A DNA stretch of 39,527 nucleotides from Halobiforma nitratireducens JCM 10879 (lineage in GTDB: Archaea; Halobacteriota; Halobacteria; Halobacteriales; Natrialbaceae): assembly GCF_000337895.1 (NCBI RefSeq), contig NZ_AOMA01000201.1, positions 1 to 39,527 on the forward strand, read 5' to 3'. Below the pieces are notes generated by a model that ran no database searches, had not been told where the DNA came from, and saw only the letters and a list, made by a program, of their open reading frames with translations. Position 1 is the first letter of the stretch; every line of letters begins with the position of its first letter. A program made the translations under genes and the position numbers. Below are positions 1 to 39,527 of this stretch, in pieces.

Positions 1-685
1 GCGCGAGGTGCTGGGAGGCTTCGACCTCGAGTGCTGCGGTCGCCGCCGTCGGTCCGCCGACCACCGCGAGCACCCAGAGCAGCGCGATCCAGGTCGTAAC
101 GAGCATAAACAGCCCCTGGAGCGTGTCGGTCCAGGCGATCCCTCGCATCCCCGCGACGACGACGTAGAGGATCATAAACGCCGTGATCAACCCCGCGCCG
201 GCGGCGTAGGGGAGCGCCCCCTCGGTCAGCGCCTCGAGTGCGGTGCCGGCCCCCACCTGCTGGAGCATGACGTACGGAAAGAGCCACAGGAGGCTGACGC
301 CCGCGACCAGGCCGCGGAGCCGTCGCGAGCCGAACCGATCGCCGAGCATCTCGCCCAGCGTCACGTAGTCGTGTTGGCGGCCGAGCAACCACTGCTTGTA
401 GCCGACGACGTACCAGAGGATCGCGAAGATGATCCCGTCCATCAGGCCCATAACCAGTACCCATTCGGGCCCCTCCGCGTAGGCGACGTTCGGCCCGGCG
501 AAGAAGGTAAACGCCGAGAGCAGGGTCGCAAACGTGGTAAACAGCAGGACGACCGTCCCAAGCGTCCGACTCGCGAGGTAGAAGTCTTCGGCCGTCCGCT
601 CGGCGACGTTGTACGCGAGCACGCCGACGGCCAGCGCGATCACGAGGTAGCCGACGACGATTCCCAACTGGACGGCGACGCTCAC
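1..685 (-). CDS. Sodium:solute symporter (SSS family), N-terminal part
   Basis: An integral-membrane Na+-coupled symporter of the SSS (SLC5-like) family, cut by the left window edge; about 228 N-terminal residues are visible. The start is a GTG at 683-685, read as MSVAVQLGIVVGYLV. Hydrophobic segments occur near residues 5-25, 45-68, 75-98, 125-145, 160-180 and 185-210. The early segment reads A-E-D-F-Y-L-A-S-R, the typical SSS signature after TM1, followed by a long run ending F-F-A-G-P. The start overlaps the stop of the small upstream gene (GTGA), so the two are translationally coupled, an arrangement common for DUF3311/SSS pairs. The substrate cannot be told from this fragment; pantothenate-, acetate- or proline-type carriers are all possible. 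The family call is secure. Confidence 0.9.
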   Translation of the reverse strand, partial: MSVAVQLGIVVGYLVIALAVGVLAYNVAERTAEDFYLASRTLGTVVLLFTTFATLLSAFTFFAGPNVAYAEGPEWVLVMGLMDGIIFAILWYVVGYKQWLLGRQHDYVTLGEMLGDRFGSRRLRGLVAGVSLLWLFPYVMLQQVGAGTALEALTEGALPYAAGAGLITAFMILYVVVAGMRGIAWTDTLQGLFMLVTTWIALLWVLAVVGGPTAATAALEVEASQHLA

Positions 686-954
686 GGCTGCTCACCTCCG
701 GACCCCGACCGCGACGCGGTTCGTTCGCCGCGTCCGTCGCCGCTCGAACCGGGCGGTTCGATTCCGATCCCCCAGGCTCGCCGGGCGAACAGCCAGAAGA
801 CGACGCTTGCGAGGAGCATCCAGCCCACGTGCCACCAGAGCCACAGCGGCACGCCAGCGACGAGCGTTGCGTCGCCCCACAGAAACCACGGAATCGACAG
901 CGCGCTGAGGACGACGGCGACTGCGATCCAGCCCACCAGTTCCAGCCGGCGCAT
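682..954 (-). CDS. DUF3311-type small membrane protein paired with SSS symporter
   Basis: A protein of about 90 residues starting MRRLELVGW (cat at 952-954). A 14-residue in-frame extension to 996 exists, but the shorter start leads directly into the first membrane helix and looks more natural. It has two hydrophobic helices (about residues 5-25 and 38-58) with the pattern I-P-W-F-L-W then G-V-P-L-W-L-W-W, which resembles DUF3311 proteins. The tail is charged, Ser/Gly-rich and probably cytoplasmic. The gene overlaps the symporter start by four bases (GTGA). DUF3311 genes usually precede SSS symporters and are presumed to be accessory subunits or assembly partners; that role is inferred from context and has no catalytic motif behind it. 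Confidence 0.75.
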   Translation of the reverse strand: MRRLELVGWIAVAVVLSALSIPWFLWGDATLVAGVPLWLWWHVGWMLLASVVFWLFARRAWGIGIEPPGSSGDGRGERTASRSGSGGEQP

Positions 955-1309
955 GTTCGGTGGTTGGATGCGATCTTGGTAACGCTTTCCCTTCAACTAA
1001 CTCTGATGAAGAACTTCTGCTATCGAACTCGAGTACCGAAATCGAAACGTCGGGACAAGCGTCCCTCGCCCGCTGTGGTCGTCAGTACGCTACGATCCGT
1101 GGTCACCGTCGAAAGCGTACCGGTTCCCGAGAGCAATCCGTGTGTCTCGAGCGCGACGAGACCGCTCACCGTCACGGACCCGGCGGCCGACGGTTGGTCG
1201 GCTATTCGACGATTACGCACACGAATGCAGTTCTTGTCCAAGGTAAAATCGCTCTTTCAGCGAAGACAAGGAGTTTAAGGGATGACAAGAGAATGGAACC
1301 AACGCCGAT
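955..1309. other. Intergenic region, 355 bp, no convincing gene
   Basis: This lies between the divergent DUF3311-type gene and the winged-helix regulator. It is less GC-biased than its surroundings (for example ttccctt, aagaacttctgctatcg), as expected for divergent promoters. A TATA-like gagtttaagg at 1271-1280 lies about 30-40 nt before the regulator ATG. Short reading frames cross it on both strands, but none has a start signal or recognisable motif. Confidence 0.6.
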
Positions 1310-2155
1310 ATGGCCCGTCTCTTCCCGTTCCGCTCCGATACGCCCGCCCAGGAGGGGGCCCCACGCGTCGTCGACCTCGAGGGGGAGGACGCCGACGCGG
1401 TCTTCAGCGCCCTCTCGTCGACGACTGCCCGGCAGATCTACTCACAACTCGACGAGCAGCCGGGGACCCCGAGTGACATCGCCGACGCGATCGATTCGTC
1501 CATCCAGAACGTTCGCTACCACCTCGAGAACCTAGAGGAGGCCGGCCTCGTCGAGGTCGTCGACACCTGGTATTCCTCTCGCGGCAACGAGATGAGCGTC
1601 TACGCAACGACCGACGGCCCGCTGATCGTCACGAGCGACGAGTCGACGGCGAGTCAGCTGAAGTCCGCAATCTCGCGGCTGATCGGTGGGATCGGCGCGC
1701 TCGCCGGTGGGAGTCTCCTCGTCCAGTACGGGCTCTCGAACTGGCTGACTCCCCAAGCCGACGTGCGGACCCAGCCGGGAGCCGTCGGCGACGATGCCGA
1801 AGCGGCACCGATGGGCGACGTCGAGGAGGAGCCCGACGAGCCGGCCGACGGTACCGATGCCGACGGGGACGACGCTGGCGACGATGTCGGAGTCGCCACT
1901 GACGACCGCGAATCCGACGAAGCCGACGATGTCGGCGACGACGTTGCCGAAGACGAGGCCGATTTCGACGCCGGCGACGACGCTTCGGAACCGGAGTGGT
2001 ACGCCGAGGACCCGAGTTCGTACGAGGCGATCGCCGACGGCGGTGCAGATGCGATCTTTACGACGATCCCGCCCGGAGCGTTGTTCTTCCTCGGTGGACT
2101 GGTCGTTTTGCTCGCGGTTACCGCCTACTGGTACTGGTACCGGCCGGCGTACTGA
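1310..2155 (+). CDS. Winged-helix transcriptional regulator with C-terminal membrane anchor
   Basis: 281 residues. Residues about 25-95 form an ArsR-like winged helix: F-S-A-L-S-S-T-T-A-R-Q-I-Y, then S-D-I-A-D-A-I-D-S-S-I-Q-N-V-R-Y-H-L-E-N-L as the recognition region, and a beta-wing ending Y-S-S-R-G-N-E-M-S-V-Y. A moderately hydrophobic Gly-rich segment (about 125-145, I-G-G-I-G-A-L-A-G-G) follows. Then comes a roughly 80-residue, extremely acidic Asp/Glu linker and a clear transmembrane helix near the C-terminus (about 252-275, F-F-L-G-G-L-V-V-L-L) ending Y-W-Y-W-Y-R. The DNA-binding half is therefore probably tethered to the membrane, an architecture seen repeatedly in haloarchaea. Target genes are unknown. 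It stands alone upstream of dnaG, separated by 200 bp. Confidence 0.8.
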   Translation: MARLFPFRSDTPAQEGAPRVVDLEGEDADAVFSALSSTTARQIYSQLDEQPGTPSDIADAIDSSIQNVRYHLENLEEAGLVEVVDTWYSSRGNEMSVYATTDGPLIVTSDESTASQLKSAISRLIGGIGALAGGSLLVQYGLSNWLTPQADVRTQPGAVGDDAEAAPMGDVEEEPDEPADGTDADGDDAGDDVGVATDDRESDEADDVGDDVAEDEADFDAGDDASEPEWYAEDPSSYEAIADGGADAIFTTIPPGALFFLGGLVVLLAVTAYWYWYRPAY

Positions 2156-2355
2156 ACGCTCCTGCGGTCTCGAGACCACCCGAACGTGCCGGCTATCGAC
2201 GGTCGATTCGGGGGCAGCAATCGACGCCCAGCCGCCTTCCGTCGCGAATTCCCCGGATGTCAACAGCTATTTGCCCGTCACGATTCTAGCTTACGTAAAC
2301 CGCTTTCGCGCGCGATTTCCCTCGCGTCGCTGCCCCTCTCGGGGCCGGATCTCCA

Positions 2356-3873
2356 ATGGAAGACACCTCGAAATACCTCATTCACGCGGACGTCACGGCT
2401 GACGGGGTCGTCGAGCGGAGCGACGTCGTCGGCGCTATCTTCGGCCAGACCGAAGGCCTGCTTGGCGACGAACTCGATCTCCGCGATCTCCGCCAGTCAC
2501 AGAAAGTCGGACGTATCGACGTCGAAATAGCGAGCACTGCGGGCCAGTCACACGGCCACCTCACTATCGCAACCAGCCTCGACAAGGTCGAAACTGCGAC
2601 GCTTGCGGCCTCACTCGAGACCATCACTCGCGTCGGTCCCTGTCGGGCCGACCTCGAGGTGACCGAGATCGAGGACGTTCGCGCGGCCAAACGCAAGGCG
2701 GTCGTCGAACGGGCGAAAGAGCTGCTCGAGACAGGGTTCGACGACTCCGTGATGACTTCCGACGAGATCCTCGCGGAGGTCCGCCAGCACGTCCGCGTCG
2801 AGGACATCACCGAGTACGAGGGGGTGCCGGCGGGTCCGCGGGTCACCGACAGCGACGCCATCATCGTCGTCGAGGGACGGTCCGACGTGCTCACGCTGCT
2901 CAAATACGGCATCAAGAACGCGATCGCCGTCGAAGGGACGAACGTCCCGGACGCCGTCGCGGAACTGACACAGCACCGGACGGTCACGGCCTTTCTGGAC
3001 GGTGACCGCGGCGGCGACCTCATCCTCGAAGAGCTGGCCCAGGTCGGTGACGTGGATTACGTGGCGTTTGCTCCGTCCGGCGACTCCGTCGAAGACCTCG
3101 ATCACCATCAGCTGTTTACCGCGCTCCGGAACAAGGTTCCATACGACACGGTGTCGGGGTTGAACGAACCACGTGAAGCGGTCGCAGCGACCGACGGAAG
3201 CGCCACACCCGTCCCGAGTGATTCGCGCTCGGCGACGGCTGGATCGTCCGCGGTTACAGGCTCCGAGCCGAACTCGCTTCCCGGACCGGGAACGGGTAGT
3301 CCACCGGCGGCCGACGAGCCCGAGTCGATGGCGGGTACGGACACGAGCCGATCATCGGCGCGGGTGGGTACCGACCTCGCGGTCGAGGACGAAAGCGAAG
3401 ACGAGGCCGAGGACGAGGACGAGAACGAGAACGCGGACGGAGACGACGAAACGGGCACTGTCGGTGACGAGGCCGAACCCAGCAACGCCAAGCTGGACCG
3501 CGACGCGGACGCGGATGTGGACGCGGACGACGAACAGTCGGCGTCCCTCGAGACCGTCTACGAACACGCCTCGGCAGTCATCCGCGCCGGAACCGACCGC
3601 GTCCGGTACCTCGATACCGGCGGCGACGTGATCGAGGAAGGTCCCGCCAGCGACGCGTACACGTCGCTCGAGGACCTCGAGACGGTCCCGGAGACGATGG
3701 TTCTCGACGAAATTCTCGGCCAACGACTGGTGGACCTGGCGGCCGACCGCGGCGTCGACCGGATCGTCGCCCGCTCGCTCGGGCAGTTTACCAAGCGACC
3801 GACCGCCGTTCGGATTCACGCGATCGACGACATCGCATCGGAGCCGCCGGCCGGCGGCGACTCGACCGCGTAG
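2356..3873 (+). CDS. dnaG: Archaeal DnaG primase-like protein
   Basis: 505 residues. The N-terminus (M-E-D-T-S-K-Y-L-I-H-A) is typical of archaeal DnaG, which is associated with the exosome and can act as a primase. The Toprim domain spans about 165-280: Glu173 in V-E-G-R-S-D, and Asp215/Asp217 in F-L-D-G-D-R-G-G-D, the expected metal-binding acids. A long low-complexity Ser/Pro then Asp/Glu linker (about 278-395) separates it from a conserved C-terminal domain (about 396-500) with L-D-T-G-G-D-V-I and R-S-L-G-Q-F-T-K-R-P. The linker is longer and more acidic than in non-halophilic relatives. A TATA-like ttacgtaaac at 2291-2300 would give a leader of about 35 nt. The start at 2356 is the family N-terminus. 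Confidence 0.97.
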   Translation: MEDTSKYLIHADVTADGVVERSDVVGAIFGQTEGLLGDELDLRDLRQSQKVGRIDVEIASTAGQSHGHLTIATSLDKVETATLAASLETITRVGPCRADLEVTEIEDVRAAKRKAVVERAKELLETGFDDSVMTSDEILAEVRQHVRVEDITEYEGVPAGPRVTDSDAIIVVEGRSDVLTLLKYGIKNAIAVEGTNVPDAVAELTQHRTVTAFLDGDRGGDLILEELAQVGDVDYVAFAPSGDSVEDLDHHQLFTALRNKVPYDTVSGLNEPREAVAATDGSATPVPSDSRSATAGSSAVTGSEPNSLPGPGTGSPPAADEPESMAGTDTSRSSARVGTDLAVEDESEDEAEDEDENENADGDDETGTVGDEAEPSNAKLDRDADADVDADDEQSASLETVYEHASAVIRAGTDRVRYLDTGGDVIEEGPASDAYTSLEDLETVPETMVLDEILGQRLVDLAADRGVDRIVARSLGQFTKRPTAVRIHAIDDIASEPPAGGDSTA

Positions 3874-3974
3874 GTCCCAGGACTCTGGTACGGTATCACG
3901 TCTCCCCCGAAAACGGTTCGCTCGGGGCTAGCGGTTCCGAGGCGTTGATAATCCGTCGGTCCCGACTCTCGAGT

Positions 3975-4322
3975 ATGACTCCGCCACCGGCGGCTGCACT
4001 GCTCTTGCTCGGGGCATGGGCGCTCGTGCTGTTCGGGGCGACGAACGTCGCTGCCCACCACCAGCGGCGGTCGGCCGAGCGGGTGCGGCTGCCAGACGCT
4101 TCGATCGACGTTCGGACGCTCGAGTCCAAGTCCACGACCGAACTCGAGCCGGCGGACGACACCGAACTCGAGTCGGCAGCCGAGCGAGAGGGACTGTCTG
4201 ACTCGGACTCTGACTTGGACTCCGACTCGAATGCGAACACGAACAGCGATCCAACGGCACGAAAATCGGAGTCACAGTCATACCGAACCAGAAAGCGAGT
4301 TGCTTCGGTGTCGGACGACTAG
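3975..4322 (+). CDS. Small exported or membrane-anchored hypothetical protein
   Basis: 115 residues from the ATG at 3975 (M-T-P-P-P-A-A); a start at 3945 would put a basic stretch before the helix. One hydrophobic segment (residues about 4-24, A-A-L-L-L-L-G-A-W-A-L-V-L-F-G) acts as a signal or anchor and ends in A-A-H-H. The rest is hydrophilic and low in complexity: Glu/Ser-rich, with S-D-S-D-S-D-L-D-S-D-S repeats around residues 74-88. No family is recognised. It follows dnaG by about 100 bp on the same strand and may be cotranscribed. Antisense frames look open only because of the repeats. Moderately likely to be real. Confidence 0.5.
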   Translation: MTPPPAAALLLLGAWALVLFGATNVAAHHQRRSAERVRLPDASIDVRTLESKSTTELEPADDTELESAAEREGLSDSDSDLDSDSNANTNSDPTARKSESQSYRTRKRVASVSDD

Positions 4323-4381
4323 GGCTCACTTTCGCTCTCACTCTCACTTTCTCTCTCTCGCTCTCTCGCTCTCGAGACGAA
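4323..4381. repeat. Pyrimidine-rich (CT) low-complexity tract
   Basis: Immediately after the preceding stop codon, about 55 bases are almost entirely C and T on the plus strand, as repeated ctctct/ctcact/ctcgct units ending at ctcgag. It lies between convergent genes (the hypothetical protein and DUF92), so it could serve as a transcription-termination or purine-tract structural element. No coding potential is credible here. Confidence 0.6.
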
Positions 4382-4538
4382 CGACAGTAGACCGGCCCGC
4401 CTGCTTCCGTCTTCATCTTCCGTTTTTCCGGACCGCTCTCGTCGACGGAGCCCGACTCATCTGGATTGCTGTAACTAGTTACCGCCGACCACCACAACGG
4501 GGTCGGCGATCGGCGAGAATTGACCACAGTAAACCGTA

Positions 4539-5882
4539 TCACCCAAGCGCCGCGAACGATATCACGAGCAGTGCCGCAACGACCGCGCCGGACAGCGTCG
4601 CGAGGAAGTTCACACCCTGGTTTCCGAGCAGCGTGCCCTCGATCGTCGCCCCGAGCAAGCTGTCGACGGTCATCCCGACGAACCCCGCCGCGACGATGAT
4701 CGCCGCGCCGGCGGCGTCGACTGCCGGGAACAGCCACAACGAGATACCGGCGACGATCGCCGCACCGGCGAGGCCGGCAACCTCGCCCTGCCAGGTGACG
4801 CCACCGTCGGTTCCCGGCTCGACGGGCTCGAGAGTCGTAATCAGCCGGGTCGTCTCGAAGACGCTGCCGATCTCGCTCGACAGCGTGTCGCTCATGGCGG
4901 TCGCGACGGAGCCGGCGAACGCGAACAGAAACAGGGTCGGGTCGGGGTCGCCGGGAAGCAACGTCGCGGAGCTGGCCGCGTAACCGAGAACAGCAGCGAG
5001 CGCGACGGCGGCGTTCCCGAGAACGTTACCGCTGCCGCGAGCGCCGCCATTGTCCTCGGCGACCCCCAGGTCTCGCTTTCGCTCGTACCGGAACTTCGTC
5101 GCGAGGCCGCCGATCCCGAAGAACGAAATGAGGACAACGAACCAGCCGTAGCCGCCCAGTACGATCGTCAACAGCCCGAGGAGGACGCCGGTGAGCATCC
5201 CGGCTGCCGAGGCGGTCTCGAGCGCGTAAGAGACGTATCCAAGCGCCATGGTGACCGCAAGCGCCGCGACGATCTCGACGGCACCGAGCGCGGGCTCGAG
5301 TTCCGCAAGCAACCACAGCAACAGGCCGACGGAGAGCATGACGATGGGCGCGTCGTACAGGAGTAACACGTCCCGAAGCAGGGCGGCAAGGAGCGCGCCG
5401 CTGGCTGCGAGGAAGACGATCTCCGGAAGGCTCCCTTCGACGGCAGCAACCGGGGCCGGCTCCGTCACCGCGACGGTCGCCGCCTGGCCGACGACGCCAG
5501 CGATCGCCCCCGCGATCGAGAAGGCCGTCACCCGCGCCACGTCGTCGTCGGTCCGCAGACGGGCGGCCTGTTCGCCGAGGTTGCCGTACCCGACGAGGAA
5601 GACTGTCCCGACGAACACCGCGGTCGACATCTCCGTGCCGACCGCGAGCAGTCCGAGGGCGACCCCCGCGAGGACGAACGTCAGCAGGCCGTAGAGTCGG
5701 CCGTCTTCGTAGTCGCCAGGGTAGGCGAGGAGCTCGAAGAGGGGGCCGTCGGTGAGGACGAACGCGCCGACCAGCAGCAGCGCCGCGATCCCACCTGCGA
5801 CCCGCGGTCCGAAGAGCGGAACGGCCAGCGAAAGCGTACAGAGTACCGCGAAGACGCTGGCCCGCCGAACGGGTGCTGTCAC
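4539..5882 (-). CDS. DUF92 family integral membrane protein
   Basis: 447 residues with about 11-13 predicted membrane helices, GTG start at 5880-5882. The C-terminal two thirds carry the DUF92 (COG1836, TMEM19/VTE6-like) hallmarks: K-F-R-Y-E-R-K-R with the E-D-N-G-G-A-R-G-S-G-N-V-L-G-N-A region (about 265-295), S-V-A-T-A-M-S-D-T-L-S-S-E-I-G and T-D-G-G-V-T-W-Q-G. These acidic and Gly-rich loops are the presumed nucleotide/phosphate sites. The plant member VTE6 is a phytyl-phosphate kinase, so a polyprenyl- or isoprenoid-phosphate kinase role is a reasonable inference, supported by the two cis-prenyltransferase homologues next door. A TATA-like element about 27 nt before the GTG (5904-5916, minus strand) suggests a leaderless transcript. 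Family certain, substrate unknown. Confidence 0.9.
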   Translation of the reverse strand: MTAPVRRASVFAVLCTLSLAVPLFGPRVAGGIAALLLVGAFVLTDGPLFELLAYPGDYEDGRLYGLLTFVLAGVALGLLAVGTEMSTAVFVGTVFLVGYGNLGEQAARLRTDDDVARVTAFSIAGAIAGVVGQAATVAVTEPAPVAAVEGSLPEIVFLAASGALLAALLRDVLLLYDAPIVMLSVGLLLWLLAELEPALGAVEIVAALAVTMALGYVSYALETASAAGMLTGVLLGLLTIVLGGYGWFVVLISFFGIGGLATKFRYERKRDLGVAEDNGGARGSGNVLGNAAVALAAVLGYAASSATLLPGDPDPTLFLFAFAGSVATAMSDTLSSEIGSVFETTRLITTLEPVEPGTDGGVTWQGEVAGLAGAAIVAGISLWLFPAVDAAGAAIIVAAGFVGMTVDSLLGATIEGTLLGNQGVNFLATLSGAVVAALLVISFAALG

Positions 5883-5903
5883 GATATCGGACCCTTTCTG
5901 TCG

Positions 5904-5916
5904 GCTTTACTTGAAG
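5904..5916 (-). promoter_or_regulatory. Probable TATA box of the DUF92 gene
   Basis: On the minus strand the sequence reads TTCAAGTAAAGCC, centred about 27 nt before the GTG start at 5882. This matches the spacing of haloarchaeal leaderless promoters. The 171-bp region it lies in is shared with the divergent cis-prenyltransferase-like gene. Confidence 0.5.
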
Positions 5917-6053
5917 GTTCCCGAACTCGAGTCGAACGCGTTTTCGGGTGCTACGGGCGTTTTGCCGGAGTTTTTGTCCCATCGACGAGGGCAGGATTGT
6001 GGGGCTCCCGTTCGCTCGTCGAGAGTCGACGTGTGAACTGGAACGTAACGCGT

Positions 6054-6686
6054 ATGGTACCGGCCGGGATATCCGGCGGTGTGGGTCTGTACGAACGCTA
6101 TCTCGCCCTCCGGATCCGTCGCCACGAGGCCGAGCCACCCGACCACGTCGCGTTGATCATCACCGAACGCGACCTGCTCGAGCAGGGAGCCTACGGGACG
6201 CTCACCGACTTCTTCGAGTGGGCCGTCGACTATGCGTCGCTGGTGACCGTCTACGTGAGCGTACTCGATCGCGAGGCCGTCCCCGCCTTGCGACGGGAAC
6301 TCGAGACGGTCGACGCTCCTCGAGAGGTGGCAGTTCGTGGCCCCGACGACCGGACGCCGGCCGACGCGCCGATCCGGATCGGCATCGGGCTGGGCGGGAA
6401 ACACGAGTTTACGAGCGCGGTGCGGACGCTCGCCGGGAGCGTCGCCGAGGGCGAGCTCGATCCCGAGGCGATCGACGACGAGGCAGTTGAAGACCACCTC
6501 GTCTTTCCGTCGGAGCCGGACCTGGTAATCAAGACGGGCGCGGAGCGACTCTCGGATTTTATGATCTGGCAGTCGGTCTACTCCGAACTGTACTTCACCG
6601 ACATCAACTGGCGTGATTTCCGCAAGCGAGACTTCTTACGGGCGGTCCGCGAGTACTGCAATCGGTCACGGCGGTTCGGTCGATAG
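6054..6686 (+). CDS. Divergent cis-prenyltransferase homologue, NgBR/Nus1-like (no DGN motif)
   Basis: 210 residues. The C-terminal half clearly belongs to the undecaprenyl-diphosphate synthase family: P-D-L-V-I-K-T-G-A-E-R-L-S-D-F-M-I-W, then Y-S-E-L-Y-F, W-R-D-F-R-K-R-D-F-L-R-A, ending N-R-S-R-R-F-G-R. The N-terminus (V-G-L-Y-E-R-Y-L, D-H-V-A-L-I) aligns with UppS, but the catalytic D-G-N is replaced by Thr37-Glu38-Arg39 and the substrate P-loop region is lost. The final residues Arg207-Phe-Gly-Arg210 reproduce the C-terminal RxG motif of NgBR/Nus1, the non-catalytic subunits of heteromeric cis-prenyltransferases. I infer a partner for the UppS at 7643-8581. The start at 6054 suits the alignment; GTG at 6081 is an alternative. 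It is divergent from DUF92 and shares its intergenic region. Confidence 0.85.
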   Translation: MVPAGISGGVGLYERYLALRIRRHEAEPPDHVALIITERDLLEQGAYGTLTDFFEWAVDYASLVTVYVSVLDREAVPALRRELETVDAPREVAVRGPDDRTPADAPIRIGIGLGGKHEFTSAVRTLAGSVAEGELDPEAIDDEAVEDHLVFPSEPDLVIKTGAERLSDFMIWQSVYSELYFTDINWRDFRKRDFLRAVREYCNRSRRFGR

Positions 6687-6731
6687 ACACTACTCACATC
6701 CACTCATCCGTCTTCTTAGGACTGTAAAAGG

Positions 6732-6749
6732 CTCAAAATAAGCTTTGAG
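6732..6749. promoter_or_regulatory. AT-rich inverted repeat CTCAAA-N6-TTTGAG
   Basis: Perfect 6-bp arms (6732-6737 and 6744-6749) around ataagc, in an AT-rich island 45 bp after the stop of the cis-prenyltransferase-like gene and 40 bp before the ATG at 6790. It could be a hairpin at the 3' end of the upstream transcript, or an operator/TATA region for the decayed downstream gene. Function is not decidable from sequence. Confidence 0.35.
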
Positions 6750-6789
6750 TCTTCGGCAATCTAATACCCAACGCGTCGAACCCCGGAAC

Positions 6790-7143
6790 ATGGTAGTGAT
6801 CGCCGCCTTCAAAGACGGGTGGACAGCCCTCCTCGACAATCCGGGCCTGCTCGCGGCCGGGTTCGCCGCCGCCGGCAGCCAGCTCGCGACCGCCATGGAA
6901 CTGATCGGTTCGGTCGGCCTCGCGGCCGCGAGATCGATCGTGTGGTGTGTGGTTCCTCCTGTTCCCGTTCGTGCTGGGTGGGCTCCTCGGTGCAGCCCTC
7001 GAGGCAGTTCGGGGCGCGACGCCGTCAGTCGGCTGGGTCCTCGGCGCGGGGAGACAATACTCCCTCCCCCGTCGCTCGTCGGACCGCCGGCGATCCTCCT
7101 CACGATCGGCGAAACGGTGACCCGGCCGCTCGGCGGCGAATGA
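6790..7143 (+). pseudogene. Decayed membrane-protein gene (DUF7847-like N-terminus, frameshifted)
   Basis: The ATG at 6790 opens a good start (M-V-V-I-A-A-F-K-D-G-W-T-A-L-L-D-N-P) typical of haloarchaeal multi-TM proteins. After about residue 50 the hydrophobic reading jumps frame. From 6947 the +1 frame encodes W-F-L-L-F-P-F-V-L-G-G-L-L-G-A-A-L-E-A-V-R-G, which continues the membrane protein, while the original frame becomes Arg/Pro-rich. Around 7070-7115 the original frame again looks membrane-like (P-A-I-L-L-T-I-G). At least two frameshifts are therefore needed to rebuild one protein, which I read as decay. The alternative is a short, unusual real protein ending at 7143. It sits between the two cis-prenyltransferase genes. 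Confidence 0.55.
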
Positions 7144-7592
7144 GCGGGTCCCGCTCCCCGGACGGCAACGTCCAGACCGACGCTGTCGTCGAAGGGTCCG
7201 TTTCCCGTAGTGGGTCGGACACGGGTCACCCGATGGTCTCGCCTGTCACGGAGCGTCACCACGTCGACGGCTGTGCCTGTCTCGAGTGTCGCGACCTGTC
7301 TGCCGAAACGATCCGGCGGACGCTGCTCGAGTCGCTGCTGTGGTGTCTCCGACTCTTCCGGGCGTACCCGTCGATCCTCCTGCTGGTCGTCCCGCTCGTC
7401 GTCGAACGACGACTGCTCTCGCTTTCCTTGCCCGCGATTGGGTTTCTCGAGGGCACGATCACGATCACGATCACGGCCACGATCTGTCGCTGCGTTCTCG
7501 TTCGGGGATACGTCGACGCGGTCGCCTGGTTGGGCGTTTACGCACACCTCGACGTACGGGGATCGTCGACGTGGGCTCGTCGTTCGACGTAG
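7140..7592 (+). CDS. Hypothetical membrane protein, possibly a remnant
   Basis: 150 residues from an ATG that overlaps the stop of the preceding frame (ATGA at 7140-7143). The first 50 residues are polar. Then C-L-E-C-R-D-L-S-A-E-T-I-R-R-T-L-L-E-S and L-F-R-A-Y-P-S-I-L-L-L-V-V-P-L-V look like the opening of a haloarchaeal multi-helix membrane protein, followed by a Thr/Ile repeat (I-T-I-T-I-T-A-T-I, encoded by repeated acgatc at about 7455-7475). It ends abruptly after one more weak hydrophobic stretch. Together with the frameshifted gene just upstream, this suggests a degraded pair of paralogous membrane proteins. It may still be annotated as a short hypothetical gene. Confidence 0.4.
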   Translation: MSGSRSPDGNVQTDAVVEGSVSRSGSDTGHPMVSPVTERHHVDGCACLECRDLSAETIRRTLLESLLWCLRLFRAYPSILLLVVPLVVERRLLSLSLPAIGFLEGTITITITATICRCVLVRGYVDAVAWLGVYAHLDVRGSSTWARRST

Positions 7593-7642
7593 CTCGACGG
7601 CTTTCGATAGACACGGTCGTCGCCATAACCCTTGCTTCCCGT

Positions 7643-8581
7643 TCAGTCCGCGAACGGCTCGCTGTCGACGTCTTCGCCGAGCGTCAGTTCGTCCTCGCTC
7701 GGTCGCTCACCCGTCGGCAGCGAGTCGCGGAACCGGTCGACGACCGATCGGGCCTCCGGTAGTTCCGTATCGCCGAGCGCGCCGAGCAGCGCCATCGCCC
7801 GACGTGCTCGCGTGCGTCGCCACGACTCCTCGCGGTGCTCGTACGTCCGGATACCCCGGAGGAAGTCGGCTTTCGAGAACTCCGGCCAGTAGGGCGTACA
7901 GAAAAAGACCGCAGCCTCGTTGCCGTTGGCGTGCCAGGGGAGGAAGTTCGAGGTCCGCTCGTCGCCACCGGTACGAATGATCAGATCGACGTCCCGGACC
8001 GGACGGTCGTACAGCCGCCGTTCGATCGTCCCGATGTCGATCTCGTCGGGCTCGAGTGCCCCGTCGTCGACCTCGGCTGCGACCCCGCGGGCGGCCTCGA
8101 GCAGCCGCGATCGACCGCCGTAGGCCAAGGCGATGTTGAGGACGAACGCATCGTAGTCGCTGGTCCGTCGCTCGGCGTAGTCGACGGCCTCTTGGACGCG
8201 CTCGGGAAGCAGCTCGATCTCGCCGATCGCACGGATGCCGACCTCGTTTTCGTGGACGCGGTCGGCGTCGGCGAACTCCCGGAGCTTCTCACAGAGGAGG
8301 TCGAACAATTCCTCGTTTTCCTCGTCGGGCCGTTCGAAGTTCTCAGTGGAGAACGCATACAGCGTCAGTTCTTCGACGCCGACGTCCTGACACCACTCGA
8401 GAACGCGCTCGGTCGTCTTCGCGCCCTCGCGGTGGCCCCGCGGAGCGTCGTCGCCCTTGCGGCGTGCGTACCGACGGTTGCCGTCCTGAATTACCGCGAC
8501 GTGTGTCGGTGCGCCGGAAATCTCTCGGGAGAGGACACGCTCGTACACCGCATCGACGCGACGGCGGAACCACCGCTTCAT
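7643..8581 (-). CDS. uppS: Undecaprenyl-diphosphate synthase family cis-prenyltransferase, catalytic subunit
   Basis: 312 residues. It extends a prenyl diphosphate with cis isoprene units to make the polyprenyl (dolichol-type) carrier lipid for N-glycosylation and related surface glycans. Visible motifs: H-V-A-V-I-Q-D-G-N-R-R-Y-A with catalytic Asp33, G-H-R-E-G-A, T-L-Y-A-F-S-T-E-N-F-E-R-P, D-L-I-I-R-T-G-G-D-E-R-T-S-N-F-L-P-W, and F-F-C-T-P-Y-W-P-E-F. After the fold come about 50 extra residues, ending acidic (S-E-P-F-A-D). The usual C-terminal RxG of homodimeric enzymes, as in the R-R-F-G-G of bacterial UppS, is not evident. That gap is filled by the divergent homologue at 6054-6686. The start ATG at 8579-8581 is the family N-terminus. 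Confidence 0.95.
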   Translation of the reverse strand: MKRWFRRRVDAVYERVLSREISGAPTHVAVIQDGNRRYARRKGDDAPRGHREGAKTTERVLEWCQDVGVEELTLYAFSTENFERPDEENEELFDLLCEKLREFADADRVHENEVGIRAIGEIELLPERVQEAVDYAERRTSDYDAFVLNIALAYGGRSRLLEAARGVAAEVDDGALEPDEIDIGTIERRLYDRPVRDVDLIIRTGGDERTSNFLPWHANGNEAAVFFCTPYWPEFSKADFLRGIRTYEHREESWRRTRARRAMALLGALGDTELPEARSVVDRFRDSLPTGERPSEDELTLGEDVDSEPFAD

Positions 8582-8744
8582 CGGCAGAGTCCACGAGACC
8601 GACGATTATGTGTCTTGTGTGTTACTTTCTGCCTGTGAGACTGGCAACCACGACATCGAACTGGGTAAAAACGCCCGCCATACGGCCGGACACTCCGCCG
8701 ACCGAATCGTGACGGCTATGAGTGCGGCCGCCCTCGTTCCGACG

Positions 8745-9149
8745 ATGGCAGACGCGATCGACGACGACCTCTATCAGCGCACCAAGGCACTGCTCGAGCC
8801 CGGCGAGATCGAACTCAACGGGGCGATCGTCCACACGGAGTTCGACGGTAGCGAGGACGTTCAGATGATGCAGGCGACGATCGACATCGGCGACATCATC
8901 GCCGACCACTCCGGCTACGACCCCACTGACTGTTTCGTCTACTCGGGCAACGACGACCCCGACTTTTCCTCGAACCAGCACCAGGGGCTCACGCTCGAGG
9001 ACGAGGAGTTCGTCTGGGAGTGCCAGCAACTGCTCCGCGAGGGGAGTTTCGATGTCGTCATCTACTATCGGGCCAGCGCGGATCACGAGGCTATCCTCGG
9101 GGACGTTCGGGAGCTGGGGTTCGACGTGACCGGCGTCGAAGGGGAGTAA
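8745..9149 (+). CDS. DUF5778-type conserved haloarchaeal protein
   Basis: 134 residues from M-A-D-A-I-D-D-D-L-Y-Q-R-T-K (ATG 8745); an in-frame ATG at 8718 would add nine residues and further extensions look non-coding. It is soluble and acidic with no membrane segment. Characteristic stretches are L-L-E-P-G-E-I-E-L-N-G, D-V-Q-M-M-Q-A-T-I-D-I-G, F-S-S-N-Q-H-Q-G-L-T-L and F-V-W-E-C-Q-Q-L-L-R, which I recognise as the haloarchaeal DUF5778 pattern. No function is known. It lies 94 bp before the haem operon on the same strand, which may be incidental. Confidence 0.85.
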   Translation: MADAIDDDLYQRTKALLEPGEIELNGAIVHTEFDGSEDVQMMQATIDIGDIIADHSGYDPTDCFVYSGNDDPDFSSNQHQGLTLEDEEFVWECQQLLREGSFDVVIYYRASADHEAILGDVRELGFDVTGVEGE

Positions 9150-9243
9150 GCATCGTTTTCACCCCTAACACGGCCGCTGTCGCCGTTCCCAGAACATAGG
9201 AGTCGACAGGTCCCTTATGCCTGCCCGTTCCCGATCCACTCGT

Positions 9244-10470
9244 ATGTCTCCTGACGTCGCTCTCTCCGACCGGGAGCGGGCCATCGTCAACGCGTTCCAG
9301 GGCGGGTTCCCGGTCGTAGAACGACCGTTCGAACCCGCCGCGGCCGCGCTCCGAGAGCGGGGAATCGACGTCTCCGCGACGGCCCTCCTCGAGACGATCC
9401 GGACGCTCGACGAGCGCGAGATTATCTCCCGGTTCGGGCCGCTGATCGACGCCGAGGAGATCGGTGGCACCGCGGTACTCGTCGCGGCGTCGGCTCCCGA
9501 CGACCGGCTCGAGGAGGTCGCCGAGGCGATCAACGCCCGCCGCGAAGTGGCTCACAATTACGAGCGCGATCACCCGGAGCTGAACCTCTGGTTCGTCGTG
9601 TCCGTCGCCGACGAGGACCGTGTCTCCGAGGTACTGTCGGCGATCGAGGCCGAGACCGGAACGGAGACGTACGCGATGCCCAAACGCCGGGAGTTCGAAC
9701 TCGAGGCGACGTTCCCGGTCGACGGCCCGTTGTCGGATGCGGTAGGTGGGGAACGAACGGAGGGCACGGACGACGCTCCCGACCGAGAGCACGTCGGGGT
9801 CGACCTCTCTCGGCTCGGTTCTGGGCGTTTCGATGGTTTCGAGGACTTCGAGGACTTCGAGGACTTCGAGGGCTCCGGCGACGACCCTGGCCCCGACACC
9901 GACCCCACCACCGAGCCGGGCCGGGACCACACCGGAACGCCGGATTCGCTTTCGCCGGCCGAGCGCGATCTGGTTCTCGAGGTACAGGACGGACTGCCGT
10001 TGACCGAGACGCCCTACGCGGACGTCGCCGCCGCTATCGGACGGGAGCCGGCGTGGGTTCGTGGCACGATCCGACGGTTCGACCGTGAGGGGAAGATTCG
10101 CCGGATCGGAATCGTCCCGAACCACTACGCGCTCGGCTATACGGAAAACGGAATGACGGTGTGGGACGTATCGGACGACCTCGTCCCCGAAGTCGGACGC
10201 GCTGTGGGTTCGCTCCCGTTCGTGACCCACTGTTACGAGCGGCCCCGCCACGACGGCGTCTGGTCGTACAACCTGTTCGCGATGGTCCACGGCCGCACCG
10301 AGGCGGAGTGTCACCGACGGATCGATCGAGTCTACGAGCTCGTCGCCGACCACGAGGAGATCACCGAAGACGAGTGGGGGACGCTGTTTTCAACACGTAT
10401 CTTGAAGAAGTCGGGGATCAGACTACCCGAACGGGTCGAAGCGAACACCCGACGCACATCTCCGCAATGA
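9244..10470 (+). CDS. Siroheme decarboxylase AhbA-AhbB fusion (Lrp/AsnC-type)
   Basis: 408 residues from M-S-P-D-V-A-L-S-D (9244); ATG 9217 is a possible nine-residue extension, but a TATA-like ccttatgc just before it favours 9244. Two siroheme-decarboxylase units sit in tandem. The first (about 8-165) has an HTH plus F-G-P-L-I-D and A-H-N-Y-E-R. The second (about 240-400) has an HTH plus G-I-V-P-N-H-Y-A-L-G-Y, G-M-T-V-W-D-V and T-H-C-Y-E-R-P. AhbA/B remove two acetate carboxyls from siroheme to give didecarboxysiroheme in the archaeal siroheme-dependent haem pathway. An acidic linker holds three exact copies of a 9-bp repeat. The stop overlaps the SirC start (ATGA), and hemA follows, confirming the pathway. 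The single-chain fusion could be annotated simply as an Lrp regulator. Confidence 0.88.
   Translation: MSPDVALSDRERAIVNAFQGGFPVVERPFEPAAAALRERGIDVSATALLETIRTLDEREIISRFGPLIDAEEIGGTAVLVAASAPDDRLEEVAEAINARREVAHNYERDHPELNLWFVVSVADEDRVSEVLSAIEAETGTETYAMPKRREFELEATFPVDGPLSDAVGGERTEGTDDAPDREHVGVDLSRLGSGRFDGFEDFEDFEDFEGSGDDPGPDTDPTTEPGRDHTGTPDSLSPAERDLVLEVQDGLPLTETPYADVAAAIGREPAWVRGTIRRFDREGKIRRIGIVPNHYALGYTENGMTVWDVSDDLVPEVGRAVGSLPFVTHCYERPRHDGVWSYNLFAMVHGRTEAECHRRIDRVYELVADHEEITEDEWGTLFSTRILKKSGIRLPERVEANTRRTSPQ
9841..9867 (+). repeat. Three tandem copies of gaggacttc
   Basis: An exact 9-bp repeat (9841-9849, 9850-9858, 9859-9867) encoding E-D-F units in the linker between the two Ahb domains, with partial copies on both sides. 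It is in-frame, so copy-number change would only alter linker length. Confidence 0.85.
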
Positions 10471-11204
10471 TCCCGCTCCTACACGATTTCTCGAACGCGA
10501 CGGTGCTCGTCTTCGGCGGTGGTCCCGTCGGTGCCCGGAAGGCCCGACGGTTCTCGCGCGAGGCGGACGTGGTCGTCGTCAGTCCAGCGTTCGTCGCGGA
10601 CTTCGACGACCTCGAGTCCGCGGGGCCGCGTTCCGACGGTGACGACTGCCACGGCTCCACCGACGCCGACGCGATCGGCACCGTCCATCGGGTTCGTGCC
10701 GCGCCCGATCCGGACGACATCGACGGTTGGCTCAAGCGAACCGATCCCGCGCTCGTCGTCGCGGCGACCGACGATGGACAACTCAACGAAGCGATCGTCG
10801 AGGCCGCTCGAGACCGAGACGTGCTGGTCAACAGGGCCGACCGGTCGGGCGGGCGCGATCCGGGAAGCGTGGTCGTCCCCGCGACGATCCGCGATGATCC
10901 CGTCGTCGTCGCCGTCGCGACCGGCGGGACCGCTCCAGCCCTGAGCAAGCATCTACGACAAGAACTCGAGGAGTCGATCGACGGTGCGGGTGAGGTGGCG
11001 CGACTGTGCGACACGTTGCGTACCGAACTTCGATCCCGAAACGCGTCGCCGGCACAGCGCCGGGAGGTGGTTTCCCGTGTCGCCAGCTCGTCGGAAGTTT
11101 GGACAACTTTACGTAGTGGAGACTCTAATCGCCAGCAAGTGATCGAGGACGTGCTGGGTCAGGGTAAGGAACGCGACGACGGTATGGGGGGTGACCGGCA
11201 ATGA
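10467..11204 (+). CDS. sirC: Precorrin-2 dehydrogenase / sirohydrochlorin ferrochelatase-type (SirC)
   Basis: 245 residues. The N-terminal Rossmann fold shows G-G-G-P-V-G at residues 17-22 after V-L-V-F. Next come V-V-V-A-A-T-D-D-G-Q-L-N, then V-N-R-A-D, V-V-V-P-A-T-I-R and A-V-A-T-G-G-T-A-P-A-L-S-K-H-L-R, all diagnostic of the CysG-N/Met8/SirC family. It oxidises precorrin-2 to sirohydrochlorin with NAD+; ferrochelation is possible but not shown. The C-terminal 50 residues are variable. An acidic insertion (about 50-75) is likely a halophilic adaptation. It overlaps both neighbours by four bases (ATGA at 10467 and at 11201), so ahb-sirC-hemA are translationally coupled. Confidence 0.93.
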   Translation: MIPLLHDFSNATVLVFGGGPVGARKARRFSREADVVVVSPAFVADFDDLESAGPRSDGDDCHGSTDADAIGTVHRVRAAPDPDDIDGWLKRTDPALVVAATDDGQLNEAIVEAARDRDVLVNRADRSGGRDPGSVVVPATIRDDPVVVAVATGGTAPALSKHLRQELEESIDGAGEVARLCDTLRTELRSRNASPAQRREVVSRVASSSEVWTTLRSGDSNRQQVIEDVLGQGKERDDGMGGDRQ

Positions 11205-12622
11205 CGGGGGCCGGCGTCGTAAGCGGCGCACGCGTCACACACGACAGCGGGAGTGTCGACGATCTCGCCGACGCCAGTCCCGATCGACAGACCGCGGCCG
11301 TCGCCAACCTCTGTTCGCTGCCCCGGATCGAGGAGGCGTACGTACTCGCGACGTGCAACCGGGTCGAAGCCTACGTCGTCGGCCCCGACGCGGCCGTCGG
11401 CCGGGCGGCCCTCGAGCAGTTTTTCGCCGACGTCGACGACGAGGCGATCGTCAGGACCGGCCACGACGACAGTCTCCATCACCTCCTGCGGGTCGCGGCC
11501 GGACTCGAATCGGTCGTCCTGGGCGAGGATCAGATCATCGGCCAGGTTCGGGACGCCTACGAGGACGCACGCGAGGCCGACGGTATCGGATCGATGCTCG
11601 AACCGGCCGTCACGAAGGCGATCCACGTCGGGGAACGAGCCCGCACCGAGACCGATATCAACGAGGGCGTCGTCTCGCTTGGGTCGGCAGCGACCCGCCT
11701 CGCCGCCGAGGAGCTGTCCCTCGAGGGGGCGACCGCGCTGGTCGTCGGTGCAGGCGAGATGGGACAGCTGGCCGCCCGGAGTCTCGCGGACGCGGGCGTC
11801 GAGGAAGTGCTGATCGCGAACCGGACGGTCTCGCGGGCCGGCCACCTCGCCGACGAGCTAGAGACGGAGGCTCCCGTCAGCGACACGCGAGCCCTCTCGC
11901 TCGAGTCGCTGTCGGCTGCGGCGACCGAGGCCGACGTAGTCGTCACCGCGACGGGCAGCGACGAACCGGTACTCGAGCGCGGCCACCTCGTGGCCGCCGC
12001 GGTGAGCGACCGAGACGACGCCGGTGTCGATCCGGGTCACGATCGCTCACAGCGGGTGGTCGTCGATCTCGGCCAACCACGCGATGTCGCGCCCGCGGCC
12101 GACGAGCTTCCGTCCGTGGCAGTGTACGACCTCGACGACCTCGAGTCGGTCACCGAGGAAACCAGACGCCAGCGGGCGTCGGCGGCTCGCGAGGTCGAAG
12201 CGATCGTCGATCGGGAGTTCGATCTCCTGCTCGACCAGTACAAGCGCGCCCGTGCGGACGAAGCGATCGCGGCGATGTACGAGTCGGCCGACCGGATCAA
12301 GGAACGCGAACTCGAGAAGGCGCTGTCCCAGCTCGGCGAGGACCTCAGCGAGCCCCAGCGCGAGGTCGTCGAGTCGATGGCCGACACGCTGGTGAGCCAG
12401 CTGCTCGCGCCACCGACCAGAAGCCTTCGGGAGGCGGCCGCCGAAGACGACTGGGAGACGATCCACACCGCCTTGCAACTGTTCGACCCGCACTTCGACG
12501 ACGACGTCGAAGTCGCGTCGCTGCTCGAGGCAAGCGCAGGCGAAGGGGGTGCGGGGGGTGCAACCGACTCCGATGCGCCCGTTGCTGGCGTCGAGTCGTT
12601 CGCCGCGACCGACGACGACTGA
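11201..12622 (+). CDS. hemA: Glutamyl-tRNA reductase
   Basis: 473 residues. It makes glutamate-1-semialdehyde from glutamyl-tRNA(Glu) with NADPH, the first committed step of tetrapyrrole synthesis. Catalytic Cys52 lies in L-A-T-C-N-R-V-E-A-Y. Further signatures are E-S-V-V-L-G-E-D-Q-I-I-G-Q-V, T-D-I-N-E-G-V-V-S-L-G-S-A-A and the NADP fold V-V-G-A-G-E-M-G-Q-L-A. A dimerisation helix region with R-A-D-E-A-I-A-A-M-Y covers about 345-430. An acidic and Gly-rich tail (about 440-473) extends beyond bacterial HemA. The start ATG at 11201 overlaps sirC. Coupling of HemA with the late siroheme-branch enzymes suggests that total tetrapyrrole flow and siroheme use are co-expressed. Confidence 0.97.
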   Translation: MTGAGVVSGARVTHDSGSVDDLADASPDRQTAAVANLCSLPRIEEAYVLATCNRVEAYVVGPDAAVGRAALEQFFADVDDEAIVRTGHDDSLHHLLRVAAGLESVVLGEDQIIGQVRDAYEDAREADGIGSMLEPAVTKAIHVGERARTETDINEGVVSLGSAATRLAAEELSLEGATALVVGAGEMGQLAARSLADAGVEEVLIANRTVSRAGHLADELETEAPVSDTRALSLESLSAAATEADVVVTATGSDEPVLERGHLVAAAVSDRDDAGVDPGHDRSQRVVVDLGQPRDVAPAADELPSVAVYDLDDLESVTEETRRQRASAAREVEAIVDREFDLLLDQYKRARADEAIAAMYESADRIKERELEKALSQLGEDLSEPQREVVESMADTLVSQLLAPPTRSLREAAAEDDWETIHTALQLFDPHFDDDVEVASLLEASAGEGGAGGATDSDAPVAGVESFAATDDD

Positions 12623-12670
12623 GTCGTCGTACTCCACCGGCGGAGTGTCCGCCTGGCCGACCTCAGCATA

Positions 12671-12680
12671 ACCATTATCT
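12671..12680 (+). promoter_or_regulatory. Probable TATA box before the pterin dehydratase gene
   Basis: accattatct, centred about 28 nt before the ATG at 12704, in an AT-rich pocket following hemA. The spacing fits a leaderless transcript. Confidence 0.45.
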
Positions 12681-12703
12681 GGTTGGCTTACATCCTCACC
12701 CAC

Positions 12704-12985
12704 ATGGCCGACTTACTCTCAGACGACGAAATCGATGCACAACTGCCGGACGAGTGGTCGCAGGAGGGTGACGAGATCGTTCGTACCTACGAGTTCGACG
12801 ACTACCTCCACGGAGTCAACTTCGCCCAGATGGTCGGCGAGATCGCCGAGTCACAGTTTCACCATCCGGAGATCGTCATCCGGTACAAGGAAGTCGAGAT
12901 TCGGCTCACGTCCCACGAAGAGGGCGGCATCACCGACCAGGACGTGGAGATGGCGGAACTGATCGAGTCCGAACGCGAGGCCTGA
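12704..12985 (+). CDS. 4a-hydroxytetrahydrobiopterin dehydratase (PCD/DCoH)
   Basis: 93 residues, the usual family length, starting M-A-D-L-L-S-D-D-E-I (ATG 12704; an upstream in-frame ATG at 12683 adds an unlikely hydrophobic heptapeptide). Family motifs include L-P-D-E-W, then A-E-S-Q-F-H-H-P-E-I-V-I-R-Y with the active-site His pair, and E-I-R-L-T-S-H-E-E-G-G-I-T-D-Q-D. It recycles the 4a-carbinolamine of tetrahydrobiopterin, classically made by aromatic amino acid hydroxylases; the archaeal partner enzyme is not in this window. Monocistronic with its own promoter. Confidence 0.95.
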   Translation: MADLLSDDEIDAQLPDEWSQEGDEIVRTYEFDDYLHGVNFAQMVGEIAESQFHHPEIVIRYKEVEIRLTSHEEGGITDQDVEMAELIESEREA

Positions 12986-13144
12986 CCCGGACGAAGACGA
13001 GCCGAGACGGGAACGGAGCGGGTGTGGTCCGGTCGACTGACGGCTCAGACTGGAGCCGGCCCGGACTCGAGCTCCGACCCTGACGACTCGACCCCAGACC
13101 GAAGTACCGCTCTCCGACTGTTCCCGACGTCTCATCGTCCGAGC

Positions 13145-13549
13145 ATGCACGCTGCCTACGTCTTCCGCGTCACCGTCCGCGTTCGGAGCCCGACGCCGGC
13201 GGTTACCGTCGATCCGGGAAGCGCAACCACCGAACTCACGGTCCGCCGGGATGCGCCGGAACCCGGAACGGACGGATGGCTGTTCTTCCGGGACACGCTC
13301 TGGCGGGGCGAGGTCTCGGACCCGGAGTACGCGCGCCGTCTCGCGACGGAGTGGCTCGAGGCGGACGACGGCGACGACCCACTCGCGGTCGAATCCGTCA
13401 CGTTCAGCGAACTCCGCACCGACGAGGCCTACTACGACGCGCTCAAAGGGGAGATCGGAGCCGACCTCGAGGCGTTCAACGCCGATAGCGTCTCGGAAGT
13501 GCTCTCGAAGTATCTCGGTTCGAGTATCAGGGTGACCGACGGTACCTGA
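13145..13549 (+). CDS. LWR-salt type haloarchaeal protein
   Basis: 134 residues from ATG 13145 (M-H-A-A-Y-V-F-R-V-T-V). The upstream in-frame region to 13022 is low in complexity and not convincing as protein. It is soluble and acidic, and has the motif R-D-T-L-W-R-G-E-V that names the LWR-salt family, plus Y-L-G-S-S-I-R-V near the C-terminus. The V-R-V and T-E-L-T-V-R repeats suggest a beta-rich N-terminus. Function unknown. Confidence 0.85.
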   Translation: MHAAYVFRVTVRVRSPTPAVTVDPGSATTELTVRRDAPEPGTDGWLFFRDTLWRGEVSDPEYARRLATEWLEADDGDDPLAVESVTFSELRTDEAYYDALKGEIGADLEAFNADSVSEVLSKYLGSSIRVTDGT

Positions 13550-13580
13550 CCGTCACGGCGGCCGGACGGTCCGATCGCTA

Positions 13581-13590
13581 CACATATACG
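13581..13590 (+). promoter_or_regulatory. Probable TATA box of the HAD hydrolase gene
   Basis: cacatatacg, centred about 31 nt before the ATG at 13617; an A/T island in GC-rich surroundings with standard haloarchaeal spacing. Confidence 0.5.
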
Positions 13591-13616
13591 GCACAGACCC
13601 ATAGAGCAAGGTCCCA

Positions 13617-14255
13617 ATGGCCTCCGAATACGACTTCTGGCTGCTCGATCTCGACGGCACGCTCGTCGACGTCGAGTGGTCGTACACCCGCGGCGTGTTC
13701 GATCGGGTCGGCGACAGGCTCGGATACCGGTTTTCCGACCGTGAGGCCGAAATCCTCTGGAACGGGCTCACCGGCTCTCGTGACCGACAGCTCCGGGAGT
13801 GGGGGCTCGAGCCCGGGGCGTTCTGGGACGCTTTTCACGCCGAGGAGGACCCGCAGGTCCGGGCCGAACAGACGTACCTCCACGAGGACGCCGCGTTCGT
13901 CGGTGACCTCGAGGAGCCGGTCGGACTGGTCACGCATTGCCAACAGTTCCTCTGTGAACCCGTTCTCGACGAACTCGACATCCGCGACTGGTTCGACGCA
14001 CGGCTCTGTTGTACCGAGGAGACGGGGTGGAAACCCGATCCGACGCCGGTGCAGCGCGTGATGAACGATCTCGGTGTCGGACACAACGGCCACGAGGGCG
14101 TGCTCGCAGGTGACGGCGCTTGCGACGTCGGCGCGGCCTGGAACGCCGGACTGGACGCGATCCACGTCGAACGCATCGGCCACGAGCGCCGTGGCCGCTG
14201 CGTGCTCGGGGACTACCGCGTGCGGTCGTTCGACGAACTCGAGTACTCGTACTGA
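13617..14255 (+). CDS. HAD superfamily hydrolase (phosphatase-like)
   Basis: 212 residues. All four HAD motifs are visible: motif I D-L-D-G-T-L-V-D with nucleophile Asp11 and Asp13; motif II Thr in G-L-V-T-H-C; motif III Lys in E-T-G-W-K-P-D-P; motif IV G-D-G-A-C-D-V-G-A-A. The insert between motifs I and II is a helical C1 cap (about 20-90), as in phosphoglycolate phosphatase-like and haloacid dehalogenase-like enzymes. Substrate not predictable; a small phosphorylated metabolite is likely. It has its own TATA box and lies 13 bp from the convergent regulator gene. Confidence 0.93.
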   Translation: MASEYDFWLLDLDGTLVDVEWSYTRGVFDRVGDRLGYRFSDREAEILWNGLTGSRDRQLREWGLEPGAFWDAFHAEEDPQVRAEQTYLHEDAAFVGDLEEPVGLVTHCQQFLCEPVLDELDIRDWFDARLCCTEETGWKPDPTPVQRVMNDLGVGHNGHEGVLAGDGACDVGAAWNAGLDAIHVERIGHERRGRCVLGDYRVRSFDELEYSY

Positions 14256-14268
14256 CACCGCGTGGCTT

Positions 14269-14919
14269 TTACTGAGGTCGGCCTGCCGACTCGAGTTCGT
14301 CGTTGACGAGCGTTTCGTACGCGCGGCGGAACCGTTCCGACAGCGCCTGATGGGAAATTCCCAGCTCGTCGGCTAACTCCTCCATCGAGACGCTCCGTGG
14401 AATCTCGAAGTAGCCGTACTCGAGGGCTGCCTCGAGTGCTTCCCGCTGTTCGGGCGTCAGCCGGGATTCGACCTCGGTTCGCTGTCGAACGTCACTGACA
14501 CGTCTGAGGTCGGCGTCGACGCCGCGTTCGACCAGACGGTCGTACCCCTCACAGAGCCCCTCGCGGTCAGGGAACCGGACTTTCATCTGCCACCAGCCGT
14601 CGGTGCCCCAGGCTTCGAGCAACGAGCTTCCCTCGACGAGCAACTCCTCGTAGAGTCTGTTCATCCCTCGGTTCTCGGCGAACCGAACGTCGAACAACAG
14701 CCGGTGATCGGTCTCGACCAGAAGCTCGGTCGAGCTCACCGCCGGATCGGCGTGGAACGCCCGCTCGATCCGCTCACGGTCGACGTTCGCCACCCAGAGG
14801 GACGGCCGGTTCTTCGATACCGAGGACTCGAGTTCGACCGTAACGTCGGGCACCCGCTCGAACGTCTGCTCGAGCGTCGTATCTGTGGCCGACAGGCGGA
14901 GTTCCGCTATCGTCGACAT
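14269..14919 (-). CDS. Bacterio-opsin activator (HTH_10) family regulator
   Basis: 216 residues from M-S-T-I-A-E-L-R-L-S (cat at 14917-14919); a nine-residue upstream extension exists but contains no conserved pattern. The N-terminal about 150 residues form the Bat-associated sensing domain (W-W-Q-M-K-V-R-F-P-D-R). The C-terminal HTH_10 (about 155-210) reads L-T-P-E-Q-R-E-A-L-E-A-A-L-E-Y-G-Y-F-E-I-P, then E-E-L-A-D-E-L-G-I-S-H-Q-A-L-S-E-R-F-R-R-A. The plus-strand element aaaaatggctttt at 14944-14956 provides an AT-rich promoter. It is encoded next to the MoeA-PBP gene and is a paralogue of the regulator at 21469. Ligand and targets unknown. Confidence 0.9.
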   Translation of the reverse strand: MSTIAELRLSATDTTLEQTFERVPDVTVELESSVSKNRPSLWVANVDRERIERAFHADPAVSSTELLVETDHRLLFDVRFAENRGMNRLYEELLVEGSSLLEAWGTDGWWQMKVRFPDREGLCEGYDRLVERGVDADLRRVSDVRQRTEVESRLTPEQREALEAALEYGYFEIPRSVSMEELADELGISHQALSERFRRAYETLVNDELESAGRPQ

Positions 14920-15024
14920 CACGACACGTACTCCGTCAAAGACCAAAAATGGCTTTTCAGCGAGGGTTAACCGTCCGGGTTCCGGATACGTTCGACCGGG
15001 CCGGGCGTTCGTGGCACCGGACTC

Positions 15025-16887
15025 TCACTCGAGGTGTCTCTCCAGGACCCCCTCGAGTTCGCGAACGCCGGCTTTCTCCACGCGATCGGGGTTCGCGAGG
15101 ACGCGAACGCGCTGCTGGCCGAGGGAAACGAACTCGAGGTCGAGCCGTTCGGCCGTCTCGGCCAGCCCGAGCGCGGCGTCGGCTTCACGAGCCGCGACCT
15201 TCCGTGGCGGGCTCTCGTGGGCACGCAGGCCGAGACCGTAGCCGTCGATCGCGTCGGTCACCTCGCGGATGTTCGATCCGCGGCCCTCCGCTACGTCCTC
15301 GAGTGCCCGATCGAGGCTCGTCCGGAGCCCCGAATCGGTCGTCCGGTTGACGAACCGAACGTCGCGGTCGAGTAGATCCGCGAGCCCCTCGATCTCCCGA
15401 GGGTTGCCGGCTTCGACGACGAGCCCCCACTCGCGGGACCAGTCGCCGAGTACCGCCGCGTCGATGTCCCGGTCGGCGGGCCCAGCGACGACCGCGATGT
15501 CCGGCACCCCCTCACGGAGCCGTCGAAACCCCGGCTCGGTCCCCTCCGAGAGGTATCGCGGGTTCTCGAGGCGGTCGAGCAGTCGGTTCAGCGTCGGATC
15601 GTCCTCGCCGACGCCCAGCAGCGTCGGCGGCCGGACGTCCGGCGAGAACAGCGAAACCGTGACGGGTTCGCCAGCCTCGAGGTAGTCAGTTCCGGGATCG
15701 ACCTCGACCACGCCGTCGGCTTCGGCGAGGCTGGTCGTCGCGCCGCTTCCCTTGTCGACGGGGTAGACCAGCGTGTCGCCGTCGCCGTCGGTCACGACGC
15801 CGACGGGCATCAGCCGCATGCGACCTTCCCCGTACCGTTCCTGGACGGCCATCTCGCCCTCGAGGGTCGCGGCCTCGGGTTCGGGTAGTCCCGCGGCCTC
15901 GCGGATCGCCGGCGCGACGAACGTCCGGAAGATCATCATCGCCGAGACCGGATAGCCCGGCAGGCCGACGTACGCCGAGTCCTCCAGGCGGCCGACCAGC
16001 ATCGGTTTGCCGGGTTTGACGGCGACGCCGTGGAGCAGCAGTTCGCCACCTTCCTCGATCACGTCGTAGATGACGTCGACCGCGCTGGCGCTTGTCGATC
16101 CCGAGGAGAGCACGAGGTCACACTCCCGGGCGGCCTCCCGTAACACCCGCTCCATCTCCTCGCGGTCGTCGCCGGCGTGGGGGTAGAGGACGGCCTCGCC
16201 ACCGGCGTCTTCGACACCTGCGGCGACGGTATAGCTGTTGACATCGTAGATTTCGCCGCGTGCGCTGTCGACTTCCTCGCCGGGACGGACGAGTTCGTCA
16301 CCGGTCGAGACGATGCCGACTGTCGGCGGCGCACGGACGGGAATCTCGTCGATCCCGAGCGCCGACAGCAAGCCGACATCGCGGGGCGTAATCCTCGTTC
16401 CGGGCCCCAGTGCCCGCTCGCCCGCGGCCACGTCCGCGCCGGCGAACATGACGTTGTCGCCGGGGGCGACCGAGGTTCGAATCAGAACGTCCGCACGGCC
16501 CGCCAACTCGTCGGTGTCGGTCCGTTCGACCGGTACCATCGCGTCAGCGCCCGAGGGCATCACCGCACCCGTCGAAATCTCGACGGCCTCGCCGTCCGCG
16601 AGGTCGATATCGGGGTCCTCTCCTGCGTGAACCTCACCGACCACCTCGAGGCGGGCGGGGTCGGCTTCGTCGGCACCGAACGTATCCCGGGCACGTAGTG
16701 CGTAGCCGTCGAGGCTCGCCCGGTCGAACCCGGGAACGTCCAGTTCGGCGTCGAGCCGGGCGGCGAGAACCCGCCCGCGGGCGTCTTCTAGCGACGCTCG
16801 TTCGACGCCGCCCTCGAGCGACAGCGAGTCGATCGCCTCACGCGCGTCCTGTGGCGAGGCGAGGTCGCGAAACTCCTTGCGGTCCAT
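15025..16887 (-). CDS. moeA: Molybdopterin molybdotransferase MoeA fused to PBP-like domain
   Basis: 620 residues from M-D-R-K-E-F-R-D-L (16887); a 22-residue extension to 16953 is Arg/Pro-rich and unlikely. Residues 1-400 are MoeA, which inserts molybdate (or tungstate) into adenylylated molybdopterin: F-D-R-A-S-L-D-G-Y-A-L-R, G-A-V-M-P-S-G-A-D-A-M-V, G-I-V-S-T-G-D-E-L, L-S-S-G-S-T-S-A, and K-P-G-K-P-M-L-V-G with L-P-G-Y-P-V-S. Residues about 415-620 form a substrate-binding-protein-like domain (V-G-E-D-D-P-T-L-N-R-L, E-P-G-F-R-R-L, W-G-L-V-V-E-A-G-N-P) of the kind found in periplasmic-binding-protein-fused MoeA in archaea. It may sense or hold the ligand, but that is an inference. One of two MoeA genes in the window. 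Confidence 0.95.
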   Translation of the reverse strand: MDRKEFRDLASPQDAREAIDSLSLEGGVERASLEDARGRVLAARLDAELDVPGFDRASLDGYALRARDTFGADEADPARLEVVGEVHAGEDPDIDLADGEAVEISTGAVMPSGADAMVPVERTDTDELAGRADVLIRTSVAPGDNVMFAGADVAAGERALGPGTRITPRDVGLLSALGIDEIPVRAPPTVGIVSTGDELVRPGEEVDSARGEIYDVNSYTVAAGVEDAGGEAVLYPHAGDDREEMERVLREAARECDLVLSSGSTSASAVDVIYDVIEEGGELLLHGVAVKPGKPMLVGRLEDSAYVGLPGYPVSAMMIFRTFVAPAIREAAGLPEPEAATLEGEMAVQERYGEGRMRLMPVGVVTDGDGDTLVYPVDKGSGATTSLAEADGVVEVDPGTDYLEAGEPVTVSLFSPDVRPPTLLGVGEDDPTLNRLLDRLENPRYLSEGTEPGFRRLREGVPDIAVVAGPADRDIDAAVLGDWSREWGLVVEAGNPREIEGLADLLDRDVRFVNRTTDSGLRTSLDRALEDVAEGRGSNIREVTDAIDGYGLGLRAHESPPRKVAAREADAALGLAETAERLDLEFVSLGQQRVRVLANPDRVEKAGVRELEGVLERHLE

Positions 16888-17080
16888 GCCGGCCCTTCGG
16901 GTCGGGGGGCTAAAAACGTCGGTCGAACGAGCCGCGGACGGGAACGGAACCACCCGTCGGAACGGCCACCTATCTGGTCGGCGAATCCCCGTCCCGTTTC
17001 GGTCGAGCCGTACTCCAGATTACCGACTCGTTTCGCCACTGATGCGTGCTTTGCGCAACTCGAGCCCGTTGTGGCCGGAC

Positions 17081-17120
17081 CCTACCATGGGCGACATCAT
17101 ATATAACAGCGTGTGGTAGG
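17081..17120. promoter_or_regulatory. TATA box flanked by 7-bp inverted repeat (candidate operator)
   Basis: CCTACCA at 17081-17087 and its exact reverse complement TGGTAGG at 17114-17120 are separated by 26 bp. The strong TATA box tatataa (17100-17106) lies at the centre. A dimeric regulator on this repeat would cover the TBP/TFB site of the NSS transporter gene (ATG 17141). Two out-of-frame ATGs (17126 and 17134) precede the true start and open only 2- and 6-codon frames. Confidence 0.55.
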
Positions 17121-17140
17121 TTGGTATGGTGTGATGGACC

Positions 17141-18613
17141 ATGACATCATCTGAAGCGAAAACCGCTCGAGCCGAGTGGGGGACTCGATTCGGGTTCCTG
17201 ATGGCAATGCTCGGGGCGATGGTCGGCGCAGGTAACATCTGGCGGTTCCCGTACGTGATGGGCGAAAACGGCGGCGGCGCGTTCGTGCTCGCGTTTCTCG
17301 CTTTGCTTTTCGTCCTCGCAGTACCGGGACTCATGGCCGAGGTTGCGCTCGGCCGGTACACGAAGAAAGGGGTCATCGGGGCGTTTCGGGACGTCCTCGG
17401 CCGCGGCGGGCTGGTCGGGTTCGGCGTCGTCGTGTTGCTGGTCAACGTCGCGCTGATGTCGTACTACTCGCCGCTGATCGGATGGACGCTGTACTACGCC
17501 GTCCATTCGCTGCTGTTTACCTTTACAGCATCGGGGTTCGAGGCGGTCGAGTTCATGGACGCGCTCTTCGCGAACTCGGCGTTGATGATCGGGCTCCACA
17601 CGGTCGTCATGGGCTCGATCGCAGCCGTCCTAATCCTCGGTATCCGTCGCGGTGTCGAACGCCTCGTGGTGTACGCAGTCCCGGCGCTGGTGATCGCGCT
17701 CGTCATTATGACGATCCGCGGGCTGACCCTCGATGGTGCGACCGAAGGGATCGCGTTCACCTTCGGCGTGCAGTGGGAGTACCTCACCTACAGCGACACC
17801 TGGATCGCCGCGCTCGGACAGGCGCTGTTCTCGACCGGTCTCGGCTGGGGGATCGCGCTGACGGTCGGCAGCTACCTCCGGGAGTACGACGACGTTCCTC
17901 TCGGTGGTGGCGTCTTTACCGCGATCGGGGAATCCAGCATCGGCATCCTCGCCGCGCTGGCGATCTTCCCGGTCGTCTTCGCAGTCGGGCTCGAGCCGGA
18001 CGCGGGTGCCGGACTCGCGTTCGTCTCGCTGGTGCAGGTCTTCCCCGAAATCCCACTCGGCGGGATCGTTGCCATCCTGTTTTTCGTCGGCTTCTTCCTC
18101 GCGACGTTCACGTCGGGCGTCGTCATCACCGAGGTCGGCGTCACGACGCTCGCCGAGGAGACCCGGTTCGACCGGACCCAGACCACGCTCGGGCTCTGTG
18201 GCGTGATCTGGCTGCTGGGACTCCCGAGCGCCTACTCCGCGGACATCCTCGATTACCTCGATTTCGTCTTCGGGAACTGGGGACTGCCGCTGGCGACGCT
18301 TGCGATCATCGGCGTCATCGGCTGGGCGATGGGGCCGGAACGGCTCCGGCTCCTCGCGGTGAACCGCAACGCCGGCATCTTCGTCGGCCGCTGGTGGAAC
18401 CCCGTCATCAAGTACGTCGTTCCCGCGGTGATGATCTTCATCATGGCCTACTACGCGTACGATTCGTTCGGCACGGCCGAGATGTACGGCGGCGTCGCCG
18501 TGCTCGTCGGGCTGCCGGTCATCGGCTACGTCGTCATGTCGATCGCCGAAGGCGGGGAACGAGGTGGTGGCGGCGAGTCCGAACCCACCGACGTCACGGG
18601 GGGTGATGACTGA
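17141..18613 (+). CDS. Neurotransmitter:sodium symporter (NSS/SNF) family transporter
   Basis: 490 residues, about 11-12 membrane helices. It is a Na+-coupled uptake carrier for amino acids or related amines. The TM1 signature is clear: M-L-G-A-M-V-G-A-G-N-I-W-R-F-P-Y with the unwound Gly-Asn region that binds Na+ and substrate, followed by N-G-G-G-A-F. TM6 (F-S-T-G-L-G-W-G-I-A) and TM8 (F-T-S-G-V-V-I-T-E-V-G) regions match too. A polar, Gly/Glu-rich tail follows. The stop overlaps the start of a one-helix companion (TGATG at 18611). Context with a proline racemase-type enzyme and an FAD amine oxidase suggests proline, hydroxyproline or a betaine-like imino compound as substrate; this is an inference. 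Confidence 0.95.
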   Translation: MTSSEAKTARAEWGTRFGFLMAMLGAMVGAGNIWRFPYVMGENGGGAFVLAFLALLFVLAVPGLMAEVALGRYTKKGVIGAFRDVLGRGGLVGFGVVVLLVNVALMSYYSPLIGWTLYYAVHSLLFTFTASGFEAVEFMDALFANSALMIGLHTVVMGSIAAVLILGIRRGVERLVVYAVPALVIALVIMTIRGLTLDGATEGIAFTFGVQWEYLTYSDTWIAALGQALFSTGLGWGIALTVGSYLREYDDVPLGGGVFTAIGESSIGILAALAIFPVVFAVGLEPDAGAGLAFVSLVQVFPEIPLGGIVAILFFVGFFLATFTSGVVITEVGVTTLAEETRFDRTQTTLGLCGVIWLLGLPSAYSADILDYLDFVFGNWGLPLATLAIIGVIGWAMGPERLRLLAVNRNAGIFVGRWWNPVIKYVVPAVMIFIMAYYAYDSFGTAEMYGGVAVLVGLPVIGYVVMSIAEGGERGGGGESEPTDVTGGDD

Positions 18614-18930
18614 TGGCGCTTACGGCAGAAGTCCTCGGAATGCTCGCGTTCACGCTGGCAGCCTTCTGGGGGATCGCCACCTGGGCGCTCGTTCGCACGA
18701 TGCGCCAGGAGAGTCGGAAAGTCGCGTTACTCGAGCAGCAGGATCGCATTGATACCTACTCGCCGAAGGCGCTCGCACAACTGCGCGAGTGGGTCGAAGC
18801 CAACCCGGAGGACCCGCTCGCCGAAGAGGCCCGCGAGCGGTACAACGAGTGTCTCGACGCCCTCGAGGAAACGGACAGCCAGTTCTACGACTGGTCCGAA
18901 GAAGATATCCAGTCGCTAGAGCGGCTGTAA
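18613..18930 (+). CDS. MetS-like small subunit of NSS transporter
   Basis: 105 residues. A single N-terminal membrane helix (about 7-27, L-G-M-L-A-F-T-L-A-A-F-W-G-I-A) is followed by a charged helical cytoplasmic tail with T-Y-S-P-K-A-L-A-Q-L-R-E-W and an acidic end. The start overlaps the transporter stop by one base, so the pair is translationally coupled. Bacterial MetP transporters need the small one-helix protein MetS for methionine and alanine uptake; this protein has the same position and topology but a much longer soluble tail. The role as an obligate subunit is inferred from context. Confidence 0.75.
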   Translation: MALTAEVLGMLAFTLAAFWGIATWALVRTMRQESRKVALLEQQDRIDTYSPKALAQLREWVEANPEDPLAEEARERYNECLDALEETDSQFYDWSEEDIQSLERL

Positions 18931-18951
18931 GGCCAGGAACCGACCGATCAC

Positions 18952-19959
18952 ATGCAAAGCGACATCGCGATCGAGACGATCGACACGCACACGGCCGGCG
19001 AACCAACCCGGATCGTCACCGGCGGGATCGACCGTTCGCGCATCGAACGCGGCGACGTTCGCAACCAGCGCGAACTGTTCGAGACCCACTACGACTGGGT
19101 TCGCGAGCTGCTGATGTGCGAGCCCCGCGGTCACGCGGACATGTTCGGTGCCGTCCCTACGGTTCCCGCCTCGCCGGCGGCCGATCTCGGCCTCTTCTTC
19201 ATGGACGGCGAAGGGTACCTAGACATGTGTGGCCACGGCACGATGGGTGCCGTGACGGCGCTGCTCGAGACCGGCCACCTGGAACCCGCCGAGACCGTGA
19301 CCGTCGAAACGCCGGCGGGTCTCGTCGAGACCGCACCGACGGTCACGGACGGGCGAGTCGAGAGCGTCACCGTCAGGAACGTCGACTCGTACGTCGTCGG
19401 CGAGCGCCGGCTCACCGTCGAGGTCGCGGGCGTCACCGACACGCTCTCCGTCGACGTCGTCGCGGCTGGAAACGTGTTCGCGCTGGTCGACGCCGACGAC
19501 ATCGACCAGGCAATCTCGCCGGAAAACGCCGAGACGTTCGTCGAGTTGGGTCTCGAGATTCGCCGCAGGGTAAACGAGAACGCCGATCTCGTCGATCCGA
19601 TCACGGGCGATCAGCGACGGGTTTCGGTCGTCGAGTTCTACGAAGCCGACGCGGACGGCGCGGACCGGAACCTCGTCGTCTTCGGCGACGGGCAGGTCGA
19701 TCGCTCGCCGTGTGGCACCGGTACGTGCGCGAAGATGACGCTACTTCACTCGCGAGATGCACTCGAGGTCGACGAGCGGTACCGCTACGAGAGCGTCATC
19801 GGCAGCGAGTTTACCGGTCGTCTCCGTACGGTCGAGCATCGGAACGGCGTCGCGGTGACGACGCCGGCGGTCACCGGCTCCGCGTACGTCATCGGCCGCC
19901 ACACGTTCCTCTCGGACACGCGAGACGAGCTAGGTGGCTTTTCGCTGTCCGACGCGTAG
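18952..19959 (+). CDS. Proline racemase / 4-hydroxyproline 2-epimerase family enzyme
   Basis: 335 residues, the usual family length. Both active-site cysteines are present: Cys93 in Y-L-D-M-C-G-H-G-T and Cys254 in D-R-S-P-C-G-T-G-T. Cys/Cys members catalyse reversible racemisation or epimerisation of proline or 4-hydroxyproline through a two-base mechanism; in trans-3-hydroxyproline dehydratases the second Cys is Thr. The N-terminus I-D-T-H-T-A-G-E-P-T-R is also typical. It lies 21 bp after the MetS-like gene, in the same presumed operon as the transporter, and converges with an FAD amine oxidase that could oxidise the D-product. Discriminating Pro from Hyp is not possible from motifs alone. 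Confidence 0.92.
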   Translation: MQSDIAIETIDTHTAGEPTRIVTGGIDRSRIERGDVRNQRELFETHYDWVRELLMCEPRGHADMFGAVPTVPASPAADLGLFFMDGEGYLDMCGHGTMGAVTALLETGHLEPAETVTVETPAGLVETAPTVTDGRVESVTVRNVDSYVVGERRLTVEVAGVTDTLSVDVVAAGNVFALVDADDIDQAISPENAETFVELGLEIRRRVNENADLVDPITGDQRRVSVVEFYEADADGADRNLVVFGDGQVDRSPCGTGTCAKMTLLHSRDALEVDERYRYESVIGSEFTGRLRTVEHRNGVAVTTPAVTGSAYVIGRHTFLSDTRDELGGFSLSDA

Positions 19960-20006
19960 CGGCGGCCGTTTCCTTCGGCAGCGGGGGACGTGCGACCGAA
20001 CGCAGA

Positions 20007-21230
20007 TCAGATGTAATCGTCGGGAGCGCCGTTCCCGTCGGGAGCCTCTTCGAACCGCTCGAGCGCGAAGTAGTCGAGATCGATCCGTTCGTCGCCGAGG
20101 GTCGGCTCCTCGTCCCGAACGACGGCGGTGACGAGCGATCCGACCGCCGGGGCGTGTTTGAACCCGTGGCCGGAGAACCCACAGGCCCAGTAACAGCCGT
20201 CGGGGCCGGCCTCGTCGATCACGAAGTCGTGGTCCGGTGTCGTCGAGTACACCCCGCAGTACGTCCCCTTGATGCCGGCGTCGGCGAGTTCCGGAATGAC
20301 CGTCTCCAGGTTCTCGACGAGCTCGAGCATCATCTCCTCGTCCGGCTCCTCGTCGTAGTCGTCGGGGTCGACCTCGTCTACGTATCGATGGGTCGCGACG
20401 AGAACCCCTTCTCCGAAGTCCGGTCGGATGTACCACTCGCCGTCCGGCAGGCTGGTCGTCGGCGTCAGCGACGGGTACGCCTCCGCGTAGTCGGACGGCG
20501 GATCGAGCAACACGATCTGTTCGCGAACGGGCCTGATGGGAATCTCGACCCCGACCGTCTCGGCGAGTTGCGGTGTCCACGGCCCCGCCGCGACGACGAC
20601 CTCGTCGCACTCGAGCGGCCCCGAATCCGTATCGACGCCCGTCACGTCGCCGTTGTGCGTCCGTATTCCAGTTACCGAAACGCCAGTCACGATGTCGGCT
20701 CCGTGCTCGCCGGCACCGCGAGCGAACCCAAGCGCCGCGTCGGAGCCGTCGGAGTAGGCCGCAGTATCGTCGCTAACCGCGAGGTCGAACTCGCTTGCCC
20801 CGTCGTACATCGGATACTCCTCGACGATCGCGTCCCCCTCCTGCATCGACACCGGGATACCCCGCTCGGCGAGCGCGTCGTATCCGTCGCGGGCGTAGGC
20901 CCCGCCGGGGGTCCCCTCGTCGGCGAACCGGACCAGCGGACTGCCCTCGTATGCGATCCGTGGACCGACCTCCTGCTCGAACGAACGGAAGAAGTCGTGG
21001 CTCCACCACGCCATGTCCGTGTAGATCGTCTCGTCGCCGTAGTGATGCCGGAGGATCGCCGACGAGTCGCCGGTCGATCCGGCGGCGAGCGTGTCCCGCT
21101 CGAGGAGCGTCACCGACCGGTCACCCGCTCGAGCGAGGAAGTAGGCGATGCTCGTCCCCATTACGCCGCCGCCGACGACGACGGTATCGGTTCGGTCGGG
21201 GAGTTCGGAGTCGCCGGTCGTGTCGCTCAT
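20007..21230 (-). CDS. FAD-dependent amine / D-amino acid oxidoreductase (DAO family)
   Basis: 407 residues, start ATG at 21228-21230. The FAD-binding Rossmann motif is V-V-G-G-G-V-M-G-T-S-I-A-Y near residue 16, with Glu at the end of beta-2 (L-L-E-R). Other family landmarks are G-D-S-S-A-I-L-R-H-H-Y-G, E-V-V-V-A-A-G-P-W-T, Y-I-R-P-D-F-G-E-G, and S-T-T-P-D-H-D-F-V-I-D with C-G-F-S-G-H-G-F-K-H-A-P-A-V-G at the C-terminus, which resembles monomeric sarcosine oxidase and D-proline/D-hydroxyproline dehydrogenases. A Cys lies one position away from where covalent-flavin Cys occurs in sarcosine oxidase, so covalent attachment is uncertain. It converges on the racemase gene with a 47-bp gap, consistent with oxidation of a D-imino acid. 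Confidence 0.9.
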   Translation of the reverse strand: MSDTTGDSELPDRTDTVVVGGGVMGTSIAYFLARAGDRSVTLLERDTLAAGSTGDSSAILRHHYGDETIYTDMAWWSHDFFRSFEQEVGPRIAYEGSPLVRFADEGTPGGAYARDGYDALAERGIPVSMQEGDAIVEEYPMYDGASEFDLAVSDDTAAYSDGSDAALGFARGAGEHGADIVTGVSVTGIRTHNGDVTGVDTDSGPLECDEVVVAAGPWTPQLAETVGVEIPIRPVREQIVLLDPPSDYAEAYPSLTPTTSLPDGEWYIRPDFGEGVLVATHRYVDEVDPDDYDEEPDEEMMLELVENLETVIPELADAGIKGTYCGVYSTTPDHDFVIDEAGPDGCYWACGFSGHGFKHAPAVGSLVTAVVRDEEPTLGDERIDLDYFALERFEEAPDGNGAPDDYI

Positions 21231-21383
21231 GCGGCGGTTGCCACCTCCTCGTGCTCGTCCCTGCGCTCGTGCTCGTCCTCATCGGCGGGGAGAATCCCAT
21301 TCCAAGCCGGTGCCGTCGTTGCCGTTCGATCCCGTCCGGAGCGTCGTCTATCGTCCATCGTCTACTGTGCTGATTGGTTCCAG

Positions 21384-21398
21384 TACACATATACACCC
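21384..21398. promoter_or_regulatory. AT-rich TATA-like element between divergent genes
   Basis: The sequence acacatatacac in the 238-bp region between the oxidoreductase (-) and the HTH_10 regulator (+). It lies about 75 nt before the regulator ATG and about 155 nt before the oxidase start, so either transcript would carry a leader. It is near-palindromic and direction cannot be assigned. Confidence 0.35.
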
Positions 21399-21468
21399 GC
21401 CCTCACATGGACTAGTCGAGCGGTACCACCCACCGTCCGGCCGATCGAACGGCGACTACCGACTACGC

Positions 21469-22215
21469 ATGAATTCGAATCCGACAGCGAAACCGGCGGG
21501 CACCGCCGTAGACACTGGTCTCCGTCTCACGCTCGAGGTCTGGCACCCCGACTGCTGGACGCTCGAGGTCACCGAAGAGACGGACGCGAGCCTGATCGCA
21601 CACACCGTCTACAACGAGACGGGACACGACGTCAAGGGACACTTCACCGCGTACGGGGAAACGATGCGATCGGTCGAGCGGCTCGTGGCGGCGACGCGAG
21701 CGTCCGATCTGACCGTCTCCGTCTCCGAGATGGAACGTCGCCACGGCGTGAAACGCCACGGCGCGGTCCGCGGAAAGCCGGCGACGGAGCTGTTCGTCAC
21801 GTACGACTCGCGAAACACCATCAGCGACGCGTTTCTCGCGGGAGAGTTCTACCAGGAAGCCCCCGTCCGTATCCAAAACGGCACCGAGTACTGGCCGCTG
21901 TTTTTCGAGGGCGGCGACCGCGCGGCCCTCTCCGATCGCCTCGAGGCGGTCCGATCGGAGTACAGCGCCGACGTGACCGTCCAGCGGCTTCGAACCAACG
22001 ACGCCGCGACGAACGACCGCTCTCAACGGACGGACTCGCTCTCCCATCGCCAGCGCGAGATGTTCGAACTCGCCTGTGAGCACGGCTACTACTCGTGGCC
22101 CCGAGAGGTCACGACCCGCGAGCTCGCGGACGAAGCCGATGTCTCGAAGACGACGTTGCTCGAGCACCTCAGAAAGGCGGAGGCGAAACTGCTCGATCCA
22201 TCGGACGACGCTTGA
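21469..22215 (+). CDS. Bacterio-opsin activator (HTH_10) family regulator
   Basis: 248 residues from ATG 21469 (M-N-S-N-P-T-A-K-P-A); the open frame extends upstream but loses protein character. The sensing domain (about 18-160) includes L-T-L-E-V-W-H-P-D-C-W-T-L-E-V, a Bat-type N-terminus with conserved H-P-D-C-W. The HTH_10 (about 185-240) reads L-S-H-R-Q-R-E-M-F-E-L-A-C-E-H-G-Y-Y, then T-T-R-E-L-A-D-E-A-D-V-S-K-T-T-L-L-E-H-L-R-K-A. It is divergent from the FAD oxidoreductase gene and is the obvious candidate to control the imino-acid locus. That is a positional inference, not shown by a shared binding site. Confidence 0.9.
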   Translation: MNSNPTAKPAGTAVDTGLRLTLEVWHPDCWTLEVTEETDASLIAHTVYNETGHDVKGHFTAYGETMRSVERLVAATRASDLTVSVSEMERRHGVKRHGAVRGKPATELFVTYDSRNTISDAFLAGEFYQEAPVRIQNGTEYWPLFFEGGDRAALSDRLEAVRSEYSADVTVQRLRTNDAATNDRSQRTDSLSHRQREMFELACEHGYYSWPREVTTRELADEADVSKTTLLEHLRKAEAKLLDPSDDA

Positions 22216-22244
22216 GGACGACGGGATCGCCGATCGTTCGTTTC

Positions 22245-22372
22245 GGCTGGTTTCCTGTTCTACTTCTGTTCATCAGGTTCCTCTTTCGTCGTACCTCTCC
22301 ACCTCTCCTCACTTCCTTCACTCCTCTCCACACCTCCTCACCTCTCCTCAGTTCCTCCACACCGAACCGTCT
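22245..22372. repeat. Pyrimidine-rich (C/T) tract
   Basis: After the regulator stop, a run of roughly 120 bases is dominated by C and T on the plus strand (cctcac, ctcctc and ttcctc units, densest at about 22300-22365). It resembles the tract at 4323. There is no credible ORF. T-rich runs here could terminate the regulator transcript. Confidence 0.5.
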
Positions 22373-22472
22373 CGCCTCGAGATATCGACACCGTTGGCCT
22401 CGCTGGAAACGGGAACCCGAAATCGCACTCGAGAACCGGGGAAATTAGGGTTCCGCCGCCGGTTGGTCCGAT

Positions 22473-23600
22473 ATGTCTCGCCTCTCCGAGGCCGACCGGG
22501 ACCGAATCGCGGCGCTTTTCGACCGACACCTCGAGGTGGGGCTCCACCACGGTGCACAGCTGGCGGTGGTCGTCGACGGCGAGTACGTCCTCGACCGTGC
22601 GGGCGGCGTAACGGGGCCGGACGGCGAGCCGACGACGCCGACACAGCGTCACGTCCTCTTTTCCTGTACGAAGCCGTATGCGGCGGCCGCGTTACACGCG
22701 CTCGTAGACGACGGGAGAATCGACTACGACGACCGCGTCGTCGACCACTGGCCCACGTTCGCCGACGACGGAACCGACAAGGCCGAGACCACCGTCCGGC
22801 ACGTACTCAGCCACACCGCGGGGCTCCCACGTAGCGACCTCGACGCCCGGCCGGACCGATGGTGCGACTGGACGGCCTGCATCGAGACGCTCGAGGCGAT
22901 GGAGCCACAGCATCCGCCCGGCGAGCGTGTGGCGTATCACTCGCTGACTTACGGCTGGCTGGTCGGTGAACTCGTCCGCCGTGTGGCCGGTGACCCCATC
23001 GAGCGCGTCGCCGAAACACGCGTGTTCGAACCGCTGGAAATGGACGAGACCAGTATCGGTCTCCGCGAGGACGAACCCGACGACGTCGCGACGCTGGTCG
23101 GCTTCGAGGCGTTCGACCGGTGTCGCGATCCGGAGGAAGGGTTGGGCGACCACCGGCTGGTCGCGGACCCCTTCAACGACGAATCCGTCCGTCGATCGGT
23201 CGTCCCCGCCGCGAGCGGGATCGGCACCGCACGGGATATGGCCCGATTCTACGCGTCTCTCGCCAATGGCGGCAAGCTGGATGGTACGCGTCTCCTCTCC
23301 CGGGAGGCCGTCGCGGCGATGACGACGCTCGAGGCCGAAACGGACGTGGACGACACCTTCGGCCGACCCGCCCGGTACGGACTCGGCGTCTGGAACGGTG
23401 ATACCCGCGCCGACCCGTTCGGCTCGCTGACTCCCGAACGCGTGTTCGGCCACGCGGGGCTCGGCTCGAGCGTCGGCTGGGCCGATCCGAAGACGAACGT
23501 CGCGTTCGCGTACGTGACCAACGGCGTCCGTGAGGGGTCGTACGAACACGTCGCCCGAGTTCGTGAGATCGCGGACGCGGTGCGGCTCGCGCTCCGATAG
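22473..23600 (+). CDS. Class C beta-lactamase-fold serine hydrolase / esterase
   Basis: 375 residues with no signal peptide, so cytoplasmic. Catalytic Ser64 and Lys67 are in F-S-C-T-K-P-Y. The second motif is Y-H-S-L-T-Y-G-W-L-V-G-E-L-V, with Ser where penicillin-binding relatives carry Asn. The third motif is the H-A-G triad in F-G-H-A-G-L-G-S-S. This combination is that of EstB-type esterases and related serine hydrolases rather than true beta-lactamases. T-V-R-H-V-L-S-H-T-A-G-L-P is another family landmark. Physiological substrate unknown. Located between the regulator and several membrane-protein genes, with no clear operon partner. Confidence 0.92.
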   Translation: MSRLSEADRDRIAALFDRHLEVGLHHGAQLAVVVDGEYVLDRAGGVTGPDGEPTTPTQRHVLFSCTKPYAAAALHALVDDGRIDYDDRVVDHWPTFADDGTDKAETTVRHVLSHTAGLPRSDLDARPDRWCDWTACIETLEAMEPQHPPGERVAYHSLTYGWLVGELVRRVAGDPIERVAETRVFEPLEMDETSIGLREDEPDDVATLVGFEAFDRCRDPEEGLGDHRLVADPFNDESVRRSVVPAASGIGTARDMARFYASLANGGKLDGTRLLSREAVAAMTTLEAETDVDDTFGRPARYGLGVWNGDTRADPFGSLTPERVFGHAGLGSSVGWADPKTNVAFAYVTNGVREGSYEHVARVREIADAVRLALR

Positions 23601-23664
23601 CCGACGGAACTGTGGTTCTGTCGCCCTGCGAACAATTATTAGGGTAGACTCGAGAGTACGTCAC

Positions 23665-24525
23665 ATGTCGGAAACGACGATACTCGTCGGAGCGGGTGTC
23701 TTTCTCGTCGCGCTCTGGCTCGGCTATCGTTCGTACGCGAACGCCACCCTGTACCGTGCGCTCCCCTCGGGAACCGGTGGCTCGAGCGGCTTCGTCGACG
23801 GGGAGACGACGACCGTCGAGGGAAGCGTCGAGGTCGCCGACCCGGTCGAAGCGACCGTCGGCGACGGGTACGACGCGGCCGGAGGCGATGCGTCGCCGAC
23901 GGCCCTCCTCGTCTGGCGGATACAGCGGCTCAAAAGCAAGAACCAGTACACCGTCGACCTCGAGCGACGGACGATCAAAAAGAGCGGAACGACCTACGAG
24001 TCGGGTATCGACGCCGGCACCTTCTCGGTCGACGACGGGATGCGAACCGTTCGCGTCGATCCGTCGTGGCTGCTCGACCGGTACGGCGGCTCCGACCTCG
24101 GAGACCTCTCGCTGTCGGGGACCAACGTCTCGGGACCCCGATCTAGTCGTCCCTGGTCGACGCCGTACGCCTACCTACGGGGCCAGCGTGTCGACTTCCG
24201 ACTCGACCAGCGGCAGACGCCGCTTGGCGGAACGGTCGCCCAGGGACTGGGCAACGACACCCTCTCGCTGGGTCGGTACCGATTCGAATCGCGTCGCCTC
24301 CCCGACGGGGAGTCGGTCACCGTTCACGGCGAGGTCACACTCGAGGACGGTGAGCCGGTGTTACGGGGTAGCGAGGAGACGCCGCTGGTGATATCGAACC
24401 GGGGACTGGACGGACTGCGGAGTCGGCTGCGAACCCGGACGCTGCTCTATGGCGTGGGTGGCCTCGCCCTCCTCGCCGTCGCTGTGTCCCTGCTAAACGA
24501 CGCGTTCGGACTGGTCGCGCTCTGA
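23665..24525 (+). CDS. Membrane protein with N- and C-terminal helices (GIDE-like architecture)
   Basis: 286 residues from ATG 23665. A TATA-like ttattag at 23636-23642 lies 26 nt upstream. An N-terminal helix (about 5-22, L-V-G-A-G-V-F-L-V-A-L-W-L-G-Y) and a C-terminal helix (about 262-283, L-L-Y-G-V-G-G-L-A-L-L-A-V-A-V) flank a soluble beta-rich domain. The domain begins V-D-G-E-T-T-T-V-E-G-S-V-E-V-A-D-P-V, a pattern seen in GIDE/MULAN-type domains of bacteria and archaea. No RING finger is present, so an E3 ligase function should not be assumed. Function unknown. Confidence 0.8.
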   Translation: MSETTILVGAGVFLVALWLGYRSYANATLYRALPSGTGGSSGFVDGETTTVEGSVEVADPVEATVGDGYDAAGGDASPTALLVWRIQRLKSKNQYTVDLERRTIKKSGTTYESGIDAGTFSVDDGMRTVRVDPSWLLDRYGGSDLGDLSLSGTNVSGPRSSRPWSTPYAYLRGQRVDFRLDQRQTPLGGTVAQGLGNDTLSLGRYRFESRRLPDGESVTVHGEVTLEDGEPVLRGSEETPLVISNRGLDGLRSRLRTRTLLYGVGGLALLAVAVSLLNDAFGLVAL

Positions 24526-24625
24526 CGGGCTGGCTCAGCGGTAGTCGTTCGTCCCTTTCGCGTCGCGTTTCGAACGACGACAGCGAAACGTCAACAGCCA
24601 TATTTGTCCGGCACGAACGGACGGT

Positions 24626-24844
24626 ATGGACCGACTGCCACGACTCCTCCTCGTCCTCGCGGCCCTCGGCTGGCTCGGCACGGCCCTCTCACAGCTCGCA
24701 GCGGCGACCGCGACTCAGCAGCGAGAGCAAATCGAGTGGACCGAACGCCGCAACCAGTTCCTGTTGCTTTCGAGTCTATCGACGAACGCCGTCGTGTTCA
24801 CCACGCTGTACCGCTACATCAAACGAGCGGCCGGCGACCGCTGA
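24626..24844 (+). CDS. Small two-helix membrane protein, hypothetical
   Basis: 72 residues with an AT-rich tatttg element at 24601, 25 nt before the ATG. Two hydrophobic segments (about 4-24, L-L-L-V-L-A-A-L-G-W-L-G-T-A-L, and about 45-62, F-L-L-L-S-S-L-S-T-N-A-V-V-F) are joined by a polar R-E-Q-I-E-W-T-E-R-R-N-Q loop; it ends basic (Y-I-K-R-A-A-G-D-R). No family recognised. It sits between two other membrane-protein genes on the same strand. Confidence 0.7.
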   Translation: MDRLPRLLLVLAALGWLGTALSQLAAATATQQREQIEWTERRNQFLLLSSLSTNAVVFTTLYRYIKRAAGDR

Positions 24845-24931
24845 CCGTCTCCAATCGAGAATCGGGACCGGAATGGTCGCCAAACTGCTCGTCGCCGGTG
24901 ACATTTTGTAGGCAGCCGTCGTAGCGTTCGT

Positions 24932-25423
24932 ATGGCGATGGATCTCCGCGAGTTCGTGGCGGAGGACCTCTGGCTCCTGATCGGCATCGTCACGTTCGCG
25001 CTGCTCTCCATCGTGGGGACCGTCGGCCTCGAGCCGATCGCGGGACTGATCGCGATCGTCGGCTGGTTCCTGTTGACCCCGATCTTCCTCTTTTGGGGCG
25101 AGGAGATCGCCGACGCGCTGTTCGACGAGGAGTCCGGGGAGTTCCGTCGGGCGACGGCCGACGACGCCGGCGAGGACGACGCGATCGCCGAACTCAAACG
25201 CCGGTACGCGGCGGGCGAGATCGACGACGCGGAGTTCGAACGCCGCCTCGAGCGCCTCGTCGGGGTCGACGACGCCCTCGAGGGTGTGTTTTCCGACGGG
25301 GACGAGCGGATGGGAACCGGCATCGATACCGACCTCGAGAGGACGGACCGAGAGCAGCGTCCGGAACGGGAGTGGCAACGGGACCGTGATCGGGAACGGG
25401 AACGGGAACGGGAACGGACCTGA
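24932..25423 (+). CDS. SHOCT domain membrane protein
   Basis: 163 residues. Two membrane helices (about 12-32, L-W-L-L-I-G-I-V-T-F-A-L-L-S-I-V, and about 36-56) are followed by an acidic stretch. Then comes a SHOCT motif (about 88-112: A-I-A-E-L-K-R-R-Y-A-A-G-E-I-D-D-A-E-F-E-R-R-L), a short C-terminal helical oligomerisation module. The C-terminus is a repetitive R-E-R-E-R-E tail encoded by a gggaac hexanucleotide repeat. The SHOCT call is secure; function unknown. Starts other than ATG 24932 (for example 24938) are possible. Confidence 0.85.
   Translation: MAMDLREFVAEDLWLLIGIVTFALLSIVGTVGLEPIAGLIAIVGWFLLTPIFLFWGEEIADALFDEESGEFRRATADDAGEDDAIAELKRRYAAGEIDDAEFERRLERLVGVDDALEGVFSDGDERMGTGIDTDLERTDREQRPEREWQRDRDRERERERERT
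25388..25418 (+). repeat. Hexanucleotide repeat gggaac encoding Arg-Glu
   Basis: Four perfect copies of gggaac in the 3' end of the SHOCT gene, just before the stop codon, preceded by a degenerate copy. The copy number controls the length of the R-E tail and is prone to slippage; expansion or contraction by whole units would stay in frame. Confidence 0.8.
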
Positions 25424-25661
25424 TCTACTGGACAACAGGCAGTCCCCGCCCGATCGCGTCTCGAGTACGACCGCTGTGTGCATCGTTTTGCCCGGCAGTA
25501 TGAGTGAAAGGAGACGAGCGGACTACGTGATCGAGGCCGGACGAGACGAAACTGACCACCGGAAACGAGAGTGCCGGTAGAGACGACGCCGCTGTACGGA
25601 GCCGAAGACGGCCATCGCGCTCGCAGGAAGGGGCGAGGCCAGGGGCAGAGTCAGCTTCGGG

Positions 25662-26948
25662 TCAGGGGTTCAGTTCCCAGTTCCGGACGGCGACTGTCTC
25701 GCCTTCCGGAATCCCTTCGCGGTCGTCGTCGACGACCACCCAGCCGTCTGCCAGTGCGACGCTCGAGAGGACGCCGGAGCCGCTGGCGCGGGTCGGAGTA
25801 GCACGGTAGGCGGGTTCGTCGCCGCCATCGGCATCTCGCTCGTCCCGTTGCTCGAGTTGTACCCGCGCGAACGTCCGCGTCCCCGGCTCGCTCGGAATCT
25901 TGCGATCGAGGACCGCACGCGTAGTCGGGTGGGGGTCCGGTTCGGTTCCTTCGAGCCAGCGCAGGGTCGGCCGGAGGAACTGGACGGCGTTGACGATGCA
26001 GGCGACGGGATATCCCGGGAGAGCGAGGACTGGCGTGTCCTCGACGATGCCGAGACAGACGGGGTGGCCCGGTTTGAGACCGACACCGTGGACGAGTACC
26101 TCGCCGAGGTCGTCGATCACTTCGGGAAGGAGGTCCCGTTCGCCGACCGAAGAGCCGCCGGTAGTGACGACGACGTCTTTCGTCAGGTCGCGCTGGATCG
26201 CCACCCGGAGCGACTCGGGGTCGTCGGTGACGACGTCGCGGTAGGTCGCCCTCGCTCCCCAGCGTTCGGCCAGCCGGGAGACGGTGAGACCGTTCGTCTC
26301 GATCACTTCGCCCGGTCCCGGATCGCCCTCGACGAGTTCCTCGCCGGTCGGGATCACGCCGACGGTCGGTTTCGCCGCGACTTCGACGCGTCCGTAACCC
26401 GCCGACCGCAAGAGCCCGAGGTCCGAGGGACGAAGCCGGTGGCCCGCCTCGTAGAGGTGCTGGCTCTCTTCGATATCTTCGCCAATCGGGGCGACGTTTT
26501 CACCCTCCGCGACGGCATCCTCGACCTCGAGGGCGTCACCACGCTCCTCGACGTGTTCGATCATCACGACCGCATCCGCTCCGTCGGGAAGGGCGCTCCC
26601 GGTGTGGACCCGTGCGGCGGTACCGGGCGCGACGTCGGCATCTGCCTCGGCGCTCCCGGCGACGCGGAGCCGCTCCGGTGAGCGGTCGCTCGCGCCGAAC
26701 GTGTCCTCGGCCCGGACGGCGTAGCCGTCCATCGCGGCCCGCCGGTAGTGTGGCACGTTCCGTACCGATTCGACGGGCGCGGCGAGAGCGCGCCCGTCGG
26801 CTCGCGCCACGTCGACGGTTTCGACGCCGGTCGCGGGTGACTCCGGGTGACCCTCCTCGATCGCCTCCTGGAGCACCCGTCTGGCTTCGTCGACCGGGGT
26901 TCGTATCTTGAACCCGGCCTCCGTTCGTTCGCTGTCGGCTCCTTTCAT
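25662..26948 (-). CDS. moeA: Second molybdopterin molybdotransferase MoeA
   Basis: 428 residues, standard MoeA length without the extra domain of the other copy. Motifs: Y-R-R-A-A-M-D-G-Y-A-V-R-A, G-S-A-L-P-D-G-A-D-A-V-V-M-I, T-V-G-V-I-P-T-G-E-E-L, V-V-T-T-G-G-S-S-V-G-E-R-D, K-P-G-H-P-V-C-L-G and L-P-G-Y-P-V-A-C. The start M-K-G-A-D-S-E-R at 26948 gives an N-terminus close to family length; M-D-G-Y internal starts are excluded. It is divergent from hsp20. Two MoeA paralogues in many archaea may specialise for molybdenum versus tungsten, but specificity cannot be read from sequence here. Confidence 0.94.
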   Translation of the reverse strand: MKGADSERTEAGFKIRTPVDEARRVLQEAIEEGHPESPATGVETVDVARADGRALAAPVESVRNVPHYRRAAMDGYAVRAEDTFGASDRSPERLRVAGSAEADADVAPGTAARVHTGSALPDGADAVVMIEHVEERGDALEVEDAVAEGENVAPIGEDIEESQHLYEAGHRLRPSDLGLLRSAGYGRVEVAAKPTVGVIPTGEELVEGDPGPGEVIETNGLTVSRLAERWGARATYRDVVTDDPESLRVAIQRDLTKDVVVTTGGSSVGERDLLPEVIDDLGEVLVHGVGLKPGHPVCLGIVEDTPVLALPGYPVACIVNAVQFLRPTLRWLEGTEPDPHPTTRAVLDRKIPSEPGTRTFARVQLEQRDERDADGGDEPAYRATPTRASGSGVLSSVALADGWVVVDDDREGIPEGETVAVRNWELNP

Positions 26949-27040
26949 ACCCTAACGCGGGGTGCCCGAGGTGAAAAAGCGTCGGGGCTTTCGCCGACCA
27001 CCGTGTCGAGACCCCTGGGGAATCGACCGCTACCGCGGCC

Positions 27041-27050
27041 TTTTTCGTAT
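27041..27050 (+). promoter_or_regulatory. Probable TATA box of hsp20
   Basis: tttttcgtat, 21-30 nt before the ATG at 27071, within the 122-bp region between MoeA (-) and hsp20 (+). Spacing suits a leaderless transcript. Confidence 0.45.
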
Positions 27051-27070
27051 CGGCGTTCGAACCTGTAGCT

Positions 27071-27538
27071 ATGTCAGCGCTCCGCGACGCGTTGCGGGAC
27101 CTCTCCGAGGACGTCTTCTTCGATCTGCTCGAGAGCGACGACGCCTACTTGCTCGTCGTGGACGTACCGGGGGTAACCGCCGACTCGATCGATGTCACGG
27201 TCGAGGAGGGGACTCTCTCGATCGACGGCAGGCGGGAGAAAGACCGGGAGATTCCCGGCGAATACCAGTACATCGAGGAGAACCGCTCGCTGTTTTTCGA
27301 CGTCTCCCTGCCGGTCCCCGACGACGCCGTCGCCGGCAACGCACAATCGCGGGTCGAACGCGGCGTCCTCGAGTTGACGCTGCCGAAACGGACCGGAGGC
27401 GAGACGACGATCGAGGTGACGGACGACTCGGTTTCGAACGCCGACTCGGCGTCGGCGTCGGAACGCGACGCCGACACCGCTTCGGGGATCGATGCCGACG
27501 AACCGACGGCCGACGACGCGGACGCCGAACCGAGGTGA
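27071..27538 (+). CDS. Hsp20 / alpha-crystallin family small heat-shock protein
   Basis: 155 residues. The alpha-crystallin domain (about 22-108) is visible: Y-L-L-V-V-D-V-P-G-V-T-A-D-S-I-D-V, then L-S-I-D-G-R-R, and R-G-V-L-E-L-T-L-P-K, the conserved G-V-L-x-[LV]-x-x-P-K signature. The C-terminal 45 residues are a disordered acidic Asp/Ala/Ser tail. It acts as an ATP-independent holdase. The stop (27536-27538) is directly followed, in the same reading frame, by residues that resemble the N-terminus of the ABC1 kinase family, so the two genes are very closely coupled. Confidence 0.92.
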   Translation: MSALRDALRDLSEDVFFDLLESDDAYLLVVDVPGVTADSIDVTVEEGTLSIDGRREKDREIPGEYQYIEENRSLFFDVSLPVPDDAVAGNAQSRVERGVLELTLPKRTGGETTIEVTDDSVSNADSASASERDADTASGIDADEPTADDADAEPR

Positions 27539-27604
27539 CCCAGACTGGCCTCACTTCGAGCGTACAAACGATTCGTTCTCGTCGCCTGGCAGTTCCTTCC
27601 ACTG

Positions 27605-29233
27605 TTGCTCGCCTACGCACGGGACCGGCGTCGGTTCCTCCTGTTCGGCCGGCGACGGCGGGTAAGCTCCGAAACGCATCGCCGGCGAGCCGAGCGGCTG
27701 CTCGAGTCGCTGCTGACGCTTGGCCCGACGTTCATCAAGCTCGGCCAGCTCCTGTCGACCCGGCCCGACGTCCTGCCCCCGGAGTACATCGACGTGCTCG
27801 CTTCCTTGCAGGACGACGTTCCGCCGGCCGACTGGGAGGAGGCGAAACTCGTCCTCGAGCACGAAATCGGCCCGGTCGACGACCGGTTCGCTTCCTTCGA
27901 CACCGAGCCGATAAGCGGTGCAAGCCTGGGGCAGGTCCACCGGGCGCGGATCGACGGTACCGGGAGTTCGGCCGAGAGCATCCGCGAGGTCGCCGTCAAG
28001 ATTCGCCGGCCCGGCGTCGAGGAACTCGTCCGGGCGGATCTGCAGGTCATCCGCTGGTCGCTGCCGATCCTGCTGTACTTCGTCGACGACGCCCGGGCGT
28101 TCTCGCTCGAGAACCTCGCCGACGAGTTCTCGAAGACCATCCGCGAGGAGATGGATTACGAGCGCGAAGCGAAGATGCTCCGGGAGATCGAGTCCAGTCT
28201 CGGGGACGACGACCGGTACGTCATCCCCGACGTGGTCGACAGCCACTCGGGACCACGCGTGCTCACGATGGAGTACGTCGGCGGGACCAAGATCAACGAG
28301 GTAGACGAACTCGATCGACGTGGGATCGACCGGAGTGAGATCGCCGAGAACCTCCAGTGGGCCTACATGCGGATGATCGTCGACGATGGGGTCTTCCACG
28401 CCGATCCACACCCAGGGAACCTGGCGGTGACCGACGACGGCGAGATCGTCTTCTACGACTTCGGGATGTCGGGTCGGGTCGACGAGTTCGTCCAGGAGAA
28501 GATCGTCGACTTCTACATCGCGGTCGCGAACCAGGATATCGACGCGATTCTGGACGCACTCATCGAGATCGGAACGCTCTCGCCGGAGGCCGACCGGGCA
28601 GTAATGGCCGAAGTGATGGAACTGGCCATCCAGGACGCCCGCGGCGAGGACATCGAGCAGTACCGCGTCCAGCAGATCATCGGGCAGGTCGAGGACTCGA
28701 TCTACGAGTTCCCGCTGCGGCTACCGAAAAACCTCGCGCTCGTCTTGCGGGTCGCGACCGTCGTCGAGGGCGTCTGCGTGACGCTCGATCCCGACTTCGA
28801 CTTCATCTCGACCGCGACGGACTACCTGGTCGAGCAAGGGTACCGCGAGGAGTCGATCCGCCAGTACCTTTCGGAGTCCGGCCAACAGGTCCGCCGGTCG
28901 GCCGAGTCGCTGACCCGGATGGCACCGAAAACCGAACGGGCGCTCGACCGACTCGACCGGGACGACCTCTACGTCCGTATCGGTGTCGAAGACTCGAAAG
29001 ACGTCTTCGAGGACCTGGCAAAGCGGCTCATCTACGGCATGTTGCTCACGATGGGACTGTTCTCGACCGGCGTGCTATACGCGCTCGAGGCACCCGAAGC
29101 GTCGGTCGTCGCTGCCGTCTTTTCGGCCGTCGTGACGATCCAACTCTACCGGTCGTTCCGAACCCGGAGCACGCTCGCCGCCCGCCCGCAGTTTACCCGG
29201 CAGAACCTTCGACAGCGACGTGGTGACGAGTAA
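27605..29233 (+). CDS. ABC1/UbiB/AarF family kinase-like protein
   Basis: 542 residues from the conservative TTG at 27605. The family N-terminus (L-R-A-Y-K-R-F-V-L-V-A-W-Q-F-L-P-L-L) is encoded in frame upstream to about 27545, where only a CTG is available as a start. Atypical kinase motifs: T-F-I-K-L-G-Q-L-L-S-T-R-P-D (KxGQ), S-G-A-S-L-G-Q-V-H-R-A (Ala-rich loop), V-A-V-K-I-R-R-P-G, and H-A-D-P-H-P-G-N-L with Y-D-F-G-M-S-G (metal-binding Asp). C-terminal membrane helices lie at about 478-520. UbiB proteins are ATPases supporting isoprenoid-lipid or quinone synthesis, here probably menaquinone-related. It is in the same frame as hsp20, separated by one stop codon. Confidence 0.9.
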   Translation: MLAYARDRRRFLLFGRRRRVSSETHRRRAERLLESLLTLGPTFIKLGQLLSTRPDVLPPEYIDVLASLQDDVPPADWEEAKLVLEHEIGPVDDRFASFDTEPISGASLGQVHRARIDGTGSSAESIREVAVKIRRPGVEELVRADLQVIRWSLPILLYFVDDARAFSLENLADEFSKTIREEMDYEREAKMLREIESSLGDDDRYVIPDVVDSHSGPRVLTMEYVGGTKINEVDELDRRGIDRSEIAENLQWAYMRMIVDDGVFHADPHPGNLAVTDDGEIVFYDFGMSGRVDEFVQEKIVDFYIAVANQDIDAILDALIEIGTLSPEADRAVMAEVMELAIQDARGEDIEQYRVQQIIGQVEDSIYEFPLRLPKNLALVLRVATVVEGVCVTLDPDFDFISTATDYLVEQGYREESIRQYLSESGQQVRRSAESLTRMAPKTERALDRLDRDDLYVRIGVEDSKDVFEDLAKRLIYGMLLTMGLFSTGVLYALEAPEASVVAAVFSAVVTIQLYRSFRTRSTLAARPQFTRQNLRQRRGDE

Positions 29234-29435
29234 CTAGTCGGTCCCGCTCGAGCCGCCCGCCTCGCTCGACGGGTTTCGCTGGGCGTCGGTGTCGGGTTCG
29301 ATCGTCGACTGCCGACGGCCACCCGCCACCCGCCAACCGCGATAACCGCTTTCCGCTCCTCCGAATCCGACCGTCGTTCCCAGGTAACGCCGACCGGTCG
29401 CGACCGTTTTCTTTCCGGACTCGCTATTGCGTCCT

Positions 29436-30533
29436 ATGCGGATCGATCCATTCGGCCTCGAGCGGTGGTTCGCCGAGTACGAACACGAGGCCGACATCAT
29501 GCTGGCAGAAAGCGGCGTTCGTAGCCTCTCCGCGGACCGGTTCGACATCGATCCGGGCGAACTGGGGTACGTGATCCCGACCGACGGCGACCCTGCTCTC
29601 CGGGGGACGATCGGCGAGCGGTACGGTCGCGGCACCGACGAGGTCGTCTGTACCAGCGGCACGCAGGAGGCGAACTTCCTCGCGTTTCTGTCCGTGCTCG
29701 CGGGCGATTCACCGCCCGGCCTTTCGTCTTCCACGAGCGGTGACGCCCACGCCGTCGTCGTCACCCCGACCTACCAGGCGCTCCACGCCGTCCCCGACGC
29801 GTTCGGGGACGTGACGCGAGTCCCGCTCGAGCCGCCGACCTGGGAGCTCGATCCCGACGCCGTCGCGGAGGCGATTCGACGGGAAACGCGACTCATCGTC
29901 CTGAACAACCCGAACAACCCCACGGGTCGGTATCACCCGCTCGAGACGGTCGAGACGCTGTACGATCTCGCCGCGGACAACGACGCCTACCTGCTCTGTG
30001 ACGAGGTGTACCGGCTGCTCGCCGACGATCCGCTGCCGCCGGTCGCGGGCATGGGACCACACGGGCTCTCGACGACCAGCCTCTCGAAGTCGTACGGTCT
30101 CGCCGGACTGCGATTCGGCTGGCTCGCCGGCGATCGGGCGGTCGTCGAGGCTGCCTGCCAGTGGAAGGACTACACGACCATCTCGCCGGGCATCTTCGGC
30201 CAGCACGTCGCGGAACAGGCCCTCGAGCAGAGCGACACGATCCTCGAGCAGAACCGCGAACTCGTCGCCCGGAACCACGAGATCACCGTCGCGTTCCTCG
30301 AGCGCCACGGCCTCGAGTGGTACGACCCCGTCGGCGTCAACGGCTTCGTGACGGTGCCGGACGGCTTCGAGAGCGGCAAGGAGTTCTGTCGAACCGTCCT
30401 CGAGGCAGAGAGCGTCGTCCTCGCCCCCGGCGAGTTCTTCGGCCATTCGGACCGATTTCGAATCGGCTTCGGCTTGCCGACCGACGAACTCGAGGAAGGG
30501 TTAGCGCGGATTGGACAGGTGCTCGAGGGCTGA
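29436..30533 (+). CDS. Class I/II pyridoxal-phosphate aminotransferase
   Basis: 365 residues from ATG 29436 (M-R-I-D-P-F-G-L-E-R-W-F). PLP-binding Lys218 lies in T-S-L-S-K-S-Y-G-L-A-G-L-R. Other landmarks are V-C-T-S-G-T-Q-E-A-N, V-T-P-T-Y-Q, N-N-P-N-N-P-T-G-R-Y, L-C-D-E-V-Y-R and the C-terminal R-I-G-F-G arginine that binds the substrate carboxylate. It is close to aspartate/capreomycidine-type aminotransferases in its start and motif order; the amino-acid substrate cannot be fixed. It stands alone, 200 bp after the ABC1 gene and 3 bp before the convergent propeller gene. Confidence 0.93.
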   Translation: MRIDPFGLERWFAEYEHEADIMLAESGVRSLSADRFDIDPGELGYVIPTDGDPALRGTIGERYGRGTDEVVCTSGTQEANFLAFLSVLAGDSPPGLSSSTSGDAHAVVVTPTYQALHAVPDAFGDVTRVPLEPPTWELDPDAVAEAIRRETRLIVLNNPNNPTGRYHPLETVETLYDLAADNDAYLLCDEVYRLLADDPLPPVAGMGPHGLSTTSLSKSYGLAGLRFGWLAGDRAVVEAACQWKDYTTISPGIFGQHVAEQALEQSDTILEQNRELVARNHEITVAFLERHGLEWYDPVGVNGFVTVPDGFESGKEFCRTVLEAESVVLAPGEFFGHSDRFRIGFGLPTDELEEGLARIGQVLEG

Positions 30534-30536
30534 TCG

Positions 30537-31859
30537 TCAGCGGAGACAGCGACCGAACAGTTCGGTTCGACACTCGGAGATGCCGTACAACTCTGCGTCG
30601 ACGTTCGCGTAGAGCCAGTCGTCGGCGACGGCGATCGTGGTCTCGAGCCGATGATCGGCCACGTCGACTCGAGCGAGTACCTCGCCAGTATAGCGGTCGA
30701 TCACGATCACTCCGTCGCCACCGACGTAGATTCGGTCATCGACGACGGCCGGCGTGCCGGTCTCGATGCTGTAGTTCTCGTCGTCTGCAATATCGTCGTC
30801 GTCGGCAACCAGTTGCCGACCCCGGTCGTCCCACTGTCGGTCTCCGGTCGCCGTATCCCTGGCGATCAGCCGTCCGTCCGAGACGTAATAGACGGTGTCT
30901 CCCGTCGCTGCGAGGTGTCGCGGTATCCACCCGCCGCCGTCGTCTTCGTCAGCGCGCCAGCGAATCTCTCCGGTGTCGGCTTCGACGGCCGCTGCGCCGT
31001 ACTCGTGGTCCTCGTCGTTCTCGCCCAGGTCGGCATACGTGACGAAGACCGCTCCGTCGGTCACCGTCGGCGCACTGTCTACCGAGAGATTGGTGCGCCA
31101 CAGTTCCGACCCGTCGTCGGTATCGAGCGCCGTGAGACCGTCGTCGAACTCCGCGAGATAGACGACACCGTCGGCCACCGCCGGCGAGAAGACGAGCTGA
31201 CCGTCCCATTCTTCGAACTCGTGACGCCAGCGTTCCTCGCCGGTCTCGAGATCGACGGCGTAAAAGAAGGGGTGGCTCTCGGTAGTCGCGATCTGGCGGT
31301 AGTGACCCGTGTACACAGCGTCGTCGCCGACGCCCGGAACGATCGTCTGGTGGCTGAGTTGGCCATCGGAGACGTTGTCGAAACACCATCGACGGCTCCC
31401 GTCGGTGTCGACCGCACAGAGCCCGTCGGCGGTCTGGACGAGAATCGCGTTGTCGGCGAGTGCGAGGGAGTCGGCGTGGTGGTACGTCGATCCTCCCTCT
31501 TGCGTCGTCGTCGCCGTCGTAGTCCATCGACTGTCGCCCGACACGGCATCGAACGCTTCGATCCGAACGTCCCGTTCGGCTTCCGGTCCGGTGAATGGTC
31601 CGTCGGTGTAGGCGACGTAGACTGTTCCGTCGGCGAGCAGTGGAGACGCGTCACTGCCACCATATCGTGGGAGCGAACGAGACCAGACCGCCGTCAACGG
31701 TGGTTCCGGACCGTTACGATCGTCGACGGTTCCCGTCCGGGCGCTGTCGTAGCCGTGACCGGGCCACGACGATTCGACCGTCGAGTCGTCGCTCCGTCCG
31801 ATACAGCCCGCAAGCACCACCGTTCCACAGGCTGCGAGTAGAGCGCGTCTGGCGGGCAT
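30537..31859 (-). CDS. PQQ-type beta-propeller repeat lipoprotein (copy 1)
   Basis: 440 residues. The N-terminus M-P-A-R-R-A-L-L-A-A-C-G-T-V-V-L-A-G-C carries a lipobox (L-A-G-C) for lipid attachment outside the cell, with R-R at the start compatible with Tat export. The body has PQQ-like propeller blades: repeats of G-T-V-Y-V, D-x-x-S-G-x-x-x-W, A-V-D-T-D-G-S-R-R-W and similar at about 60-residue spacing. Outer-surface propellers of this type are common in haloarchaea; substrate or partner unknown, and real PQQ binding is not implied. It is a tandem paralogue of the next gene and shares the C-terminus E-C-R-T-E-L-F-x-R-C-L-R with it. Confidence 0.9.
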   Translation of the reverse strand: MPARRALLAACGTVVLAGCIGRSDDSTVESSWPGHGYDSARTGTVDDRNGPEPPLTAVWSRSLPRYGGSDASPLLADGTVYVAYTDGPFTGPEAERDVRIEAFDAVSGDSRWTTTATTTQEGGSTYHHADSLALADNAILVQTADGLCAVDTDGSRRWCFDNVSDGQLSHQTIVPGVGDDAVYTGHYRQIATTESHPFFYAVDLETGEERWRHEFEEWDGQLVFSPAVADGVVYLAEFDDGLTALDTDDGSELWRTNLSVDSAPTVTDGAVFVTYADLGENDEDHEYGAAAVEADTGEIRWRADEDDGGGWIPRHLAATGDTVYYVSDGRLIARDTATGDRQWDDRGRQLVADDDDIADDENYSIETGTPAVVDDRIYVGGDGVIVIDRYTGEVLARVDVADHRLETTIAVADDWLYANVDAELYGISECRTELFGRCLR

Positions 31860-31910
31860 CGCTCGTAGCGACTCGTCGTTCAGTCATAAGTTTTCATACT
31901 CCGACAGGTT

Positions 31911-31922
31911 CTTATCAGCCGC
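31911..31922. repeat. 12-bp inverted-repeat arm CTTATCAGCCGC (left)
   Basis: This abuts the stop codon of propeller copy 2. Its exact reverse complement is at 33212-33223, about 20 nt before the ATG of the same gene, so a perfect 12-bp inverted pair brackets the whole second propeller gene. See the matching entry. Confidence 0.7.
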
Positions 31923-33191
31923 CTACCGCAGGCACCGGTCGAACAACTCGGTTCGACACTCCACCAGCGCCTCGAGTGTTCCCTCCTCGAGCGAGGCGAT
32001 GACCACGTCGTCGCCGACCGCGGGCGACGCACTCGTCCAGACGTCGCCGATTCGCTCCCGTAACTCGCCGGCGTCCCGGTCAACGGCGAACAGCGAGCTT
32101 CCGGCCACGTAAAGAGAGTCGCCGGCGACGGTCGGCACGCTCCTGTAGATATGGTCGCCCTCTGAAGAGCCGGTTTCATCGATGGTCCAGACTGGATCGC
32201 CCGTGGCCGCGTCTCGAGCGACGAGTCGGTCCATCGCCGCGTAGTAGACGGTGCCGTCGGCGACGGCGGCACCGGTGGGGACGACGGCGTCCGTTCGCGT
32301 CCACCGTCGGTCCCCCGTTTCCGTCGAGAGGGCAGCGACGCCGCTTTCCTCGGCGTCGATCCCGACGAATACACGTCCCTCCGCGACCGTCGGAGCACCG
32401 TAGGCGGGGAGGCGTTCGCTCCACAGTTCCGTCCCGTCAGCGGCGTCGATTGCCACGACTCCGCCACCACCTATCGCAGCGTAGACGATGCCGTCGTCGA
32501 CTGCCGGCGGGTAGACGAGGACGTGGTGGTCCTCCCAGTCGTCGATCTCGTAGCGCCAGTGTTGCTCGCCGTCCTCGAGGTCGATCGCGTAGAGCGCGCG
32601 GTCGCTTTCTTCCCGTCCGTGACGATGAAAGCCGGTGTAGACGTGTCCGTCGCCGACGCCTGGCTGTGCGGCAACGGTACCGAGCTGGCCGTCGCCGACG
32701 TTGTCGAACCGCCAGCGTTCGGCTCCCGCGTCGTCGGCGTCGCCGCTCTCGAGAGCCACCAGTCCGTTCGCGGTCTGGAGCAACACAGCGTCGTCGGCAA
32801 TCGCGAGCGAATCGGTGTGACTGTGCGTTTCCTGCATCTGTGCGGTCGTGGTCGCGACGGTCGTTGTCCACTGGTGTACTCCAGTCTCGGCGTCGACCGC
32901 ATCAAGGACGGCGGCCTGTTCGCCGTCGTCGCGGTGTTCGGTGTACGCGAGAAAGACGGTTCCGTCGGCCATCACCGGCGAGCAATCCGGGCTGCCAAGA
33001 CCCGCGTTCGCGTCGTACGTCCACGCAGTCGTCAACGGCGGATCGGGGCCGTCGGCCCGCGTCCCGGTTCGAGCGGCGTCCCGGCCGCGCTGGGGCCAGG
33101 TGGCGTCGCCCGCTGGATCGGCGTATCGCGTCGAACACCCAGCGAGGACCGCGCTACCGCAGGCCGCGAGGAGCGTGCGTCTGGAGGGCAT
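31923..33191 (-). CDS. PQQ-type beta-propeller repeat lipoprotein (copy 2)
   Basis: 422 residues, paralogous to the neighbour at 30537. N-terminus M-P-S-R-R-T-L-L-A-A-C-G-S-A-V-L-A-G-C, again with lipobox and Arg pair. Blade repeats are similar (G-T-V-F-L-A, D-A-V-D-A-E-T-G-V-H-Q-W-T, L-E-D-G-E-Q-H-W-R-Y, A-A-D-G-T-E-L-W, D-A-A-T-G-D-P-V-W). The C-terminus V-E-C-R-T-E-L-F-D-R-C-L-R is nearly identical to copy 1, suggesting recent tandem duplication or a conserved functional end. Both copies have a CTTAT-containing TATA-like box about 30 nt before the ATG. Function unknown; a surface-displayed scaffold or adhesin-like role is possible. Confidence 0.9.
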   Translation of the reverse strand: MPSRRTLLAACGSAVLAGCSTRYADPAGDATWPQRGRDAARTGTRADGPDPPLTTAWTYDANAGLGSPDCSPVMADGTVFLAYTEHRDDGEQAAVLDAVDAETGVHQWTTTVATTTAQMQETHSHTDSLAIADDAVLLQTANGLVALESGDADDAGAERWRFDNVGDGQLGTVAAQPGVGDGHVYTGFHRHGREESDRALYAIDLEDGEQHWRYEIDDWEDHHVLVYPPAVDDGIVYAAIGGGGVVAIDAADGTELWSERLPAYGAPTVAEGRVFVGIDAEESGVAALSTETGDRRWTRTDAVVPTGAAVADGTVYYAAMDRLVARDAATGDPVWTIDETGSSEGDHIYRSVPTVAGDSLYVAGSSLFAVDRDAGELRERIGDVWTSASPAVGDDVVIASLEEGTLEALVECRTELFDRCLR

Positions 33192-33211
33192 CGCTATCGA
33201 CGTTCGGACAC

Positions 33212-33223
33212 GCGGCTGATAAG
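33212..33223. repeat. 12-bp inverted-repeat arm GCGGCTGATAAG (right)
   Basis: An exact reverse complement of the arm at 31911-31922. On the minus strand it reads CTTATCAGCCGC and includes the likely TATA-like core of the propeller copy 2 promoter, so at least this arm has an independent explanation. Confidence 0.7.
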
Positions 33224-33254
33224 TGTTGGCCGTCGATAAATAGACGGCTGCCCA

Positions 33255-33830
33255 TCAACACGCCGCCCAGAGCGTCCCGACTTCGTCCTCGCGTTCGTCC
33301 ACCCGTTCGACGTCCTTTCGGAGGTCGAACGCCCGATACGTCTCCTCCTCGAGCAGCCGCTCTGCAAACGCCGCGGGGACCGTTACGCGCCGACATTCAC
33401 CCTCGACGAGCAGACCGTCCGGACCGAACGAGAACTCGAGGTCGTAGCGGACAACGGGCTTGTCGTGATCTTCGAGAACCGGGTGGATCGCCTCGAGTAC
33501 GTCCGCGACGTAGTCGAAGACCAGTTCCATTCCGGGCGTGTCGGCGGTCTCGAGATCGATTCGAACGGCCGGGGCGAGTTGCGTCTCCATCGTTTCGTCC
33601 CCCTCTCCACCTTCGAGTACGTCGATCCCTCGAACCTGCGGCGGCTGCTCGAGGTGGGTCCCTCGCCCCGACGGGAGGGCGTCGGCGAGTGCTGTGTCGA
33701 GAGCGGCCGCGAGTTGCGGCCGAGAGCTGCGGTTCCGACGCCGGTAGAGCACGGTAGCCACACCTAGCAGACCCACCACTGCGACTCCGGCCAGAAGCCG
33801 ACCCGTCGGTTCGAACCCGCCGTCGATCAT
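33255..33830 (-). CDS. Hypothetical protein with N-terminal membrane anchor
   Basis: 191 residues. An N-terminal helix (about 9-28, L-L-A-G-V-A-V-V-G-L-L-G-V-A-T-V-L) is followed by basic R-R-R-N-R, giving a likely cytoplasm-facing body of about 160 residues with alternating beta and alpha character (V-V-R-Y-D-L-E-F-S-F-G-P-D-G). It ends with a Cys (L-W-A-A-C). I do not recognise a family. It lies upstream of the propeller lipoproteins on the same strand, with a 63-bp gap to copy 2, so it could be cotranscribed with them. Confidence 0.75.
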   Translation of the reverse strand: MIDGGFEPTGRLLAGVAVVGLLGVATVLYRRRNRSSRPQLAAALDTALADALPSGRGTHLEQPPQVRGIDVLEGGEGDETMETQLAPAVRIDLETADTPGMELVFDYVADVLEAIHPVLEDHDKPVVRYDLEFSFGPDGLLVEGECRRVTVPAAFAERLLEEETYRAFDLRKDVERVDEREDEVGTLWAAC

Positions 33831-33947
33831 TCCCGTGGGAGTTCACGGCGGGTTCAGGTGATCGTTTCGTTTCGATTCGCCTGCCGTCGCACCGATTCCA
33901 AGTGACCTGTTAACGGGCTGAAGCCGGCGGGAGCGTATTCCAAACGG

Positions 33948-33954
33948 TTTATGG
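33948..33954 (+). promoter_or_regulatory. Probable TATA box of aIF5A
   Basis: tttatgg, 24-30 nt before the ATG at 33978, with aa-rich BRE-like caaac just upstream. The classic spacing suggests a strong leaderless promoter driving aIF5A and the coupled agmatinase-type gene. Confidence 0.6.
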
Positions 33955-33977
33955 CCGTCGGTTGATTACCCCGGGAC

Positions 33978-34352
33978 ATGGCGAAGCAGCAAAACGAAGT
34001 TCGCGACCTCCAGGAAGGTAGCTACGTGATGATCGACGATGCGCCGTGTAAGATCAACTCCTACTCGACGGCAAAGCCCGGGAAACACGGCAGCGCCAAG
34101 GCCCGTATCGAGGCCGAAGGCGTCTTCGACGGGAAGAAACGCTCGCTCTCCCAGCCCGTCGACGCGAAGATTTGGGTCCCGATCATCGAGCGCAAACAGG
34201 GGCAGGTCGTCTCCGTCGACGGCTCGGACATGCAGGTCATGGACCTGGAAACCTACGAGACCCTCACGATGCGCGTCCCCGAAGATGCCGACCCCTCGCC
34301 CGACGAGAACATCGAATACCTCGAGATGGAAGACCAGCGAAAGATTATCTAA
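33978..34352 (+). CDS. eif5A: Translation initiation/elongation factor aIF5A
   Basis: 124 residues, full length. It relieves ribosome stalling, as bacterial EF-P does. The N-terminal SH3-like domain carries the modification loop S-T-A-K-P-G-K-H-G with Lys36 as the (deoxy)hypusine site. The C-terminal OB-fold domain has I-W-V-P-I-I-E-R and [10 protein letters not shown] strong TATA-like element lies 27 nt upstream. The stop codon overlaps the start of the agmatinase-type gene by one base (TAATG), so the target protein and a ureohydrolase plausibly involved in its modification are translationally coupled. Confidence 0.98.
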
Positions 34353-35206
34353 TGTTTCCCGGGGCAACTGACGAACGCGGGGGGAGCGACGCGGGATACG
34401 ATACCCGTGACGGAGCGAACTTCGTGGTCGTCGGTGCGCCTCTGGACGCGACGACGACCTTTCAGCCGGGGACCCGTTTTGGCCCCCGGCGCATCCGGAC
34501 GTTTGCGGAGACCTTCGACGACTACGACCGTCGAACTGATCAGTACTTCTCCGAACTCGGCGTCGTCGACCACGGCGACGTTCGAGCCTGGGACGACGTT
34601 CCCGACTACCTCGAGTGGCTCGAGGGGACGCTGCGCGATGTCGTTTGGGACGATGCCGTCCCCCTCCTTCTGGGGGGCGAACACACCGTCTCGCTTGCGG
34701 GCGTACGCGCCGCCGAGCCGGAGGTCTTCGTCTGTCTCGATGCCCACCTCGACCTGCGCGACGACTACGACGGCAACGATCTCTCTCATGCCTGCGTAAC
34801 CCGTCGCATTCTCGAGCAAGCGTCAGTCGGGGAAGCGATTATCCTGGGTGCGAGAACGGGCAGCGAGCCGGAGTGGGAGCGAGCGGCCGAAGACGACGTC
34901 ACCGTCGTTGCGCCCGCGGACGTCGCCGATTTTACCTTCGGCGACCGTCTCGAGGGACGCGAAGTCTACCTGAGTGTCGATATCGACGGTGCTGACCCAG
35001 CCTACGCGCCCGGAACCGGGACGATGGAGCCGTTCGGCCTCGAGCCCCGAGAGATGCGGGCAGTCGTCCGCGAGGTCGCCCCACAGGCGACGGCCTTCGA
35101 CGTCGTCGAAGTCAACGACCGCGACGACGGCCAGGCGGCCTCGCTCGCGGGAAAACTCCTCCGGGAGTTCGTCTACTCGAGTGGGGCCGACTCGTCTTCC
35201 GCCTAA
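34352..35206 (+). CDS. speB: Agmatinase-type ureohydrolase (arginase superfamily)
   Basis: 284 residues from ATG 34352, which shares one base with the aIF5A stop. Mn2+-binding motifs are intact: G-G-E-H-T-V-S, D-A-H-L-D-L-R-D, and S-V-D-I-D-G-A-D-P. N-terminal F-V-V-V-G-A-P-L-D-A-T-T-T-F-Q-P-G-T-R-F-G-P is the family opening. Agmatinases release urea from agmatine to give putrescine. In haloarchaea, which use agmatine for (deoxy)hypusine formation, an agmatinase-like protein is tied to aIF5A modification; the overlap with the aIF5A gene supports that role here. Whether the substrate is free agmatine or agmatine-modified aIF5A cannot be read from sequence. Confidence 0.95.
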   Translation: MFPGATDERGGSDAGYDTRDGANFVVVGAPLDATTTFQPGTRFGPRRIRTFAETFDDYDRRTDQYFSELGVVDHGDVRAWDDVPDYLEWLEGTLRDVVWDDAVPLLLGGEHTVSLAGVRAAEPEVFVCLDAHLDLRDDYDGNDLSHACVTRRILEQASVGEAIILGARTGSEPEWERAAEDDVTVVAPADVADFTFGDRLEGREVYLSVDIDGADPAYAPGTGTMEPFGLEPREMRAVVREVAPQATAFDVVEVNDRDDGQAASLAGKLLREFVYSSGADSSSA

Positions 35207-35252
35207 CGGGTCGCCGCCGATCGGCGTTCGTTTCCTACCGGGACCAGCAGCG

Positions 35253-35259
35253 TTATACC
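35253..35259 (+). promoter_or_regulatory. Probable TATA box of the GNAT gene
   Basis: ttatacc, 23-29 nt before the ATG at 35282; typical leaderless spacing. Confidence 0.5.
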
Positions 35260-35281
35260 AGTTCCCGCAACTCACCCGTGT

Positions 35282-35800
35282 ATGTCGATCAGACCGTACG
35301 ACCCGGCGTCGGATGCCGACACACTCTGGGAGCTGAAACGCGCTTTCGAGACTGGACTCGGCTCCGGGACCGGTAGCGAGCAGAAGGCAGCCACGTACGC
35401 CGCGAAGCTCACGGACGACTACCGTGAGGGATACCTCGAGTGGGTCGAACGTTGTATCGAGCACGACGAACGAAGCGTGCAGGTGGCTGTCGCGGACGAC
35501 GGTGACGGTACCAGCGACGACCTCTCACCCGATCCGGTCGGCTACGTCTTCCTTTTGCCCGGTACCCACGCCTATATATGGGACGCCGCCGTCCTGAACG
35601 AAATCTACGTCCGCGAACAGTACCGCGGAACGGGCCTCGCGGACGAACTGATGACCGCCGCCGTCGAAGCCGCTCGCGAGCAGGACCTCCCGCTCAAGCG
35701 ACTCGTCCTCGACGTCGATCGGGAAAACGAGCGTGCACAGGCGTTCTACGAGCGCCACGGGTTCGACCACTGGGGCGAGATGGTCGCTCGTGACCTCTGA
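35282..35800 (+). CDS. GNAT family N-acetyltransferase
   Basis: 172 residues. The acetyl-CoA pyrophosphate-binding motif R-E-Q-Y-R-G-T-G-L-A is at about residues 113-122 (Q/R-x-x-G-x-G/A), preceded by the beta-4 strand N-E-I-Y-V and followed by L-V-L-D-V-D-R-E-N-E-R-A-Q-A-F-Y-E-R-H-G-F, the usual C-terminal GNAT element. N-terminal I-R-P-Y-D-P-A-S-D-A-D is the typical GNAT opening. Substrate not predictable. It has its own TATA box and is not obviously linked to the aIF5A operon. Confidence 0.93.
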   Translation: MSIRPYDPASDADTLWELKRAFETGLGSGTGSEQKAATYAAKLTDDYREGYLEWVERCIEHDERSVQVAVADDGDGTSDDLSPDPVGYVFLLPGTHAYIWDAAVLNEIYVREQYRGTGLADELMTAAVEAAREQDLPLKRLVLDVDRENERAQAFYERHGFDHWGEMVARDL

Positions 35801-35976
35801 TCGCTGTGTCCGCGGTTTCGGTCCGTCCGTCTCCAGTCACTACGCCGTTCTTTCTACCGGCCTTTGGTCGAAACGCTCGTCACTGGAAATCCACAGAGTG
35901 ACGGAAGAGAGTCGTGCGGTCGCAGTCGGTCTCCACCGGCGCAGCCCTTATCGTCGTCTGGGGGTTGTGCTATGGT

Positions 35977-38907
35977 ATGACTTCTGCATCGTTGACCGAA
36001 TCCCTGCAGGAAGTCCTCGCGCTCTTCGACGCGGGTGGGGCACCGCTGACGACGACGGAGGTCACCGAGCAAGTCAGTTGCGGCCGTCGGAGTGCCGACG
36101 AGCGTCTGGAGCGACTCGTCGATCACGGCTGGCTCGAGACCAAGACGGTCGGTGGGAGTGGACGCGTGTGGTGGCGGCCGGCTGGGGCGGACGATAGCGA
36201 GGAGAAAGAGTCCGAACGGAGGCAGGGAACACAGACTGCCCGACCCGATCGCCAACGCGACGAACTCGAGCGTGAACTCGACGAGGTTCTCGAACGCATC
36301 TCGGATGGGTTCTACGCTCTCGACGAGAATCTCCGATTCCTGGTCCTGAACAGTCACGCGATGGACGTTTTGGGACTAGACGAGTCCGCAATCGGGACGG
36401 ACATCCGCGATATAGTCACCCTCACCGACCCCTTCGAGAACGCACTGTCGAACGCTCTCGAAACGCAAGAGCCGGTCGTTCTCGAGGACTACTACGACCC
36501 GGTAGACAGGTGGTTCCACAACGCCATCTACCCATCCGAATCGGGGTTGTCGGTCTACTTCCGGGAGATTACCAATCAGAAGAAACGCGAACGAAAACTG
36601 CAACGATACGAGAGAACGATCGAGACGATCTGGGACGGCGTCGCAACGCTCGACGACGACGACCGATTCGTGATGGTCAACGAGGCGTTCTGCGAGATGA
36701 CCGGCTACGAACGCGAGGAGCTACAGGGTGCACCCGCGACGCTCGTCCACGACGAGACGATCACGGAGCGAGCCACGGCGACGACCGAGGACTCCCTCGG
36801 AGACGAACGGGAGTACGTGTCCCTCGAGTTCGAACTCGAAACTGCAAGCGGTGAGACGATTCCGGTCGAAGGACGATTCGGCCCGTACGAACTCGAAGAC
36901 GGGTCGGTCGGCCGGACCGGTGTCGTCCGCGACGTTACCGAGCGGAAAGAGCGTGAACGCGCACTCGAGGAATCCGAGCGGCGCTACCGAACGCTCGTCG
37001 AGCACTTTCCCAACGGTGCCGTGGGTCTGTTCGACAAGGACCTGAAGTATACCGCCATCGGCGGTCGTCTGTTAGACGATATCGGCGTCGACAAGGAGGA
37101 TCGAATCGGGAACAGCGTCTACGAAATCTATCCCGACACTCTCCTCGAGGAAGTCGAACCGTACTTCGAGGCCGCCCTCGACGGCGAGTCGAACTCGTTC
37201 GAGGTCGAGTTCCACGACCGGTGCTTTCACGCCTACACGCTGCCGGTCGGACCCGTCGACGACGAGATATTCCGGGGGATGCTCGTCGTACAAGACGTGA
37301 CCGAACGCCGGGAGTACGAGCGGCAACTCGAGGAGTACCGGCGGTGGACCGAGACGCTCATCGAAAACTTCCCCAACGGTGTCGTCGCTCTCGTCGACGA
37401 AAACCTCCACTACGTCACGTTTGGGGGGACACCGGAAGGAGATGTAGACATTTCGAGAGACGAACTCGAAGACTCCCCAGTGTATGAAGTGTTGCCCCAG
37501 AGAATAGCCGACACCGTCGTTCCACACTACGAGGCTGCGCTGGATGGCGATCCCTCGGAGTTCGAGGAGACGATCGACGACCGCGTCTATCAGTTCCGCT
37601 TCGTCCCCGTTCGAGACGACGATGGAGACGTCTTTGCCGCCACGGCCATGTCACAGGAAATCACCGAGCGCAAAGAACGCGAACGGGCGCTCGGACAGCG
37701 AGCCCGCCAGCAACAGGCCGTTGCCGATCTCGGACAGTTCGCACTCGAAACCGACGACCTCGACGAACTCATGCACGAGACGGCCCAGCAGGTAGCGGAC
37801 GTGCTCGACAACGAGTACTGCAAGGTGCTCGATCTCCGTCCCGACAAGCGAGAACTGTTGTTACGCGAGGGCGTCGGCTGGCACGACGGGATCGTCGGTA
37901 ACGCGACAGTGTCCGCCGTCGAAGCGGACTCCCAGGCCGCGTACACCCTGGCCAACGATCACCCGATCGTCGTCGAGGATCTCCGGGCGGAGTCACGATT
38001 CGGCGGTCCCGAGCTACTGCGGAACCACGATGTCCGTAGCGGGATCAGTACCGTCATCGGGCCGTTCGACGACGCGTGGGGCATCCTCGGGACTCACGAC
38101 ACCGACCGTCGGTCGTTCACCGAGCAAGACGTGAGCTTCGTCCAGAGCGTCGCGAACATCCTCGCCGAAGCCATCGAGCGCCACCGATACCAGCAGGAAC
38201 TCGAAGAGCTAGTACGCGACCTCGAGGAGTCGAACGAGCGACTCGAGCGGTTCGCGTACGCCGCCAGCCACGACCTTCAGGAGCCACTGCGGATGATCTC
38301 GAGCTACCTCCAACTGATCGACCGTCGGTACCGAGACGCCTTCGACGAGGACGGCACGGAGTTTCTCGAGTTTGCCATCGACGGTGCCGACCGGATGCGC
38401 AACATGATCGACGGGTTGCTCGCGTACTCGCGGGTCGAAACGCAGGGTGAGCCGTTCGAATCGGCCGACCTGAACGACGTTCTCGACGCCGCTCGTGACG
38501 ATCTACGGATTCGAATCGAAGAAAGCGACGCCGAGATTGCGGCCGACGACCTGCCACACGTCAAGGGCGACGCCGGGCAACTGCGTCAAGTGTTCCAGAA
38601 CCTCTTGAGTAATGCAATCGAGTACAGCGGCGAGCAGCCACCGCGGATCGACGTCACCGCCGAACGCGAGGGAAACGACTGGATTGTTTCGGTTCACGAC
38701 GATGGGATCGGGATCGAGCCCGACGAGCAGGAGCGCATCTTCGAGGTGTTCGAGCGCCTGCACGCACACGAGGAACACCGGGGCACTGGTATCGGGCTCG
38801 CGCTCTGTCAACGCATCGTCGAGCGCCACGACGGCGAAATCTGGGTCGACTCCGAACCCGGCGACGGAGCGACGTTTCGGTTCAGGCTTCCAGCCACCGA
38901 GCCGTGA
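35977..38907 (+). CDS. Multi-PAS/GAF histidine kinase with N-terminal winged helix
   Basis: 976 residues from ATG 35977; an in-frame GTG at 35914 would add a non-conserved stretch. Domains in order: winged-helix HTH (about 8-68, L-T-T-T-E-V-T-E-Q-V, G-R-V-W-W-R-P); a charged linker; four PAS domains (about 96-208, 210-330, 333-448, 453-570); a GAF domain (about 578-733); HisKA (about 748-815) with phospho-acceptor His765 in A-A-S-H-D-L-Q-E-P-L-R-M; and HATPase_c (about 860-975) with N-box F-Q-N-L-L-S-N-A-I, D-D-G-I-G-I and G-T-G-I-G-L-A-L. There is no membrane segment, so it is a soluble redox-, light- or ligand-sensing kinase. PAS3 and PAS4 open almost identically, an internal duplication. 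No response-regulator gene is adjacent. Confidence 0.96.
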   Translation: MTSASLTESLQEVLALFDAGGAPLTTTEVTEQVSCGRRSADERLERLVDHGWLETKTVGGSGRVWWRPAGADDSEEKESERRQGTQTARPDRQRDELERELDEVLERISDGFYALDENLRFLVLNSHAMDVLGLDESAIGTDIRDIVTLTDPFENALSNALETQEPVVLEDYYDPVDRWFHNAIYPSESGLSVYFREITNQKKRERKLQRYERTIETIWDGVATLDDDDRFVMVNEAFCEMTGYEREELQGAPATLVHDETITERATATTEDSLGDEREYVSLEFELETASGETIPVEGRFGPYELEDGSVGRTGVVRDVTERKERERALEESERRYRTLVEHFPNGAVGLFDKDLKYTAIGGRLLDDIGVDKEDRIGNSVYEIYPDTLLEEVEPYFEAALDGESNSFEVEFHDRCFHAYTLPVGPVDDEIFRGMLVVQDVTERREYERQLEEYRRWTETLIENFPNGVVALVDENLHYVTFGGTPEGDVDISRDELEDSPVYEVLPQRIADTVVPHYEAALDGDPSEFEETIDDRVYQFRFVPVRDDDGDVFAATAMSQEITERKERERALGQRARQQQAVADLGQFALETDDLDELMHETAQQVADVLDNEYCKVLDLRPDKRELLLREGVGWHDGIVGNATVSAVEADSQAAYTLANDHPIVVEDLRAESRFGGPELLRNHDVRSGISTVIGPFDDAWGILGTHDTDRRSFTEQDVSFVQSVANILAEAIERHRYQQELEELVRDLEESNERLERFAYAASHDLQEPLRMISSYLQLIDRRYRDAFDEDGTEFLEFAIDGADRMRNMIDGLLAYSRVETQGEPFESADLNDVLDAARDDLRIRIEESDAEIAADDLPHVKGDAGQLRQVFQNLLSNAIEYSGEQPPRIDVTAEREGNDWIVSVHDDGIGIEPDEQERIFEVFERLHAHEEHRGTGIGLALCQRIVERHDGEIWVDSEPGDGATFRFRLPATEP

Positions 38908-38989
38908 CTGTCCTGAGTTTCCGGACGTGTTCTCTCCCCCAGCAAAAGATTGCCAAGGAAATAAGTTCGGAGGACAACTGTCTTCTTCT

Positions 38990-39298
38990 ATGATCGATTG
39001 GGTTGGCGGGCAACGCCACTTCGTCAATCTCCTCGTTCCAACGTTGGGTATCTGTGTTCTCTTTGTCGTATCGAAAAGAGCAGATACCAACGGCAGTGAG
39101 CGTTATTTTATGGCTTCGTTCGTACTTTGGCTGGCCTTCAGTCTGCTGGTCGGACTCGAGGCAGGAGCCCTGCTTTCGTTCCCCGACCCCTTCGGGTGGA
39201 TGGGTGCGGTTTTATCGATGATTGGGTTCGTGATCTTCTATTTTTGCGGGGTTTTTGCTGTGGTGAACGAACGAGACCCCTTCGGTCACTTGAGATGA
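38990..39298 (+). CDS. Small three-helix membrane protein, hypothetical
   Basis: 102 residues from ATG 38990 (M-I-D-W-V-G-G-Q-R). Hydrophobic helices at about 14-28, 41-62 and 67-90 (F-G-W-M-G-A-V-L-S-M-I-G-F-V-I-F-Y-F-C-G). No family recognised. Its base composition is visibly less GC-rich and its codons less G/C-ending (ttt, tta and aga appear) than the neighbours, and ggagg at 38970 could be a ribosome-binding site 16 nt upstream. This suggests recent acquisition or weak codon selection. Confidence 0.65.
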   Translation: MIDWVGGQRHFVNLLVPTLGICVLFVVSKRADTNGSERYFMASFVLWLAFSLLVGLEAGALLSFPDPFGWMGAVLSMIGFVIFYFCGVFAVVNERDPFGHLR

Positions 39299-39413
39299 AG
39301 TCTCCTGAACGAGGGGCCGCCCCGTCGAACCCTCTCACCATCCAGACGGCTCGAACAGTCGCATCTTCGACTGTCGTGACCTTCACGTTCGGACGACGTG
39401 CGTCGTGCCGGGG

Positions 39414-39527
39414 TCAGAACGGATCGGAGAGGTACTCCTTCGGCACGGCGTTTTTCACCGTCACCAGGGGATCGACCACCTGACTGATCTCGAGACCGCC
39501 GACGAGACTCGAGAAGATGTAGGCATC
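39414..39527 (-). CDS. Acetamidase/formamidase family protein, C-terminus only
   Basis: The last 37 codons of a gene running off the right edge (stop at 39414-39416). The sequence D-A-Y-I-F-S-S-L-V-G-G-L-E-I-S-Q-V-V-D-P then T-V-K-N-A-V-P-K matches the C-terminal helix and strand of FmdA-type acetamidases/formamidases, which end in x-A-Y-x-L-x-S-x-x-x-D-L-x-I-S-Q-V-V-D. The catalytic region is outside the window, so activity is not assessed. Confidence 0.7.
   Translation of the reverse strand, partial: DAYIFSSLVGGLEISQVVDPLVTVKNAVPKEYLSDPF

Follow-up and report, generated by a model that had tools for sequence, protein, structure and literature searches.

A probable two-subunit cis-prenyltransferase in Halobiforma nitratireducens and other haloarchaea

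The window, a stretch of 39,527 nucleotides from contig NZ_AOMA01000201.1 of Halobiforma nitratireducens JCM 10879, holds two genes of the cis-prenyltransferase family PF01255. One encodes a UppS-type protein (P0002, called U below). The other encodes a smaller protein (P0001, called N) that has Thr-Glu-Arg at the position of the catalytic Asp-Gly-Asn. A preliminary description of this DNA proposed that the two form a heteromeric synthase for a glycan carrier, and the comparative evidence presented here supports that proposal. Judged from sequence comparison, N and U are very probably the two subunits of a heteromeric cis-prenyltransferase for a dolichol-type glycan carrier. A physical complex of N and U, an RxG motif supplied in trans, the product and its use are what we infer by analogy with known enzymes.

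Two UppS relatives and their motifs

The gene for N lies on the plus strand. The open reading frame given earlier, which runs from an ATG at position 6054 to position 6686 and encodes 210 residues, is confirmed, but translation may start instead at the GTG at 6081, giving a protein of 201 residues. Many relatives can be aligned only from residue 8-10 onward, and conservation begins at about this GTG; the putative non-catalytic, NgBR/Nus1-like subunit is therefore placed at 6081-6686. Met or Val occupies the position of the GTG in 77 of 78 Halobacteria orthologues, which is soft evidence because the script chose start codons near there. The first 27 residues contain many charged side chains and, by eye, no long hydrophobic stretch of the kind expected for a membrane anchor helix.

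Residues T37-E38-R39 (codons 6162-6170) align with positions 26-28 of E. coli UppS, where the catalytic D-G-N is found. The C terminus reads RRFGR, with R207-F208-G209 (codons 6672-6680) aligned to E. coli UppS 242-244. Both motifs had been read correctly in the preliminary description. Its statement that N aligns with UppS at both ends holds directly for the C-terminal end, to which the Pfam match is confined (PF01255, 90.9 bits, residues 107-209, the second half of the family), and only indirectly for the N-terminal half. When compared alone with PDB sequences, the N-terminal half gave no significant match. Its homology follows from the Pfam matches of two relatives elsewhere in the phylum (G198 and G222), which begin at position 21-22, from a profile match to NUS1 and from the predicted fold. 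Prenyltransferase models are the sole Pfam and NCBIfam matches of N, those from NCBIfam being below their cut-offs. The N match of another genome, G220, falls just under the Pfam cut-off (26.4 bits).

The possibility that N is a pseudogene was considered and rejected: the reading frame is open and ends in R-F/Y-G in all 80 named loci. A pattern search found the TERDLL-type motif in 78 of them. Genomes of genus g22, for example L224, L230, L242 and L269, have a divergent N, weakly similar to P0001 (best E about 1e-48 in several), in which TERDLL and RRFG are kept.

U is encoded on the minus strand (8581-7643), is 312 residues long and matches PF01255 over nearly all of the domain with 225.3 bits. 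It is the predicted catalytic, DHDDS/Rer2-like subunit. The D33-G34-N35 motif noted earlier is present (codons 8477-8485, minus strand). The C-terminal extension, residues 254-312 (7646-7822, minus strand), is predicted to be helical and occupies the place where RxG would be. No comparable RxG was found in P0002, in agreement with the preliminary description. The extension had also been called a long acidic tail, which is true of its last 40 residues (13 D/E against 4 K/R) but not of its start, the basic stretch WRRTRARRA. Among 92 Halobacteria sequences, four residues here are highly conserved, namely S253 (in 90), W254 (88), R258 (87) and R261 (91). The tails of several U proteins outside Halobacteria are short, with 17-26 residues after WPxF. 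A protein with a DUF5778 domain and no assigned function adjoins U at 8610-9149 and has a match in 68 of the 80 named loci.

Apart from N and U, no PF01255 match was found in the window's genome, which is in 205 contigs and 85% complete. Neither protein combines DGN and RxG in one chain, a trait of homodimeric UppS.

The division of motifs between the two proteins persists across relatives. Among 78 distinct Halobacteria sequences of N, the position of DGN is occupied by T in 72, E in 78 and R in 77, and R207 and G209 are invariant (78/78). The D, G and N of U are invariant in 92 of 92 distinct Halobacteria orthologues; U was found in 105 loci, of which four with fewer than 280 residues were dropped before the orthologue and distinct-sequence counts. 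With the named Halobacteria and other families of the phylum added (open reading frames scoring above 40 bits were kept in that sample), DGN is found within the first 60 residues in none of 187 distinct N sequences, and the C-terminal motif is RxG in 185 and KxG in two. DGN is present in all 188 distinct U sequences, a set from which two paralogues of a third type (L221 and L255) had been removed.

The same division is seen in an alignment of 95 rows with E. coli UppS as the ruler, whose columns for DGN, RxG and S71-N74-R77 we take to mark the active site. DGN stands at the catalytic columns in none of the 47 N rows, and RxG stands in the same register in none of the 45 U rows. Asp occurs at column 26 in six N rows, never followed by Gly-Asn. 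S71, N74 and R77 are kept in all 45 U rows. A cruder search for R-x-G after WPxF in the 188 U sequences left 180 with no match, seven with one and one lacking the anchor; of the seven matches, five are at later positions in the C-terminal helix, and those in L233 and L256 are one residue out of register. In sequence, the two motif signatures are complementary in every class sampled. The earlier impression of complementary active-site halves is thus borne out, and it is not a matter of chance because the counts extend over 187 N and 188 U distinct sequences.

Predicted structures agree with these assignments in outline. The AlphaFold2 model of N (pLDDT 83) begins with a helix at residues 3-14, and its strands 54-60 and 83-86 are separated by a single short helix. 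Confidence drops below a pLDDT of 50 at residues 165-173 (of 201), just where conservation is highest. The model of U (pLDDT 79) has longer helices than N in the region between the strands and two helices after residue 249, at 250-269 and 275-283. The best 50 of the 1087 Foldseek matches of N in the PDB all have cis-prenyltransferase titles; the first is 9a7x_A, and the 50 include several DHDDS chains and no NUS1 chain. A profile of N matches human NUS1 over nearly its whole length with E 3e-5, compared to 3e-29 for E. coli UppS. The fold and motifs of N, as predicted, fit the role of NgBR, and in sequence and model N appears nearer to homodimeric UppS than to NUS1.

For U, the top three PDB matches by E-value are human DHDDS chains (6z1n, 7pax and 6w2l), the best being 6z1n_A with E 2.3e-20 and an rmsd of 10.8. 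The rmsd to the DHDDS chains is 10.4-10.8 over about 300 columns. Homodimeric enzymes from bacteria and plants rank just below, with an rmsd mostly of 2.2-2.7 over 223-236 columns and a higher TM by target length. Because the rmsd is so poor, the top rank of DHDDS reflects the length of the alignment more than a close fit of the extensions. The extensions of U and DHDDS are not superposed, and the ranking is therefore weak support for a DHDDS-like U.

Distribution and gene order

N has a match in all 194 Halobacteria genomes, the window's included, at a threshold of E<=1e-12. The two weakest best matches have E-values of 4.3e-37 (G021, the genome of locus L208) and 8.5e-37 (G184). At least two members of the PF01255 family are present in 193 of the 194. 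The sole exception, G072, is a draft in 120 contigs that has the divergent form only. In the phylum as a whole, 287 of 294 genomes match the N profile, a count of profile matches of which a few are perhaps through U only. For nine of the 287 the best E-value is weaker than 1e-20, and the match may come from U alone; in three of them a much reduced form of N, described below, was identified. The seven genomes with no match to the N profile are five of family f17 and two incomplete ones, G256 (76% complete) and G392 (74%).

All PF01255 matches were collected for 45 chosen genomes of the phylum. Full and N-type members, at least one of each, occur together in 38 of these, which is 38 of the 40 that have any family member. 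Two drafts, G072 and G343, have the N type only, five genomes, all of family f17, have neither, and U in the absence of N was seen in none of the 45. The preliminary description had named the divergent gene without a matching UppS as evidence against the pair; looked for in the 194 Halobacteria, this condition did not refute it, and the exceptions found are the drafts G072 and G343. In a quick tree search of 92 rows, from which the three reduced forms were left out and NUS1 sequences were absent, the N sequences form one clade (SH-aLRT 99) and U stands apart (SH-aLRT 81). The best 80 loci from a scan of genome contigs are all Halobacteria by title.

In the window N and U are convergent, with 956 bases between them. 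Both genes are in the matches listed for 116 of the 194 Halobacteria genomes (U was listed in at least 149 and N in at least 150). The two lie within 10 kb of each other in 95 of the 116, and all 95 pairs are tail-to-tail; 13 pairs are further apart and eight are on different contigs. The phylum sample contains 13 pairs within 8 kb, again all convergent. An operon that includes both genes was therefore rejected. The distance between the stop codons ranges from -4 to 3770 bases in the 73 of 80 named loci that have a U of at least 200 bits, and from -186 to 4934 in 13 others, so that in several loci the stop codons overlap or nearly touch.

The interval between the convergent 3' ends (6687-7642 in the window) varies in length and in content of open reading frames. 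A conserved gene between N and U was rejected, since the 12 longest interval reading frames in relatives differ among themselves, their identities being judged by eye only. None of the eight longest matched the interval of the window. Thus the linkage of N and U appears to be kept without co-transcription, and the interval looks like a tolerated insertion site. In the window it contains a broken-looking fragment of a membrane protein with a weak DUF7847 match (22.5 bits, below the cut-off of 28.7).

The neighbor of N on the side away from U is a gene for a DUF92 (PF01940) membrane protein (4539-5882, minus strand, Pfam 199 bits), in head-to-head orientation. The order DUF92(-) N(+) is found in 75 of the 80 named Halobacteria loci (L123-L202), a count in which a position filter limited N to 78 loci. 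The divergent upstream region that the two genes share is 5883-6080 in the window; in relatives, counted as the distance between matches, it measures 83-294 bases in the majority of the 75 loci, with a maximum of 1563. The head-to-head arrangement occurs in 15 of the 40 phylum genomes that have N, in several of which U is elsewhere. We take COG1836 and VTE6 to be members of DUF92. By analogy within the family, the DUF92 neighbor is a candidate polyprenyl-phosphate kinase of the carrier pathway. Plant VTE6 is a phytyl-phosphate kinase and is tied to COG1836 in a passage of PMC9782597.

Proposed mechanism and its alternatives

In the proposed mechanism U would be the catalytic subunit, with an Asp-Gly-Asn phosphate-binding loop, the FSxEN..RP motif, full-length substrate-tunnel helices and a helical extension where homodimeric enzymes carry RxG. 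N would be its catalytically dead sister, in which D-G-N and a large part of the region of the tunnel helices have been lost and the second half of the fold is kept, as is an invariant RRFG or RRYG at the C terminus. The analogy with NgBR/DHDDS and homodimeric UppS suggests that N would join U through the dimer interface usual in the family and place its RxG over the active site of U for the binding of isopentenyl diphosphate, so that each heterodimer would have a single working site. The pair would make a long polyprenyl diphosphate, which would become a dolichol-type carrier for N-glycosylation. Haloarchaeal polyprenyl carriers are C50-60 in length.

It could be that U alone is a working homodimer that uses some other C-terminal residue, and that N is a regulatory or assembly pseudo-enzyme outside the active site. 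The highly conserved residues of the U extension (S253, W254, R258 and R261) might replace RxG, and the two genes are not co-transcribed. However, the C-terminal RRFG and the KTGAERLSDF...ELYFTD block are among the most conserved parts of N, and no chosen genome has U without N. The reduced forms of N also argue against a separate U. They were found in three genomes, two of family f19 (L236 and L247) and one of f25 (L264), and have 144-167 residues as called. They have lost most of the N-terminal half and consist of little more than the C-terminal half with RRFG. Such a shape would be expected of an N whose remaining role was to make up the dimer and provide RxG. An active U homodimer with N outside the active site is thus improbable. 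In L264 the N and U genes, which lie on opposite strands, share about 186 bases at their 3' ends.

Equally improbable is a heteromer of N and U whose product is something other than the glycosylation carrier, for example a membrane-regulating polyprenol. The linked gene is DUF92 and not a known glycosylation gene. Two genomes have the pair and no match to the oligosaccharyltransferase STT3 (G367 and G388, the latter 73% complete), and one, G234, has STT3 and no pair. Against this, the window's genome (85% complete) has STT3 and yielded no PF01255 set other than N and U, and STT3 was found in 38 of the 40 genomes with a family member (33/35 and 5/5) versus one of the five with none. In addition, a passage of PMC8131916 judges it likely that the Methanosarcina mazei pair MM_0618/MM_1083 accounts for the glycosyl carrier.

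The five genomes that have no family member are all of those sampled from family f17 (G200, G209, G218, G227 and G234; 75-91% complete). DUF92 is kept in all five, and STT3 is missing in four. The STT3 gene of the fifth, G234, is on one of about 220 contigs in an assembly with 5% contamination. Fisher's test of the joint loss gives p = 0.0005, a value that ignores the fact that one family represents one evolutionary event; the co-loss concerns a single lineage and is to be counted once. It fits a role of the N/U product as a glycosylation carrier. The f17 archaea may lack polyprenol-based N-glycosylation altogether.

It is hardly credible that N has prenyltransferase activity of its own through a modified catalytic loop, T-E-R-D-L-L. 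In favor of it, TERDLL is strongly conserved in Halobacteria, and of the 47 N rows 23 have R at the position of E. coli R200 and 19 have S at that of S202. Against it, the loop varies outside Halobacteria (column 26 of these rows is T in 18, S in 12 and D in six), the R77 column of the FSxEN..RP segment is a gap in 31 rows, P0001 among them, and the model of N has a single short helix there.

Comparison with known systems

If N and U form the proposed heteromer, haloarchaea, which are well-studied models of N-glycosylation, would make the dolichol carrier by means of an enzyme that has two subunits, as the human one does, and a gene that matches prenyltransferase models only would encode a non-catalytic subunit. 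They would offer a genetically easy system for asking why a dolichol enzyme needs a dead partner, a question that bears on human NgBR/DHDDS disease. DUF92 would be indicated as a linked player in archaeal polyprenol metabolism.

No report of a haloarchaeal heteromeric cis-prenyltransferase was found among the matches listed in the open-licence literature, which leaves its absence from print unproven. A review of Haloferax annotation does not mention undecaprenyl, uppS, dolichol, DUF92 or polyprenyl, and names prenyltransferase twice, both times in its reference list. Within the reach of these searches, what is new is how widely the pair is distributed, its constant gene order, its loss together with STT3 and the partners of 144-167 residues.

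An archaeal heteromer as such has already been published, as the preliminary description stated for a methanogen. It is the M. mazei cis-prenyltransferase MM_0618/MM_1083, with C45-50 products (a passage of PMC8131916, citing Emi et al. 2019). Like it, N and U are two archaeal paralogs, and the full and N-type members that occur together in 38 of the 45 chosen genomes extend this type of enzyme, by these samples, to Halobacteria and most families of the phylum. We infer that N and U are orthologous to the M. mazei pair, and haloarchaea are only a short step away from Methanosarcina. Family f12, which we guess to be Methanosarcina and its kin, has both types in the five genomes examined; unlike in Halobacteria, clustering of N, U and DUF92 was seen in none of the five. 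Another M. mazei protein, MM_0014 (7caq), is a short archaeal cis-prenyltransferase that forms homodimers, as stated in PMC8131916. The extra short copies L221 and L255 belong to the same Pfam family and resemble it by eye. Unlike N, they have DGN, and they end in LGG.

The homodimeric E. coli IspU has the same fold and belongs to the same family, and the C-terminal half of N is closest to it in sequence. IspU carries DGN and RxG in one chain, whereas in N and U they are split over two.

A split of the same kind is known from eukaryotes. In NgBR/DHDDS and in Nus1 with Rer2 or Srt1, one partner lacks catalytic residues and contributes a C-terminal RxG that is involved in IPP binding, according to a passage of PMC7839719. 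A tentative and rather doubtful extension of the present reading is that the division into a catalytic subunit and an RxG donor was an archaeal invention older than the window's phylum, that eukaryotes inherited NgBR/DHDDS from such a heteromer, and that in some archaeal lineages the donor shrank almost to a mere active-site lid of 144-167 residues that acts in trans. NgBR has an N-terminal membrane helix (in a passage of PMC12102762), which N lacks; the similarity of N to NUS1 is remote (E 3e-5), and its C-terminal half is far more UppS-like. Nevertheless, as in human NgBR/DHDDS (6z1n, 6w2l) and yeast Nus1/Rer2, U keeps DGN, and N, non-catalytic by its motif, has the RxG.
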